Shown here: positions 1 through 53,278 of the stretch, piece after piece
Layout: each line of letters begins with the position of its first letter
Numbering within the stretch: the first letter of the stretch is position 1
DNA from: Microcaldota archaeon
GTDB lineage: Archaea > Micrarchaeota > Micrarchaeia > Micrarchaeales > CABMGC01
Direction: 5' to 3'
NCBI GenBank assembly: GCA_028867135.1
Contig: JAGWGW010000007.1
Span: 1-53,278, forward strand
DNA length: 53,278 nucleotides
Notes under the pieces: model-generated
The model's input: only the letters and a program-made list of their open reading frames with translations
Databases searched by the model: none
Told to the model about the DNA's origin: nothing
Made by a program: the position numbers and the translations under genes

Positions 1-53
1 AATTTATCCACCTGTGCCCTTCATGTATACACCCAATAAAAAAGTCGACATGC

Positions 54-70
54 ATCTTTATAAAGCTTTT
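54..70 (+). promoter_or_regulatory. TATA-type promoter of the GNAT gene
   Basis: The sequence ATCTTTATAAAGCTTTT contains a strong archaeal TATA box centred about 33 bases before the ATG at 94. Nearly the same string occurs near 42919 and 45421, so it looks like a recurring strong promoter core in this genome. The core CTTTATAAAG is palindromic, so direction comes from the neighbouring gene. Confidence 0.6.
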
Positions 71-93
71 GCCTGAGTTAGAGTAGTGGAGTT

Positions 94-612
94 ATGACGA
101 TCAGGAAGCTGAAAAGAAGCGATTTCAAAGGCCTTTTGGAGCTCTACGAAACTGGCTATAAGGAGGTCAAAGACAACAGAGACTACGGGGATTACCTATA
201 CCTTAAAAAACTGCCCTTGAATGAAAGGAAGAAAAGGTTCGATTTGACATACAGGCATGTTTTGGACGGGCACGCGCTATATTATGTAGCAGAAGACAAA
301 GGCAGGATAACCGGCTACTGCTCGGTCGTGAAAAAGGACATACCCGACTCTGAGATATCGCATGTCGGCGTACTCGGCATCAGGATAGCTAAAGAACACA
401 GGAATAAAGGCGTAGGCACCAAGCTACTCGAATACACATTGAAGAAAAGCAAGGGGAAGTTCGAGATAATAGAAGTGTTCATAATGGGTGTCAACGACGC
501 TTCAAAATCACTCTTCAAGAAATTCGGCTTCAGGAAATGGGGCTCCGCACCGCGTTATGTAAAAAGAGGAGACCGGTACATCAACATGGAATACATGTAC
601 CTAAGACTCTAG
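94..612 (+). CDS. GNAT-family N-acetyltransferase
   Basis: This 172-residue protein should transfer an acetyl group from acetyl-CoA to an amine or protein N-terminus. The central part has the GNAT signature: a strand ending in GVLGIRIA followed by a pyrophosphate-binding loop of the R/Q-x-x-G-x-G/A type (HRNKGVGTKLL, about residues 108-118). The later segment NDASKSLFKKFGF matches the conserved N-x-x-A-x-x-L-Y/F-x-x-x-G-F motif. The length is normal for a single-domain GNAT. A TATA box ends about 24 bases before the ATG, which supports this start. The substrate cannot be predicted. Convergent tRNA-Val and a possible small RNA follow. Confidence 0.85.
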   Translation: MTIRKLKRSDFKGLLELYETGYKEVKDNRDYGDYLYLKKLPLNERKKRFDLTYRHVLDGHALYYVAEDKGRITGYCSVVKKDIPDSEISHVGVLGIRIAKEHRNKGVGTKLLEYTLKKSKGKFEIIEVFIMGVNDASKSLFKKFGFRKWGSAPRYVKRGDRYINMEYMYLRL

Positions 613-647
613 CACACAATAAGACAATGCAATCGCACTAGCCAATC

Positions 648-798
648 TTTATATACCTAAAAAGCCATAAACATCTGTTACAGGGGCGGTATTGTAAAAA
701 TTGGGCAAAACCGATCTATACATCCCATACCGCCCTTCATGGTTTAGAGACAAAATAGCACCAACGGTGCCTTTAGTGCAACATGGTGCCAATGTGAC
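648..798 (+). ncRNA. possible structured small RNA with its own promoter
   Basis: There is no convincing reading frame between the GNAT gene and tRNA-Val. A TATA-like box (TTTATATAC, about 648-656) predicts a start near 680. A perfect 9-bp stem follows at once: GGGCGGTAT (686-694) with ATACCGCCC (727-735). An inner 5-bp stem (ATTGG/CCGAT) can form inside its loop, and GCACC-AAC-GGTGC forms a second hairpin near 758-770. The rod-with-internal-loop shape recalls a guide RNA, but I find no ACA box right after the stem and no clear C/D boxes, so I do not assign a class. The 3' end is a guess. Confidence 0.35.
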
Positions 799-802
799 CG
801 GT

Positions 803-873
803 TGGGCCCGCGGAGAGTCGAACTCCGTTCTCTACCTTGTGAAGGTAGCGTCTTACCGTTGGACAACGAGCCC
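803..873 (-). tRNA. tRNA-Val (anticodon CAC)
   Basis: On the minus strand a full cloverleaf can be drawn. The acceptor GGGCTCG pairs with CGGGCCC (one G-U), the anticodon stem CTACC/GGTAG encloses loop TTCACAA giving anticodon CAC, and the T-arm has the standard TTCGACT loop. The discriminator is A and CCA is not encoded. No intron is seen. Confidence 0.93.
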
Positions 874-933
874 GTAAATACCCATTATTTAATTAACTAT
901 AAAAGCTTTCAATGAGCCATTCCATCGGATAGG

Positions 934-1476
934 ATGACGGATTATTACACTGGAAAAGGGGATTCAGGAAGCACGGGCATACTCGCCAGCGGCAGGCTTT
1001 CAAAGGGGGACGACCTCATCGAGGCCATAGGCTGCGCTGACGAGCTCAACAGCTCCATAGGAATAGCGCTTTTCTACATCCACGACGACCAGATAAGGAT
1101 AGACCTTAAGATGGTGCAGAACGACCTCTTCATAATAGGCGCAAATCTCGCATCTCTGAACAGCGACAAGGTCAAGAAGGCGAAGTTCGACAGCGAGAGC
1201 ATAGTAAGGCTGGAAGAGAAGGTAAAGCACCTCGGGCGCAGCATGCCCGAGCTCAAGGAGTTCGTTCTGCCCGGAGGGAGCGAGGGTTCCGTGCACCTGC
1301 ACCTGTCGCGGACCATAGCAAGAAGGGCTGAGAGGTCCGTCGTCAGGGCCTCTGCAAACTATGCGATTGACAAGACCGTGCTTGCCTACCTCAACAGGCT
1401 GTCATCATTTCTGTTCGTGGTTTCGCTGTACCTCAACTTCAAGGAAGGAATAGGGGAGCAGCATCCCACGTATTAG
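934..1476 (+). CDS. ATP:cob(I)alamin adenosyltransferase, PduO type
   Basis: This 180-residue protein should transfer the 5'-deoxyadenosyl group of ATP to cob(I)alamin, making coenzyme B12. Family signatures are clear. The N-terminus has the ATP-binding stretch YYTGKGDSGSTGIL followed by GRLSKGDDLIEAIGCADELNS. The C-terminal half has RTIARRAERSVVRA and LNRLSSFLFVVSLYLN, matching the R-R-x-E-R and N-R-L-S-D/S motifs of PduO enzymes. The length is normal. TATA (CTATAAAAG, 898-906) lies about 30 bases before the ATG, so the transcript is nearly leaderless. Its last 4 bases overlap convergent scpB. No other cobalamin gene is visible here, which fits B12 salvage. Confidence 0.9.
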   Translation: MTDYYTGKGDSGSTGILASGRLSKGDDLIEAIGCADELNSSIGIALFYIHDDQIRIDLKMVQNDLFIIGANLASLNSDKVKKAKFDSESIVRLEEKVKHLGRSMPELKEFVLPGGSEGSVHLHLSRTIARRAERSVVRASANYAIDKTVLAYLNRLSSFLFVVSLYLNFKEGIGEQHPTY

Positions 1477-1934
1477 GCTGCAAAATACTCCTTGAACTTC
1501 GGAGTGGTGTTTATCTTCTTGCTTCTCTTGAACTTCTTCGCCTCCACGAACTCCTTCTCAACAAGCTCCTTCATGTAATCGTAGGTCTGGCTCCCGAAGT
1601 ACTTCACTAGCTGGCTCTGCATGACCCCATCATTCTTGGACACGTATGCGAGTATCCTCAATGCCCCATGGCTCAGGTCGGGACCGACTGCGAGCCCGCT
1701 CACCTTAGACGAATACGGGCTCTTGACGCTGAACATGTACTTCCCGCTTATCTCAAGTATCTCAAGCGACGTGTCCCTGCTCTTGTAATCTTCCACCAGC
1801 TCCTTCACGATCTTCTCCACAATCCCCGGGGAGGCTATGCCGGCAAGCGATGCGATCTCGCTTATGCCGAGCGCCTTGGCGGACATGAATATCGTGGCCT
1901 CGATCGTCTTCTTGGGATCCAGTTGCTCATCCAT
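1473..1934 (-). CDS. scpB: segregation and condensation protein B (ScpB)
   Basis: ScpB is the winged-helix kleisin-interacting subunit of the SMC condensin complex, which compacts and segregates chromosomes. The protein has 153 residues with two winged-helix units. The first holds TIEATIFMSAKALGISEIAS. The second ends with the typical HGALRILAYV...SQLVKYFGSQTYDYMKELVEKEFVEAKKF, where the family usually has a conserved G-S-x-x-Y/V-x-H/Y-x-x-x-L pattern. The acidic N-terminal extension of some homologues is absent. It starts 2 bases after the scpA stop, so the two are co-transcribed. Confidence 0.88.
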   Translation of the reverse strand: MDEQLDPKKTIEATIFMSAKALGISEIASLAGIASPGIVEKIVKELVEDYKSRDTSLEILEISGKYMFSVKSPYSSKVSGLAVGPDLSHGALRILAYVSKNDGVMQSQLVKYFGSQTYDYMKELVEKEFVEAKKFKRSKKINTTPKFKEYFAA

Positions 1935-1936
1935 TG

Positions 1937-2635
1937 CTATACCTGCAGAGATACTATTATCTCGTCGAAGAACTTCTCCTGCATGAGCATCACCTTGCCC
2001 CTCTGCGCCATGAACAGCAGCGGTATGAAAAGCCCCAGCAGGAGGTCATCAAGCTTCAGCACATTCGCAAGGGCGCTGAAGGTTATCATCCTGTCCTTGC
2101 CTGCGTTCTTCTTCACCTTCCTGTAAAGCTCCTCGATCTCCTTCTCTATGTCCACCGTGCTTATCGTTATCGGCACGCTGACGATCGGCTTCGCCAGCGA
2201 TTGCCTCACCTCCTTTATCTTCATCGCCTCGTCGAGCGCCTCTATGAGCTCGTGCAAAGACACCTTTCTCTTGGGAGGGATCCTCAGCCTGAAGTTCAGC
2301 CCCTCTACGGTCACCTCAGGCCTTTCAAAATGGGCCTCTTCCACAGGTATCTCAGTTTCCTCTGTTATCGTTATCAGGCTTGACTTGAGCCTGAGGAGGA
2401 TTGCAGCGGCAAGTATTATATTGGCCGGAACCCTGAGGTCTAGCACCTTCATGCTCTTGACAGTGTCCACATAACTGTCGACTATCTCGCTTATGTCTAT
2501 GTTCCATGGGTCGAACTGGTTCTTCTCAACCAGCCCTATGAGCAGGTCCTTCCATGTCGCTTCGCTGTTTATGAGCTCGATTATGTCCGCTCCTCTGTGT
2601 ATCTCTGCCTGTATCTGCAACTGCATGGTCGCCAC
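1937..2635 (-). CDS. scpA: segregation and condensation protein A (ScpA, kleisin)
   Basis: ScpA is the kleisin bridging the heads of the SMC dimer. The 232-residue product begins with the family pattern in which a helical segment ends in DLLIGLVEKNQFDPWNIDISEIVDSYV, followed by the ILLRLKSSLI region. The C-terminus (about 190-232, TFSALANVLKLDDLLLGLFIPLLFMAQRGKV) is the winged-helix part that contacts the SMC head. It lies upstream of scpB, the usual order. The SMC gene itself is not in the window. Confidence 0.88.
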   Translation of the reverse strand: MATMQLQIQAEIHRGADIIELINSEATWKDLLIGLVEKNQFDPWNIDISEIVDSYVDTVKSMKVLDLRVPANIILAAAILLRLKSSLITITEETEIPVEEAHFERPEVTVEGLNFRLRIPPKRKVSLHELIEALDEAMKIKEVRQSLAKPIVSVPITISTVDIEKEIEELYRKVKKNAGKDRMITFSALANVLKLDDLLLGLFIPLLFMAQRGKVMLMQEKFFDEIIVSLQV

Positions 2636-2733
2636 GTAGTAAATATCCTTGTATCAAGAAATAAATACCTTCTGTATTGCTTTGCCCCGATAATTCCACT
2701 AATATTTTAATACTCTTTGAGCTATAGCTCTTT

Positions 2734-4353
2734 ATGGGAAAGTTTGCCAACGAGTTCACCTACCGGAAGTTCATGGAGGAAGGCAGGGAGCTCGAATTCG
2801 ACAGGCTCTTCGACGGGGCCGTGGAGAAGGTGAAGCGCGAGCTCCTTGGCAAGAAATACCCCATGTACATAGGAGGGAGGGAGGTCATCGCATCAGAGGA
2901 GCTAGCAGAATACTCTCCGATAGACGGCACGCTCATAGGGAGGTTCCAGAAAGGCTCAAGGGAGCATGCAAGGCTTGCGGTAGAGGCCGCGCACAAGTCC
3001 TTCGACCCATGGTCATCCACAGACTACAAGGACAGGGTAGCGATAATGAACAAGGCCGCAGACCTGTTCTCCAAGAGCAAGTTCGAGGTGGCAGCTGCGC
3101 TGAGCATAGAGAACGGGAAGACAAGGTATGAGTCCATCGGCGAGGTTGACGAGGCCATAGACTTCCTGCATTACTACGCGCTTGAGCTGGAGAGGAACAA
3201 GGGCTATTCAAGGAAGACCAGCGTTGGCGCAAGCAGCGCCAAGGTCAGCGCAGGGTTCCAGGGCGCTCCCGGAAGGGAGGAGAAGGTCAGGATAAGGCTG
3301 AGGCCATACGGCGTCTTTGGGGTAATCGCGCCGTTCAACTTCCCCATATCCATATCAGTGGGCATGTCGAGCGGGGCGCTGATAACGGGGAATACTGTGG
3401 TGTTCAAGCCCTCCTCGACCGACAACATGACGATGCTCACTGGCCTTATGATATACAGGATCTTCAAGAGCGCAGGGGTCCCGGACGGCGCATTCAACTA
3501 CGTGACGGGTCCTGGCTCAGACGTGGGCGACGAGCTCGCCACGAATCCCAACGTGAGCGGCATAGCGTTCACGGGTTCGAAGGAGACGGGAATCGGGATG
3601 ATAAGGAGGAGCTACGAATCCGGCACGCAGAAGACATTCATAGTCGAGATGGGCGGCAAGAACCCGGCGATAGTCTCCAAGCATGCGGACCTCAGCGAAG
3701 CTGTCCCAGGAATAATCAGCGCAGCGTACGGCTTCTGCGGCCAGAAGTGCAGCGCGCTTTCGAGGGTCTATGTCCACGAATCCAGGAAGGAGGAATTCAT
3801 CAGCAAGCTCCTCGACGGCATAAGATCGATAAGGATGGGGAATCCGCTGCTGAAGGAGAACTACATGGGGCCTTTGATAAGCAAGAAGGCGCTTGAAAGG
3901 TACGCAGCCAGCGTCGACGAGGCAAGAAAATCAGGAAGGCTCGTATACGGCGGCAACGCATTGGACAATGGGCTGAACGGCGCATATGTCGAGCCCGTGC
4001 TTGCGGAACTCGACCATTCGAACACGCTTTTCCACAAGGAGCTGTTCCTTCCGTTCCTTGTTGTAGACACGTACAAGAATTTTGACGAGGCGCTGAGGAA
4101 GGCGAACGACAGCGAATACGGGCTGACGGCCGGTCTCTACAGCAAGAACAAGAAGGAGATACGCGACTTCATCAAGCACATAGAATCAGGAGTCGTATAC
4201 GTCAACAGGGAGACTAGCGCTACGACTGGCGCTATAGTGGGCCTGCATACCTTCGTAGGATGGAAAGGCAGCGGCATAAGCGGCAAGGGGACGGGGAGCA
4301 AGTTCTACCTGCAGCAGTTCATGAGGGAGCAGAGCGAATCCGTAGTGGGATGA
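2734..4353 (+). CDS. NAD(P)-dependent aldehyde dehydrogenase, 1-pyrroline-5-carboxylate dehydrogenase-like
   Basis: This 539-residue enzyme should oxidise an aldehyde to its acid with NAD(P)+. The Rossmann segment includes GVIAPFNFPISI. The general-base glutamate is in VEMGGKNPAIV (about E305), and the nucleophile is the cysteine in GQKCSA (about C339), 34 residues later as in the family. The long N-terminus (about 65 residues before the fold) and the FCGQKCSALSRVYV form around the cysteine resemble glutamate-semialdehyde dehydrogenases (RocA/PutA group), so proline or arginine breakdown is likely. A glyceraldehyde or succinate-semialdehyde enzyme cannot be excluded. TATA (AATATTTTAATAC, 2701-2713) precedes the ATG by about 25 bases. 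Confidence 0.82.
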   Translation: MGKFANEFTYRKFMEEGRELEFDRLFDGAVEKVKRELLGKKYPMYIGGREVIASEELAEYSPIDGTLIGRFQKGSREHARLAVEAAHKSFDPWSSTDYKDRVAIMNKAADLFSKSKFEVAAALSIENGKTRYESIGEVDEAIDFLHYYALELERNKGYSRKTSVGASSAKVSAGFQGAPGREEKVRIRLRPYGVFGVIAPFNFPISISVGMSSGALITGNTVVFKPSSTDNMTMLTGLMIYRIFKSAGVPDGAFNYVTGPGSDVGDELATNPNVSGIAFTGSKETGIGMIRRSYESGTQKTFIVEMGGKNPAIVSKHADLSEAVPGIISAAYGFCGQKCSALSRVYVHESRKEEFISKLLDGIRSIRMGNPLLKENYMGPLISKKALERYAASVDEARKSGRLVYGGNALDNGLNGAYVEPVLAELDHSNTLFHKELFLPFLVVDTYKNFDEALRKANDSEYGLTAGLYSKNKKEIRDFIKHIESGVVYVNRETSATTGAIVGLHTFVGWKGSGISGKGTGSKFYLQQFMREQSESVVG

Positions 4354-4355
4354 GA

Positions 4356-5867
4356 CTATCCGTATTCCAGCGTCTTGACCGGTTCGATTTCCTTCCTTGC
4401 CAGCAGCTTAGGGTACTGGGTCGTCTGCGCCATGTCATACCTCCTGTAGCACAACGTGCCTATCATCACGTCAGTCACTATGAGCTCGCTCAGCCTTATC
4501 CCCTTGACGTTTTCCCTCACGTAGTCTATGAACATCGCCGGCTCCTCGTAGTCAAGGACCGATGAGAGCAGGAAGCCGCCGCTCGGGGTTCCCATGTCCC
4601 CGGCGAGCGCGAACCTGCTGTAAAGCCCGTTATAGGATATTATCTGCTTGAGCAGCTTCATCCTCGTCTCGTCGAACTCGCTGACGTTGTTGAACGCTAT
4701 CATGGTCGCAAGGCTGTACCTTATCGGCAGGTTCTTCATGCGTATCGTCGCCCTCTTTATTATGCCCTTCTGCAGCAGCTTGTGGTACGTGTACTGGGAG
4801 CTGCCCCTTCCGAGCCCGTGCTTCGCATCGATCGCGGTGAAGTCCATGTTGCCGTTGTCGTTCATCTCCTTGAGCAGTATGAACTCCCTTTTCAGCAGCT
4901 CTCCCTCTGCAGGCTTCGGCCTCTCCTTGGTCCTGCTCCACACCCTCTGCCGCAGCACCTTGTCTATGAATTCCTCTCTCAAAGGCACGTAGCCGTATGT
5001 CTGCGAGAACAGGCTCACGTACCATACTGCCCTGTATACCCTCATGTGCGACTGGTTCCTCAGGCGCCATATGGTCTCCCCTGCCTTGAAGTTGTCCTCC
5101 TCCAGCATATAGGCTATGACGTCGTAATCGCCGCTCGTCAGCGCAGCGAACTGAATCTTCGGCTCTCCCGCGAAGAACTCCCTGAACTTGTCTATGGAAG
5201 GCCTTTCGCCCTCGAACTTTATCAGTATTATGAAGGGCATGTACTTGAGCCTCGAGGCGTCTATCTCCAGCATGTATCCTATCCCGAGCCTTTTCTCCAA
5301 CGATTTGACATGCGAGTACGCGGCCTGGCCGTTCAACCCCGACAGCTCCGCAAGCCTGGAGAAGGGCATCCTCGCGTTCATGCTCAACGCCGTAAGCAGC
5401 AGCTCGTCCTCTCTCGTGGACGACATCCTCTCCGCAGGCTGCGCCTCGGATTCCGCAGGCGCGAACGCGCCGTTCTCGAGTATCGTGCCAAGGAACCTCT
5501 CCCTGCCATTCTCGCTGCCGTATACCTGGAACCCGTTGTCGTCTATGCTCGCTATCCTCGCGCCTTCGTGCGCCATCCTTACTGACGCAAGCTCCCTCTT
5601 GATGCTGTCCGGCACGAACCTCGACATGTAGTCGACGAAGCTCTCGCTCCTGTGCTTGGCCTCCACGAATGACCCGTTCTCGAGTATCCTTCCTATGTAC
5701 TTGGTGACCTTGACAGGCTTTCCTTTCCCCTTGTCGAACCTGCTCGTAGCCTCGAATGCGTAATAGGCGTTCGCCTTCCTGTATTTTACCTCGACATATG
5801 CCTTCCTGCTGCCTCTCAGGCCTTCAAGCGCAGCGGCGACCTTCGCAGGCAGCTTCCCTTTCTGCAT
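4356..5867 (-). CDS. tandem Lrp/AsnC-like transcription regulator with N-terminal YY...YLG segment
   Basis: The 503-residue protein has an N-terminal segment of about 60 residues (AYYAFEATSR...VTKYIGRILENGSF) and then two Lrp/AsnC-like units. Unit one begins TREDELLLTALSMNARMPFSRLAELSGLNGQAAYSHVKSLEKRLGI, an AsnC-type helix-turn-helix, followed by a RAM-like sensor containing IQFAALTSGDYDVIAYM. A second helix-turn-helix (DFTAIDAKHGLGRGSSQYTYHKLLQKGII) and sensor follow. I choose the ATG at 5867, not the longer frame to 5942. A TATA box (5889-5897) lies 22-30 bases upstream, and the paralogue at 18989-20374 begins at the same alignment point. It likely binds DNA and senses a small molecule; the target is unknown. 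Confidence 0.7.
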   Translation of the reverse strand: MQKGKLPAKVAAALEGLRGSRKAYVEVKYRKANAYYAFEATSRFDKGKGKPVKVTKYIGRILENGSFVEAKHRSESFVDYMSRFVPDSIKRELASVRMAHEGARIASIDDNGFQVYGSENGRERFLGTILENGAFAPAESEAQPAERMSSTREDELLLTALSMNARMPFSRLAELSGLNGQAAYSHVKSLEKRLGIGYMLEIDASRLKYMPFIILIKFEGERPSIDKFREFFAGEPKIQFAALTSGDYDVIAYMLEEDNFKAGETIWRLRNQSHMRVYRAVWYVSLFSQTYGYVPLREEFIDKVLRQRVWSRTKERPKPAEGELLKREFILLKEMNDNGNMDFTAIDAKHGLGRGSSQYTYHKLLQKGIIKRATIRMKNLPIRYSLATMIAFNNVSEFDETRMKLLKQIISYNGLYSRFALAGDMGTPSGGFLLSSVLDYEEPAMFIDYVRENVKGIRLSELIVTDVMIGTLCYRRYDMAQTTQYPKLLARKEIEPVKTLEYG

Positions 5868-6036
5868 GCTAATATTATATGGGTATCTTATATAAATATT
5901 TTTCGATTGCGTCCTTGCTAACAACCCTTCTTCAGACTGCAAATCCGTCCGCCTATGGGTATCCCACTTTCCAAATACCGCTAAATATTAATTTTTATCT
6001 GGAATATTATGCTGATATTGGCAAAAAGCCTGCTGC

Positions 6037-6173
6037 TGTGAGGGTAAGATATTATAAAAGGGAGTATAAGTATAGTTGGTGCCTGATGGGCTGTAAATTC
6101 ACTTTACGCTTTTTCTGACAGACCCTCACATACCCAATCCCAACGGCGCATGGCCCTCGTGGCCTGCGCCAAC
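6037..6173 (+). ncRNA. possible structured RNA or regulatory leader region
   Basis: The 330-base gap between 5867 and 6203 has no supported gene but several structures. TGTGAGGGT (6037-6045) is the exact inverse of ACCCTCACA (6122-6130). A very stable hairpin lies at 6145-6170 (GGCGCA-t-GGCC, loop CTCGT, GGCC-TGCGCC). GTTGGTGC (6075-6082) could instead pair with GCGCCAAC (6166-6173). A TATA-like box ATTATAAAAG (6051-6060) would start a transcript near 6085, which disagrees with the outer 9-bp pair. Either arrangement could be chance. The hairpin ends just before the TATA box (about 6172-6181) of the next gene. Confidence 0.3.
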
Positions 6174-6202
6174 CTTTTATTCCTTAGTGCAAACAGTGTA
6201 TT

Positions 6203-6607
6203 ATGTTCTTCAAACTATTATACCTTCTCAACGGGAAAAGGTACAGGACCAAAAATGCAAGGATAAGGGGAAAGCCGGTAAGGCTGTACCTGGCCGACAC
6301 GGCTCTCAGGAAGACTATCGGGCTCATGTACTGGGACAGGCTAAAAAGCAGCGAGGGCATGCTCTTCATCTTCGGCAAGGACAGAAAGCACGAGTTCTGG
6401 ATGCTCAACATGCGCTTCCCGATAGACATCATATGGCTCGACAGCTCAAGGAGGATTGCACACATAGTCAACGGTGCACGGCCATGTGCATCAATCCTGA
6501 ACTGCGCTCCGTACGTCCCACAAAAAGATTCAAGATACGTATTGGAGTTAGTGTCTGGATTCGCAAGGAAGTCAGGAATGAAGATAGGCGACAGGCTCAG
6601 CTTCTAG
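6203..6607 (+). CDS. DUF192 family protein
   Basis: The 134-residue protein matches the DUF192 (COG1430) fold. It has the sequence of family landmarks RKTIGLMYWDRLKSSEGMLF, FWMLNMRFPIDIIWLD and a C-terminal VLELVSGFARKSGMKIGDRL. The family is small, often secreted, and has no firm biochemical role. Here no signal peptide is obvious, only a short basic-hydrophobic start. TATA (CCTTTTATTCC, about 6172-6181) lies about 26 bases before the ATG, giving a leaderless mRNA. Its end overlaps the convergent membrane gene by 11 bases. Confidence 0.82.
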   Translation: MFFKLLYLLNGKRYRTKNARIRGKPVRLYLADTALRKTIGLMYWDRLKSSEGMLFIFGKDRKHEFWMLNMRFPIDIIWLDSSRRIAHIVNGARPCASILNCAPYVPQKDSRYVLELVSGFARKSGMKIGDRLSF

Positions 6608-7442
6608 GCTTTCCCTTCACGTAGGAGAAATAGAACAGGGTCGGTATGATCTGCATCCATGCTGTGCCGAATATGCTTATCGCAACAGAGGCGATCCATC
6701 CCAGCAGCGGTATGAAATTCAGGAACACCTGCAGCCCGTAAAGCGCCCCGAAGACTATTGCTCCGAGCAGCTGCACGGATATTATAGACAGATACCTCTT
6801 CTTCGCAATGCCTATGCTCCTCCTTACCGCCTTCAGAGGGCCGAGCTTCTCAAGCACTATCAAAGGCACAGCAGCGTATATCGCTATGTTTATCACGAAC
6901 ATGGCTATCCAGAATTCTATGACCATTGGAAGTATCGTTCCAAGAACGGCCAGGATAAGCGCAATCGACGATCCTGTGCCCTGGCTGTAGCCCCTCAGGT
7001 ACGAGAGCAACGACTCTATGCTGCCCATCGATATCGCAATGACTGCAATAGCGATGACCGCCACTATCAATATGCAGAGAATGTTGAACAGGAAAAGGTC
7101 CTTCACCCTCTTGAGCGACAGGTCAAACGCATCCTGGAGGGATATCCTGCCCCTGAGTCCCTGCTGCGCTATCGCGACATACATGCCCTGTATTATGACG
7201 CCTACAGAGAGCGAGAGCAGAAGCACGATTATCACCACTGCGAGTATCGCCGGCACAAGGATGCTGGCAATGCCTGCACTAGAAGACGCTCCTCCGAGGT
7301 CGACAAAGAACGCAACAGCGATGGCCGCCGCGATCATCGCGACCAGGAAAACCGCAAAGAATATGGCTACGACAGGAACGAGCGCAATGGGATTGTCCTT
7401 CAGTATCCCGAAGCCCCTTGTGTAGAGGTCGAATGACTGCAT
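6597..7442 (-). CDS. polytopic membrane protein, unknown function
   Basis: This 281-residue protein has about six hydrophobic helices: an N-terminal one (IALVPVVAIFFAVFLVAMIA), VPAILAVVIIVLLLSLSVG, LFLFNILCILIVAVIAIAVI, a pair around IALILAVLGTILPMVIEFW and NIAIYAAVPLIVL, and one near the C-terminus (GAIVFGALYGLQVFLNFI). The pattern resembles broad membrane families in which a short cytoplasmic amphipathic start (SFDLYTRGFGILKDNP) precedes the helices. I cannot name a family. The ATG at 7442 is chosen because a longer frame would run into tRNA-Thr (7485-7557). Confidence 0.65.
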   Translation of the reverse strand: MQSFDLYTRGFGILKDNPIALVPVVAIFFAVFLVAMIAAAIAVAFFVDLGGASSSAGIASILVPAILAVVIIVLLLSLSVGVIIQGMYVAIAQQGLRGRISLQDAFDLSLKRVKDLFLFNILCILIVAVIAIAVIAISMGSIESLLSYLRGYSQGTGSSIALILAVLGTILPMVIEFWIAMFVINIAIYAAVPLIVLEKLGPLKAVRRSIGIAKKRYLSIISVQLLGAIVFGALYGLQVFLNFIPLLGWIASVAISIFGTAWMQIIPTLFYFSYVKGKPRS

Positions 7443-7484
7443 AAGACTATTTCCAGTCCCTCCAATAAAAAGCTTGCTGTAAAA

Positions 7485-7557
7485 AGCTCCCGGCGAGAAT
7501 TGCACTCGCGACCTTGTGCTTACCATGCACACGCTCTACTGACTGAGCTACAGGAGC
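7485..7557 (-). tRNA. tRNA-Thr (anticodon GGT)
   Basis: On the minus strand the acceptor GCTCCTG pairs with CGGGAGC. The anticodon stem TGTGC/GCACA closes loop ATGGTAA, giving anticodon GGT, and the discriminator is U as expected for archaeal tRNA-Thr. The T-arm stem GCGAG/CTCGC closes the loop TGCAATT, which has G instead of the near-universal T at position 55. No intron or encoded CCA is seen. Confidence 0.9.
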
Positions 7558-7624
7558 ATTCGCACTAAATGTGCCTATTGATATGGGCATTATTATTTAT
7601 AATATTGCGAACAGAATCCAATTC

Positions 7625-8092
7625 ATGGAGCAGAAATGCGTGACAGCGACGTGCATAGTCATAAGCAACGGCAAGGCACTCTTCGTCATGCACAAGAAGC
7701 TTAACAAGTGGATGCCTCCGGGAGGGCATGTGGAGCCGAACGAGACGCCTATAGAGGCTGTGCAGAGGGAGGCGATGGAGGAGACCGGATTCAAGGCAAA
7801 GATCATAGACACATACGGGCCTGAGAAGGTCGTCGGCAACGACGAAGTAGTAGAGGAGATGATAAGGCCCCTTGCCATAATGCTCGAGACCGTCAACTAC
7901 AAGACAGGAGTGCACAAGCACTTCGACCTGATATACCTTGCAACTGTCGACCACCCCGAAGGCGCGACCAACGAAGAGGGCAACGAGATAGGATGGTTCA
8001 GCAAGGACGAGGTGAAGGACCTCAGCACATTCGATAACGTCAAGAAGATAACGCTGAAGGGATTCGAGGCCTACGAGAGATATTCCAAGTGA
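7625..8092 (+). CDS. Nudix hydrolase
   Basis: This 155-residue protein should hydrolyse a nucleoside diphosphate linked to some moiety X. The Nudix box is complete at residues 34-56: G-x5-E-x7-R-E-x2-E-E-x-G (starting GGHVEPNE and containing REAMEETGF). Family members of this size act on ADP-ribose, (d)NTPs or related molecules, and the sequence does not decide. I choose the ATG at 7625. A TATA box (ATTTATAAT, about 7595-7603) lies about 25 bases before it, and translation from 7571 would place the box inside the gene. tRNA-Thr is divergent just upstream. Confidence 0.85.
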   Translation: MEQKCVTATCIVISNGKALFVMHKKLNKWMPPGGHVEPNETPIEAVQREAMEETGFKAKIIDTYGPEKVVGNDEVVEEMIRPLAIMLETVNYKTGVHKHFDLIYLATVDHPEGATNEEGNEIGWFSKDEVKDLSTFDNVKKITLKGFEAYERYSK

Positions 8093-8095
8093 TAG

Positions 8096-8200
8096 CTATC
8101 TCTTCCTGCGCCTCTCAAGCGGAATCCCTGGCAGTATGTCGCTGTGCGACAATGACTCTATCAATACGTTCACCCATCTTGTCAGAAAATTCTTTTTCAT
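8096..8200 (-). CDS. possible small ORF of 34 residues after the Fic gene
   Basis: Immediately after the Fic stop codon a 34-codon frame begins MKKNFLTRWVNVLIES and ends in a basic tail LERRRKR. It lies in a different frame from Fic and could be a small co-transcribed protein, a frameshifted remnant of a longer C-terminus or chance. I see no ribosome site or homology that decides. Confidence 0.2.
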   Translation of the reverse strand: MKKNFLTRWVNVLIESLSHSDILPGIPLERRRKR

Positions 8201-8204
8201 GCAA

Positions 8205-9119
8205 TCACTTGCGCTCAGGCCTGCTGATTGTATATTGCTCAAGAAGCTGCTGGGCAATATAATTAGCAAAGAAAGCGGGTTTTCCTCTATCCGCTTCTTC
8301 AATCGCAAAATAATATCTCTCCTTGTTTTTTACCTCAATTATGACCGCTGGAAACTGGTTTCTGAGCAGTATCCAGTTCATTATCAATCTCGCAGTTCTC
8401 CCATTTCCATCGGTAAACGGGTGTATCTGCGTAATCTTGCAATGCACAAGAGCTGATACCTCAACTGGATGCATGGCCCGCTTCTGCCTCGAATACGCCC
8501 GGAAGAGCTTATCCAATAGGATAGGTACTTCGGTGTGCGAAGGTGGCATCCATTCAGAACCCATTATCCTCACCTCCCCGTCGCGATAATCTCCCTGTAT
8601 CCGGCAAGACGTATTCTTTGTTATTAGATATTGCACCTTAAGTAAGAACGCCTTGTTAAAAGGTCCCTTGTAGGACTTCACAAAATTCCATGCATCTTCG
8701 GAGTTTAAGGCCTCAATGACATCGCCAGACCTCGCCCCTTCCGGCGCGATCTTATCTGCAAGAACAAGGGCCGTCTGCCTAAGGGTAAGCCGATTCCCCT
8801 CTATCGCATTGGTATTGTACGTGAATCGCACAAGAAAATCTTTTGGCAAAATGTCTTCAGGCAGCCTCTTGAAAACCACCGCTGCAGATCTTAAATCCTC
8901 CAACCTTTCGACTATATCGCCGCTTAGCCAACCAGCGCCGCGCTCCTTTACAGCGGCCTTCTCCAACCTGACAAGAACCTTCTGGATTTCCGGTTTAGGC
9001 GGCACTCTCCTTCCCAGTAGGATCCTGAATTTTTTGACCTTGCCGCTCTTGTCGCGTATGCTCTTCGTTAGATAGTAGTATATATGCCCCCCATGGCTCT
9101 GCTTCTCTATAAATGCCAT
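8205..9119 (-). CDS. Fic-domain AMP transferase with inhibitory motif
   Basis: This 304-residue protein should transfer AMP (or another nucleotide part) to a target hydroxyl. The catalytic motif HPFTDGNGRTAR begins at about H233. Upstream, TNAIEGN (about residues 113-119) fits the (S/T)xxxE(G/N) inhibitory helix of class II Fic proteins, in which the glutamate blocks ATP until released. The first 40 residues (HIYYYLTKSIRDKSGKVKKF...LLGRR) resemble the N-terminus of the tandem Lrp proteins elsewhere in the window. TATA (9141-9150) is 22-31 bases before the ATG, and an array of repeated sites surrounds it. Targets are unknown. It could act as a solitary toxin or a regulator. Confidence 0.86.
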   Translation of the reverse strand: MAFIEKQSHGGHIYYYLTKSIRDKSGKVKKFRILLGRRVPPKPEIQKVLVRLEKAAVKERGAGWLSGDIVERLEDLRSAAVVFKRLPEDILPKDFLVRFTYNTNAIEGNRLTLRQTALVLADKIAPEGARSGDVIEALNSEDAWNFVKSYKGPFNKAFLLKVQYLITKNTSCRIQGDYRDGEVRIMGSEWMPPSHTEVPILLDKLFRAYSRQKRAMHPVEVSALVHCKITQIHPFTDGNGRTARLIMNWILLRNQFPAVIIEVKNKERYYFAIEEADRGKPAFFANYIAQQLLEQYTISRPERK

Positions 9120-9122
9120 ATT

Positions 9123-9197
9123 ATGACTACAATCCCAAAGTATTTATATTTTGTGGTCATAATGACTACAAGTGGCAAAAACTGGTAGCTTGTAGTC
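9123..9197. promoter_or_regulatory. operator array around the Fic promoter
   Basis: The 8-mer GACTACAA or its reverse occurs four times in alternating orientation: ATGACTACAA (9123-9132), TTGTGGTCAT (9151-9160, one mismatch), ATGACTACAA (9162-9171) and TTGTAGTC (9190-9197). Equivalent copies are spaced exactly 39 bases apart. The first site covers the expected transcription start of the Fic gene, the second abuts its TATA box (9141-9150). This is the layout of a repressor operator, perhaps autoregulatory. Confidence 0.6.
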
Positions 9198-9243
9198 CTA
9201 ACACTTATTTATCGCGCCTGAGAACTCACGATTCCAAATACTG

Positions 9244-9346
9244 TGCAGGGGGAGAGATTTGAACTCTCGAAGGCGCTAAGCCACAAGATCTTAAGTCTCG
9301 CGCATTTTCTGTGGCACAATGCCATTCCAGGCTCTGCAACCCCTGC
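9244..9346 (-). tRNA. tRNA-Leu (anticodon TAA) with an insertion in the D-loop
   Basis: On the minus strand the acceptor GCAGGGG/CCCCTGC, anticodon arm CGAGA-CTTAAGA-TCTTG (anticodon TAA), a long variable arm and a T-arm GAGAG-TTCAAAT-CTCTC are all regular. At 103 bases it is about 18 longer than expected. The excess is in the D-loop (about 9309-9326) as AATGGCATTGTGCCACAG, which folds as TGGC-ATTGT-GCCA flanked by CTG/CAG. This looks like a small intron at a non-canonical site or a permanent extra stem-loop. A 3-base bulge (GAA) on one side resembles half of a bulge-helix-bulge motif. Confidence 0.85.
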
Positions 9347-9385
9347 ATTACTTAGAATGAGAAGCTCAGTATTATAAGAATACTT

Positions 9386-10120
9386 TCATGCGTACATCGA
9401 AGGTCCTGCAGATTCCGCAGCCTTGTCGTAGTGCTCGGGGCTCTCTCTCATCTTCTTCACTATGTCCTTTATCTTCGTCTGCACTATCTTTGCTTCTTTC
9501 TCAAGGTCCTTGAGATCTATGTTCGTGTCTATTATCTTGTTGAGCCCTTTTATCGCAGTCTCCGCGTAAGTCGGGTCCATTATCGTGGGGTTTACCTCTA
9601 CAAGTATGTCTGCTGCAGGTATGTTGAACTGCTTCGCGTTCGTGAGCAGCAGCGCGCTCACGCCTGCGACAACTCCTTCCTGAATCTGCTTTATCCCGTT
9701 CTTGCCAGCCTTCTTTATTATGCTCTCGTCAAGGCTGGTTATGAACAGCTGCTCGCTCGGCTTCTGCGAGGGCATGCCGCTTATCGAGATTATCCTGCTG
9801 ATCTTGCTCTTCCTGACGAACGCGAGCAGCTCCATCGCAAGCTGGTATATGGCATGGGCGGGTATGACGAACTCGGACATGACCAGGGCAAGCTTGTACC
9901 TGTCGTCCTTGTATATCCTTGCCGGAAACGTTGGGTTGCCGAAATGTATCGACGCAATAGGCGGGAACATGTCGCTCTCTATGTATCCTATGTACTCCAT
10001 CTTGAGCTTCTCTATCAGGTAGCTGCCCGCCATGGGCCCGACAAGCCCGACACCAGGGAATGCCTCTATGAGCGTGTATCCCGAGAGGTTTGTGTCCTTG
10101 AAAAGCTTTACTCCTATCAT
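9386..10120 (-). CDS. PAC2-family protein (proteasome assembly chaperone-like)
   Basis: The 244-residue protein matches the archaeal PAC2 group (COG2047). The N-terminus has the typical IEAFPGVGLVGPMAGSYLIE, then PPIASIHFGNPTFPARIYK and a central strand-loop ending ISISGMPSQ. The C-terminal 50 residues are a charged helix (KDLEKEAKIVQTKIKDIVKKMRE), common in archaeal members. Eukaryotic PAC2 pairs with PAC1 in 20S proteasome assembly. The archaeal proteins form oligomers but their role is less certain. The gene is monocistronic, with TATA-like TCTTTAAAAGG (10140-10150) about 25 bases upstream. Confidence 0.83.
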   Translation of the reverse strand: MIGVKLFKDTNLSGYTLIEAFPGVGLVGPMAGSYLIEKLKMEYIGYIESDMFPPIASIHFGNPTFPARIYKDDRYKLALVMSEFVIPAHAIYQLAMELLAFVRKSKISRIISISGMPSQKPSEQLFITSLDESIIKKAGKNGIKQIQEGVVAGVSALLLTNAKQFNIPAADILVEVNPTIMDPTYAETAIKGLNKIIDTNIDLKDLEKEAKIVQTKIKDIVKKMRESPEHYDKAAESAGPSMYA

Positions 10121-10248
10121 GATTTAGTATTGCAAGAAGTCTTTAAAAGGATTTATATGGAAAATCGGCTGTTCTTTGGCGCTCTAGTTGTATTTTAATC
10201 TCGGAGCTACGACGATATGTATAAAAAGGCTTATGTCGTCTATATATC

Positions 10249-10497
10249 GTGGTTAAAATGGCCGAAAGAGTAAGCAGGGAAAAAGTGGATAGGGAGGACG
10301 GCTACCTGTACTTCCTGGGTAAAGACGGCTTCGTATGGAGGACGCCTATGAGAAACAACCCAAGAGGGAGAAAGGCAAAGGTGGGGAGCGAAAAGATAAG
10401 GAGAGAAGATGGCTACCTATACTTTGTTGACTCAAACGGGTACGCTGCAAGGACAAAGATGAACAGGAAGGGCAGAGTTGCAAGGAGAAGGAGATAA
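10249..10497 (+). CDS. small basic two-repeat protein
   Basis: I do not recognise this 82-residue, strongly basic protein. It has two copies of one unit: REDGYLYFLGKDGFVWRTPM (about residues 17-36) and REDGYLYFVDSNGYAARTKM (about 51-70). Each unit is followed by a run of Arg/Lys/Gly (NPRGRKAK and NRKGRVARRRR). It looks like two short beta-hairpin modules with basic linkers, so nucleic-acid binding is a fair guess. TATA (TATAAAAAGGC, 10220-10230) lies about 25 bases before the GTG at 10249. The ATG at 10258 is an alternative start. Confidence 0.7.
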   Translation: MVKMAERVSREKVDREDGYLYFLGKDGFVWRTPMRNNPRGRKAKVGSEKIRREDGYLYFVDSNGYAARTKMNRKGRVARRRR

Positions 10498-10553
10498 ATC
10501 CTTCATTCTTTTTTTTCTTTTCCTTTTTTTATTTCAGTTCTGTTTTCACGTCT

Positions 10554-11276
10554 TTACGCAGGAGTCTCAGCAGCCAGCCTGTAGCCGCACGAGCTGCAGA
10601 ACCTTGAGCCAGCGCTGTTCGGGGAGCCGCACTGCGGACAGTTTGTCGCCGCATCCTTATCGTTTTTGACTTCTTTAGAATCATCCTTGCCTGCGCTTCC
10701 CCCGTCTCTGCTCTTGTGATGCGAGATTCCCTTGATGTCCTCCACCCCTATTCCGCTGTCCTTCTTCTGCGCATTTTTATCGATCTTCTTCCTCTTCCCA
10801 TCTGTGGTGTAAGCGTACCGCTCGGTATGCTGTCCGGTGCTGTCAGCGCCAGCGGCATTATCGCCATGCACGGTGCTTCCTTCGACAGCGTAGTCCTTGC
10901 TCTTGTAGCCTCTTTCACTTGCATCCCTTTCATCTGGCACCTCATCATCCTTATCGTAGCCTGCGCCATCCACAGCCCTCTTGCTGTCATCCACATGCCC
11001 CTCATGCTTCTCTATCACATGTATCTCCTTTATCATCCGCACGTTCGCTGCGGGCAGCAGGAGCCCTATCGCTACGAAGATAACCCCTATGGCGAACGCG
11101 ATGAGCTCCAGAGGCGTAAATGTGCCCAGTATTAGGTTGTTGCATGCGCCGGTGGCAAAGCCCAGCACGCTGTCAATCGGCGAGCAGGAGCCTCCGCCTA
11201 TGCTGCCAAGATAGTAGGTGGCAAGGTACGCGCCGAATCCTATGATGAGCCCCAAGCCTATGAAATACGGTCTCAA
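10554..11276 (-). CDS. membrane protein with C-terminal double-CxxC zinc ribbon
   Basis: The 240-residue protein has two N-terminal membrane helices (about residues 4-25 and 54-77). A long charged, low-complexity cytoplasmic linker rich in Asp, Lys, Gly and Ser follows. It ends in a zinc ribbon, NCPQCGSPNSAGSRFCSSCG. Such zinc-ribbon tails usually mediate protein or nucleic-acid contacts at the membrane, and no specific function can be given. Translation seems to begin at TTG (11276). It is the first codon after an in-frame stop, and no ATG or GTG precedes the first helix. TATA (TTTTATAG, about 11310-11317) lies upstream. Confidence 0.65.
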   Translation of the reverse strand: MRPYFIGLGLIIGFGAYLATYYLGSIGGGSCSPIDSVLGFATGACNNLILGTFTPLELIAFAIGVIFVAIGLLLPAANVRMIKEIHVIEKHEGHVDDSKRAVDGAGYDKDDEVPDERDASERGYKSKDYAVEGSTVHGDNAAGADSTGQHTERYAYTTDGKRKKIDKNAQKKDSGIGVEDIKGISHHKSRDGGSAGKDDSKEVKNDKDAATNCPQCGSPNSAGSRFCSSCGYRLAAETPA

Positions 11277-11326
11277 TTATACACCATCGCTATTGCATGT
11301 GTAAGCCAATCTATAAAATAATATTC

Positions 11327-11500
11327 TTATACAAGCGCATGCAAGAAAGGCGTAAATACCTGTCCGCCCAATCTCCTATTGAGAAGGTAAAATGTGGCCT
11401 TGATCAGGATACCTTCCTGTGCGACGCACCTTCCGTCCTGCCACACAACTATGCGGCCCGTTAGTCTGATACCTTCCAATGCTGGATGTGCACCTTCCAT
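11327..11500 (-). CDS. possible 57-residue ORF in an internally repetitive stretch
   Basis: A minus-strand frame begins MEGAHPALEGIRLTGRIVVW and ends FTPFLHALV. The DNA beneath it has two imperfect copies of a unit of about 70 bases, each with GATACCTTCC followed by GCACCTTCC on the plus strand (near 11409-11430 and 11468-11498). No TATA box is close, but it would be 46 bases after the end of the membrane gene at 11547. The repeats may be RNA or DNA elements instead of a gene. Confidence 0.25.
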   Translation of the reverse strand: MEGAHPALEGIRLTGRIVVWQDGRCVAQEGILIKATFYLLNRRLGGQVFTPFLHALV

Positions 11501-11546
11501 CAGGCCACGCCGCTCGCTCAGGACCGTTTACCCAAACCAAGTCGTC

Positions 11547-11825
11547 TTATCTCTGCTTCTTCTCGGTCTGCAGCTTTATGTACATCGCTATCGCGGCTAC
11601 GACAAACCAGAAGAGCACGTCAAGTATGAAGCTCGCATACTCTATCCTCCAAGGATTGTACTGGGGCGCGACGACCATCCTCACGATCCAGCTGATCGGC
11701 ATGCCGTACCATGCGGCTCCAACTAGCAGCGCAGGCGTGCTAGGTATCAGTGCCGTTATGAAGGCCATGAAAAGGCCTACGAAAAGCGCCGGAACAAGGA
11801 AACCATACCTATCCATATAACCCAT
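11547..11825 (-). CDS. small membrane protein, unknown function
   Basis: The 92-residue protein has three hydrophobic segments: FLVPALFVGLFMAFITALI, ALLVGAAWYGMPISWIVRMV and ASFILDVLFWFVVAAIAMYI. A short charged C-terminal tail (KLQTEKKQR) is probably cytoplasmic. No family is recognised. TATA-like ATTTTAAAG (about 11845-11853) is centred 24 bases before the ATG, supporting a leaderless start. Confidence 0.6.
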   Translation of the reverse strand: MGYMDRYGFLVPALFVGLFMAFITALIPSTPALLVGAAWYGMPISWIVRMVVAPQYNPWRIEYASFILDVLFWFVVAAIAMYIKLQTEKKQR

Positions 11826-11861
11826 CTATCTATCAGCAGCATTCTTTAAAATCCTTCCACA

Positions 11862-12536
11862 TCAGCACACCGTGTGCACGAACGAGAGGTTGAAGGTCAG
11901 GCCCTCGGCCTCGGTCGTGTTTGCGTTGTTTATCACGAAGTAGTTCGGGCCCTCTATCGCAGGGATGACGAAGTCCTTGCCGGATATCGGGCTGAAGCTG
12001 AACGACGCGTTTGCTATCGCCTTCCCGAATTTCTGCACAGGCTTGCTCTGGCTCAGGCTCACGGTGATGAACGAGAAGCTGCTGCCGGTTCTTGGTGTCG
12101 CGTTGAACAGGAAGTAGCCTGGGCAGCTCGCGTTGTAGAAATACGTGAAGTTCGCGTACTGCCACGAGCCTGAAGGGCTGCCTTTTCCCGCGCTGACGTT
12201 CAGCTGGTTGAAGTAAGCTGCTGGAAGAAGGAGGCTGAAGTTGCTGAATATCGTTATCGTGCTCTTGTGCGTCCTGTTGTAAATCGATTCGTTGTATTTG
12301 TCAAGAAGCGTGTTGTAGCTGCTCTGCAGGCCCGCAATGCTCTTGCTGTCGTTCATCAGCTGCGCCTCTGCATGCGAGTAGCTGCTCTGCAGGCTCAGGA
12401 ACGAGTTCTGAAGGCTTATCAGGCTGTACTGCAGCCTTACGTTCTGATAGAATATGTATGCCAATATCGCGATAAGCGCTATGGTCACTACCGTTTCAAC
12501 CTCGAGGAATCCCAGGAAACTCTTCTTCTTAGCCAT
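11862..12536 (-). CDS. membrane-anchored extracellular protein with coiled coil
   Basis: The 224-residue protein starts with a basic MAKKKSF and one membrane helix (about residues 15-32). A serine/leucine-rich coiled coil follows at about 36-85, with repeated LQNSFLSLQSSY-type heptads. The outer domain of about 135 residues is rich in Asn, Ser, Phe and Tyr and has several N-glycosylation sequons (for example NES, NRT, NFS, NFT, NAS). Two cysteines near ASCPGYF and at the final HTVC could form a disulphide. It is probably a surface protein with its N-terminus inside. I recognise no family. Confidence 0.6.
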   Translation of the reverse strand: MAKKKSFLGFLEVETVVTIALIAILAYIFYQNVRLQYSLISLQNSFLSLQSSYSHAEAQLMNDSKSIAGLQSSYNTLLDKYNESIYNRTHKSTITIFSNFSLLLPAAYFNQLNVSAGKGSPSGSWQYANFTYFYNASCPGYFLFNATPRTGSSFSFITVSLSQSKPVQKFGKAIANASFSFSPISGKDFVIPAIEGPNYFVINNANTTEAEGLTFNLSFVHTVC

Positions 12537-12589
12537 GCAACCGAGCCTAAAGCTATATGCCGCGGCGCAATTAAAAAGCTATTGGCTGG

Positions 12590-13162
12590 CTATTCCCTCC
12601 TTGCGAGCAGCGCCATGTCCTTTGCGAGGTTCCCCTTCAATGTCCTGTACGCATCATCCGACAACAGCCTGAGCAGCTCCGGATCCGACGCTACCGCGCT
12701 CCTCGCCCTTGCAACGACCTCTATCGCATTCCTGTCCCTGCCATCAAGGTTTATCCTGCATGCCGTCTCTATGTCGCGCAGCCTGTCTGCGCTGTAGAAG
12801 ACATCCCTCTTCGCATCCCTTATCAGCGACCCAAGGAACTCCCTGCTGCCCATCAGCGTTATGAGCCTGTTGCCACGCATCCATTCTGACCTTTCATCGA
12901 GCGACATCCTGTGCGGGTCCTTGCCTCCTGCATATGAATGGCCGTTCGAATCCCTACCCCCGATGCCTGTCTCTATCGCCTCTTTTCCAAGTCCGCGCTC
13001 GTACATCACCGTCTCCCTTGTCCTCTCCCTTGTGCTCGGATGCCTTGCGACGTAAAGAAGAATCTCACGGCTGTCGCTCCTCGCTAGCATGTCCAGCACC
13101 GCAGGGCTCAATCCAAGTTCCTTTTTAGGTATCCTTCCTGTGCCAACAGTTATCCTTACCAT
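12590..13162 (-). CDS. hypothetical soluble helical protein
   Basis: The 190-residue protein is charged, largely helical and lacks membrane segments or cysteine clusters. It contains LSPAVLDMLARSDSREILLYVARHPST near the N-terminus, resembling a HEAT/variant-repeat helix pair used in degraded repeat proteins. The C-terminal half is a helical bundle ending DAYRTLKGNLAKDMALLARRE. Similar repeat-like helices occur in 17136-17921, so both may be lineage-specific repeat proteins. It has no assigned function. Confidence 0.55.
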   Translation of the reverse strand: MVRITVGTGRIPKKELGLSPAVLDMLARSDSREILLYVARHPSTRERTRETVMYERGLGKEAIETGIGGRDSNGHSYAGGKDPHRMSLDERSEWMRGNRLITLMGSREFLGSLIRDAKRDVFYSADRLRDIETACRINLDGRDRNAIEVVARARSAVASDPELLRLLSDDAYRTLKGNLAKDMALLARRE

Positions 13163-13241
13163 CCTAGACCGCCAAAACTGAATAAGGAGTCATTTGCTCA
13201 CGTATTTAAAAGTTTCACTCCCAAGTATTGGATGGTAGAGC

Positions 13242-13544
13242 ATGAATAGCCTGTTCATATACGTAGTTGTCGCTTCGGTAGCTGTCCTCGCAGCCACAGC
13301 GTACTTCCTCCTCAAGTTCAGGCACTTTTCGATACAGCTCATAATCCTGGGAATAGCGATAATACTGATAGGTGCTTTCATCTGGGTATACGGCGACTAT
13401 ACCTACAACTGGAACTACATCTATTGGGGCTTCGCCGATGTTCTTGCCGGAACGCTCATATGGATAATAGGGGACTGGAAGAGCGGCGCATTCGATGAAA
13501 GGATAGCGAGGCTCGTAGAGCCGTTCAAGAAGAAGTCTAGATGA
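13242..13544 (+). CDS. small three-helix membrane protein
   Basis: The 100-residue protein has three predicted membrane helices: residues about 2-22 (LFIYVVVASVAVLAATAYFL), 31-50 (IQLIILGIAIILIGAFIWVY) and 58-76 (WGFADVLAGTLIWIIGDW). A basic C-terminal tail (EPFKKKSR) should be inside. It is followed after only 6 bases by another small membrane gene, so the pair is probably an operon. TATA (CGTATTTAAAAG, about 13200-13211) is about 35 bases upstream. No family is recognised. Confidence 0.62.
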   Translation: MNSLFIYVVVASVAVLAATAYFLLKFRHFSIQLIILGIAIILIGAFIWVYGDYTYNWNYIYWGFADVLAGTLIWIIGDWKSGAFDERIARLVEPFKKKSR

Positions 13545-13550
13545 TCCCGG

Positions 13551-13862
13551 TTGGTCGATGTGGTCAGCAGGCTAACGAAGCTCGGGAAGGAGATCGAGCT
13601 GATAAAGGAAAGGAACAGGAAGGTGGAGATCGACAAGGCGTGGGAGACCAGCTATTCAAGAAGGCTTCTGCTCATCGTCTTCACGTACCTCGCAATAGGG
13701 CTATACCTTCAATTCATAGTGAAGCTGCCGAACGCGTGGCTCAGCGCCATAGTCCCTTCAGCAGGATTCCTGCTGTCGACATTGACTCTCCCGTTCTTCA
13801 AGGGACTGTGGGTCAACGGATTGTACAAAGCGAAAAAGAGCCCGCGCCAGGCAAAAGCGTAA
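13551..13862 (+). CDS. small two-helix membrane protein of a widespread uncharacterised family
   Basis: The 103-residue protein starts with a charged helix, then has KAWETSYSRRLLLIVFTY, LPNAWLSAIVPSAGFLLST and LPFFKGLWV. This E-T-S-x-x-R-R / N-P-W-L-x-A-L/I-V-P-x-x-G-Y/F-x-L-S-T-L pattern is one I know from small membrane proteins of uncultured archaea and bacteria. They have no known function. The start is TTG (13551) or GTG (13560); no ATG fits. It is in tandem with the three-helix protein. Confidence 0.62.
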   Translation: MVDVVSRLTKLGKEIELIKERNRKVEIDKAWETSYSRRLLLIVFTYLAIGLYLQFIVKLPNAWLSAIVPSAGFLLSTLTLPFFKGLWVNGLYKAKKSPRQAKA

Positions 13863-14066
13863 ATGTACATAGCCGATGTTGCGCTTTGCCTGAACAGGAG
13901 CATGATCGTAATGTCCCTTGTCCTGCTACCCCTCTTCTACGTCTTCGCGACAGCCGGAAACCTCTTTCCGTTTCATTCATGCGCAGATGGCACCGGTAGA
14001 ATTCGGCGCGCAACGAATGAAAGCTATCGCTTAAATATGAGGGAAAAGAGTATAAATCCATGGTAA
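13863..14066 (+). CDS. doubtful 67-residue ORF
   Basis: An ATG directly after the previous stop opens a frame with one hydrophobic stretch (IVMSLVLLPLFYVFATAGNLF) and then a hydrophilic, low-confidence tail that runs over the next gene's start. The first half could be a real membrane peptide. The tail overlaps the TATA box of 14060, which argues against it. Confidence 0.2.
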   Translation: MYIADVALCLNRSMIVMSLVLLPLFYVFATAGNLFPFHSCADGTGRIRRATNESYRLNMREKSINPW

Positions 14067-15262
14067 ATGCCAAGACCATAACTGTGGACTCCGGCGAGAG
14101 CAGGGCACAGCTTTACGCGGAGTTGATGAAACTGTCCAGAGGCGGCAGCGGCGCGAGCGATCATTCATTCAGGGCAGGTGCGAGCAGGTTCAGGATAGAT
14201 GTCGACGGGCTTCATGCATGCTCAAAGATATTGACTGTGCTGCCCACAACGCTTGCCTACAAGATAGACCACAGGACTGCGCCCAACGAGCTCCTCGGGG
14301 CTTTCAGCTCAACGACCACGGTAACCTCGACAGGATTGTGGCTTGCAGATGCAGTATTCATCATGGAAAGGCTTGTCGATTTCTCAGTGCCAGGCGGAGG
14401 AGAGCTAAGGATGAGGATAGAGGCGAACGGAGGCGAGAAGACAAAGGTGATAACGTTCAAATCAGAATGCAAAGAGGTGGAAGGGACATTAGGCAACGGA
14501 ATACCATACGCATGGGTTCCGGCGACTCTCACGATAGGCGAGGAGCAGAATCCAGTAACACGGAGAAGGCTGATTCCTGTGCAGTTCATGTCCGGGACAG
14601 AGCCGGACCATGCGCTTGACGCAAACATATCCCATCTCATCCAGCCTGACGGCTTCCTTTATCTTGTCATAGACAGGCTGTCCGACATAAAGAGATATTC
14701 GACAAGGCCTGTCATGCACCTGCAGTCGGTGATGGAGCATACGGGATCGGTCTCTCTCATAGCGATGGTCGTATCGGACATATTCGACGACAACAACATC
14801 AAGCACGACAAGGAAAAGGTCCTCAGGCTTGCGATAGCGCACGAGCTCGACGAAGTGATCATAGGGGATGTGCCGCTCAATGTCAAGAGGGAGCTTCCAA
14901 AGGAGCACCTCGCCGAGCTGAGGAAGGCCGCGATGGAGGGAGTGCCAAGGCTTCTCGAGAGCCTCAAGGATACCAATCTGTACAGGAGCTACAAGGAGTT
15001 ATTTGAGGAGGAGGCGGCAAGGGAGAGCATGGAATACCTGATATTCAAGGCAGCTGACATAGTCGACACGTTCGTGTTCTACAGGAGGGAGATGGAGGCC
15101 GGCAACAAGAGGCTGCCTGACATGGACATGGAGAACAGGAAGGGCTTCGAGGACACACTGGAAAGGATATTCCAGATGCATGACGCCAAGCTGAAGTACG
15201 GCCCGGGCCCCCTGATCGATACGGTAAGGCCGGAGGATGTCGATTGGGGACCGCTTGCCTGA
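14060..15262 (+). CDS. two-domain protein with C-terminal YfbR-like HD domain (altered HD pair)
   Basis: The 400-residue protein has an N-terminal half of about 200 residues with beta-strands resembling a CYTH-like barrel (ELRMRIEANGGEKTKVITFK); that assignment is tentative. The C-terminal half follows the YfbR/HD-domain hydrolase pattern: HLQSVMEHTGSVSLIAMVV, then LRLAIAHELDEVIIGDVPLNVK, and a later YLIFKAADIVDTFVFY holding the distal Asp. YfbR enzymes are 5'-deoxynucleotidases. Here the metal-binding His-Asp pair reads His-Glu (AHELDE), which could weaken or alter metal binding. TATA-like CTTAAATAT (14031-14039) is about 25 bases before the ATG. It ends against the convergent gene with no gap. 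Confidence 0.6.
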   Translation: MVNAKTITVDSGESRAQLYAELMKLSRGGSGASDHSFRAGASRFRIDVDGLHACSKILTVLPTTLAYKIDHRTAPNELLGAFSSTTTVTSTGLWLADAVFIMERLVDFSVPGGGELRMRIEANGGEKTKVITFKSECKEVEGTLGNGIPYAWVPATLTIGEEQNPVTRRRLIPVQFMSGTEPDHALDANISHLIQPDGFLYLVIDRLSDIKRYSTRPVMHLQSVMEHTGSVSLIAMVVSDIFDDNNIKHDKEKVLRLAIAHELDEVIIGDVPLNVKRELPKEHLAELRKAAMEGVPRLLESLKDTNLYRSYKELFEEEAARESMEYLIFKAADIVDTFVFYRREMEAGNKRLPDMDMENRKGFEDTLERIFQMHDAKLKYGPGPLIDTVRPEDVDWGPLA

Positions 15263-16552
15263 TCATGCTGCTTTCAGCTTCCTGCGAGGCTGCTCCCTGA
15301 GGGCGTTTTTCAGTTCGGCAGACGTCCTGCATCCGAAGCTTGATGCGTAAAGTTTAAGCATGCGCTCGCCGAAGTCGCCGCCCGCCTCCTTCCTCGCATC
15401 CCTGTATCCTTCCAGGAATCCCCTCATCGCATCCGGGCTGTTGTCCCTTATCGCCGGAAGGCCCACTGCATGGTTGGTGAACTGGCTGACAAGGCGCACC
15501 CTATCCCCAGCGCTCGCGTACATCCTGCCGTATTCCAGAAACCCGCTTTCAACAAGCAGCAGCTTTGACAGCCCTTCAAGCAACCGCGGACCTGCAACGA
15601 TCTCCCTCCTTGCATTTGCGATCATTTCGCCTCCTGCCTTCCTCACCGCTGCAGAAATAAGCCTCCTGCTCTCAGCGTCGTCCCTGAAGGCGAGAATCAG
15701 GTCGTTGAAGTCCATGGGGGCCAGTTCCGAGAGGCGCTCAGACTTCCCGATGCCCCTTGCCATGCGGTGGAACCTTTCCATCATCCCGTAGATCGCATCC
15801 TCTCCGAACGAGTTCAGCACCATCTCAGACAATCGTGAGACGATCTCGCCCACGGACGATAGCATGCCGTTGACGATGCGCACCCTCGATGCCGCAAAGT
15901 GCTGCGCAAGGAACGGGATATGCGATGCGCCTGCAAGCACGACCGCAGAATCGCTATGCCTTAGTGCTTCCTCGATCCTGTTCTTCATGTATGCGTTCCT
16001 CGCCTTGTCGTGCAGCCTTGAAAGAGCCACGTCAAAGGCCGCAAGCGCGAACATCTCGAGCGCATTCCTGCCGCTGGGTTTCTCGTAGAACCTGTTCTCC
16101 GCGTCGATGACCAGCTGAACTGAAGCTTCCACTGCGAGCGCAGCATACATGTAGCTTGCGTCTATGAACTCCACCTTCGCACCGTTCCTCTTTGCGAACC
16201 TGGCAAGCTTCAGGCTTGCATAAGGCTCGCCGCGGTTCTCGCCATTCATGAATATGTCATTCACGAACAGGGATATGCTCCTGTTGGACATGCTGTCCAG
16301 CGCATTCCTCAGCTCTTCGAAGCGCGCGTTGGTGACCTCTATCGCATTGTTCCCGTAAAGCGATATGTCCGCGCATAGGTACGGCATCTCGACGCAGAAC
16401 GAGACGCCTCCCCTCTGTATCACCTGCTTCACATACGAAATGTCAGAAGAAGCCAGCTCGACGGAATGGAGAAGGGGCAGGAAATGTATCTGCTTGTCCT
16501 CAAGGCCGTCCACAGCGCCGTTGCCGGATCCGTGCATAGCAGATTCTGCCAT
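15263..16552 (-). CDS. hypothetical protein, weak TraB/PrgY-like resemblance
   Basis: The 429-residue protein is soluble. Its central part, RNAYMKNRIEEALRHSDSAVVLAGASHIPFLAQHF, resembles the TraB/PrgY pattern in which an R-N/D-x-x-M-x-x-x-I helix precedes a strand and a G-A-x-H-x-x-G-I/L segment. Its first part (HFLPLLHSVELASSDISYVKQVIQ) could be the family's N-terminal GxxH-type strand in degraded form. That family is linked to pheromone shutdown in bacteria but has no known enzymatic activity in archaea. It may also be lineage-specific. It lies directly tail to tail with the HD gene. Confidence 0.45.
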   Translation of the reverse strand: MAESAMHGSGNGAVDGLEDKQIHFLPLLHSVELASSDISYVKQVIQRGGVSFCVEMPYLCADISLYGNNAIEVTNARFEELRNALDSMSNRSISLFVNDIFMNGENRGEPYASLKLARFAKRNGAKVEFIDASYMYAALAVEASVQLVIDAENRFYEKPSGRNALEMFALAAFDVALSRLHDKARNAYMKNRIEEALRHSDSAVVLAGASHIPFLAQHFAASRVRIVNGMLSSVGEIVSRLSEMVLNSFGEDAIYGMMERFHRMARGIGKSERLSELAPMDFNDLILAFRDDAESRRLISAAVRKAGGEMIANARREIVAGPRLLEGLSKLLLVESGFLEYGRMYASAGDRVRLVSQFTNHAVGLPAIRDNSPDAMRGFLEGYRDARKEAGGDFGERMLKLYASSFGCRTSAELKNALREQPRRKLKAA

Positions 16553-16616
16553 TATATCCTTCTTAAGCCTTTTGTCTGAACGCCGGGCCAGTCAGCGCGG
16601 CAAAATCACAACAGCC

Positions 16617-17015
16617 CTACCTGCATGCGCTCCTGATCTCCGAACCGTACAATTCGTAAGGCCTGTCTTTCCTGTCCTTGAAGGTTGTGACAATCACGTA
16701 TTTGCCAGAATCCTCCTTTGCAGGCCTGGCTGCGACGCCAAAGACATGGTTCCCCATCAGCCTCCTGTACTCCACTGTCTTAGGATCCGTGCTGTGCTGC
16801 TCCATAGGCTTCCTAAGCACCGCCTTTATCTCCCTCTTCGATATGCCGTACTGTTTCATCCTGTCCTTTGCATGGTGTGTCAATGCTATCCGTATCCTGC
16901 CTCTCCTCAGTCCTGTAAGAGCGTCCAAGGTAATGGAGACGCTACTCCTGAACACGGTTCCAAGCTCTCCCGCATGCAGTTGCCCTGCAACCTTCTCCAG
17001 CCTCAACATCTCCAT
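16617..17015 (-). CDS. DUF4258-type protein
   Basis: The 132-residue protein has the DUF4258 signature LTHHAKDRMKQYGISKREIKAVLRKP, then a strand region with YRRLMGNHVFGVAARPAKEDSGKYVIVTTF and a C-terminal strand. The domain belongs to the wide RelE/BrnT-like small-toxin group, though many solitary members are not proven toxins. The first 40 residues are not part of the domain. No antitoxin candidate adjoins it. TATA (ATTATATACG, about 17040-17049) lies 25-34 bases before this ATG, so I keep the extended N-terminus. Confidence 0.65.
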   Translation of the reverse strand: MEMLRLEKVAGQLHAGELGTVFRSSVSITLDALTGLRRGRIRIALTHHAKDRMKQYGISKREIKAVLRKPMEQHSTDPKTVEYRRLMGNHVFGVAARPAKEDSGKYVIVTTFKDRKDRPYELYGSEIRSACR

Positions 17016-17135
17016 AAACAGGAATATGCGGACTCAACACGTATATAATCCTTGTCATACTTGGCATCCTTCGTCTTGGAGCGTATCCCCGCAATGCTTT
17101 AAATACCAGGAAAATCTGAAGCGTATCAGGTTTTC

Positions 17136-17921
17136 ATGAAAGTCAAGACAGACGGGAACCTGAAGGCGTTCCTTAATATGTACCCCCAGATGACGCTGGA
17201 CGAGAGGGTAGCTGCTGCAAGGGGCCTCAGGCAGGACAGCCCCATCGAGATGTGGGAGAGCCTCGCAAGCGACGATTCATCAGTTACAAGGCGCATAGTC
17301 GCGTCCAAATCCTTCATATCCGAGCACCTCAGGAAGCATCTGGAGAATGACGACATGAGGCAGGTCAGGAAGGAGGCGCTCAGGACAAGGGAGTTCCAGA
17401 TGGAGGTCAAGGCAGCGGACCTTGCGGTACTGCTCCAGAGGAGCAGCGAATCAAAGGACGATGCGTTTAGCAACGTAACCTCAAAGGTCGCGATAACTAT
17501 CGGCAGCGCAACATCTGCAGTAGGTACTACGCTTGTTGGAATAGGCGCATACTACATGTTCAAGAACGGCGTAGCTACGCCCCATGAAGGGAACATGATG
17601 ACAGCAGGCACTATCTTCTTCTCCGCAGGCTCCTTCACGGTGTACAAAAGCGCAGAGATCCTCAGGCGGACAAGGCACAGGCTCTCAGACTACCTCAGGG
17701 CATCGATGAAGATCAAGGAATGGAACAGGGAATCCAAGCACCTGCACAGCGAGGCAAAGAGGCTCAACAGGCAGCTTGAGTGCGCAGTGCCAATGGCGCT
17801 CTACAAGGATAGCCAATGGTTCGCAGTCGAAAGGATCGAGAGGGAACTGGACAGCGTCAACGAGCAGATAACTGAGCGCGCAATCATATCGGTCAGGGCC
17901 AAGGAGATCGCAAGACTCTAG
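17136..17921 (+). CDS. hypothetical protein with two central membrane helices
   Basis: The 261-residue protein has three parts. The N-terminal 100 residues are helical, with repeat-like DLERVAAARG and SVTRRIVASKSFISEHL patterns. Two hydrophobic segments follow at about 112-133 (VAITIGSATSAVGTTLVGIGAYYMF) and 148-165 (MMTAGTIFFSAGSFTVY). The C-terminal 95 residues are a charged coiled-coil-like helix pair. It probably sits in the membrane with both ends inside. No family is recognised. TATA (CTTTAAATAC, 17098-17107) is about 33 bases upstream. Confidence 0.58.
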   Translation: MKVKTDGNLKAFLNMYPQMTLDERVAAARGLRQDSPIEMWESLASDDSSVTRRIVASKSFISEHLRKHLENDDMRQVRKEALRTREFQMEVKAADLAVLLQRSSESKDDAFSNVTSKVAITIGSATSAVGTTLVGIGAYYMFKNGVATPHEGNMMTAGTIFFSAGSFTVYKSAEILRRTRHRLSDYLRASMKIKEWNRESKHLHSEAKRLNRQLECAVPMALYKDSQWFAVERIERELDSVNEQITERAIISVRAKEIARL

Positions 17922-18057
17922 TGTAAATCAAGCAGATATAACATCACACGAAATGGCATGTCAATACTGATTGAGAACGGTAAGCGGGCTAGAGGACAGG
18001 CTTGGCAGACTCCTCGGGAGGCGGTTCCGAAACGACGGTAATTAATGACTTATACAG

Positions 18058-18807
18058 TTATTTGACAGCGTTCGTATCCTTTCTGATTATAGCTATATAT
18101 TCGCCATTGGCCCAGTATCTAGGATCGTTTATGAATCTGACTGCTTTCCATCCCGTACCCTTGAGTATTTGCTTCATCTCATTTCTGGAAACATAAAGAT
18201 AATCGTACCAATCTGTACAGTACTGCATGAACCTTATCCTTATCCTAAGCTGGCCCGGCATCCTGCCTTTATTGGCGTTTGCCTTATGGTATACAAAATG
18301 CACAAGATTGTCTGTTATATATGGGTCTCTGGTTTCCGCTATTATCGTACCTTTATCTGAGGTTATCCTATACATCTCTTTGAGGAGCGTTTTTGCCTTA
18401 TTGAAGCCACCAAGCAGGCCGAAGTTGTTTCCGAACATTATAATCGAATCAAAAGAGCCTTTTCCAAGCTTAGGAATGTCCTCTATCCCCATGAGTCTGG
18501 CGTTTTTTACTCCGCGCAATCTGCAGACCTTTATTGCAAGCGGCGAAGTGTCTATGCTAAGACCGCCAAAGCCTCTTTTCTGGAGATGCAGCCCTACCCT
18601 TCCTGCACCACATCCTATGTCGAGGAACCTCCCTTTGGCGTATCCTATTGCTTCTTTCTCGTGCTTTGCCCAATCATTGTAGTCTGAGAAATAAGATTTG
18701 GCTCCTGCATCTACATTGACATATCCGTCGCTGCGCTCTACAACTTTGAAATTTAGAAGACCCTTGTAATAGTTCCAGATCAGGTGACCTTGCGTGTCAT
18801 TATCCAC
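18058..18807 (-). CDS. class I SAM-dependent methyltransferase
   Basis: The 249-residue protein has the Rossmann methyltransferase core. Motif I is GRFLDIGCGAGRVGLHL (about residues 59-75). The acidic end of strand beta-2 follows at LSIDTSPLAIKVCRLRG, and motif IV is at GSFDSIIMFGNNFGLLGG. The acceptor cannot be predicted; small-molecule or lipid methylation is common for this form (methyltransf_25/11 type). It begins with GTG (18807), as no ATG fits. A perfect dyad stands between the TATA box and the start, suggesting regulation. Confidence 0.8.
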   Translation of the reverse strand: MDNDTQGHLIWNYYKGLLNFKVVERSDGYVNVDAGAKSYFSDYNDWAKHEKEAIGYAKGRFLDIGCGAGRVGLHLQKRGFGGLSIDTSPLAIKVCRLRGVKNARLMGIEDIPKLGKGSFDSIIMFGNNFGLLGGFNKAKTLLKEMYRITSDKGTIIAETRDPYITDNLVHFVYHKANANKGRMPGQLRIRIRFMQYCTDWYDYLYVSRNEMKQILKGTGWKAVRFINDPRYWANGEYIAIIRKDTNAVK

Positions 18808-18830
18808 TAAACCATCGGTTTTACTCCACT

Positions 18831-18847
18831 AATCCTTAATAAGGATT
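18831..18847. promoter_or_regulatory. 17-base operator dyad before the methyltransferase gene
   Basis: AATCCTTA-A-TAAGGATT is a perfect inverted repeat. It lies just downstream of the minus-strand TATA box CCTTTAAAAT (18851-18860), where a bound repressor would block polymerase. Its 8-base arms are the size expected for a dimeric helix-turn-helix protein. The regulator is not identified; the tandem Lrp protein encoded next door is a candidate. Confidence 0.55.
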
Positions 18848-18988
18848 ACTATTTTAAAGGTTGTTTTTGAAAGTTATTTAGTACATCAGGTTTACTAGGA
18901 GCGTATTAACATGGATGGTGCATACTAAATCAGAATCGGTCGGATAACTGTAGATTCATCTCTGTCTTTTTCTCTTCGATTTGCACAT

Positions 18989-20374
18989 TTATTCATACAT
19001 AGCTAATGCTTTTGGCTTTATCTTCCCGAATTCTAGGAGAAGTTTATACTGTCTTGAGTAATCTGCATCAAATCGTCTGTAGCACAGAGAACCGGTTACG
19101 ATGTCTGTTACCACTAGGTTCTTCACAATACTTCCTTTGAGTTCCTCTTCTATGTTGGTGGCGACCTTATCTAGATATCCTTCTTTCATAACTGGTAGTA
19201 ACATTATTGCACCGTTTGGTGCACCTATGTTACCACTAAGGCTGTATTTATTTGCTATATTACCGTATTCCATGATATCGAAAAGATATTTGTACCGATT
19301 CTCTTGTATTTCTTTGTAGTATATATTTGTCACAATAATTATACCAATATATTTTATGTCAAGATTCGACATGGAGATGGTGGGCCTAGCTATTATTCCT
19401 CTATTTTTTAGGTTTTGATACGTATATCTTGAAGTTCCTTTATTTAACTTATATTCTTCGTCGATATCGGTAAAGTTGATATTACTATTATCATTTAGTT
19501 CTCTAAGGAGCATAAATTCTCTAGGTCTTAATTGTTCTTTATCTATTCGTGGAGTTTCTTCTGTTCGATGCCATATTCTTTCTTTTAAAACGTCTTCTAA
19601 GAAGCGATTTCTTAGGGGCAGGAAAGATGAGATCTGTGCAAAATACGTTAAGGTCCATTGTGCTTTGTAATCCTTGAATGGACTTTTTGATCTTAACTTT
19701 ACTAGATTGTCATGTGCTCTCAGAGGATCTTCGTCTACTATGTGCATTACAACATCATATTCACCTTTTGTTATAGCTGCAAACTGAATTCTGGGGTTAT
19801 CGCCAATTACCTTTTTCAATTCCTCTGCAGTTAGGGATGCTTCCTCAAATTTTATCAGAACAAGATATTGTATATAACCGAGCTTTTCTATGTCTATTTC
19901 GAGTATATATTTTATGCCTAGCTTCTCTTCCAAGCTTTTAATCCTAGAATAGGCAGTTTGTTCATTTAAGCCCACCATCTTTGCTAGCTTAGGTATAGGT
20001 ATCCTCGCATTCATGCTTAGTGCTGTCAAAATTTTTAGATCGATAGCTGTTGCAGTTAGATGCTGCTCTTCAGCCATTATGTCTTGCTCTTTCTTCTCCT
20101 CCCAGATTATCTTGCCGCCATGTTCTGCGATGATTGCCTTGGCATTCTCAAAATCGCCATTCGCTGATAATTTTTTCTTTACGAATAAACCATCTTCAGT
20201 TATCTTACCAAGGTATTCAGAAATCGTTTTGTTCTTGCCCTTTTCCTTAAGCCACATTCCACGCTCTTTGTAAACGTAATACCTTCCTTTTATCAGTTTG
20301 AGGTCTAAGCGAGGAGGGTATTTCTTCTTGAGGTTTTCAAAGACCTCAAGAACTTTGGGAGGAAACTGTTTCAT
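18989..20374 (-). CDS. tandem Lrp/AsnC-like transcription regulator, paralogue of 4356-5867
   Basis: The 461-residue protein aligns through its length with the protein at 4356-5867. It has an N-terminal YYVYKERGMWLKEKGKNKTI..YLGKITEDGLF segment, then a first AsnC-type helix-turn-helix (KILTALSMNARIPIPKLAKMVGLNEQTAYSRIKSLEEKLGI). Next come a RAM-like sensor with IQFAAITKGEYDVVMHI and a second helix-turn-helix plus sensor. The two end alike with VVTDI(V/M)x-G-(S/T)-LCYRR(F/Y)D. Its DNA is clearly more AT-rich than its paralogue's, so it was either acquired or has drifted. The upstream region holds ATTTAAATAAAT (TATA, about 20390-20401) and the ACTT...AAGT motif, perhaps for autoregulation. Confidence 0.68.
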   Translation of the reverse strand: MKQFPPKVLEVFENLKKKYPPRLDLKLIKGRYYVYKERGMWLKEKGKNKTISEYLGKITEDGLFVKKKLSANGDFENAKAIIAEHGGKIIWEEKKEQDIMAEEQHLTATAIDLKILTALSMNARIPIPKLAKMVGLNEQTAYSRIKSLEEKLGIKYILEIDIEKLGYIQYLVLIKFEEASLTAEELKKVIGDNPRIQFAAITKGEYDVVMHIVDEDPLRAHDNLVKLRSKSPFKDYKAQWTLTYFAQISSFLPLRNRFLEDVLKERIWHRTEETPRIDKEQLRPREFMLLRELNDNSNINFTDIDEEYKLNKGTSRYTYQNLKNRGIIARPTISMSNLDIKYIGIIIVTNIYYKEIQENRYKYLFDIMEYGNIANKYSLSGNIGAPNGAIMLLPVMKEGYLDKVATNIEEELKGSIVKNLVVTDIVTGSLCYRRFDADYSRQYKLLLEFGKIKPKALAMYE

Positions 20375-20557
20375 ACTTTAATTAATGTAAGTCTATTTAT
20401 TTAAATATTACGTTATATTTTCTATTTAATAAAGTGATGAATTAATAAAGAATTTATAAATAACGCTCTTATTTAACGGACATATGCTCGGACACATATA
20501 TTTCTAATGTTATCCTTAAATAGAGGAAGTGTCACATACTTCTTTCGGAGGATTGGA

Positions 20558-20749
20558 ATGGGATCTAATAACCAAACCCAACTTTCTATTTCTGCTTTGA
20601 TGCCTAGACCCATTCAATCGTCCAAGCGTATGGTACCCAACAACCCAACCAGCCATACGCATCTTTATACTTGTTTCATATGCAGGGAAATGTCATACGT
20701 CAACCCTGCAGACTTTCTTTGGCATATACAGACGTGCGGTAAAGAGTAA
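20558..20749 (+). CDS. small protein with a C-terminal C2HC zinc finger
   Basis: The 63-residue protein has a flexible, polar N-terminus and ends with a zinc-finger-like CFICREMSYVNPADFLWHIQTCGKE (two Cys, then His and Cys spaced as in C2HC fingers). Such small fingers usually bind DNA, RNA or protein. I use the ATG at 20558. A ribosome site GGAGG lies 6 bases before it, while the ATG at 20507 has neither a ribosome site nor a suitable TATA position. It is followed 22 bases later by the next gene. Confidence 0.6.
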   Translation: MGSNNQTQLSISALMPRPIQSSKRMVPNNPTSHTHLYTCFICREMSYVNPADFLWHIQTCGKE

Positions 20750-20771
20750 ATAGCGTATCAGGGATGGGAAG

Positions 20772-21044
20772 GTGAATGCGAAAAACAATAGAGGTACTGT
20801 GAGGAAGGCGAGCCTGCACAGGCTCTTCTTCATAAAGCCAGGGGCTTCGGACAGCATAGAGGATGCTGTTGAGAGGCTGCTGAAGGTAAGGGATATAACC
20901 GAGGTGCTTATCTCTGAAGGTGATTACGGATTGGTCGTGAAAGCATGCCATGTTGAAGGAGAGGATCAACTCAAAGAATACCTATCGAAGAACTTCAAGG
21001 GAAGGTTCGGCGAAGCCGTATGCTATTATGCGTATAGCAGGTAA
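20772..21044 (+). CDS. stand-alone Lrp/RAM-like sensor protein
   Basis: The 90-residue protein resembles the effector-binding (RAM) domain of Lrp/AsnC without a helix-turn-helix: a strand VRKASLHRLFFIKPG, a helix SIEDAVERLLKVRDI, then the G-D-Y-D/G-L-V-V pattern in VLISEGDYGLVVKACH and a final helix and strand. RAM domains form dimers and octamers and bind amino acids, so this could modulate the tandem Lrp proteins. It starts with GTG, preceded by a GGGAAGG ribosome-binding stretch. It is probably co-transcribed with the zinc-finger gene. Confidence 0.55.
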   Translation: MNAKNNRGTVRKASLHRLFFIKPGASDSIEDAVERLLKVRDITEVLISEGDYGLVVKACHVEGEDQLKEYLSKNFKGRFGEAVCYYAYSR

Positions 21045-21049
21045 GAAAA

Positions 21050-22093
21050 TCAGGCTGCCATCTTCATCCTTGTCGCTACCTTCTCTACTCTTCTGTAGTC
21101 TTCCTTCCTGAGGAACTGCCTCATCTGCGGAAGGTCCCTCTGCAGCTCTTTCCATTGGTCCTGCTGCTTTCTTGAATAGTACGTCATCGCGTCTGCATCA
21201 GACCTGATGCCCATCACGGCCTGCTTCTCGCCTTCCGTAAGGCTTCCGTTGTACCTGAACCTCAGCGAATAGAAGTAGTCCTTCAATGAATTCATGCTGC
21301 TTATCGCCCTGAGCAGCGTGTACCTTGACAGGGACAGCGACGCGTCTGCGCTCAATGTTCCGCTCATGTCCGTATCCGATCTTCTCAACTGGTTCAGTGC
21401 ATCCACGAGCAGCTCTGCCTGCCAGCGCCTCTCGAAGCTCCTTACAGTGGCCACCTGGCTCGCATCCACGCCGTTGGCATTGAGGTCCCTGGCCACGGGC
21501 CTTACATATAGGGGCAGCAGGACTATAACGTAGTCGGAGGTTCTGCCGTCCTGCATCATCTCCGACGCGTTCGCCGTGATCGTGCGCTCCTTTATCCTGA
21601 ATATGTTCTTGAACCTGTCGTAGACGCTGTACATCATCGCCTTGAGCTCGCCGAACTCCGCGCCCATCAGCACCTTGCCCATGAACTGGCTTTGCAGCAC
21701 GCTCAGCTTGCCGCTGTAGTATGAATAGTCAAGGTCCGTCAGGTCGACGGCCTTCTCATCGGACCCGTGCATGCCTATAGGGTACACTTTCCTTACAATG
21801 CCCTGCCTTTTCAGCATGTCGAGCATCTCAAGCTGGCTTGAAAGCAGCTCAACAGCCTCCTGCGGCACGCCGAGCCCGCTCACGAACTCCGCTATCTCCT
21901 TGTCAAGGTGCCTTCTAGAGCTTCCTATGACCTTGTCGAGGAACCATCGTGTCTCATTGTTGTTGGCAAGGTCGTACGCTATCGACACTCCATGGCTTGC
22001 CTCTTCCTTGATGTGGCCCTTCAGCCCTGCCTCTCCGATAGGCCCATCCTCAAGTGATAGCACGAACGCCTTCTTCGCGGTTCCCATATCCAA
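21050..22093 (-). CDS. hypothetical soluble protein
   Basis: The 347-residue protein is helical, highly charged and lacks membrane segments. It has an N-terminal strand (KKAFVLSLEDGPIGEAG), a middle domain with YVIVLLPLYVRPVARDL and a C-terminal helical bundle ending MRQFLRKEDYRRVEKVATRMKM. No motif is recognised. It lies convergent to the RAM-like gene with a 5-base gap and upstream of a small charged protein on the same strand. Confidence 0.55.
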   Translation of the reverse strand: MDMGTAKKAFVLSLEDGPIGEAGLKGHIKEEASHGVSIAYDLANNNETRWFLDKVIGSSRRHLDKEIAEFVSGLGVPQEAVELLSSQLEMLDMLKRQGIVRKVYPIGMHGSDEKAVDLTDLDYSYYSGKLSVLQSQFMGKVLMGAEFGELKAMMYSVYDRFKNIFRIKERTITANASEMMQDGRTSDYVIVLLPLYVRPVARDLNANGVDASQVATVRSFERRWQAELLVDALNQLRRSDTDMSGTLSADASLSLSRYTLLRAISSMNSLKDYFYSLRFRYNGSLTEGEKQAVMGIRSDADAMTYYSRKQQDQWKELQRDLPQMRQFLRKEDYRRVEKVATRMKMAA

Positions 22094-22158
22094 CGCTTGC
22101 CTTGTGAATTGTTCAGCTATTTAAGCCTTATCTGTAGTTTCTGCAATGTGATGGCCGC

Positions 22159-22425
22159 CTATCCGCGCAGTGCAGCGCCATTTCCCTTTCCGTTCCTGTG
22201 CGCCCCATTGAGCGCGCTGGCTTTCGACAGGTCAGAGAGTATCGCTGCCCTCGAATCGTTGAACTGCTCTGTGCCGATGTGCCCTTTCCTCAGTTGCCCG
22301 TCGAGAGACGCGAGGGCCTCTGCGGCCTTAGAGACAGCCTGCGCTCCGAGCCCCGGATATGCGCCTTGAAGATTCCTCTCGTATTCGCCTATCCTGTGCT
22401 CGTAATTCTCCAATGTTGCGTTCAT
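22159..22425 (-). CDS. small charged helical protein
   Basis: The 88-residue protein is predicted to be helical (NYEHRIGEYERNLQGAYPGL, then AQAVSKAAEALASLDGQLRKGHIG) with a Gly/Asn/Arg-rich tail (NGAHRNGKGNGAALRG). No family is recognised. It sits 65 bases upstream of the 21050-22093 gene on the same strand, so the two may share a transcript. Confidence 0.5.
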   Translation of the reverse strand: MNATLENYEHRIGEYERNLQGAYPGLGAQAVSKAAEALASLDGQLRKGHIGTEQFNDSRAAILSDLSKASALNGAHRNGKGNGAALRG

Positions 22426-22499
22426 CCAATCCCGGTAATACTTATCATGGAGTTCTTTTTAAGCTATTCTATAATCAGCCTGAAAGGAAAGGATCGGTC

Positions 22500-24065
22500 T
22501 CATTCATACGTGTGTATCCTCCTGTACGCGAACGGCCTGAACTTCACGCCCTTGCCAGTGTAGAACTCCTCGAAGAACTCAAGGAAGTTGAGCCTCACGC
22601 TCTGTATGGCTCCCTCAAGGGTGCTGAGCGCCATGTTGAGCGCGTGCAGGATGACGAACACCACAAGGTACAGCAGGAAGACCCCTATTCCGGAGCCTAT
22701 GTCAGGCGTGAACGCGTCGTTGATCACCGACGCTATGAGCACGCTTGCGAAGCCGAACCCCATTATCCTGACGTAGCTTATGGGATAGACTATCATGTCT
22801 ATGAGCCTGCCCCATTGCGCAGAGTTGATGAGCACCAGCAGGAATATGGAGACCAGAGAAAGGGCAGCGCTCTCTATAGCCATGCTCGCGCTGACCGCAT
22901 GGAACAGCAGCCCTGCTACAGCAACCGTTCCGGATATCAGGGTCATCAGCAGCATGAGCTTCGCGGCCGCATAGCCAAACCTGCGTCTCCTTATGTTGTT
23001 CCATATCCCAAGGCATAGGCCTATGCTCATCTGCGCTATGCCTATCAGTATCGATACCGTTATGACGGTGTGGACGTTGTTCGCCCAGTCGAATGCCTTG
23101 AACGACGGGAATATGTACTTGTCTACGGGGAAGCCGAAGAACTGGTCGTTGAAGATCCCGAATATTATCGTGAATATCGATGCAAGCAGCCATATGTTCG
23201 CCATGTTGTGCAGCAGGCCCTGCTTCTCGGTCCTTCTTGCTATGAATATCGACAGGAGCAGCGACACGACGCCGTATCCTGCGTCGCTTACCATTAGCCC
23301 GTACAGTATCGGGAAGGATATCATCAGGAACCATGCGGGGTTCACCTCGTCGCTCCTCGGGGTCGAGTACAGGCTCACCAGGTAGTCGAAGGAGCCGAGC
23401 AGCTCGGGCACGCGGTAGTACGTGGGCTGCTCCTCCTTTGTGCGCACGTGCTCTATCGAATACCTGCCTGAGACCGCTGCCTTCAGCTTTTCCCTCAGCT
23501 CCTTCTCATCCCGCGCAGGCATCCAGCCCTCTATTATGCACGTGTCCTTGGTCCTCTTGAACATGAGGAACGCCTCGGCCCTGGCTGTCTCTATCTCCAG
23601 CATCTCCTTAAGACACGAGAGCCTTGAATAGTGCTTGCTGCTTATCTCATCGAGCTCGTTGGCAATCCCCTTCAGCTCGACCTTGTAGCCTTTAGGATCC
23701 TCCTCCCCTTTCAGCTCCGCCTCCCCTATCTTGTCCTCAAGCTCTTTTCTGTCGGAATCCAGCTCCTGTATCCTTCCTATGGCATCCATCTCCTTGCCAG
23801 CGGCCCTGATCAGCTTCTCCCGCTCCATGTGCCTCATGCGGTAAACAGGCCTCTTAGGCAGCGCAGCCACGGCCCCTCCGACCAGCGAAAGCAGCCTTGG
23901 CAGTACCTCGTAATAATCCGTGCCCTCGTCATCAGGAAGGTTCAGCGCGCTCTTCCTGAAGTCGACCGTGCCGAGCTTCTGCAGCAGGGCAACGGCCCTG
24001 TCCCTGTCCCTTCTCAGCAGGATGATTCTGATTCTTCGCATCGGTTCAGGATACAGCAATGACAT
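22500..24065 (-). CDS. atpI: V/A-type ATP synthase subunit I
   Basis: Subunit I (homologous to eukaryotic subunit a) forms the proton or sodium path of the V/A-ATPase stator. The 521-residue protein has the family's N-terminal cytoplasmic part (PEPMRRIRIILLRRDRDRAVALLQKLGTVDF), a coiled coil at about 100-160, and EGWMPARDEKELREKL. Next comes the membrane part with LMVSDAGYGVVSLLLSIF and the conserved arginine region SYVRIMGFGFASVLIASVIN. It ends LEFFEEFYTGKGVKFRPF, the family's typical finish. It is shorter than most homologues (about 620-700 residues), mainly in the soluble part. No other ATPase gene lies in the window, so the operon is split. Confidence 0.88.
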   Translation of the reverse strand: MSLLYPEPMRRIRIILLRRDRDRAVALLQKLGTVDFRKSALNLPDDEGTDYYEVLPRLLSLVGGAVAALPKRPVYRMRHMEREKLIRAAGKEMDAIGRIQELDSDRKELEDKIGEAELKGEEDPKGYKVELKGIANELDEISSKHYSRLSCLKEMLEIETARAEAFLMFKRTKDTCIIEGWMPARDEKELREKLKAAVSGRYSIEHVRTKEEQPTYYRVPELLGSFDYLVSLYSTPRSDEVNPAWFLMISFPILYGLMVSDAGYGVVSLLLSIFIARRTEKQGLLHNMANIWLLASIFTIIFGIFNDQFFGFPVDKYIFPSFKAFDWANNVHTVITVSILIGIAQMSIGLCLGIWNNIRRRRFGYAAAKLMLLMTLISGTVAVAGLLFHAVSASMAIESAALSLVSIFLLVLINSAQWGRLIDMIVYPISYVRIMGFGFASVLIASVINDAFTPDIGSGIGVFLLYLVVFVILHALNMALSTLEGAIQSVRLNFLEFFEEFYTGKGVKFRPFAYRRIHTYE

Positions 24066-24122
24066 GTATAGTCTATTATACTGTCTTTTCGGTATTTAAA
24101 TACGCAAAGGAGCGGCTGCGGG

Positions 24123-24800
24123 TCATTCTCCCCAGCCTACCAGAGGCCTGAACTCTATCCTTCCAAGCTCGGTCTTCCTGAATTCTACCTCCCGTATCTT
24201 CTCCATCCTCGTGAGCACCTGCCTTGCCTTCCCTCCTATCGGCGCAAGGACCATGCCGCCGACCTTCACCTGAGCCAGCACTATGTCTGGTACCGCTCTG
24301 ACAGCAGCTGTGTAGATGACCTTGTCGTATGGGGCCATGTCCATGTGCCCGCTAGCGCCATCCTTCCAGAGCACATCGACGTTGTCTATGCCTGCTTTTA
24401 TTATGTTCCCCGAAGCAAAGGTCGCGATTGATTTTTCTATCTCCAACGAAACCACCTTTCCCCTGCTTCCGACGCAGTACCCTATTAGCGCGGCGTTCCA
24501 TCCGCTTCCTGTGCCTATCTCGAGCACCTTGTCCCCCTCGTTCAGGTCCAGGTGCTCAAGCATCAGGGCCACGGTCGACGGCTGCGTTATGTTCGAGTCC
24601 GCGCATATGTCAAGCGGCGTATCCCTGTAGGCATTGTCCATGTCCTTATCCTTCACGAAAAGGTGCCTGGGAACATGCTTGAACGCATTTATTATCTTCA
24701 CGTCGCGCATGAAGCCCATCTCGACCAGGAAGTCGATGAACCTGAGGTTGTCCTTATCGAGGCTCTTCATCAGCACCGCCCTGTCCCTGTTCATGGTCAC
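24123..24800 (-). CDS. pcm: protein-L-isoaspartate O-methyltransferase
   Basis: This 225-residue enzyme repairs isoaspartyl residues in damaged proteins with SAM. The family signatures are intact: VPRHLFVKDKDMDNAYRDTPLDI near residues 42-65, the substrate loop SNITQPSTVALMLEHLDL, then motif I EIGTGSGWNAALIGYCVG and the post-motif VVSLEIEKSIATFA. It ends in RIEFRPLVGW, also typical. Its start overlaps the stop of the zinc-ribbon gene 24797-25021 by 4 bases (ATGA), so the two are translationally coupled. Confidence 0.92.
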   Translation of the reverse strand: MTMNRDRAVLMKSLDKDNLRFIDFLVEMGFMRDVKIINAFKHVPRHLFVKDKDMDNAYRDTPLDICADSNITQPSTVALMLEHLDLNEGDKVLEIGTGSGWNAALIGYCVGSRGKVVSLEIEKSIATFASGNIIKAGIDNVDVLWKDGASGHMDMAPYDKVIYTAAVRAVPDIVLAQVKVGGMVLAPIGGKARQVLTRMEKIREVEFRKTELGRIEFRPLVGWGE

Positions 24801-25021
24801 GCCTCTTCATATCCGCATTCCTTGTTGACGCATCTCCAGGAATCATCGGCTGTGCTGTACTCCAAGGATTCCTCTCCGCACCTAGGACAAGTAGCAAGAT
24901 CACCGTACCAGTATAGTCCTTTAGCCTGGTCCTGCATCCCCACCAACCTTAATGGAATGTGGCAAGAAGGAAGGAACGCTTTCGCGTCAGGGAAGGCAAC
25001 CTCTTTTTCAACCAGCCACAT
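24797..25021 (-). CDS. small zinc-ribbon protein, coupled to pcm
   Basis: The 74-residue protein has a C-terminal zinc ribbon, TCPRCGEESLEYSTADDSWRCVNKECGYEE, with two Cys-x2/4-Cys pairs. Two starts are possible: ATG at 25021, with TATA-like AAATATTTT about 25-30 bases upstream, or ATG at 24937, preceded by GGTGGGG. The ribbon itself is fully within either. A regulatory or RNA-binding role is likely for such proteins. The ATGA overlap with pcm places both in one transcript. Confidence 0.62.
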   Translation of the reverse strand: MWLVEKEVAFPDAKAFLPSCHIPLRLVGMQDQAKGLYWYGDLATCPRCGEESLEYSTADDSWRCVNKECGYEEA

Positions 25022-25100
25022 TCATTACCTTCCAATAATAGTACGCATGTAAAATATTTACGCCTTTCGCTTTTGGGCAAAACAGGGGAACATGGAGCTG

Positions 25101-25403
25101 TTATTGCACTATGCCTATGTGCACTGCGCTGTTCCTCAGCCTCAGCATGTGCTTGCATGGCTCGCCGTAAAAGGAGACGGATTCGCAGGTGCACGTTCCT
25201 CCCGTTATCCTGTTGCGCTCCAGTTCAACAGCTGTCCTGTGGTACCTGTCCTTCCTTGAATCGCTCCTAACAAAACCCTCGACAGAATTCCCGTCGAACC
25301 CGGTAACGATGACGGTCCTCGAATTGTTCATGAAGAGCGCCCTCGCCTTAACCTCTTCGTACTTATAGAGAAGAGGCCTCGGCCCCTTCCTATAGCTACT
25401 CAT
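25101..25403 (-). CDS. SWIM-type zinc finger protein
   Basis: The 100-residue protein has a SWIM zinc finger, CTCESVSFYGEPCKHMLRL (C-x-C-xn-C-x-H, about residues 71-89). The preceding part has strands suited to binding nucleic acid (RTVIVTGFDGNSVEGFVRSDSRKDRYH). SWIM proteins bind DNA or protein and are found, for example, with SWI2/SNF2 helicases and recombination factors. Its start overlaps the end of the upstream zinc-finger gene by 8 bases. Confidence 0.75.
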   Translation of the reverse strand: MSSYRKGPRPLLYKYEEVKARALFMNNSRTVIVTGFDGNSVEGFVRSDSRKDRYHRTAVELERNRITGGTCTCESVSFYGEPCKHMLRLRNSAVHIGIVQ

Positions 25404-25614
25404 TCATCTCAACGTTTCCAAGTATGACGTCAAAATGGACCTCACTCTTCCCCTTTCCCCCGGTCCTCCTGAAGTGCACCTCCTTCATGTGCTTCAACGC
25501 TCCCCTTACCCCCTTTACCTCGTTCCTTCCGCACAATCTGCAGTCGAAGCTGTCGTTTCCTCTGGATACGAAGAACTGCCTGAAGAACCTCTCGTAGTCG
25601 CTGCCCTTAGGCAT
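25396..25614 (-). CDS. small C2H2 zinc finger protein
   Basis: The 72-residue protein (ATG at 25614) carries a C2H2-like finger, FDCRLCGRNEVKGVRGALKHMKEVH. The flanks (DYERFFRQFFVSRGND and a GKGKSEVHFDV tail) are short. I choose 25614 over 25641 because a TATA box (GATATATAATT, about 25627-25637) lies just upstream and would fall inside the longer gene. It overlaps the SWIM gene by 8 bases, which suggests they work together on nucleic acid. Confidence 0.66.
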   Translation of the reverse strand: MPKGSDYERFFRQFFVSRGNDSFDCRLCGRNEVKGVRGALKHMKEVHFRRTGGKGKSEVHFDVILGNVEMNE

Positions 25615-25667
25615 CAAAGACACCCAATTATATATCAGCATACGGATATATCTAATGAACTGAAAGC

Positions 25668-26336
25668 ATGGGCAGGCACACAGGAGACGCCGACGAAATC
25701 AGGCATGTCGAGATAAGGGTAGGGCAGATAGTGCTTGACGGGGATCTCTCAATTCCTGCAGGCGCAAAGCGACTGGTGCTGTTTGCGCACGGAAGCGGCA
25801 GCAGCAGGCTGAGCCCCAGGAATAGGCTTGTTGCCGGGGCATTGAACAGGAAGGGGATCGCGACGCTTCTTTTCGACCTTCTCACAGAAGAGGAGGAGGC
25901 AGTTGACATGGTGACCGCTGAGTTAAGATTCGATATAAAGCTCCTCGCTCACAGGCTTGCCGGAGCCACTGACTGGCTGATAAACTGCGACAAGGCAAGG
26001 AGCATGAGCATAGGCTATTTCGGTGCAAGCACAGGAGCAGCAGCGGCATTGCTTGCAGCAACTGAAAAACCAGAAAAGGTAAAGGCGGTTGTATCAAGAG
26101 GAGGCAGGCCGGACCTTGCAGGGGCAGGCGCTCTCCCGCTTGTGAAATGTCCGACTCTGCTGATAGTCGGAGGGTTCGATGAGCAGGTCATAGAACTGAA
26201 CAGGAAGGCAATGTCGTTCATGAAGTGCGAGAAGGAGTTGGTTATAGTTCCAGAAGCATCGCATCTTTTCGAGGAAGAGGGCAGACTTGAGATCGTAGCG
26301 AAGCACGCAACAGATTGGTTCCTTAGATATTTGTAA
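25668..26336 (+). CDS. alpha/beta hydrolase, dienelactone-hydrolase-like
   Basis: The 222-residue protein has a serine hydrolase triad. The nucleophile is in GYFGASTGAAAALLAA (about S121, G-x-S-x-G), the acid in IVGGFDEQVIELN (about D171), and the histidine in PEASHLFEEEGRLE (about H199). An HGSGSSRLSPRN loop near residue 41 supplies the oxyanion hole. This group (COG1073/COG0412-like) is often fused or adjacent to a phosphoribosyltransferase, not the case here. Substrates are unknown. Its promoter is back to back with 25396-25614 across about 50 bases. Confidence 0.78.
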   Translation: MGRHTGDADEIRHVEIRVGQIVLDGDLSIPAGAKRLVLFAHGSGSSRLSPRNRLVAGALNRKGIATLLFDLLTEEEEAVDMVTAELRFDIKLLAHRLAGATDWLINCDKARSMSIGYFGASTGAAAALLAATEKPEKVKAVVSRGGRPDLAGAGALPLVKCPTLLIVGGFDEQVIELNRKAMSFMKCEKELVIVPEASHLFEEEGRLEIVAKHATDWFLRYL

Positions 26337-26424
26337 AGAACCGAAATTTTCAAGGCTATCCGGCAGGCATAACAAGTTCTACGACGGTTTCCATGGACCT
26401 TCAAAGCCCCCAAGCAACATCTAG

Positions 26425-27312
26425 CTAGGAGCTCGGCGCAGTATACCCGCTCTGCCAGTTCGCGTTCCATATCACATTCGTTGGAGTTCCCTGGTTGTTG
26501 CCTCCTGAGTAATCGTTTGCATTGCCATTCAAGGGCCACCATCCTACCAAATTCTGCAGACCAACAGGAGCACCTCCAATCCCCTCATGATAAAGCATCG
26601 TTATCGTTGTATTGTCTAGAGAGGCGTTGTAGATTTGGGCATCGGCTATCGAACCATTAAAGTTGCCATTGTTGATAATGCCAACATAACTGCCAAAGTA
26701 GAGGGGATTTGTATTTACAATTGTTCCACTGCTGGTAGTCGCAGTTCCTTGAAGTTTGCCGTTCAAGTAGCCAGTTAGCGTTGTTCCATCATATGTCATT
26801 ACTGCTTGGTACCATACGTTAGGAAGAAGTTGACTGCTGTAAAAGCTTACAAAATCGCCAGTAGTTGTCTCAATACTATAACGCAACTCCCCATTGCCCG
26901 CAAAGTAAAAAGCAATACATGGCGTACAGCTAACTATCTGTGACATTGGATATTGATTTCCTTGTATTGTCAGGGCGTTTGCCGTCGCTTCAAACCACAT
27001 AACATAGGTTACTTTGTCGTTAGAGTATCCTAATGATGTTGAACTAGGTATGTAGATAGAACTACTGTGCCCATTGAATTGCCCTACATACCTGGGAATG
27101 AGATTGTTGCATTGCCCTGCAAGACTCACCTGAGCTGCTGTCCGTATGACCTGGCACGAGCCGGGAGTTGCAGTTGGCTTCAGGTTTCCGAGGCTGAATA
27201 TCCCAAGAGAATAAAGGGAGACCATGACAATCGCGATCGCGAGTATCGCCCATCCGTAGGTCATCAGGTACTCCATTGCAGACTGAAGTTTCCTTTGCGG
27301 TTCAAGTTTCAC
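26425..27312 (-). CDS. pilin-like surface protein with LamG domain
   Basis: The 295-residue protein begins with an archaeal class III signal: basic QRKLQSAMEYLMTYGWAIL, then a hydrophobic helix (about residues 20-40). Cleavage would be expected near the polar residues before SAMEY. The rest (about 70-260) is a concanavalin-A-like LamG/laminin-G fold with the sequence pattern NVWYQAVMTYDGTTLTGYLNGKLQG..., then IADAQIYNASLDNTTITMLY and LVGWWPLNGNANDYSGGNNQG. Such domains bind glycans or proteins. It is probably part of a pilus or surface adhesin. Confidence 0.75.
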   Translation of the reverse strand: MKLEPQRKLQSAMEYLMTYGWAILAIAIVMVSLYSLGIFSLGNLKPTATPGSCQVIRTAAQVSLAGQCNNLIPRYVGQFNGHSSSIYIPSSTSLGYSNDKVTYVMWFEATANALTIQGNQYPMSQIVSCTPCIAFYFAGNGELRYSIETTTGDFVSFYSSQLLPNVWYQAVMTYDGTTLTGYLNGKLQGTATTSSGTIVNTNPLYFGSYVGIINNGNFNGSIADAQIYNASLDNTTITMLYHEGIGGAPVGLQNLVGWWPLNGNANDYSGGNNQGTPTNVIWNANWQSGYTAPSS

Positions 27313-27390
27313 GTCAATCCTTTACTATGACTTGATGGATAAAACTTAAAATGCGTGCTGCAGGGCAAAGAACAGTGGATGTCAAATGAG

Positions 27391-28316
27391 CTACAGCCTT
27401 GCGGCTCCTATGGCAGAATCGGCTCCTCCGTACCATACCCACAGGTTGCCGTTCCTTTCAATCGCAGCGCACGCGAACACGACGTTCGATACGACGCCGT
27501 TTATCTCCCATTCCAGCTTGGGCTCGAGCAGAGGCTTTTCCGATCTCCAGAGCACCTTCGCTGGATTGTCTTTTTCTACAAGGGCAGCGCCGAGCCTGTA
27601 GACCTTGTCCGTGTCAGCCCCGTGGTACAATATGAACCAGCCATTGTCCGTCAGTATTGGAGGAGCGCCTCCGCCCACCCATCCATTATCCCACATGCCT
27701 TTCCTGGGAGTCATGAAACCTTCTGTCTCCGTCGTCCAAGGCCCCGAAAGCTCCTTCGAGCTTGCGATCTCTATGTTGGGCCACGGCCTCCTGAGCATCT
27801 TGTACTCGCCGTTTATCCTCTCAGGAAATAGGGCTCCGTCCTTGTCCGACGCCCTCTCATGCTCTCTGTCAACCTCCCCTATCTTTTCAACGACTTTCCC
27901 GCATGCTCATAGATCGCTATCTTCGCGACCTGCTCCAGCATGTTCGCCTCTGTGCAGGTCATGATTATCCTTCCATCGGTCATCCTCGTCAGCCTCGGAT
28001 CCTCAAGCTGCAGGTGCTGTCCGGGGGAATCGAGCATTATGCCGTTCCTCCTCCAGTTAAGGCCGTCGCTGCTTGTTGCGCCTCTCAGCCTTGAAACCCC
28101 GTCCCGGCCCTCTGCCCTATAGACCATAAGCAACGAAGCGCCCATCTCGACCACAGCGGGATTGAACACGCCCCTAGCCTCTATCGCGCCCCTTTTTGCA
28201 GGGCTTAGTATGGGCTTCTGGCTTATCCTCTCAAGCTCCCTTCCCTGCTGGATCATGGCAAGCCAGGGTTGCCTGCCATTGGACTGCCTCAACAGGCCAT
28301 TAGCCATATGCATCAT
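27391..28316 (-). CDS. GH130-like glycoside phosphorylase, split by a -1 shift at a slippery heptamer
   Basis: Two frames together make one GH130-type protein (beta-mannoside phosphorylase family, COG2152). The first (28316 to stop near 27880) has RGVFNPAVVEMGASLLMVYRAEG and LEDPRLTRMTDGRIIMTCTE. The second has GGGAPPILTDNGWFILYHGAD, YRLGAALVEKDNPAKVLWRSEKPLLEP and ends VVFACAAIERNGNLWVWYGGADSAIGAA. Between them, frame zero reads GCG GGA AAG TCG ... TAG. A -1 shift at GGGAAAG (27894-27900) gives VVEKIGEVDREHERASDKDG and joins the rest without a gap. It could be programmed frameshifting, a true pseudogene or a one-base sequencing error. The start is ATG 28316; TTG at 28322 is less likely. Confidence 0.75.
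27894..27900 (-). other. canonical -1 slippery heptamer inside the GH130 gene
   Basis: On the minus strand the zero-frame reading is G GGA AAG, the X-XXY-YYZ form used for programmed -1 frameshifts. Shifting -1 here fuses the two halves of the enzyme exactly where the sequences should join. A zero-frame stop follows 15 bases later. Confidence 0.5.
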
Positions 28317-28473
28317 ACCCAATATGGCATCCCATCATCTGGTATTTAAACCTGAGCAGGCCCTTCGACAGCGCTGCGCAATCGTACGAAATTATACTTT
28401 TCTATACGCAAATATCAACATGTGGCATCAGGTATACACATATATAGGAAGGCTGTGATGTATATCCGGTAAT

Positions 28474-28731
28474 ATTACGATTCCTTGCGCGCATACCATC
28501 GACATCAACAGGGCCGTGCACCCGAGGACCCAGGGCTGCACAAAGTGCATAAGGGAGGGCGAGAAGTGGGTGCAGCTCAGGATGTGCCTGAAGTGCGGGA
28601 GGGTGAGCTGCTGCAACTCATCCCATGAGAAGCATGCCACAAAGCACTTCGAGGAGACCGGGCACAGCATAATGACCGACTTTCCGTCGAAGTCATGGAG
28701 ATGGTGCTTCGTGGACAAGAACTACATCTGA
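28474..28731 (+). CDS. UBP-type zinc finger protein
   Basis: The product matches the UBP zinc finger (ZnF-UBP), which in eukaryotes binds the C-terminus of free ubiquitin. It contains IPCAHTIDI, GCTKCIREGEKWVQLRMCLKCGRVSCCNSS, HATKHFEETGHSI and WRWCFVDKNYI. The first two zinc ligands (Cys and His of CAH) lie upstream of the first standard start, GTG at 28516. Only AUU codons (28474 and 28480) or ACG stand in frame before them after the preceding stop. TATA (ATATATAGG, about 28440-28448) predicts a start near 28470. I place the start at AUU 28474 (85 residues), so this needs proof. Archaeal targets may be small ubiquitin-like modifiers. Confidence 0.7.
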   Translation: MTIPCAHTIDINRAVHPRTQGCTKCIREGEKWVQLRMCLKCGRVSCCNSSHEKHATKHFEETGHSIMTDFPSKSWRWCFVDKNYI

Positions 28732-28735
28732 TGCG

Positions 28736-29395
28736 TCAGCCTCCCTTCCCATCCTTCCCCTTGGCAACCTCAAAGTAGGAGACCAAGGATACGCAGGCCA
28801 GGAACACGGCGAGGTTCATGTATATGGAATAGATGGCCAGCCGCTCGTTGAGCTGCGAGGTCGTTGCGTTGGTGAGCTGCATCCACGCATCGGAAAACGA
28901 GTTGTACAGGGGGCCCTGCGCAAACGGAACCTGCTGCGGGCATACGAGAAGCACAAGCGTGCCCAGAAGGTATATCGATGTGCCTGCGAGCATCAGCCTT
29001 CTTATCGTGTTGTGGAACCTTCCGTCCTCGTTTATGCCTGTGACAAGCATTATGGCAAAGGCCAGCACAAAGAGGTCGAATCCAAGAGGCTGGAACGGCA
29101 CAGAGACAGGCATGTTCAGGTACAGGCCAGGCCAGAACAGTATAGAGCCGACAAGCACCACCAGTATTGCGCTCATGTACCTCGCTATCGAATAGAAGAG
29201 CCAGAGCTGCTCCCCAGCGAACTTGAACGCGAACCCCTTCTGCTTCTCGAGGAAGTACGTCCTTGAATACCTGACAAGCACAGCGAAAGCCATCAGCAAC
29301 GGTATCGCGCCGTACACAAGCATCTGCAGAAGCAGCGACTGCAGGTTTGCCAGCGCATCCTGGGCGTTCAGCTGCAAAAGCAAAGGTATCATCAT
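28736..29395 (-). CDS. polytopic membrane protein of a three-gene envelope operon
   Basis: The 219-residue protein has about five or six membrane helices, among them LLLQMLVYGAIPLLMAFAVLV, LWLFYSIARYMSAILVVLVGSILFW, LFVLAFAIMLVTGI, MLAGTSIYLLGTLVLLVC and IYSIYMNLAVFLACVSLVSYFE. It starts at the ATG that overlaps the previous stop by 4 bases (ATGA), so its reading is coupled to the secreted protein before it. A longer frame to 29530 is only antisense overlap. No family is named with confidence. Confidence 0.62.
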   Translation of the reverse strand: MMIPLLLQLNAQDALANLQSLLLQMLVYGAIPLLMAFAVLVRYSRTYFLEKQKGFAFKFAGEQLWLFYSIARYMSAILVVLVGSILFWPGLYLNMPVSVPFQPLGFDLFVLAFAIMLVTGINEDGRFHNTIRRLMLAGTSIYLLGTLVLLVCPQQVPFAQGPLYNSFSDAWMQLTNATTSQLNERLAIYSIYMNLAVFLACVSLVSYFEVAKGKDGKGG

Positions 29396-30387
29396 GCACC
29401 ACAGCTTGACCCGGGGCTCCTGCCCTGCGGAAGAAGGCCGTACTGGCTCAGGTACTGGTGCACCCTGGAATGGCCAGTGTAGCTTGAGAAGCTGTAGCCA
29501 AGCATGGTCTCGGGAGGCACTGCACCCCATCTTATCCCATGCGACGTGAAGAATATCGCGTCTTCGTAATACTGGCTAGGGAAATTGGCAATATTGAACT
29601 TCTCCAGGCTGTCCAGCATCGCCGTCTCGTTCATGCCCTGCGATGCCATCAGCTCTATGAGCCCCAATGCCGCTGCCCCGTGGTTGCAGTCGGGCATGCT
29701 TGTCGGGTTGTCGCAGCACGGCCTGTAGCTCTCGTTCGCCATCCTCCATACCATATCCTGCTGCGCACCGTCCTCTGCGACCATGCTGAGATTGCCCAGC
29801 TGGAGCATGCCAAGCGGCTTGTAGCCTCCGGTGCTCGCAAGGTTGTACGGATTCCCGCCGTAATGCATTATCATGCCGTTGGTTATGACCGGATTCTTGT
29901 TGTTTATCCCCAAGGACCAAAACACATACAGCACGAACTGCTGGTCGCTCTGGTTCAGCACGATCTGCGATGCGCTGTTCCCATTCAGTATGTCCATTTC
30001 AGCCTGCGTCAATGGGGTCCCTGAAGCATTAAGCGCAAGAACGAGCGATGACACGTTGAGCGCGTTCGCGCTCACGAGCGTCTTCACCCACGGCCCCCAT
30101 CTTGCATCGAGCACAACGTCGTTGCCTGGGGCTATCTCACGCGCAATTGCCTTGAAGTCCATCTCTGACGCGTTAAGGACCGGCGCTGAATCGAAAAGCG
30201 CCAATGCGTTTGCAGGCATCGGATAATCGTACTGCCGGATCGTTGTGCTTGTTGTGCTATTGCCGGCTATGCCGGGGAGCTGCGCTAAGCCAGCACTGAA
30301 TACGGATATGAAGACTATGGCCGATGCGAGCATCAGCCCCTGGACCAGCATCCCGTAAACTGCCTTTTGCTTTTTTCTCCTTGGCAT
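29392..30387 (-). CDS. membrane-anchored extracellular protein with CC...CNHG motif
   Basis: The 331-residue protein has a basic N-terminus and one membrane helix (about residues 12-34, MLVQGLMLASAIVFISVFSAGL). The outer domain has many N-glycosylation sequons. Its clearest feature is near residue 228: RPCCDNPTSMPDCNHGAAALGLIELMASQGM, in which three cysteines and a histidine are close, suggesting a metal- or cofactor-binding site. I have an impression of similar CCDN...DCNHG proteins in archaea but cannot name the family. It precedes and overlaps the polytopic gene and follows 30396-30806 after 8 bases. Confidence 0.62.
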   Translation of the reverse strand: MPRRKKQKAVYGMLVQGLMLASAIVFISVFSAGLAQLPGIAGNSTTSTTIRQYDYPMPANALALFDSAPVLNASEMDFKAIAREIAPGNDVVLDARWGPWVKTLVSANALNVSSLVLALNASGTPLTQAEMDILNGNSASQIVLNQSDQQFVLYVFWSLGINNKNPVITNGMIMHYGGNPYNLASTGGYKPLGMLQLGNLSMVAEDGAQQDMVWRMANESYRPCCDNPTSMPDCNHGAAALGLIELMASQGMNETAMLDSLEKFNIANFPSQYYEDAIFFTSHGIRWGAVPPETMLGYSFSSYTGHSRVHQYLSQYGLLPQGRSPGSSCGA

Positions 30388-30395
30388 CGAATCCC

Positions 30396-30806
30396 TTATG
30401 CGTAATTGGAGCTGCGGGACAGCCGCGTCACAGTCGCAGTGCCATCCTTGCTAAGCACGCTTACGGTAACTGCATCGCCAGGGCCTATGCACGGCTTCTC
30501 GACCATGTTGTGCGTGTACGCAAAATCTATGGTACCGTAGTCCTGGGTCTTTATGCCTGCATCGCAGCTGAACATCCCGTTCCCTATGGGCAGGCAGTTG
30601 TGGTCGTACACTCCAGTGCCTGAGAAGCTCCCAGTCGGTATGTTCCTTGTCGTGACGTTCCCCTCGAACACGTCCGAGAGGCTACCCGGCTGAGGCTGCT
30701 GCTTGCCGCTGTTTCCAGCCTGCAGGCTGCCTGCAGCCAAAAAGGCAATTGCTATGACCAGCAGCAGCGCGGCAACAATCGCTATTGTCGTGTTTCTGCT
30801 AACCAT
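30396..30806 (-). CDS. membrane-anchored extracellular protein, first gene of the envelope operon
   Basis: The 136-residue protein has an N-terminal helix (TIAIVAALLLVIAIAFLAAG) and an outer domain of beta-strand type with cysteines in DHNCLPIGNGMFSCDAGI and EKPCIGPGDAVTV. The end (VLSKDGTATVTRLSRSS) looks like a small beta-barrel finish. The ATG at 30806 is preferred to the frame start at 30836 because the added ten residues are unlike a signal. It forms one transcript with the CNHG protein and the polytopic protein. Function is unknown. Confidence 0.6.
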   Translation of the reverse strand: MVSRNTTIAIVAALLLVIAIAFLAAGSLQAGNSGKQQPQPGSLSDVFEGNVTTRNIPTGSFSGTGVYDHNCLPIGNGMFSCDAGIKTQDYGTIDFAYTHNMVEKPCIGPGDAVTVSVLSKDGTATVTRLSRSSNYA

Positions 30807-30938
30807 GCAGACCTCCTCGCGCCCTGCGGCGCGCATCCTCGTTTATGCGCATATCCATGTACTTCTCCAGCATAAAATCACGTTATATGCAATGGAGAAA
30901 CAGCATATTAGGATTGGTATGAAACTAGTTTCAGGTCC

Positions 30939-31622
30939 TTATGGGCGTTGCGATGCGACTTCGGAGCTCTTCAGCAGCACCATGTTCGTCATCCCGCGCC
31001 TTCTTCTCTCTACAAGGCCCCTGCCTTCCAGCCTGTCCAGTATCCTTGTCACCTTGACCTTCGTAAGCTTGCTCCTTTCGACAAGCTCCGACTGGAAGAT
31101 CGCTCCGTCAGCCTGCTCTATCAGCTCGTACAGCTTGCGCTCCTCGGGCCTCATAAGCCTGAGCGCCTTCCTATCAGGAGCCGAGGCTGGCTTTTCCTGC
31201 GCCATCCTCTTCCCTGCTTCCACAGGCTTGATGTAAAGATGCCTGCTTGCAGCAGAGTAGCCGTAGCTGATGCCGAGCACCCCTCCTATGAACACAAGCA
31301 CGAAGCCTGCAAGGAAGCCCCCGCCCCCTATAAGGCTTGCAATGGAAACCACTAGCGCCACTATCGAATGGTTCTGCACTGATGCCGGATCAGTCATCCT
31401 CATGCGCATCGTCATGAGCAGGACCACGATGCCGCTTGCAGTCTCGACTATGCCATGGTAGATGCTGATGTTCGGCAGCACAAGCACCATCATGTGTCCG
31501 TCAGTGAACGTGAAGCCTATGGGAAAGCCAAGAATCGCAAGGAGCCCGCTAAGGAATATCAGCGCCCCTCCTATGAGGAACAGCACCCTTATGATGCTCG
31601 GTCCTCCAGACTTGCCGGCCAT
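30939..31622 (-). CDS. membrane protein with C-terminal winged helix
   Basis: The 227-residue protein has four membrane helices in the first 125 residues (ALIFLSGLLAILGFPIGFTF, ISIYHGIVETASGIVVLLM, IVALVVSIASLIGGGGFLAGF and VFIGGVLGISYGYSA). It ends in a winged-helix DNA-binding domain, about 155-220 (MRPEERKLYELIEQADGAIFQSELVERSKLTKVKVTRILDRLEGRGLVERRRRGM). Membrane-tethered MarR/TrmB-like regulators of this kind occur in many archaea. The domain probably controls genes in response to a membrane signal. Targets are unknown. Confidence 0.72.
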   Translation of the reverse strand: MAGKSGGPSIIRVLFLIGGALIFLSGLLAILGFPIGFTFTDGHMMVLVLPNISIYHGIVETASGIVVLLMTMRMRMTDPASVQNHSIVALVVSIASLIGGGGFLAGFVLVFIGGVLGISYGYSAASRHLYIKPVEAGKRMAQEKPASAPDRKALRLMRPEERKLYELIEQADGAIFQSELVERSKLTKVKVTRILDRLEGRGLVERRRRGMTNMVLLKSSEVASQRP

Positions 31623-31802
31623 AAAGGTAATTGGCAGAGCATATTAAATAATCGAACTTAGGGAAGGGCACGGCAGCCATCGTCACATCGTTTGCGATTC
31701 ATCCCGATCCCCTCGATTCCATCCTATCTGCAAACATTTAAATGGGAAAGGATACATAATTACTACGTACATCACGAGCAGGATAAAGGTAGGCGAAGAG
31801 GT

Positions 31803-32024
31803 ATGGAGAAGACAAGGATAATATTCAACAAGAAGGGCAACACCCTGGACATATGGCTCGATGATCCGAAGAAGGAGAGCATAAGCGAGGAGACTGATTC
31901 TGAGGTAATACTCAAGAAGGACAAGAAGGGAAGGATAATCGGCATAGAGAAGCTCAATTTTGTGCACGATAAGGCGCATTCAAAGGAATCCGCAGAGATG
32001 CCTTTAGAACTGGTAGTCGAGTAA
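31803..32024 (+). CDS. DUF2283 family protein
   Basis: The 73-residue protein fits DUF2283, small beta-rich proteins with the pattern D-x-L-x-I-x-L and E-S-x-E-x-x-x-x-V-I-L-K-x-D-x-x-G-x-I-I-G-I-E. Here it reads NTLDIWLDDPKKESISEETDSEVILKKD and GRIIGIEKLNF. No biochemical function is established; some members neighbour toxin-antitoxin or cell-division genes. I choose the ATG at 31803, which has a GAGGT close upstream. The frame to 31692 adds an unlikely N-terminus. Confidence 0.7.
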   Translation: MEKTRIIFNKKGNTLDIWLDDPKKESISEETDSEVILKKDKKGRIIGIEKLNFVHDKAHSKESAEMPLELVVE

Positions 32025-32043
32025 GCAGGTCGAGTGCGCAAGT

Positions 32044-32892
32044 TTACTTCCTAACCAATGAATACAGCTCCCTTACTGCTTCCCTTTCCCTGTCAAGCGA
32101 CATCATCCGTCCAATTTCTTCAAGCGCCTCCATCGGCTTCCTCGAAAGCAGGTAGTTTAGGGTGCCAGCTGCATCGAACCCGTTCATGGCAAGGAACAGT
32201 CCTGCAAACTCCGATGAGAATGCGCATCTACGCTTCGCGCTCTCAGCCATGTAGTAGAGGTTATCCGCAGGCTTCCACGTATTCGGTTTCACGATTCCCT
32301 TCTTGCGCAGCTCGATATGTGCAACTAGCGATATTGCTCCCTTGATCCTTTCCAAGGGATTGAAACCGTTCTGCGTACAATCCAATGCATCGTAAAGCGC
32401 CTCTATCCTCGAGACATTCTTGAGCAGGCCGTTGACTATCTGTTCAGTTGCTCCGACCTTATGCCCTCTAGTCATGAACGCAAGTTCGAAGAGGTCCGCC
32501 CCTGCCTCTCCAACTATCACATGGTAGCTAGACTGCATCGGCTTCAGGCTCCTTGGCATCCTCCTTCCATTCCCGAAGTTATCCTCAAGATGCCATCTCT
32601 CGTGGGCTGTAGTGCTGACCACTTTTGATTCAGGTATCGCGCTGCTGATCCTGATTGTGTTGGGACCCAGCATGAAGCAGTAATAGCCCAACGTATCATC
32701 CAGTTCAAGTATCCTCCTTGGCTCGAACAGCCTTATCCTTGCAGGCCTTCCCATGTTCTTTCCTGTTATCTCAGCGATGTATCCAGCCGCTTCCCTATCA
32801 GCTCCTCTTATCATGGATACGAGCTCCGCTCTGCCAGCCTTTGCTGCAGGCGCAGCAACAGATGCCCCAAGCGATGCCTGCCTCATTCCCAT
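32044..32892 (-). CDS. putative zinc metallopeptidase-like protein (HExxH)
   Basis: The 282-residue protein has TTAHERWHLED (HExxH at H97-E98-H101). A glutamate follows 28 residues later in VIVGEAGADLFELAF (about E129), the gluzincin arrangement of zinc ligands. The rest is helical, with a repeat-like C-terminus (SSEFAGLFLAMNGFDAAGTLNYLLSRKPMEALEEIGRMM). There is no signal peptide, so it should be cytoplasmic. I do not know a named family. Convergent to the DUF2283 gene with 19 bases between. Confidence 0.6.
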   Translation of the reverse strand: MGMRQASLGASVAAPAAKAGRAELVSMIRGADREAAGYIAEITGKNMGRPARIRLFEPRRILELDDTLGYYCFMLGPNTIRISSAIPESKVVSTTAHERWHLEDNFGNGRRMPRSLKPMQSSYHVIVGEAGADLFELAFMTRGHKVGATEQIVNGLLKNVSRIEALYDALDCTQNGFNPLERIKGAISLVAHIELRKKGIVKPNTWKPADNLYYMAESAKRRCAFSSEFAGLFLAMNGFDAAGTLNYLLSRKPMEALEEIGRMMSLDREREAVRELYSLVRK

Positions 32893-33022
32893 GCAATCGA
32901 TCGGCTAATGGTGAGAAATCCACCTATATTAATCCTTGCAGCCTCAGGACCGCTTCCAAGCCTGCCTTTCTTAAGCAGATTAGTATTTAAGAACTTTCTA
33001 ATCAATTAGCTATAGATTCGCG

Positions 33023-33499
33023 ATGGACGTCAGGAAGGCAGCAATGCTTATTGCAGCTATCCTTATCTGCCAGATAATAGGGAACATAGGCACGCTGTTC
33101 ACCTATCCTGCGCTTGCAGGCTGGTACTCGGCGCTCCATAAGCCATCCTTCAACCCTCCTGACTGGGTCTTTGGACCTGTCTGGCTTATCCTGTACACGC
33201 TTATGGGCATATCATTGTACCTTGCATGGTCAAGCCCCAAGCGCATCAAGTCCTCAGATAGGTATCTGATCCCGTTCTGGATCCAGCTGCTTCTCAACCC
33301 CCTCTGGTCATTCCTCTTCTTCGGCCTGAGGTCGCCGCTTTACGGACTGATAGGAATAGCAGCACTCTGGATAACCATCATGATCACGATAATAAGGTTC
33401 TCAAGGATATCGAGGAATGCCGCATTGCTTCTGGTTCCATACATATTTTGGGTAAGCTTCGCAATTGTCCTGAACTTCTATGTATGGAAGCTGAACTAG
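33023..33499 (+). CDS. tspO: TspO/MBR family membrane protein
   Basis: The 158-residue protein has the five-helix TspO fold with its conserved tryptophans and prolines: GWYSALHKPSFNPPDWVFGPVWLILYTLMGISLYLAW, then FWIQLLLNPLWSFLFFGLRSPLYGL, and a last helix. TspO binds porphyrins and related tetrapyrroles, and bacterial members take part in stress response and porphyrin breakdown. TATA-like GCTATAGATTC is only about 14 bases upstream; CTTTCTAATCAATT (32994) may be the real element. Archaeal TspO proteins are known. Confidence 0.85.
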   Translation: MDVRKAAMLIAAILICQIIGNIGTLFTYPALAGWYSALHKPSFNPPDWVFGPVWLILYTLMGISLYLAWSSPKRIKSSDRYLIPFWIQLLLNPLWSFLFFGLRSPLYGLIGIAALWITIMITIIRFSRISRNAALLLVPYIFWVSFAIVLNFYVWKLN

Positions 33500-33585
33500 T
33501 GCGATCAGCTTTAAATACCAGAACAGATTCCAAATAAACCAAATTCCTAATATTGCAGCGTAAAGCATCACACCATAGTATCAAT

Positions 33586-33716
33586 ATGGGGATCCTGAAG
33601 AATCCGTTCACCGCAGCCTCAAGAAGGACGGAGCAGCAGTTTGACGAGCAGAGCAAAGGCTGAGGAACGTTTCAACAGAGGCTCCGCCGCTGCCTGTGGT
33701 AGCGAACCTCAAGTAA
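33586..33716 (+). pseudogene. possible remnant of a small gene (frameshift and stop)
   Basis: In the 314-base gap between tspO and the AT-rich island, a frame begins ATGGGGATC (MGILKNPFTAASRRTEQQFDEQSKG) and stops at 33663. One base back, a second frame continues with LRNVSTEAPPLPVVANLK to a stop at 33716, after which coding-like codons (YRDASPQILHKSLVDEV) go on for about 36 triplets. It reads like a small decayed gene, but no family is known. The rest of the gap holds nothing else I can support. Confidence 0.28.
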
Positions 33717-33813
33717 TACAGGGATGCGTCTCCCCAGATACTCCACAAATCATTGGTAGACGAGGTAATCAAACAACATCATGGATCTGGCTTGCAAGAA
33801 GTAGCTTGGGATA

Positions 33814-34383
33814 TTAAAGATGTGCAAACTGTATAACAAATTGGATTATATAAATTATAATCGTTACTGCTAAATATGTTCTATGTAGTGTGTTCTTTAT
33901 GTTAGCTGACTCTGTTGGTTGTGTCGTTAAAGCCCATACTGAAGGATAGATAAATAGCAAAATAAAGAAAATAGCGAAACCACCATAAATATAATTCGAT
34001 GAAGCAGTTACAAATGTCAACAATATGGAGATTATTAGAGCTACTACTTGCCAGAGCAGTGTCGCTTTCAATGCATCTGTTCTTTTAAAGCAGGCAGTAT
34101 AAATATGTACGAAGATGTAAGCAAAAAGAAAGAATAATACTACACCTCCAATTAGACCCCACGCGGCTACTACTATACCAAACGGAATCAGGCCATTAGA
34201 TGGAGAATTCATTGAGTAAGCAGAGAGTATCCCTATTGCAAAACTCATTAGAAAGATCAAACCTACGAAAACTCCATATAACTCTGATATCTTATATCCC
34301 TCCAAATCCTTCTTGAATTGGATATTAACTGGACCTAACAAATCCTTCAACATAGGTATTAATCCTTCATTGCCTTTTGCCAT
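33814..34383 (-). CDS. AT-rich membrane protein
   Basis: The 189-residue protein starts with a cytoplasmic stretch of about 45 residues (EGLIPMLKDLLGPVNIQFKKDLEGY) and then has four or five helices (YGVFVGLIFLMSFAIGILSAY, GIVVAAWGLIGGVVLFFLFAYIFVHIY, LLWQVVALIISILLTFVTA, YGGFAIFFILLFIYPSVWAL and a last one near the C-terminus). Its base use is much more AT-rich than genes to the left, so it belongs to the incoming island. No family is recognised; it stands head to head with the OLD gene and could be a membrane effector. Confidence 0.6.
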   Translation of the reverse strand: MAKGNEGLIPMLKDLLGPVNIQFKKDLEGYKISELYGVFVGLIFLMSFAIGILSAYSMNSPSNGLIPFGIVVAAWGLIGGVVLFFLFAYIFVHIYTACFKRTDALKATLLWQVVALIISILLTFVTASSNYIYGGFAIFFILLFIYPSVWALTTQPTESANIKNTLHRTYLAVTIIIYIIQFVIQFAHL

Positions 34384-34484
34384 AAACTCCCTTGAAATAT
34401 GCTAAGCTTAAGTGCATAAAAGGGTTTCTATAGTCTCTTCACAAGAATATTAAGTTTTAGGTTTCTATACCTAATGGTAATCTG

Positions 34485-36557
34485 TTGAAAATTACATACT
34501 TCAAAGCTAAAAATTTCCTGTCTTTTGGCAAGGATGGAATAGAGATAAATCAATTTAATGACTTCAATACAATAGTAGGACCTAATAACTCTGGAAAAAC
34601 AAACCTCTTGAGAGCTTTTCAATTTGTTGAACAAGCAATGTTCTATAAAAATGACAATATAGATTCATATCATCATGAATTCGATCTATCAACCCCATTT
34701 GAAATAGAATTAGGTATAAAACTAGACAAAGATGAAATCTCCGCAATAACTAATTTCCTCATTTGTTCTACATGTGGTGCTGCCGCGAGTTCGCCAGGTA
34801 TCGAACTTAACATGCTTAACGAATTGAAGAGTGTAATTGCAAATAATGCTAAAAAGTTGTTTAATTCTCTTTTCAATGGCGAAATTAGAATCAAAATTAA
34901 CGCTGGAAATATCGGATATCCGATCGAACTTAAATTCTGCCTTAACAAAAACAATAAAAACATTATAATTGAAAGTTATGGAAATCTTTATATAGATGGA
35001 TCAAGACGACCTAATAAAGGAAGCAACATTTTACAGGAAATTATAAACAAAATAAACGCAGTTTCTAATGTTTTAACTATAAGCGAAGATAGATCAAACG
35101 AATATATCGTACAACGAAAACAAGAAATCTCCCAATTAGTTTCAAACTTAAATGTAAATTGGTTCGTTAGCGATATAGGCGACCAAGATAGTAATAGACT
35201 CAGCATAGATGTTCCTGGTTTTCGTACCACAAGTAATATACTAAAAGGAGTTGAAAGTGCAGTTCGTGAATTTAACAGTTTTCTATTAAACAGAAGTATA
35301 AATGAAGAAGATTGGAATTTAAGTAAATTACTAGGTATGATATATACCACCTCGCTTATTCATGTATCCGATGTTCGATTGTCACCTACCAAAATAACTA
35401 ACGATAATGATGTACCTTATAACACAAACTCATTCAATGGTTCTGAATTAGCTCTATTTCTATTTAGATTGAAAAATAGTACAAGCCTTTCAGATAGAAT
35501 GAGATATAAAGAAATACAAAATAAATTTGAAGATTTCACAGATTCTCAATTTGATGTGGTACAAAAGCTAGTAAGAGAACCTGTTAACACAAATGAACTT
35601 GAGTTTATACCTTCCAAAGAACTTTTGAATACACCTACTATCCAAAGTCCAGATATTAACTTATTGGGCGTATCTAGAAGAAATAGTATTAAAACATATT
35701 ATGAAATAGGGATACACATTAATTCCAGAACAACTTCTTCTTATTCTATACCTTTAGAACTTTCTTATGCTGGTTCACTAAGCATTTTACTTTTACTTAC
35801 TGCAGTAATAAATATGGCAGATAAAGTTATTTTGCTCGATGAACCGGCTCAAAACTTACATCCAAGTAAACAAAGGGAATTAGCACATTTCCTAAATGAA
35901 CCCCATGGGAATCAAATATTTCTTATAACACATTCTCCTTATTTTGTCAACCCTAAACTCCCCGATAAAATATTAAGATTTGAATTAACAAAAAATGGTA
36001 CAACTATACACAAACTTAAGAATACTAAAAGACAAGTTAAAAATGATATAATAAAAGAAATGATTCGTTCTCCTAAAATTATTTCAATCCTGTTTATGCG
36101 AAAAGTTATCTTCGTGGAGGGAGCCGATGAAGAAGCGGCATTGCCAATATGGATTGAAGATTGCGATAATACTTTACAGTTAGATCGCAAAAATATTCAG
36201 ATATTCGATGCCGGTGGAGATACACGGTTGATAACTCATAAACACATTGCAGAAGATTGGAACATTCCTTACAGACTTATTTGCGATAGGAAGACTGTGA
36301 AGAAATCTAAAGATCGGAAAAATTTCGCCAAATTTATAAAGAACGAAGAAAAATTAGGTAGGGCATACATATATCCATATGATGATTTTACAGAAATGTA
36401 TCCAAAGCAAATATTAAAGAAATATGAAAAACAATTTTCAAATAGCGGTTGGAAGAAGAATCCTACAATTGCAAGATTAATAGCTGAAGAAAGCGACCCA
36501 CCGCTTGAAATTGTTGAAAAAATTTACCCCTTTATTAAAAAGTTTGTTAATGAGTGA
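34485..36557 (+). CDS. OLD-family ATP-dependent nuclease (AAA-ATPase plus TOPRIM)
   Basis: The 690-residue protein begins with an SMC/ABC-like ATPase: Walker A VGPNNSGKTNLL (residues 32-41), a long insertion with a coiled, helical part, the signature LSYAGSLSILLLL near 425, and Walker B VILLDEPAQNLHP (D452-E453). A TOPRIM nuclease domain follows: VIFVEGADEEAALPIW (about E545) with later acidic residues (FDAGGD, ICDRKT). OLD proteins, including GajA of the Gabija system, cut DNA and protect against phage. No UvrD-like GajB follows here. It starts with TTG (34485), as no ATG fits; base use is about 30% GC. It is the only gene here clearly tied to nuclease defence in the left island. Confidence 0.88.
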   Translation: MKITYFKAKNFLSFGKDGIEINQFNDFNTIVGPNNSGKTNLLRAFQFVEQAMFYKNDNIDSYHHEFDLSTPFEIELGIKLDKDEISAITNFLICSTCGAAASSPGIELNMLNELKSVIANNAKKLFNSLFNGEIRIKINAGNIGYPIELKFCLNKNNKNIIIESYGNLYIDGSRRPNKGSNILQEIINKINAVSNVLTISEDRSNEYIVQRKQEISQLVSNLNVNWFVSDIGDQDSNRLSIDVPGFRTTSNILKGVESAVREFNSFLLNRSINEEDWNLSKLLGMIYTTSLIHVSDVRLSPTKITNDNDVPYNTNSFNGSELALFLFRLKNSTSLSDRMRYKEIQNKFEDFTDSQFDVVQKLVREPVNTNELEFIPSKELLNTPTIQSPDINLLGVSRRNSIKTYYEIGIHINSRTTSSYSIPLELSYAGSLSILLLLTAVINMADKVILLDEPAQNLHPSKQRELAHFLNEPHGNQIFLITHSPYFVNPKLPDKILRFELTKNGTTIHKLKNTKRQVKNDIIKEMIRSPKIISILFMRKVIFVEGADEEAALPIWIEDCDNTLQLDRKNIQIFDAGGDTRLITHKHIAEDWNIPYRLICDRKTVKKSKDRKNFAKFIKNEEKLGRAYIYPYDDFTEMYPKQILKKYEKQFSNSGWKKNPTIARLIAEESDPPLEIVEKIYPFIKKFVNE

Positions 36558-36757
36558 ATATTGAAAATCCACAAATTATCTTAAATGCATTCAAAATTTG
36601 ATAGTTTATCACAAAATCTTAGTAAATTTCAAAAGGAGCTATTACTTTAGTATCTCAAAATACAGTTCTATAGGATAAGGAACAAATTGAAGGGTATCAA
36701 ATCTCAACCGAAGTACTCTTAGAAAAGTCTTAAATAACTCATAATACTATATTAGTT

Positions 36758-36919
36758 ATGCCAAAAAAGAAAATATCAAATGAAAATACAAAGCTTAACC
36801 TAAGATTGAATCTTATCTCAGAACAGCTTCGTAACATAGGTATACAATTGGATATCATAGACATAGATTTGATGAAGAGTTCAGTTGATTTTAGATTTGC
36901 AGCAATCAAAAGATATTAA
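36758..36919 (+). CDS. small ORF overlapping the next membrane protein
   Basis: A 53-residue frame begins MPKKKISNENTKLNLRLNLI and ends IKRY. TATA (CTTAAATAAC, 36729-36738) lies about 25 bases before its ATG, so a leaderless start at 36758 is supported. Its end overlaps the membrane frame at 36885-37169 by 35 bases in the +1 frame. A +1 shift near TTTAGA would join both into one protein with a basic N-terminus and two helices. It may be one frameshifted gene or two coupled ones. About 200 bases before it are AT-rich with nothing else visible. Confidence 0.5.
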   Translation: MPKKKISNENTKLNLRLNLISEQLRNIGIQLDIIDIDLMKSSVDFRFAAIKRY

Positions 36920-37169
36920 TGACGCTACGACTATTTTTATCCTGGCTTTTACTTTGCTTTATCTTGCTGGTGTAAGTATAGGTATATACGTTCACATTTC
37001 AAACGTAATTCTGATAGCCTCTTTAATAGTTGCAGTTCTTTTAGTTATCGGAGCTTATATCGGATTGGCAAATACCTTCAAATCTGCACGCACAGAACTT
37101 CAATCAATACAGAATGAAGGACGAACTCAGATTAAGGAAAAGAGAGATGAAAAACAAGGAGGAATGTAA
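36885..37169 (+). CDS. small two-helix membrane protein in the OLD island
   Basis: The 94-residue frame has two adjacent helices (TIFILAFTLLYLAGVSIGIY and VILIASLIVAVLLVIGAYIGL) and a charged C-terminal tail (RTQIKEKRDEKQGGM) likely inside the cell. The start is uncertain: TTG at 36885 or a read-through from the upstream frame. Small two-helix proteins beside nucleases are often effectors or membrane anchors of defence systems, but that is inference only. Confidence 0.5.
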   Translation: MILDLQQSKDINDATTIFILAFTLLYLAGVSIGIYVHISNVILIASLIVAVLLVIGAYIGLANTFKSARTELQSIQNEGRTQIKEKRDEKQGGM

Positions 37170-37198
37170 GAGATAGATAATCAAGTTTACTAATTAAA

Positions 37199-38737
37199 TT
37201 ATTGAGAAACTGACTGGTTATACGTCATGGTTAGATTGATTATTAGATTACTATTGGCTGGAACATCTCCCCTAATAACCCATGAATATTGGGTGTAGGT
37301 AAGAACCTGAATGCCATCAACATAATTAAGTGACGAAGATTTCCCATAACTTACATTAACTAGGTTATATCTACAGTCAGTGCTTATATCATAAGATTGA
37401 CATATCCCCGAACTACTTCCACTATCATTTATGTAAGATAAAGATACATTTTGCAGGATGCTACGATAAGGTGAAAAGATAAAATTAAAGTTTATCTTAG
37501 AATAATTATAATTTTTAATTAAAATACTATAAGTACAGTTTTGATTGATACAAGATTGATTTGACGATGGGATTACGGTTACAGTTCTATTAATCGTGTT
37601 TGTAGAAATAAAACTCATTGTAAAGTTAATACCAACATTCGTAGTGTTGCTTCTGTTCTTACTTAATAAAACATATCCTCTATGCTCGTTATCTGTTATG
37701 CTATTATTACATGAAAGATATATTGACCCACAAGAAATGATTGTATAATTGGGTAATAAACCATGACTTAAATTCTGATAGTTTATAGCACCCAATTTAG
37801 GCAATATTACAAAACTAACTCCATTGTTCTTGAAAGTTAAATTTCCCGTTACGTCTAAATAAGAGGTTGAAGATATTCCCAAAAATCCATACGTTCCATT
37901 GGTGTTTCTATTCGAAGTAGATATCTGAGCTTGCACATCACTATGCATAAGATGTGAAGCAACATTTGTAATGGATGGTTGATTGTAAATAGTATAGATG
38001 TATGGTAAATATGTCACAAATGGCACTAAGAAAAGAAACAGTATTGCGATTTCTAATATAAGATATAAGTGTATTTTTTCTGATCTAATATTTCTTATAA
38101 ATTTCACAACCTTTATAGTTTTGATAACGTAGAATAAATAAGAAAACATAACTAAGAAAAATAGTACCCCTAAAATTAAGTAACCAGCTAGATTAAAATT
38201 AAGTAAATATATGCCAACTTTTCTATTTAGCAAGAGTACTAAGAGATAAGCTGAAATGATAGTTATGGAAGGTATAAAGACAGAACTAGTGTATATAACA
38301 AAATCACTAAACGTCTGTTTGGAAAACTTACCAACAACAAGCCTAATAATAATAAGTAAGATTATTGGAAATATAACTAACATTATTATATCGGGGAAGA
38401 ATCCCGGAAGTGTTCCATTTGGGGTAGTCCCAGTTAAGTAACTTATGAAATTATCTAGTGAATAGGTCATGTGGTTAAGAAAATAGAATACCCCACCGCT
38501 AGTCTGATATGAAATTGCTCCTTCTGGATAAACGTTAAGTCCGAATGCTAATATCATATAAATTAACACAACTGAAGGTACGTAAACCAGAAGGCCCATG
38601 CTAAACGAACCTCCAAATTCAGCTAATGTTTTAATCTCTAGTTTCTCTTTATCCTTAAGTTTCGGTGCATAATAACCTATGAGAAATAATGGAAAGGTTA
38701 GGAATACTATTAGATAAATTAAATCAAGACTGGACAT
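37199..38737 (-). CDS. large membrane protein with an extracellular beta-rich domain
   Basis: The 512-residue protein has about seven membrane helices in residues 1-250 (for example LIYLIVFLTFPLFLIGYY, VPSVVLIYMILAFGLNVY, IIMLVIFPIILLIIIRLVV, IPSITIISAYLLVLLLN, LILGVLFFLVMFSYLFY, LILEIAILFLFLVPFVTYL). An outer domain of about 250 residues follows, rich in Asn, Ser, Thr and Tyr with many N-glycosylation sequons and paired cysteines (IISCGSIYLSC, SCINQNCTY, GICQSYDISTDCRY). It is AT-rich like the rest of the island. Function is unknown; a surface receptor or channel are options. Confidence 0.6.
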   Translation of the reverse strand: MSSLDLIYLIVFLTFPLFLIGYYAPKLKDKEKLEIKTLAEFGGSFSMGLLVYVPSVVLIYMILAFGLNVYPEGAISYQTSGGVFYFLNHMTYSLDNFISYLTGTTPNGTLPGFFPDIIMLVIFPIILLIIIRLVVGKFSKQTFSDFVIYTSSVFIPSITIISAYLLVLLLNRKVGIYLLNFNLAGYLILGVLFFLVMFSYLFYVIKTIKVVKFIRNIRSEKIHLYLILEIAILFLFLVPFVTYLPYIYTIYNQPSITNVASHLMHSDVQAQISTSNRNTNGTYGFLGISSTSYLDVTGNLTFKNNGVSFVILPKLGAINYQNLSHGLLPNYTIISCGSIYLSCNNSITDNEHRGYVLLSKNRSNTTNVGINFTMSFISTNTINRTVTVIPSSNQSCINQNCTYSILIKNYNYSKINFNFIFSPYRSILQNVSLSYINDSGSSSGICQSYDISTDCRYNLVNVSYGKSSSLNYVDGIQVLTYTQYSWVIRGDVPANSNLIINLTMTYNQSVSQ

Positions 38738-38806
38738 CTAACCAGATATTTATACCGCTAAGATAATAAATACTTAGAATAGTAACATTTCTAATATTGG
38801 TAAGAC

Positions 38807-39640
38807 TTAAGAGAACGAATACCAGTCATCCAGATCCTTCTTTTTAATCGACTCTACTAAATTTTTTCTTACAAATTCATTGAGTATCATTGAAGTTATT
38901 CTGTCATCGTATTTATATCTACCAAGGAATACATAAGGATACCTAAAGAGCAGATTGCTTCTCTTATATCCACTTGTTTTATTAAGTACCTCTCGAAATT
39001 CATCTCTAGAGAAAGACTTTTTACCTAGAATATCTCTTGATGTATCCCATATATCTCTAAGATTTTCCTTTTCCATTATTCTATTAATCTGATGTTCGTA
39101 TTCTCTTTCAGCTATCCATGTTAAGAACCACAAGTATGCTGCTATCATGATAGACAAAACCCAGATTCCAGTTACAATGGGCATTGAAATAACCAGTTCT
39201 AATCTTGGCCCGTAAATCGGAAGATTTGTCAGGCTGTTTGGGATTGCATAAATAAATGTTAATATACCAGCAATGGCTGTAGAAGATATTCGAGGTATTT
39301 CATATATCTTTCTAATCTGTTTGGTACCATATCCTATAGTGTCTTCCTTCTCTTTTTCAAGATTCCTTTGTTTTAATGTTGTTGCCAAATATTCAAGTGT
39401 TTTTAGAGATGATGCAGAGCTTTTTTTGTATATCGCAGGTAATCTTGAAATCTTTTTATTTACGTACCTATTCGCTACTCTTTTTGCCTCAGTGATCTGC
39501 TTGAACTTAGCTGCAGCATCCTTCTCCTTATTCTTATCTGGGTGATATTTAAGTGCAAGTTCTCGGAAAGCTTTGTTTATCTCTTCTTGAGTAGAATTTG
39601 ATTCAATCCCAAGTATACGGAATGCCTCCTTCTTATTCAT
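38807..39640 (-). CDS. membrane-anchored J-domain protein
   Basis: The 277-residue protein begins with a J domain: AFRILGIESNSTQEEINKAFRELALKYHPDKNKEKDAAAKFKQITEAKRV (HPD at about residues 33-35). This recruits and stimulates Hsp70/DnaK. Two hydrophobic segments follow (about 122-137 SSTAIAGILTFIYAIP, and 155-175 ISMPIVTGIWVLSIMIAAYLWFL). The C-terminal part is charged and cytoplasmic. Class III J proteins of this kind bring Hsp70 to the membrane. It is AT-rich like the OLD island and lies next to the 23S gene. Confidence 0.8.
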   Translation of the reverse strand: MNKKEAFRILGIESNSTQEEINKAFRELALKYHPDKNKEKDAAAKFKQITEAKRVANRYVNKKISRLPAIYKKSSASSLKTLEYLATTLKQRNLEKEKEDTIGYGTKQIRKIYEIPRISSTAIAGILTFIYAIPNSLTNLPIYGPRLELVISMPIVTGIWVLSIMIAAYLWFLTWIAEREYEHQINRIMEKENLRDIWDTSRDILGKKSFSRDEFREVLNKTSGYKRSNLLFRYPYVFLGRYKYDDRITSMILNEFVRKNLVESIKKKDLDDWYSFS

Positions 39641-39783
39641 AGACTAGTCTCTTTTTAGTTAATATATTAATTTATTCCCAATTTATTATAAAAGAGTAAC
39701 ATTTCCTTGCTATAGCTATATCCCAACAATTCTATGCTCCGATCGAAATTTGAATCTACTAGTTCTAAAATAAGAACAAAAAC

Positions 39784-39807
39784 GGAGAAAGTGAGCTTGT
39801 CTTGATT
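39784..39807 (-). other. 3' arm of the 23S processing stem
   Basis: The plus-strand string GGAGAAAGTGAGCTTGTCTT begins this arm; its minus-strand form pairs with the arm at 42711-42733. Paired blocks are GGAGAA/TTCTCC, GTGAGCTTGTC/GACAAGCTCAC and GATT/AATC, interrupted by short AA/AA mismatches and a bulged T. Archaeal pre-23S is cut in such a stem by the splicing endonuclease. Confidence 0.75.
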
Positions 39808-39811
39808 GCTT

Positions 39812-42709
39812 TTGGATGTTGATTAAACCTTACCAAGGTTTTGATCAAACTTTTACCAAAAGTTTGTTGTAAGGATTTAGTTGCGGTGCGCTCACAGCTC
39901 GCCGAAGCTCGCTGCTTACACGCCCGCCCTATCAAAGGGATGTAATATCCCCACCCTAAATGTCTCGTTTCGGATGCGGCTTCGTCCTTAGATGCTTTCA
40001 GGGCTTATCCGCTTAGCGCGTGGCTACCCGGCAGTGCCTTGCGACAACCGGTCCACTAGAGGCGCCGAAATCTCGTTCCTCTCGTATTAAAGATTTCTTA
40101 TCCTCTGACACTAACACTCCCAGTAGTTGCTACCGTACTGTCTCGCGACGTACTGAACTCAGCTCATGTATCTCTTTAATGGACGAGCAGTCCAACCCTT
40201 GGGGGCTCCTGCACCCCCAGGATGAGATAAGCCCATATCGGTGTATCAAACGGCGGGGTCTATGTGAACTATCACCCGCCACGAACCGGTTACCTCTAGA
40301 GTAACTTGTTTGACAGCTTGGTGCCCCATTAAAAGAGCATCCAACGTTCGTTAAGTCGCTGTTTCCAGTCTGCGTTCCCCGCTTTTCGGAACACAGTCAG
40401 CCCTGCATTTGCCTTTGCGCTTCACGCTGGCTTTCCAAACCAGCTAAGCAGAGCATCGATCACTTTCGTTTCTTTATCGAAAGCAACCGCCCAGTCCAAC
40501 TATCCATCTGCAGTTGTCCTATTTCTAGTAAGCCATGTAAAAAGCGAAGAGTGGTGTTACATTGACGCTCAGCCAAGGCCGGAACCCGGCTTCGACGCTC
40601 CCACTTACGCTGTGCAACGCCCTTCACACGACAGCAACAGACTATAGTCAAGTTTCATAGAGACTTCGCTACCCACTGAGAGAACGTGGCATGTACACCA
40701 CGTAGTAATTTCACCAGGTTCCTAGTTGGGACAGTGGGACAGTCGTTACGCCCTTCATGCAAGTCGCCTATTAAGCGACGAGGTATTACGCTACCTAAAG
40801 AGAGTCAGAGTTACTCCCGCTCTTTGCTAGGGCTTAGGCCGGTTGAAACCGGTTTTCGCTGACTAGCGGTGAGCAGGCGTCACCCGCTGTACTCAGCCTT
40901 ACGGCTGTGCGGCGAGTTGTGTTTTTGATAAACAGTCGCTGTCCCCTTGATAATGATATCTGCATTTCCTAAACGCAGACATAGCTTGTAGATAACATAC
41001 GCTACTATTTGGCCGATTTCCCTAACCAGGATTCCCCTGACACGACTTGGCTTTTTCAGCCAGCAGCACCTGTACTGGATCTAGGTACGAATTTGTACGA
41101 TCGTTGCGTATTCCCTTTTCACTGGACCAGGAATTCGGACATTGACAGTTCATTTAGCTGCTTCTCCTCATAATGAGACTCCGCAGCCGTTTGCACCTGA
41201 TTGCAGTCCTATCCCCAGACGTCAGAAATACACCTTGTGTTGCCACGCCTACGTACAAAGCGCATGAATATTAACATGCTTCCCTTTCGAGCTATGGTGA
41301 TTGGCCTAGCTCTTAGGATCGGCTAACTCCCAGCTGACGATCATTTCAAGGAAAACCTTGTGCTTCAGTCGAAATGGATTCTCACCATTTTATGCTGTTA
41401 CTTATACCAGGATTTTCTCAACTGCACATTCCACATGAGCTCAAGCCCATGCTTCTAGATGTGCAGCACGCCCTCCTACCTCCTATTCTGGATCATGGTT
41501 TCGGTACCTAGTTTAGCCCCGTCCATCTTCAGAAAGCACGATCTCAATCGGTACGCTATTACGCGTTTTTTAAAGGATGGCTGCTTCTGAGCCTACCTCC
41601 CGACTGTCTAAGACCATGCCCTCCTTCGATACACTCAACTAGGATTTGGGGACCTTAACCATGTAGACCGTCTTTACGGCATCGTGACGCTAGCTTACCC
41701 AACGTCGCCGACTCCCGGGGTCTACGCAGCATACGCATTCGGAGTTTGACAAAGGGACGAGGTTTTTCAACCTCATAACCCTAAATCGGTCGCTCTACCG
41801 CGCATGCAAGCTCGCCCGAGGCTATCCTAAAGATACTTCGGAGGGGACCCGCTATTGCCAAGTTCGATAGGTCTATCGCCCCTACTCGCAGCTCACCCAA
41901 CAGGACATGCCATGACAGGTTGCGGACCTCCACCGATCGTAAAATCGGCTTCGTCCTGGCCGCGATTAGATCACATTGGCTTCGGGTCGAATCTGGGTGA
42001 CTTAGGCGTTTTCACGCCCTGCGCCTCATTGCTTGCGCGCATTCGCTTTCACTACGCATGACTGGCATGCTTGCCACACAGATGCACTCCCTGGCTCTTG
42101 CTTCGAGAAGAAAGATATGATATTAGTCCCTTTCCTTCGTGCCGGCATTACTACCGGCGACTTCTGGAACATTCATTCCTTCCACACCATACCTTCTCGT
42201 AACCACCTAGTTTCAGATCTTTGCAATCCCATACGTATGGGTTCTTTTCAGCTTTCGCTCGCGCTACTTGTTCGCTATCGGTCTCCAGCCAATATTTAGG
42301 GTTGGGGTTTAGTGCCCCCGTGTTCGTGCGACGTACTCAGGCCGCGCTACTCATTCCGGCATATCTAAAATTGCTACGCTTACGAGGCTGTCACTCTCTG
42401 TGGCGGTTTTTTCCAAAACCTTCAACTCGCAATCCTAGACTAAGCCGACCACATCTACCAATATTTGCACATTGGAATTCGGTTTGCCCTCCTTGCCTTT
42501 CGCTCGTGTTACTCAGCAAATCTCTTTTGATTTCTCATCCTGCGTCTACTAAGACATTTCAGTTCGACGCGTTGGCTTACAGCACTATTCATACTGTATG
42601 ATTCGGAAATCCCGGGTTCAAAGGCTGACATGCGCCTACCCCGGGCTTATCGCAGCTTGCCACGTCCGTCATCGCTGCTGGAGCCAAGCCATCCCCTAGG
42701 TGGCTTATA
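39812..42709 (-). rRNA. 23S ribosomal RNA
   Basis: The minus strand carries a complete archaeal 23S of about 2.9 kb. Recognisable 5' sequence includes AGCCACCTAGGGGATGGCTT (near 42700). The 3' half has the peptidyl-transferase and sarcin-ricin regions (complement of CTAGAGGCGCCGAAATCTCG, with AGTACGAGAGGAAC-like strand near 40060-40090). I see no intron; the length is that of an uninterrupted gene. A processing stem flanks it. Neither 16S nor 5S is nearby, so the rRNA genes are unlinked, as in several DPANN and Thermoplasma-like archaea. Exact ends are estimated. Confidence 0.95.
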
Positions 42710-42710
42710 A

Positions 42711-42733
42711 AATCTTGACAAGCTCACTTCTCC
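42711..42733 (-). other. 5' arm of the 23S processing stem
   Basis: On the minus strand this arm reads GGAGAAGTGAGCTTGTCAAGATT and pairs with 39784-39807 to form a stem of about 21 paired bases. A leader hairpin GCCGCA-atca-TGCGGC (42742-42757) lies just outside it. Confidence 0.75.
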
Positions 42734-42744
42734 TCAAATCAGCC

Positions 42745-42978
42745 GCAATCATGCGGCATCACAATTGTAATCATGGTCAATCGATCGTAGAAACTCAGGA
42801 GATGGCATATGCTATCTCCCTTACATTCTTCATCAAGCCGTTTTAAAACAAGCTCTCAAAACACGAAGCCTCTACAAGCTCATGCTGGCCATAACTGCAC
42901 CAGAATTGATAATGCATTAATCTTTATAAAGCTTCTTCGAAAGGCTGTGTCAATAAGGCTAAGCCTGATTCGAAAGGA
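42745..42978 (-). promoter_or_regulatory. 23S promoter and leader
   Basis: There is no gene between the 23S stem and vapC. A strong TATA box (minus-strand AAGCTTTATAAAGATT, 42919-42934) would start the pre-23S about 170 bases upstream of the processing stem. The plus-strand 16-mer AATCTTTATAAAGCTT here is repeated exactly at 45421-45436. The leader has a GCCGCA/TGCGGC hairpin at 42742-42757. Confidence 0.55.
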
Positions 42979-43425
42979 TCACTTCAGATACACCGAATCA
43001 AGACCTTCCTTCTTCGAAGCCTTGTATAAGTTTTCGTCTCCTGTAAAGAGCCTGATGGAGCCAGACTTGCGGCATGAGGTAATCTGCAAGGCGTCGAATA
43101 TGTAGATATGATGCCTGACCACATATTGCAAGGAGTTAATAACCAATTCATCGTCAACGGATACGATCTCTACGGATCCTGAGTTCTTCATGCGTGCAGT
43201 CTCATCTGCGAAGGATTTGACTATCGACTCCTCTTTGAGCTTGTTCTTTCTTTCATATTTGCCCAGCACTCCAGTGACCTCACCTATATTAAGGATGGAG
43301 AAGCATATGTTGTGCTCTCCTATTTGAGCGTCATTGTATACGCTGTCTATAGCATCAGATCCCTCCTCTGGGATGTAGCGCTTGACGATAGCGCTAGTAT
43401 CCAAGTATACGCTTCTCTCTGGCAT
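42979..43425 (-). CDS. vapC: PIN-domain ribonuclease toxin (VapC)
   Basis: This 148-residue PIN protein should cut RNA, probably tRNA or rRNA. The acidic active-site residues are present: VYLDTSAIVKRYIPEEGS (D9), SILNIGEVTGVLGKYE (Glu), IYIFDALQITSCRKSG (Asp) and LFTGDENLYKASKKEG (Asp). The start overlaps the end of vapB by 32 bases, and GGGAGATGAGGG lies before it. It is encoded right beside the 23S promoter. Confidence 0.86.
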   Translation of the reverse strand: MPERSVYLDTSAIVKRYIPEEGSDAIDSVYNDAQIGEHNICFSILNIGEVTGVLGKYERKNKLKEESIVKSFADETARMKNSGSVEIVSVDDELVINSLQYVVRHHIYIFDALQITSCRKSGSIRLFTGDENLYKASKKEGLDSVYLK

Positions 43426-43684
43426 CCCTCATCTCCCTTATCACTTTTGCACTGCCGAATCCCTTTTTGAGCGCCTTTCTCTGCTTCACCACGTCTTCAG
43501 AGCTTATGTACCCTTTCTTGAGCCCCAGCGCCTTGATAATGTCGTCCATGATATCCCTCTTTGTAAGCGAGATTATGAGCTCTTCAAACTCCTTGCTAAG
43601 CGTGGTCCCGTTCTTCGAAGCGTAGATCTTCCCCTCCCTTATCACATCCTCGTCCACAGAGAGGGTGAGCTTCGTGTTCTTCAT
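43394..43684 (-). CDS. vapB: VapB-type antitoxin
   Basis: The 96-residue protein begins NTKLTLSVDEDVIREGKIYA, a ribbon-helix-helix DNA-binding start, and ends with a charged helix (RKALKKGFGSAKVIREMRDA) that would wrap the PIN toxin. The start is ATG 43684; a longer frame to 43759 would cross the operator palindrome and TATA box. It is translated just before vapC, the normal toxin-antitoxin order. It should bind the 18-base palindrome at its own promoter. Confidence 0.8.
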   Translation of the reverse strand: MKNTKLTLSVDEDVIREGKIYASKNGTTLSKEFEELIISLTKRDIMDDIIKALGLKKGYISSEDVVKQRKALKKGFGSAKVIREMRDAREKRILGY

Positions 43685-43689
43685 TGTAT

Positions 43690-43720
43690 CATACGTATAT
43701 ACGTATGCACGTATAAATAC
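43690..43720 (-). promoter_or_regulatory. vapBC promoter with 18-base palindromic operator
   Basis: CATACGTATATACGTATG (43690-43707) is a perfect 18-base palindrome between the TATA box (minus-strand GTATTTATAC, 43711-43720) and the vapB ATG at 43684. It covers the expected transcription start, so VapB or VapBC binding would repress the operon. Few sites in the window are this symmetric. Confidence 0.72.
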
Positions 43721-43759
43721 CTTTCGCTTGCCACAGCCATCTCGCTCTGCGATAAGCAT

Positions 43760-43928
43760 ATATTAAGATATATAATTATATACTTTAGTATTATTGACCG
43801 TTAAAAGCTTCTTCGAATGGCACTTCCCTTCCAGGACAAGCACATTGGCATCTCCCAAGAGCCTGCGCCTGGCAAAGGTTTTTATATGTATTGACTAATA
43901 TTGATATATTATACAATAAGTGTATTAA
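43760..43928 (+). promoter_or_regulatory. AbiE promoter region
   Basis: This gap holds a TATA box (TTTTTATATG, about 43880-43889), giving a start near 43908. Inverted arms ATATTGAT (43898-43905) and ATCAATAT (43941-43948, inside the first codons) flank it; AbiEi antitoxins are known to bind inverted repeats at their promoters. A 14-base string AAAGCTTCTTCGAA at 43804-43817 repeats one at 42928-42941. Confidence 0.45.
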
Positions 43929-44657
43929 ATGACTATATTAATCAATATAGACTCGCTGCCTTACGTCTTCAGAATCGGTTCCATTATCAAAACCTCGAAA
44001 GGAAGACTTACCAGAAGGAGGCTCGGATATCTTATAGGCAAATTGCTCGACGAGAAGAAGCTGCTGAAGATAGGCAACGGCCTATACTCGAAGGGGGGGA
44101 ATGTCTTTTACATAGCCTGTTACGTGTACAAAGGCTACATAGGACTTTCGTCTGCGCTGTATCTTCACGGGCTCAAGACAGAGGTGGAGGGAACAGTATA
44201 TGTGTGCACATCATCTCCAAGAAAGGGCATGCGGATTATGGACAGCATGTTGGTGCCTGTGAATATGTCCGGTTTACAGTACGGCACCACAGAGCTTGCA
44301 ATGGAAGAGAAAAGGGTGATGGTGTCTACATACCCCAAGACAGTATTTGACATGCTGGCAAAGCCCAGGTATGCGAACTACTTCGACATGTACAGAGCGC
44401 TGAACGAGAGGCATATGGAAAAAGAGGAATGGGATGAACTTCTCTACTACGCGAAAAGCTCTAGTACAACGCAGATCAGAAGGATTGGATACGCAATGGA
44501 GGGCATCGCACCTGGTCGGTTCACCGACGAGCTCCTGAAGCTCAGCGGCAGGAAGCCCGGAGCATCGTTCTTCTTCAGACACAAGGCCGTGAATTACAGC
44601 ATGAAATGGAAGCTGTTTGACGATCTTTCCGTCAGGAGGTGGCTCAATGCCGTATGA
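43929..44657 (+). CDS. AbiEi-family antitoxin and repressor
   Basis: The 242-residue protein has an N-terminal winged helix (SIIKTSKGRLTRRRLGYLIGKLLDEKKLLKIGNGLYS) and a C-terminal domain with YKGYIGLSSALYLHGLKTEVEGTVYVCTSSPRKGM. This is the layout of type IV AbiEi antitoxins and COG5340-type regulators, which repress their own operon and counter the nucleotidyltransferase toxin. The stop overlaps the start of the next gene by 11 bases. Confidence 0.8.
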   Translation: MTILINIDSLPYVFRIGSIIKTSKGRLTRRRLGYLIGKLLDEKKLLKIGNGLYSKGGNVFYIACYVYKGYIGLSSALYLHGLKTEVEGTVYVCTSSPRKGMRIMDSMLVPVNMSGLQYGTTELAMEEKRVMVSTYPKTVFDMLAKPRYANYFDMYRALNERHMEKEEWDELLYYAKSSSTTQIRRIGYAMEGIAPGRFTDELLKLSGRKPGASFFFRHKAVNYSMKWKLFDDLSVRRWLNAV

Positions 44658-45402
44658 CGTGAACATCGACCAGTTTGCGTTGCGTACGGGCATCAACGCC
44701 GATAGGCTTAGAAGGAACCTTGAGACATATCAGGCTCTAGCCGAACTCTTTCCGCTGCTGGAAGCGTCAAGGTGCAAGGTCGGTATGTTCGGCGGCACAG
44801 CCATTAACAAGATATACTTTGGAAAGGCGCAGCGACTCTCCTATGACATCGATATATTTGCCTACGACTATCAAAGGACTATAAAGATCCTGAAGGAGAA
44901 CGGAGCTTTTGCCAAGTATTCCGCAGCAGTGACCTGGAGCAGGAAGGTTACCGCTACGAAGATGTCTTTCAAGGATGTCATACTGGACGTCGTGGACGCA
45001 AAGAACATAGCCGAGCAACCTGCAAAGATGCAGGCCTTCGATCTGCTCTACTACATGGGCCAGCTGGTGCCGCCTGTTGTGGTGCCATCATACAGCCTTG
45101 AATATCTCCTGGCTCACAAGACTCTCGCAATGCTCGACAGGCATGAGATGAAGGATATATACGATATGTGGTTCGGAATACGGCTGATGAAGGAAAAGGT
45201 AGCATATTACAGGGAGTTAAGGAAGCTCGCAAAGCAGAGGAAGACGGAGGACCTTGCAGTCTACACGGACTTTCAGCTCAGGATAATGATATCGAACATC
45301 GAGTACTACAAGTACAAAAGGATAGAGGTAGTAAGTCAACCTGATACAGGCATAATGTTGAGGGAGATAAAAGCCTTTATGGACAGGCTGCTGGTTTCCT
45401 GA
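44647..45402 (+). CDS. AbiEii-type nucleotidyltransferase toxin
   Basis: The 251-residue protein has the nucleotidyltransferase core. The first motif is GMFGGTAINKIYFGK (about residues 47-60), then RLSYDIDIFAYDYQ with the metal-binding aspartates D67 and D69, and a later strand DVILDVVDAKN. AbiEii-like toxins (related to MenT) transfer nucleotides to tRNA or other targets. I choose ATG 44647: GGAGGT lies 6 bases before it and the overlap suits coupling. An upstream start at 44617 has no ribosome site. Confidence 0.82.
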   Translation: MPYDVNIDQFALRTGINADRLRRNLETYQALAELFPLLEASRCKVGMFGGTAINKIYFGKAQRLSYDIDIFAYDYQRTIKILKENGAFAKYSAAVTWSRKVTATKMSFKDVILDVVDAKNIAEQPAKMQAFDLLYYMGQLVPPVVVPSYSLEYLLAHKTLAMLDRHEMKDIYDMWFGIRLMKEKVAYYRELRKLAKQRKTEDLAVYTDFQLRIMISNIEYYKYKRIEVVSQPDTGIMLREIKAFMDRLLVS

Positions 45403-45406
45403 AATA

Positions 45407-45593
45407 TGAAGCCCCCATCAAATCTTTATAAAGCTTTTTAAATAGGCGTGCAATAAAGGGAACCACGTCAACAGGCTTTGTTTACAAAGTCTGACTTCTT
45501 AAACGCTTTTAGTACTTTTTAAACAGTTGGGCAATTTAACCTTAATTTATTAACATTCTTATTACTTTAATAACAATTAATGTGGGGGATTGT
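45407..45593 (+). promoter_or_regulatory. AT-rich boundary and promoter of the GHKL operon
   Basis: No gene is seen. The strong TATA copy AATCTTTATAAAGCTT is at 45421-45436, and a second TATA-like CTTTAATAAC (about 45565-45574) lies just before the first ATG. Base composition drops sharply here. CTTTG-TTTA-CAAAG (45476-45489) is a small hairpin. ACTTTTTAAACAG (45514-45526) is repeated exactly at 51349-51361, and ACGTCAACA at 45465-45473 recurs at 51385-51393. Confidence 0.4.
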
Positions 45594-45812
45594 ATGGCAA
45601 TAGACCAAGAGAAAGACGAGGGATGGAAAGAATTGGCTAAAAAGAAGAGAGATTCCATAGCGGAATGGAGGGAGGTTATGAACAAATGGCTGATAGAAAG
45701 TGATCCTATGAAAAGAGCTTCTCTAAGGAAACAGGAGGAGGAAGTTAGTGATAAGGTATTACAAGCAGACAAAGAATTGGATGCTTACGTTGAAAGCAAA
45801 GGAGGTTATTGA
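45594..45812 (+). CDS. small helical partner of the GHKL ATPase
   Basis: The 72-residue protein is highly charged and nearly all helical (QEKDEGWKELAKKKRDSIAEWREVMNKWL, then KRASLRKQEEEVSDKVLQADKELDAY). It has no known domain. The ATG at 45594 is chosen because TATA (about 45565-45574) stands about 24 bases before it. Its stop overlaps the ATG of the next gene by one base (TGATG), and a GGAGGT ribosome site lies in its last codons. It is thus coupled to the ATPase and is probably its partner or an inhibitor. Confidence 0.6.
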   Translation: MAIDQEKDEGWKELAKKKRDSIAEWREVMNKWLIESDPMKRASLRKQEEEVSDKVLQADKELDAYVESKGGY

Positions 45813-48295
45813 TGGATTTTGAGAAATATGGTAAAAAGGTAAAGAAGATTCCTGTAAGACTAAATTACAGAATTATAGAGCTATTTTCAGCAGGTCTCTA
45901 CTCTAGTCCAAATAAAGCTTTCGAAGAACTAGTAAGTAATTCATACGATGCATTTGCTAGTGAAGTATGTATATTCACACCGCAACAAATTACAAAAAAT
46001 AGCATGATAGTCGTCTGTGATAATGGCGATAGCATGAATATTGCTGAACTTAGAGACCTGTGGCAGATAGGAGAATCAAAAAAACCTTTGATGGAAGAAA
46101 AGAAAGGGAGACTACAAATTGGGCAATTCGGCATAGGTAAATTAGCTACTTATGTTTTAGCAGATAAATTGACTTATTTATGTAAGAAACAAGGTAAAAT
46201 ACATCTTGTCACCATGGATTACAATTCCATGCCGAAAAAGAATAAACAAAAGAAACTTAATCTGGATGTATTGCAAATAGACGAAGATAAAGCAGAGAAA
46301 CTGATTACAGAAGTACTTAAGGATTTTCCTTCACCAAAGATTACATTCAAATTATTTGGAGAAGGCGCAGTAAACACTTGGACATTTGCAATATTATCTG
46401 ATATAAAAGACAAAGGTAAAGAGATACTATCAGGAAGATTGAGGTGGATTTTTAGTACGGCTTTGCCTGTCAACCCTACTTTTAAATTAACCTTTAATAA
46501 CGATCCAATAGAACCTAGTAAATTATCAGGAGAAATATACAACACCTGGATCATAGGAAAGGACGATGCTGTAGCTAAAGCCAAAAATTATGCAACAGGT
46601 CAAAAAGATGATGTTTATTACGTTGATCTTTCTTCTTCAAATAAGATTCGTGGAGAGGTTACTCTCTATAAAGATACTTTGACAGGAGGAAAATCTTCAT
46701 CTTGGGGGAGAAGTCACGGAATCTTCTTAATGGTTAGAGGTAGATTGATTAATACTGAAAATCCACTTTTAAATGGCATGGAAGAACTGAATCATGCTGC
46801 ATTCAATAGGCTAAGATTTATCATACATGCAGATGATCTAAACACAGAATTGACCTCTGGAAGAGAGATGGTAAAAAGTACTAAGAAATATCGAGAGGTT
46901 AAGGAATATATAGAATCAACTTTTTATAAAGTAAGAGCATACTTCATTAAGAAAATAGAAGATGAACCAAAAGATACAATCTCGGATAAGATATTGAATG
47001 TTTCACCATTTTATTCAAAAATACCAATTTACGAGTCAGTTAAAAAGGTCTTCGAAGGAGATATTTCTGGACTTGCACTGACTACTACACCAAGTGATAT
47101 AAGTGAAGATCAAAAGAAGGATATTCTTGCAGCATTAGATAATGAGATAACAGATCCGAAAAGCCTACTTGTTAAGGATTATTCTTTGGATAATGATCTT
47201 GACGAAGACGATCCTATAGCTAAGTTTAATTTAACTTCTAGAAAAATAGATATTAATACTAAGCATCCATTCTATATTGCTTTCTTGTCTGAGTTCAAAG
47301 GAAAGACCAATTTGATGTTCAGCCTGATAGCTTCGAATGAGATATTCACTGAAGCTGCACTTATCGAGAAAGGAGTCGATGAACAGGTAGTTAGAGATAT
47401 TATCAAACGTAGGGATAATCTATTCAGAGAATTCAGCAGAGGTACGAAAAATAACATCTTTACTGCAACAAGTTTCCTAAAAAGCTCTTTGGCTGATGCC
47501 AAAAATCTGGAAAAAGCATTACACATGTGTTTTGAATGCCTAGGTTTTCAAGTTGAACCTATGGCTGGAAACGGCGAACCAGAAGGAAAAGCTACTGCTC
47601 GTTTAGGTGTGTGGAAAGATGGCAAGAACGAAAGTTATTCCTTCACATACGAAGCAAAAAGTACAAAAAAAGATAGTATAGATGCTGATGCTACTAAAAC
47701 TGGCGTTGTTAATATACACAGAAAAAAGAACAATGCAGATTATGCATTAGAAGTTGCGATTGATTATGAAGGCGCAGAGAATGTGGATAGTAATGCAAAC
47801 ACACTTGCAACAGATGATGAAGTCACTTTAGTACGTGCAAAAGACTTTTGGAGACTTATAATATGCTCTATTCCAAATAGACTTAATTTCGTAGATTTTA
47901 GAGACTTTCTTAAAACATGCAAAAAAGTTACAGAATCTGAAGCCTGGATTAACAAATTCTGTGATAATAAACCACAAAAATTACCTTACAAGGAGATACT
48001 TGAAGCAACATGGATAATAATGGATGAAGATCCCAAATCTGCTCCAACAATAGATACTGTTCGAATGAAGGCAGGAATAACTAAAGAGTTTACACCAACT
48101 CAGGTTACAGAGATGTTTAATGCTTTGCAGCATATGTTACCACAGTTGATTAATTTGGAAGGGAATAAGGTACGGATACTCATTCCACCAGACAAAATAC
48201 TTGAAACATTAAACGATATGATTGAAAAACAAGCTCCTCAAGAACTCAAAGATCAACTTGAAGGTGTTTTCAAGAGAAACCTAGATAAAGTTTAA
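45812..48295 (+). CDS. GHKL (Hsp90/MORC-like) ATPase fused to a PD-(D/E)xK nuclease-like domain
   Basis: This 827-residue protein begins with a GHKL ATPase: N-box FEELVSNSYDAF (E39-N43), G1 VVCDNGDSM (D70-G72) and G2 GQFGIGKLATYV (G104-G109). A transducer-like domain follows, then linkers to about residue 560. The C-terminal part (about 565-680) matches restriction-enzyme folds: CFECLGFQVEPMAGNGEPEGKATARLG (E589/E591) then FTYEAKSTKKDSIDADATKTGVVNI (E614, K616). A charged helical end follows. The start is ATG 45812, 5 bases after GGAGGT. GHKL ATPases with restriction-type nucleases and methyltransferases are known from comparative work on MutL/MORC relatives in restriction-modification loci. 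Here the ATPase probably drives DNA recognition by the nuclease. It overlaps the methyltransferase by 4 bases, tail to tail. Confidence 0.8.
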   Translation: MDFEKYGKKVKKIPVRLNYRIIELFSAGLYSSPNKAFEELVSNSYDAFASEVCIFTPQQITKNSMIVVCDNGDSMNIAELRDLWQIGESKKPLMEEKKGRLQIGQFGIGKLATYVLADKLTYLCKKQGKIHLVTMDYNSMPKKNKQKKLNLDVLQIDEDKAEKLITEVLKDFPSPKITFKLFGEGAVNTWTFAILSDIKDKGKEILSGRLRWIFSTALPVNPTFKLTFNNDPIEPSKLSGEIYNTWIIGKDDAVAKAKNYATGQKDDVYYVDLSSSNKIRGEVTLYKDTLTGGKSSSWGRSHGIFLMVRGRLINTENPLLNGMEELNHAAFNRLRFIIHADDLNTELTSGREMVKSTKKYREVKEYIESTFYKVRAYFIKKIEDEPKDTISDKILNVSPFYSKIPIYESVKKVFEGDISGLALTTTPSDISEDQKKDILAALDNEITDPKSLLVKDYSLDNDLDEDDPIAKFNLTSRKIDINTKHPFYIAFLSEFKGKTNLMFSLIASNEIFTEAALIEKGVDEQVVRDIIKRRDNLFREFSRGTKNNIFTATSFLKSSLADAKNLEKALHMCFECLGFQVEPMAGNGEPEGKATARLGVWKDGKNESYSFTYEAKSTKKDSIDADATKTGVVNIHRKKNNADYALEVAIDYEGAENVDSNANTLATDDEVTLVRAKDFWRLIICSIPNRLNFVDFRDFLKTCKKVTESEAWINKFCDNKPQKLPYKEILEATWIIMDEDPKSAPTIDTVRMKAGITKEFTPTQVTEMFNALQHMLPQLINLEGNKVRILIPPDKILETLNDMIEKQAPQELKDQLEGVFKRNLDKV

Positions 48296-49008
48296 CTCTT
48301 CTGAAAAACTAGAACAATATCGTGCGATGGTTTAAGCAAATTATTCCATGCTAATTCTGCTAATACTACTCTTCCCTTATTAACTACACTTTTCGAGTGT
48401 TTTGTTATCTTTACTGCATAATCCCTGTATGTGAAATAGTTCTTCATAATATTATAAGTTTCAAAAGTTAGAGGAATACTTTTTCCATCCTTAATTTTAT
48501 CACCTATTAGTACACAAATATACCCCTCAGATTTTAGCACTCGTTTCATTTCTATAAATATCGCATGCAATTTAGCATAGAAATTATCCAGCGACATATT
48601 GCTTAAATCTTCTTCCTGTTGGGAGTATCTAACCATATTCCAATATGGCAAATGAATAAATATCAGAGATGCCCTATTATTAGCAATAGGTAGTTGCGCT
48701 GAATCTGCCTTTTGAATATCTGGTCTTATCGGACTAAGATCAAAAGCAAGACACTTTCTACCAAGTTCTTTGGATATATCCAAAGTTGTTCCTGAACCTG
48801 ACATACTATCTATGATGACATCACCTTTCTTCGAATATCTTAAAATGCATTGTCTAGATACTTGAGGGATACAATTGCCATGAAAAACGTGCGAACCAAA
48901 CCCTTCCTCTCTCGTTCCAAAGTTCCATACGGTAGTAAGTTCTAATCCCTCTTTTTCTTGATCTACAAGATTTTGTAGTTTTTTCCCTTTATTCTTCATT
49001 CCACCCAT
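48292..49008 (-). CDS. DNA methyltransferase (amino group, N4/N6 type)
   Basis: The 238-residue enzyme should methylate adenine-N6 or cytosine-N4 in DNA. SAM-binding motif I is VIIDSMSGSGTTLDISKELG (about residues 65-84). The catalytic motif IV reads IFIHLPYWNMVRYSQQ (about 117-132) where HPPYW or a D/N/S-PPY would be expected; the Leu for Pro change is unusual, though the Pro-Tyr core remains. The order of motifs and the size fit small type II enzymes lacking a separate target domain, so recognition may depend on partners. It is last in a minus-strand operon after two regulators. Confidence 0.82.
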   Translation of the reverse strand: MGGMKNKGKKLQNLVDQEKEGLELTTVWNFGTREEGFGSHVFHGNCIPQVSRQCILRYSKKGDVIIDSMSGSGTTLDISKELGRKCLAFDLSPIRPDIQKADSAQLPIANNRASLIFIHLPYWNMVRYSQQEEDLSNMSLDNFYAKLHAIFIEMKRVLKSEGYICVLIGDKIKDGKSIPLTFETYNIMKNYFTYRDYAVKITKHSKSVVNKGRVVLAELAWNNLLKPSHDIVLVFQKS

Positions 49009-49026
49009 AGTTTACCACATCCTTTT

Positions 49027-49275
49027 TCATACCTTCACAGGCTGTTTGTATTTTGTCCTATCAATTATCTCTGAATTGGCAATCCACCAATAGACTGCGT
49101 TCTTGTATTTCCCAGCGTTCAATACTCCAGTCTCTTGAAGTTGTTGAAGATAATGCAATGCGGTAGGTCTAGAGATTTCTGCTAATTCTGCTATCCTGTT
49201 TGTATTCAAGGCCTTGTTTGCGCTGTACAAAACTGCTATTATCCTCTTTTCTACAGGAAGATATTTTTTGGTCAT
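49027..49275 (-). CDS. winged-helix regulator beside the methyltransferase
   Basis: The 82-residue protein is a single winged helix: EKRIIAVLYSANKALNTNRIAELAEISRPTALHYLQQLQETGVLNAGKYKNAVYWWIA. The recognition helix and wing are clear, with a short basic tail. Small controller proteins in restriction-modification operons delay the nuclease until the DNA is methylated; this could play that part. It starts 4 bases inside the end of the AbrB-like gene and stops 18 bases before the methyltransferase. Confidence 0.75.
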   Translation of the reverse strand: MTKKYLPVEKRIIAVLYSANKALNTNRIAELAEISRPTALHYLQQLQETGVLNAGKYKNAVYWWIANSEIIDRTKYKQPVKV

Positions 49276-49529
49276 ATAAGATTCATCTCAAGCTTTGGTC
49301 GCTCTTTACTTTCAGGCAATGGCTTTGTGCAAACGAACGAAATGCTATTCTCTTGAGTTATGTGCATCTCCTGTGCTATCTCTTTTGGTATCCTGATCAG
49401 ATATTGTTTTTTGGTGAATGTGAGCTTTACCTTTCGCTTTATTTGATATGGTTGTAGATGGCCTAGGTCCTTCAACTCTTTTGGAATCTTCGATGTGTCA
49501 ACAGAGGGTAATTTGCTTAGTGCTTGCAT
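49272..49529 (-). CDS. AbrB/SpoVT-type DNA-binding protein
   Basis: The 85-residue protein has the swapped-hairpin AbrB-like pattern RKVKLTFTKKQYLIRIPKEIAQEMHITQENSISFVC (about residues 33-68). The flanks are short and charged. AbrB-type proteins act as transition regulators or antitoxins. The ATG at 49529 is chosen because AT-rich TATA sequence (about 49546-49553) lies 20 bases upstream. It opens the operon with the winged helix and the methyltransferase. Confidence 0.7.
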   Translation of the reverse strand: MQALSKLPSVDTSKIPKELKDLGHLQPYQIKRKVKLTFTKKQYLIRIPKEIAQEMHITQENSISFVCTKPLPESKERPKLEMNLI

Positions 49530-49678
49530 ATTCCTACTTTTAAACATAAATATCTAAGATAATATAGTATGAATATATATAAAAGAGTTTCTTTTTACGT
49601 CAAATTCCGTTCTTTGATAGTAAACCTTATAAAGGTAGTAATTTATGCAAAATAGTAGGAATTAATGAAAATGATATA

Positions 49679-50662
49679 ATGAGCGATATGACGCAATTGA
49701 AATCGAGGGTCATGCTACGGCCCACTTTCCAGCAGCAATGGCGAGAATATGATTATTCGCAGACAAACGAGAAAGATATTTTCCTGAAGCTGCTGCATGA
49801 TTTGTGTGGATACATTGAAGAGCCAGTTTATAGATTCGGTAGGCCAAGATTGTCTCTCTCAGATATGCTATTTTCAAGCGCATTGAAGGTCTATTCAGGA
49901 TTCTCGCTAAGGCGTTTTATGTCAGATATGAAGTTTGTAAAAGAGAAAGATTATATAAATACAGTCTGTTCGTACTCTTCAATAAGTAACTACATGAGAA
50001 GAGAAGACTTAACTCCGATTCTTAATCATCTAATAGGCCTAGCGTCACAACCACTGACTACAATTGAGGATAAGTTTGCTATAGATTCGAGTGGTTTCAG
50101 AACTACAAAGTTCAATGACTACATGAGGAAACGATATGAAGAGGAAAGAGAACATGAATGGATAAAATTACATATTTGCTGCGGAGTTAAAAGCCATATA
50201 ATTACAGCAGTCGAGATAAATATGCATGCAGATACTACTCAATTCATACCTTTGACTATGCAAACCAAAGAAAATGGTTTTGTGATCAAAGAGATGACAG
50301 CAGATAAGGCATATTGTGCAGGATCTAACTACGAGTATATAAGCAGTATAGGTGGCCTGCCGTTTATTCCATTCAAATCGAATGTGACAGGTAGATCCCA
50401 CGGAAGAGGTATTATATGGCGCAAAATGTTTCGATATTTTCAGCTAAACAGAGATGAATTCATGGAACATTATCATGCCAGGAGCAATGTGGAATCCACA
50501 TTTAATATGATAAAATCAAAATTCGGAGACCTTGTAAGAAGCAAGGACGACATAGCACAAGCCAACGAGCTTTTGCTTAAGGTGCTGTGCCACAATATCG
50601 TGGTGCTTATACACGAGAGTCTTGAATTAGGAATAGAGCCTGATTTTATTTATAGAAGATGA
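49679..50662 (+). CDS. DDE transposase (IS5/IS1182-like), full length
   Basis: The 327-residue transposase has the three acidic residues of the RNase-H fold: DKFAIDSSGFRTTKF (first D), KEMTADKAYCAG (second D) and HARSNVESTFNMIKSKFG (E). The N-terminus (GRPRLSLSDMLFSSALKVYSGFSLRRFMSD) is the usual DUF772-like part, and the frame is open and uninterrupted. I find no convincing terminal inverted repeats or target duplication by eye, and the next gene ends 3 bases after it. It may be a recent insertion whose ends I cannot place or a stable single copy. Confidence 0.85.
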   Translation: MSDMTQLKSRVMLRPTFQQQWREYDYSQTNEKDIFLKLLHDLCGYIEEPVYRFGRPRLSLSDMLFSSALKVYSGFSLRRFMSDMKFVKEKDYINTVCSYSSISNYMRREDLTPILNHLIGLASQPLTTIEDKFAIDSSGFRTTKFNDYMRKRYEEEREHEWIKLHICCGVKSHIITAVEINMHADTTQFIPLTMQTKENGFVIKEMTADKAYCAGSNYEYISSIGGLPFIPFKSNVTGRSHGRGIIWRKMFRYFQLNRDEFMEHYHARSNVESTFNMIKSKFGDLVRSKDDIAQANELLLKVLCHNIVVLIHESLELGIEPDFIYRR

Positions 50663-50664
50663 AT

Positions 50665-50931
50665 CTATATTCGCTCTATCTTGCTGAGTAGTTTTTTCCC
50701 TTTATCAGATAGACGATAAAAATTGCCATATTTGTTACCTGTTTTTATCGGCACTATTTCAATTAAACCATATTCGAGAAGCCTACTGAGATTTATGGAT
50801 AAGGTCTTTGAATTACGTACAGAATGCATCAAATCTGAAAATCGCAGTGGATTATCGCTTATAGCCTTCAATATCGTTATGCTATAACGTTTCATCATTA
50901 TGTGAAGAGTATCGTATTTATCATATTTCAT
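50665..50931 (-). CDS. winged-helix regulator (HxlR/MarR-like)
   Basis: The 88-residue protein is a compact winged helix: YDTLHIMMKRYSITILKAISDNPLRFSDLMHSVRNSKTLSINLSRLLEYGLIEIVP, then a wing KYGNFYRLSDKGKKLLSKI. This is the HxlR pattern. ATG 50931 is preferred; a frame to 51021 would run across the operator dyad and TATA. The dyad at 50984-50997 lies between this gene and the divergent small membrane gene. Confidence 0.72.
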   Translation of the reverse strand: MKYDKYDTLHIMMKRYSITILKAISDNPLRFSDLMHSVRNSKTLSINLSRLLEYGLIEIVPIKTGNKYGNFYRLSDKGKKLLSKIERI

Positions 50932-50983
50932 ACGCCTATTGTAGTACTTAAGGATATTCCGCTTTTCTAAAAGGAAAGCTAAG

Positions 50984-50997
50984 TGTAATGTATTACA
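50984..50997. promoter_or_regulatory. operator dyad TGTAAT-GT-ATTACA
   Basis: A perfect 14-base inverted repeat lies beside TATA-like sequences (TTTAAAT at 50998-51004, and AATTATACAC at about 51007-51016) in the divergent promoter of the winged-helix and membrane genes. Its minus-strand core TAATACATTA is identical to the core of the dyad at 51410-51425. Confidence 0.6.
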
Positions 50998-51035
50998 TTT
51001 AAATAACCAATTATACACCATTTATTGCGTTTGAT

Positions 51036-51335
51036 ATGAACAAGGGAACTAAGCCAGAAAACAAGGAAGAACCTTTCAAGATACCTATTTATTTCTACAT
51101 CCTGACTGGAATAATCATCCCTAGTTTTGCAGTCATGATATTTAGTCTCCTAGAAAGAAGGCAGCCGCAATCACAAAAAGATTATCCTAAATTGATAGCT
51201 ATTGGGGCGGTTCTTTTCATATTTGGCATCTTTTTCTATGCGCTTGGAGGCGTAATCTTTTTCTTTCTTGGGGAGATAATATTGCTTGTTGTATTACTAG
51301 TTCTTATTAGGTTGATCCAATTAATAACCAAGTAA
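51036..51335 (+). CDS. small two- to three-helix membrane protein
   Basis: The 99-residue protein has helices at about residues 15-34 (FYILTGIIIPSFAVMIFSLL), 51-71 (LIAIGAVLFIFGIFFYALGGV) and 72-96 (FFFLGEIILLVVLLVLIRLI). No family is recognised. It is divergent from the winged-helix regulator, with the dyad in between, so the regulator probably controls it. Confidence 0.58.
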   Translation: MNKGTKPENKEEPFKIPIYFYILTGIIIPSFAVMIFSLLERRQPQSQKDYPKLIAIGAVLFIFGIFFYALGGVIFFFLGEIILLVVLLVLIRLIQLITK

Positions 51336-51349
51336 TCTGAAATTTCAGA
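51336..51349. repeat. palindrome TCTGAAATTTCAGA at the island edge
   Basis: A perfect 14-base palindrome begins 1 base after the membrane gene's stop. It runs directly into ACTTTTTAAACAG (51349-51361), repeated at 45514-45526. It may be part of a boundary or an RNA hairpin at the end of transcription. Confidence 0.4.
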
Positions 51350-51409
51350 CTTTTTAAACAGAATTTGACTTTTTCAACAAAGCTACGTCAACACTTAAGC
51401 TTTAATATC

Positions 51410-51425
51410 TTATAATACATTATAA
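51410..51425. promoter_or_regulatory. operator dyad TTATAAT-AC-ATTATAA of the Doc operon
   Basis: A perfect 16-base dyad stands between TATA-like CTTTAATATC (51400-51409) and the antitoxin ATG at 51447, where the transcription start is expected. It shares the 10-mer TAATACATTA with the dyad at 50984-50997. Confidence 0.6.
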
Positions 51426-51446
51426 TCATCTATAAAGGATGATAAA

Positions 51447-51680
51447 ATGACCGAGGAGACAACAACGATACAGGTCACAAAAAGGGACAGCAGGCGCCTT
51501 GAAAGGCTGAAACTCCATCCTGCGCAGCCGATCAAGGAGGTCGTCCAGATGCTGCTGGATGACAAGGAATTCGATGATATCTCCACGACCATTGTAAGGG
51601 AGCGCTGGAAGATGGTTGTGGAATTATCGGACTTGAGGGGCCGCAGGAAGGAAGATGCCCTTAAGGCAGGATTTGCATGA
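51447..51680 (+). CDS. antitoxin partner of Doc
   Basis: The 77-residue protein has a TTTIQVTKRDSRRLERLKLHPAQPIKEVVQMLL segment, which has the shape of a ribbon-helix-helix or Phd-like DNA-binding start. A helical neutralising tail follows (LSDLRGRRKEDALKAGFA). Its last bases overlap the toxin ATG (ATGA), so the two are coupled. It is not the classical Phd sequence, so the family is inferred from the toxin. Confidence 0.66.
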   Translation: MTEETTTIQVTKRDSRRLERLKLHPAQPIKEVVQMLLDDKEFDDISTTIVRERWKMVVELSDLRGRRKEDALKAGFA

Positions 51681-52057
51681 AATACCTGACAGCCAAGCAG
51701 ATAATGGCCCTGAACCAGAAGATCCTGGACAAGCTGGAGCATTATCCGTCAAGGTTCCAATCCGACGTCAAAGAGGCTCTGGAAGAGATAATCGACAGGG
51801 CAAGGTCGGGCAACGACGCCAGCACCATAGCCGCAACATACCTGTACGAGCTTAACAGAAGGCACGTATTCAGCAGCGCCAACAAGAGGACTGCATTTCT
51901 GGCATCTGAGGCATTTCTCCGTGAGAACGGGATAAAATTCAACATAAGCGACGAGCAGGCAGCGAGCCTTTCAAAGGACGTAAGAAATGGCAAGTACACC
52001 TTTGAGGAGTTAAGGGATTATATAGAAAAGAATACAAGCCATGGGGCCACGGCATAA
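51677..52057 (+). CDS. doc: Doc-type toxin (Fic/Doc family)
   Basis: The 126-residue protein has the Doc form of the Fic motif, RRHVFSSANKRTAFLASEAFLRENG (starting at about H63), which phosphorylates EF-Tu in the phage P1 protein. The usual acidic or Asn residue before ANKR is Ser here, so activity may differ. The N-terminal helices (IMALNQKILDKLEHYPSRF) and the C-terminal EELRDYIEKN end fit the family. EF-Tu or its archaeal counterpart is the likely target. Confidence 0.84.
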   Translation: MKYLTAKQIMALNQKILDKLEHYPSRFQSDVKEALEEIIDRARSGNDASTIAATYLYELNRRHVFSSANKRTAFLASEAFLRENGIKFNISDEQAASLSKDVRNGKYTFEELRDYIEKNTSHGATA

Positions 52058-52216
52058 AGCGTGCCATTAAGGCTGTCGCTCTCCAGCCCTGGAGACTTCT
52101 ACGTAGCATTCAGGAAGTGAAGCAGTCAACCATGCCATACGGCGCGCACAGGACTGCCGGATATCCGACAACAGCCAAAGAGCATATTTAAATACGTTTC
52201 ACAGAAAGTTATATTC

Positions 52217-53278
52217 ATGCAGCTTAGGGATGGGCGCAGGCCGAAACCGCACAAGTCTCAGTCCGCCATAGAGTACGTAAGCATATACGGCTGGGTACTT
52301 CTCGGGCTCGCAATCTTCATATTCATAGCATATATGGTCGTATCGACCAACTCAACGCCGCTGCAGTCGACATGCTACATCACCCCCGGACTGACCTGCA
52401 TGCAGACCCTTGTCGTGACCAACTCCATGGGCTCGAAGGCGATAGTCCTGTTCCAGAACAACCTCGGAATCAACATGCAGATGGCGTCGAACTCGTTCGT
52501 TTTCTCGGACCCGTTGTCGTCAAACATATACGTCGGGGCGTGCTTCCCTGCGAACGTGCCTCCAGGAGGAACTGTAACCTGCACCGCATCGCTTACCAAC
52601 TACCAGCAGCAGCCCACCGGAACGCAGATCAACCCGAAGTTCAGCATCAACTACCTATTGTGCGATCCGTCCTGCGGCCCTTCAGTCTACAACACATCAG
52701 GCTCTGCAACGATATACACCTCTTCGGGCAACTTCCTTCTGGTAACGCTCAAGACAAGCCCTTCAAGCGGCAAGATATCCATTGACGGCGTATCCTACGC
52801 GAACGGCACATCGCTCTACTTCATACAGAACCAGACGTACTACCTGTATGCTGTGCCTCCAGCCGGATACGGCTTCTCAGGATGGACTGTCACAAACGGC
52901 CTGTCTGTAGGCAGCCAGTCGCAGTCCACGACGGCGACGACCAGCACGCTCGGAACCCTGACAGCGAGCTTCAACTTCATATCGTCGTCAATCACCTCCA
53001 GCTCTGTGACGACCACATCCACCTCCTCGTCAACGACCTCAACCTCCACATCGACATCAACAACCAGCCCTACCACATCCACAACCTCCACAGTAGCCAC
53101 GACAGCTTCAACCACGGCTTCAACAGCTACCACCACATCAACAGTCCTCAACGACTGCAGCGGCGGAGCGCCCAACCGCGTTTCATGCAGCCAGGGGCTG
53201 GGCTGCGGCTATGACGGATGCCCTGCTTATCAGGGTGGCGTAGCCACGTGGACATGCCAGGGATACGGCAACGTGCAG
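52217..53278 (+). CDS. pilin-like surface protein with Ser/Thr-rich stalk, partial at right edge
   Basis: 354 codons are open to the window end. The N-terminus has a class III signal: basic DGRRPKPHKSQSAIEYVSIYG and a hydrophobic helix (LLGLAIFIFIAYMVV). A cysteine-containing outer domain follows (STCYITPGLTCMQ, LLCDPSCGPS), then a PEGA-like unit (GKISIDGVSYANGTSLYFIQ...YAVPPAGYGFSGW). After that a stalk of about 80 residues is almost only Ser and Thr, and a cysteine-rich start of another domain (DCSGGAPNRVSCSQGLGCGYD) follows. TATA (TATTTAAATAC, 52184-52194) gives a leaderless ATG at 52217. Confidence 0.75.
   Translation, partial: MQLRDGRRPKPHKSQSAIEYVSIYGWVLLGLAIFIFIAYMVVSTNSTPLQSTCYITPGLTCMQTLVVTNSMGSKAIVLFQNNLGINMQMASNSFVFSDPLSSNIYVGACFPANVPPGGTVTCTASLTNYQQQPTGTQINPKFSINYLLCDPSCGPSVYNTSGSATIYTSSGNFLLVTLKTSPSSGKISIDGVSYANGTSLYFIQNQTYYLYAVPPAGYGFSGWTVTNGLSVGSQSQSTTATTSTLGTLTASFNFISSSITSSSVTTTSTSSSTTSTSTSTSTTSPTTSTTSTVATTASTTASTATTTSTVLNDCSGGAPNRVSCSQGLGCGYDGCPAYQGGVATWTCQGYGNVQ

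Follow-up and report, generated by a model that had tools for sequence, protein, structure and literature searches.

We analyzed a 53,278-nucleotide stretch of DNA (hereafter the window) from a Microcaldota archaeon, contig JAGWGW010000007.1. All five predicted open reading frames of the block of interest were confirmed at their positions (Table 1). The small first gene is coupled to the ATPase gene by TGATG at 45812, just downstream of a strong, Shine-Dalgarno-like AGGAGGT. The ATPase and methyltransferase genes converge and overlap tail to tail by 4 bases (48292 versus 48295), and on the minus strand the methyltransferase gene is preceded by the AbrB-like and winged-helix genes. The block has a GC content of 34–37% versus about 52% in its surroundings and is neighboured by DDE transposase, VapBC-like, AbiE and Fic/Doc genes. 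The layout and the AT-rich setting near a transposase and toxin pairs hence agree with the original prediction. The transposase is present as a single copy genome-wide, and a search for terminal inverted repeats of an IS at the locus gave none that were convincing. In a same-genus genome without the island, about 110 bp separate the 23S upstream region from sequence matching 52187 onward.

Table 1. Coordinates of the locus and its neighbourhood in the window.
Feature	Position	Strand	Description
72-aa protein gene	45594..45812	+	Highly charged, TGATG-coupled to ATPase gene; putative orphan accessory protein
827-aa predicted restriction enzyme gene	45812..48295	+	GHKL ATPase with S5-type transducer, helical middle, C-terminal PD-(D/E)xK nuclease
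GHKL + S5 (MORC-like) ATPase module	45812..46960	+	About residues 1–383; extent approximate
PD-(D/E)xK nuclease domain	47453..47983	+	Residues 548–724; E567, E591, E614-x-K616
DNA amino-methyltransferase gene	48292..49008	-	238 aa; N6_N4_Mtase
Winged-helix protein gene	49027..49275	-	Second gene of AbrB-like/winged-helix pair
AbrB/MazE-like gene	49272..49547	-	Swapped-hairpin type, weak assignment; first of pair; 4-base overlap with winged-helix gene
DDE_Tnp_1 transposase	49679..50662	+	Divergent from AbrB-like gene; neighbour, outside R-M system
Island: VapBC-like, AbiE, R-M system, IS, Fic/Doc	42938..52186		Absent from same-genus genome

The 827-residue protein carries the full set of GHKL motifs, as had been claimed: HATPase_c_3 (Pfam) matched with E 7.8e-20, and E38, N43, D46, D70, G72, G104, G107, G109, K110 and R311 are invariant across 74 homologues. 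MORC2 bound to DNA was the top fold match of the whole-protein model, with TRAP1 also on top and MORC2, MORC3 and MORC4 all among the best matches. The S5-domain segment G303-IFLMVRG-R311-LI fits the MORC-proper motif GhXhhpXXRhl at 10 of its 11 positions, the exception being a hydrophobic residue where the motif has a polar one.

The C-terminal region was predicted with high confidence to fold as a nuclease (AlphaFold2 pLDDT 93.4, pTM 0.89), and the solved structures closest to it, HindIII, FokI, Nt.BspD6I and AspBHI, are restriction enzymes. Matches to PD-(D/E)xK-type profiles were found among homologues as well, with Mrr_cat in 24 of 70 nuclease-domain homologues. The FokI and HindIII families also matched by sequence among homologues with marginal similarity, and DUF4263 (Shedu nuclease) matched none of the 70 members. 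From the residues originally proposed we retain E591 and E614-x-K616; E589 occupies no nuclease position, and E567 has to be added. The catalytic positions are then E567, D/E591 and (E/D)614-x-K616, with K616 invariant in 74/74 homologues. Position 591 is usually D and is E in five of the 74, the window protein included. By sequence and model, the 827-residue protein joins a GHKL ATPase of MORC-like fold to a C-terminal PD-(D/E)xK nuclease domain.

The 238-residue methyltransferase matched N6_N4_Mtase (PF01555) with 68 bits (cut-off 26.7). Motif I precedes motif IV, and no target-recognition domain is inserted. In motif IV, the enzyme has HLPYW where relatives have HPPY, the usual form being (D/N/S)PP(Y/F/W); HLPYW is kept across three genomes at 67–82% methyltransferase identity. 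The convergent layout with a short HLPYW methyltransferase was found in the window, in another micrarchaeote and in a woesearchaeote.

After duplicate removal, 83 homologous loci remained, and in 76 of them (79/86 before removal) the ATPase gene has a DNA amino-methyltransferase gene as its neighbour, compared with a background of about 1% of other open reading frames in these loci that match the methyltransferase profile. A consistent lack of the methyltransferase beside homologues, against which the original prediction was to be checked, is thus not what we found. The loci span many bacterial and archaeal phyla, and the two genes are mostly co-directional with few-base overlaps. The residue conservation in the 74 homologues and the recurring gene order form a pattern beyond chance, and, as judged from these comparisons, the putative ATPase-nuclease/methyltransferase pair occurs widely among bacteria and archaea. 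A few viral contigs also carry the ATPase together with methyltransferases; a search for viral copies of the window-type methyltransferase gave none. Most plasmid matches of the ATPase are annotated simply as ATP-binding proteins. We found no specific model for the system in the Pfam, NCBIfam and PADLOC copies scanned (eight members for the PADLOC and NCBIfam homologue scans), and members are therefore easily given only this general annotation.

Between the window and genome G121, the methyltransferases are 82% and the ATPases 40% identical. Such a gap is unexpected for a tightly co-evolving pair, yet compatible with one. The ATPase tree rejected the window and G121 as sisters (p-AU 4e-7), and the methyltransferase tree did not reject a grouping of the window with the woesearchaeote (p 0.46). 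Because the methyltransferase tree permits this grouping, a conflict between the two trees is ruled out as proof of partner swapping, and the strong rate difference alone stands.

With a methyltransferase gene beside a nuclease gene and an intact restriction-type nuclease domain, the locus has features of Type II-like systems. We read it, with a probability of roughly 0.86, as a Type II-like, ATP-using two-gene R-M system with an added regulatory cassette. In the scheme that we infer, the methyltransferase would mark the amino group of A or C within a short host site and thereby protect it. The 827-residue enzyme would act as a GHKL dimer whose N-terminal domains close on DNA when ATP binds, cf. 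MORC and MutL; this closure would license the PD-(D/E)xK domains, so that unmethylated DNA is cut. The AbrB-like, winged-helix and methyltransferase genes probably share one message, the two small proteins may bind the promoter of their own genes and determine when, or how much, modification takes place, and the nuclease gene would be transcribed separately, from the opposite side. Counting against this reading are the unusual HLPYW, the lack of a separate target-recognition domain, E at position 591, the unequal divergence of the two genes between the window and G121, and two regulator-pair loci with no R-M genes nearby (see below).

The regulatory pair was assigned from a weak AbrB/MazE match (E 0.066, sub-threshold for the family) and an HTH_IclR match just above the Pfam cut-off for the winged-helix protein. 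Neither gene was found in any other examined locus of the ATPase-nuclease system. These loci also lack the 72-residue protein gene, and a fixed five-gene unit is thus ruled out. Five other R-M systems, of differing types, have the same pair ahead of their modification gene; four are in Micrarchaeota and one is in Methanoperedens. In total, six of eight pair loci have a same-strand modification gene downstream, following directly except for one small open reading frame in between in G084, and two have no R-M genes nearby. A further AbrB match, in G286, was partial and without an open reading frame and was discarded. Because the same pair precedes the modification genes of other R-M systems, control of modification by the pair, as proposed originally, gains independent support.

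A somewhat unlikely alternative is that the pair belongs to insertion sequences or to the island generally rather than to R-M control. A transposase lies divergently beside the pair in five of the eight loci, both R-M-free loci among them. Moreover, a search for a shared operator upstream of the AbrB genes of the pair loci gave none, and locus-specific operator-like repeats were weakly suggestive in two loci (G198 and Methanoperedens). However, a modification gene lies downstream in six of the eight loci although the micrarchaeal genomes with pair and modification gene hold just one to three PF01555 matches. Also, three loci with a downstream modification gene (G071, G084 and G012) have a transposase-free neighbourhood, and the transposases beside the others belong to at least two families. 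A search for viral copies of the AbrB-like protein gave none.

We conclude that the pair probably serves archaea as a portable controller of R-M systems, with the two R-M-free loci and the frequent IS neighbours as caveats. We give even odds to a fuller proposal, namely a portable archaeal controller cassette that was captured by unrelated R-M systems (GHKL, PLD-nuclease, RAMA-methylase and Type I/IIG types) and makes modification come before restriction. Such a cassette would play in archaea the part that C proteins play in bacteria, and the enzyme under its control here would be a MORC-like restriction enzyme clamped by ATP. Term searches in surveys of R-M and immune systems of archaea gave no description of a comparable archaeal regulator.

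For the enzyme pair itself, we consider a non-classical defence quite unlikely, in which the ATPase-nuclease would respond to DNA ends, to recombination structures or to phage modification (Shedu- or Type IV-like) and the methyltransferase merely prevents self-triggering or regulates expression. GHKL-nuclease fusions do exist outside R-M, e.g., VcSduA in the accessible part of its description (PMC12137116), and standalone paraMORC3 genes with RE-fold domains have been described (PMC2292703). However, the methyltransferase recurs in 76/83 loci, DUF4263 matched 0/70 nuclease-domain members, and the nuclease resembles HindIII, FokI and BspD6I, all of which argue against such a defence.

The 72-residue protein (15 K/R, 18 D/E) is the small partner of the original prediction. 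We found no relative at the homologous loci examined, those of G121 and the woesearchaeote included, and none above noise in searches of 98 and 295 related genomes, which rules out conserved-partner status and gives no support to a required role. We hence see little chance that it is an essential third subunit, for target recognition or dimer bridging, of a new multi-subunit restriction complex, even though its coupling and strong Shine-Dalgarno-like sequence would fit one. Within the two-gene system it may rather play an accessory part specific to this locus, perhaps in dosage or assembly. Least probable is a decaying remnant with an inactive methyltransferase and a drifting ATPase-nuclease, for which the departure of HLPYW from the usual motif, E at 591 and the much faster divergence of the ATPase could speak, but HLPYW is kept at 67–82% identity in three genomes, all frames are open, the GHKL positions and K616 are all intact, and four other homologues also have E at 591.

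Among known systems, the nearest folds of the C-terminal domain are those of HindIII, FokI and BspD6I, with marginal sequence similarity. To our knowledge, these three enzymes have no GHKL ATPase. BbrUII/HgiDII enzymes recognize GTCGAC and have a 5-methylcytosine partner. The model of this family (NF050001) aligned with the GHKL region of the 827-residue protein (residues 22–404, E 9.4e-19), but it scored 67.4 bits against a cut-off of 550 and left the C-terminal nuclease half unaligned; eight homologues scored 33–81 bits. VcSduA is, in the accessible part of its description, an anti-phage protein that likewise joins an N-terminal GHKL to a C-terminal PD-(D/E)xK nuclease (PMC12137116). There, the nuclease is of the DUF4263 (Shedu) type, which is unlike the 70 members searched here, and the system is a single protein, with no methyltransferase partner in that part of the description.

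Like the bacterial R-M regulators of the C-protein type and RptR (PMC12255303), the regulatory pair comprises small proteins of DNA-binding type encoded beside an R-M system. In contrast to these, it is archaeal and has two members, an AbrB-like protein encoded first and a winged-helix protein second, both ahead of the modification gene, and the C-protein layout of a single HTH ahead of the restriction gene is not seen. The pair is a testable candidate for the means by which ultra-small archaea prevent a mobile restriction enzyme from being lethal to the host it newly enters.

The original prediction was right that GHKL/MORC-like ATPases in R-M loci are known: MORC and paraMORC R-M systems were described by Iyer, Abhiman and Aravind in 2008 (PMC2292703). 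The system shares with paraMORC3 the GHKL + S5 ATPase, the DNA-methylase linkage and the C-terminal RE-fold domain with E-D-ExK, which is present in the 827-residue protein; this is a likeness of domain features, the published alignments being figures. The published methylase partners are mostly cytosine and rarely adenine enzymes (PMC2292703), whereas the partner in our loci is in nearly every case an amino-methyltransferase, and most of these loci have two genes and no helicase. A Z1-domain helicase follows one bacterial homologue, and the label Z1 appears among the domains in Figure 2 of that study. Here, a tiny-genome archaeon encodes a predicted cutting enzyme fused to a MORC/MutL-like ATPase, with a predicted protective methylase. 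This is a simple two-gene version of the MORC-type restriction systems that are the proposed ancestors of eukaryotic MORC proteins, and with it one can directly test what ATP-driven clamping of DNA contributes to restriction. GHKL/MORC ATPases have been known in R-M loci since 2008, and the archaeal locus adds a variant of such systems.

The five ORFs of the original prediction were all found as described. The genome is Micrarchaeota-like and about 0.96 Mb in size. The ORFs form a block of 34–37% GC, versus roughly 52% for the contig. TGATG is common to the genes for the 72-residue protein and the 827-residue ATPase-nuclease, and the methyltransferase stop falls on the opposite strand, inside the ATPase gene's final four bases. 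Ahead of the methyltransferase lie the AbrB-like and winged-helix genes, with an overlap of four bases.

We scanned genome contigs for ATPase relatives, found 290 and retained the best 80 loci. Their hosts include, besides other groups, Woesearchaeota, Micrarchaeota, Methanophagales and Methanoperedens among archaea, and Bacteroidota, Clostridia, Planctomycetota, Actinobacteria, Chloroflexi and Proteobacteria among bacteria. With a profile made from methyltransferases neighbouring ATPase genes, a methyltransferase adjoined the ATPase gene in 79 of 86 loci (76 of 83 without three duplicate or near-duplicate records); this profile matched 94 of 1151 ORFs in the loci overall and about 1% of non-neighbours. 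Some of the seven loci lacking a methyltransferase end at a contig edge on one side (L019, L075). Gene order varied, i.e., the methyltransferase lay downstream co-directionally in 46 loci, upstream co-directionally in 22, convergently in six and divergently in one, with matches on both sides in four, and overlaps of 1–13 bases were frequent. The core of the system is a two-gene pair of ATPase-nuclease and methyltransferase.

Accessory genes differ between loci. The 72-residue protein had no relative in any homologous locus, and none of its matches in 98 relatives or in 295 genomes from the phylum rose above noise; it is a local accessory. Several bacteria carry a helicase-like gene with a small protein; in L022, L024, L033 and L045 the helicase-like gene lies downstream and is followed by an overlapping gene of 153–159 codons with no family assigned. 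Pfam found a Z1 domain in the one helicase-like gene tested (L024). In two Flavobacterium loci (L020, L038) the system is followed by a second, double-GHKL protein (741 residues) and a 407-residue protein, a putative likeness to the HEF_HK and receiver two-component-like pairs that occur near restriction-modification systems (PMC8011034). A viral contig (L097, also read as L014) holds the system with a 5-cytosine methyltransferase, a 513-residue protein and a Vsr-like protein identified by eye.

Pfam assigned HATPase_c_3 (E 7.8e-20) to the 827-residue protein, whose C-terminal half gave no credible Pfam match. Across 74 aligned near-full-length members, E38, N43, D46, D70, G72, G104, G107, G109 and K110 of the GHKL motifs were invariant. 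Within the nuclease, K616 was likewise kept in 74/74 and E567 in 72/74; position 591 is D in 69 and E in 5, and position 614 is E in 38 and D in 36. The full-length AlphaFold2 model (pLDDT 87, pTM 0.54) matched DNA-bound MORC2 best in the PDB, closely followed by TRAP1 and MORC3/4. Residues 548–724 modelled alone (pLDDT 93.4, pTM 0.89) have the helix-strand-strand-strand-helix-strand order of PD-(D/E)xK enzymes, and all six matches with E <0.001 were chains of HindIII, FokI, Nt.BspD6I or AspBHI. By sequence only, 24 of the 70 members matched Mrr_cat in this region; a few matched RE_HindIII or FokI_cleav_dom.

In three loci, those of the window, another micrarchaeote (G121) and a woesearchaeote, the ATPase gene faces a convergent gene for a short methyltransferase whose motif IV is HLPYW. 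The two genes overlap by four bases in the window and the woesearchaeote and abut in G121. Remoter methyltransferase relatives have HPPY or DSPY; one distant relative (L109) adjoins a DpnII-family restriction enzyme. DSPY relatives in L106, L107 and L108 are followed by a conserved 237-residue protein (split in L108), which may be a restriction enzyme. Identity to the window's proteins is 82% (G121) and 68% (woesearchaeote) for the methyltransferase, versus 40% and 55–56% for the ATPase. The ATPase tree rejected the window and G121 as sisters (p-AU 4e-7) and held the three together weakly (74/90), and the methyltransferase tree did not resolve; we hence read the identities as a strong difference in rate and do not claim partner exchange as proven.

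The AbrB-like and winged-helix genes were absent from all other homologous ATPase loci examined. A three-sequence AbrB profile run on 301 genomes of the phylum found the AbrB-like gene in five more (G071, G084, G012, G198, G291), an assignment with weak Pfam scores (best 0.0065); a weak match in G286 was discarded. In all five the winged-helix gene comes next, overlapping or at most five bases away. Downstream of the pair are, in G071, two N6_N4 methyltransferases and a PLD-domain protein; in G084, one small ORF, then a RAMA-domain methyltransferase and a 284-residue protein; in G012, an N6_N4 methyltransferase; and in G198, an N6_Mtase protein that includes an AlwI-like stretch, plus a specificity subunit. 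In a Methanoperedens genome that entered the comparison through its ATPase homologue, the pair lies ahead of an N6_Mtase–Methylase_S fusion protein, at a locus separate from that homologue. Restriction-modification genes were not found beside the pair in G291, a genome with zero PF01555 matches, or at a weak woesearchaeal match. The pair thus stands ahead of a modification gene in six of eight loci, window included, and the micrarchaeal genomes among these six have one to three PF01555 matches each. Since a divergent transposase gene adjoins the pair at five of the eight loci, an association with mobile elements competes seriously with restriction-modification control as an explanation. For control of modification, the spacing suggests one transcript for pair and methyltransferase; if so, the amount of the pair would be linked to methyltransferase synthesis. 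No such portable pair was described in the open-licence papers covered by a limited search.

In a same-genus genome, the region upstream of the 23S rRNA gene (matching window 42324–42937) lies about 110 bp from the match to window 52187 onward, and the junction holds a 43-bp piece matching window 45421–45463. Everything between 42937 and 52187 is an island of the window's genome, starting just upstream of the 23S rRNA gene. The shared 43-bp piece is TATA-rich and possibly the 23S promoter. A 27-base imperfect direct repeat (85% identical) at 42919 and 45421 suggests separate arrival of the VapBC/AbiE and restriction-modification parts. The AT-rich OLD-family nuclease gene is a possible second defence gene.

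Features in and near the island
Feature	Position	Strand	Remark
OLD-family nuclease gene (AAA and OLD-like TOPRIM domains)	34485-36557		AT-rich
Archaeal 23S rRNA gene	39860-42720	minus	
Two toxin-antitoxin-type pairs: DUF6364 + PIN (VapBC-like), AbiEi + AbiEii	42979-45402		between the 27-base repeats
Fic/Doc protein and small upstream partner	51447-52057		just within the island's right edge

From known GHKL dimer behaviour, ATP binding would most likely shut a MORC-like dimer on DNA and unite both nuclease domains, and target methylation would most likely block productive engagement.

The ATPase region of the 827-residue protein matches the BbrUII/HgiDII NCBIfam model at 67 bits versus a cut-off of 550, and only the ATPase stretch matches the PADLOC type II restriction models. 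Anti-phage activity is reported for a GHKL Shedu nuclease (PMC12137116), so the GHKL-nuclease architecture can work in defence. A 2008 paper (PMC2292703) described GHKL/MORC-like ATPases in restriction-modification loci, among them paraMORC3, which has an RE-fold domain at its C terminus, and the restriction-modification core found here is a variant of these.
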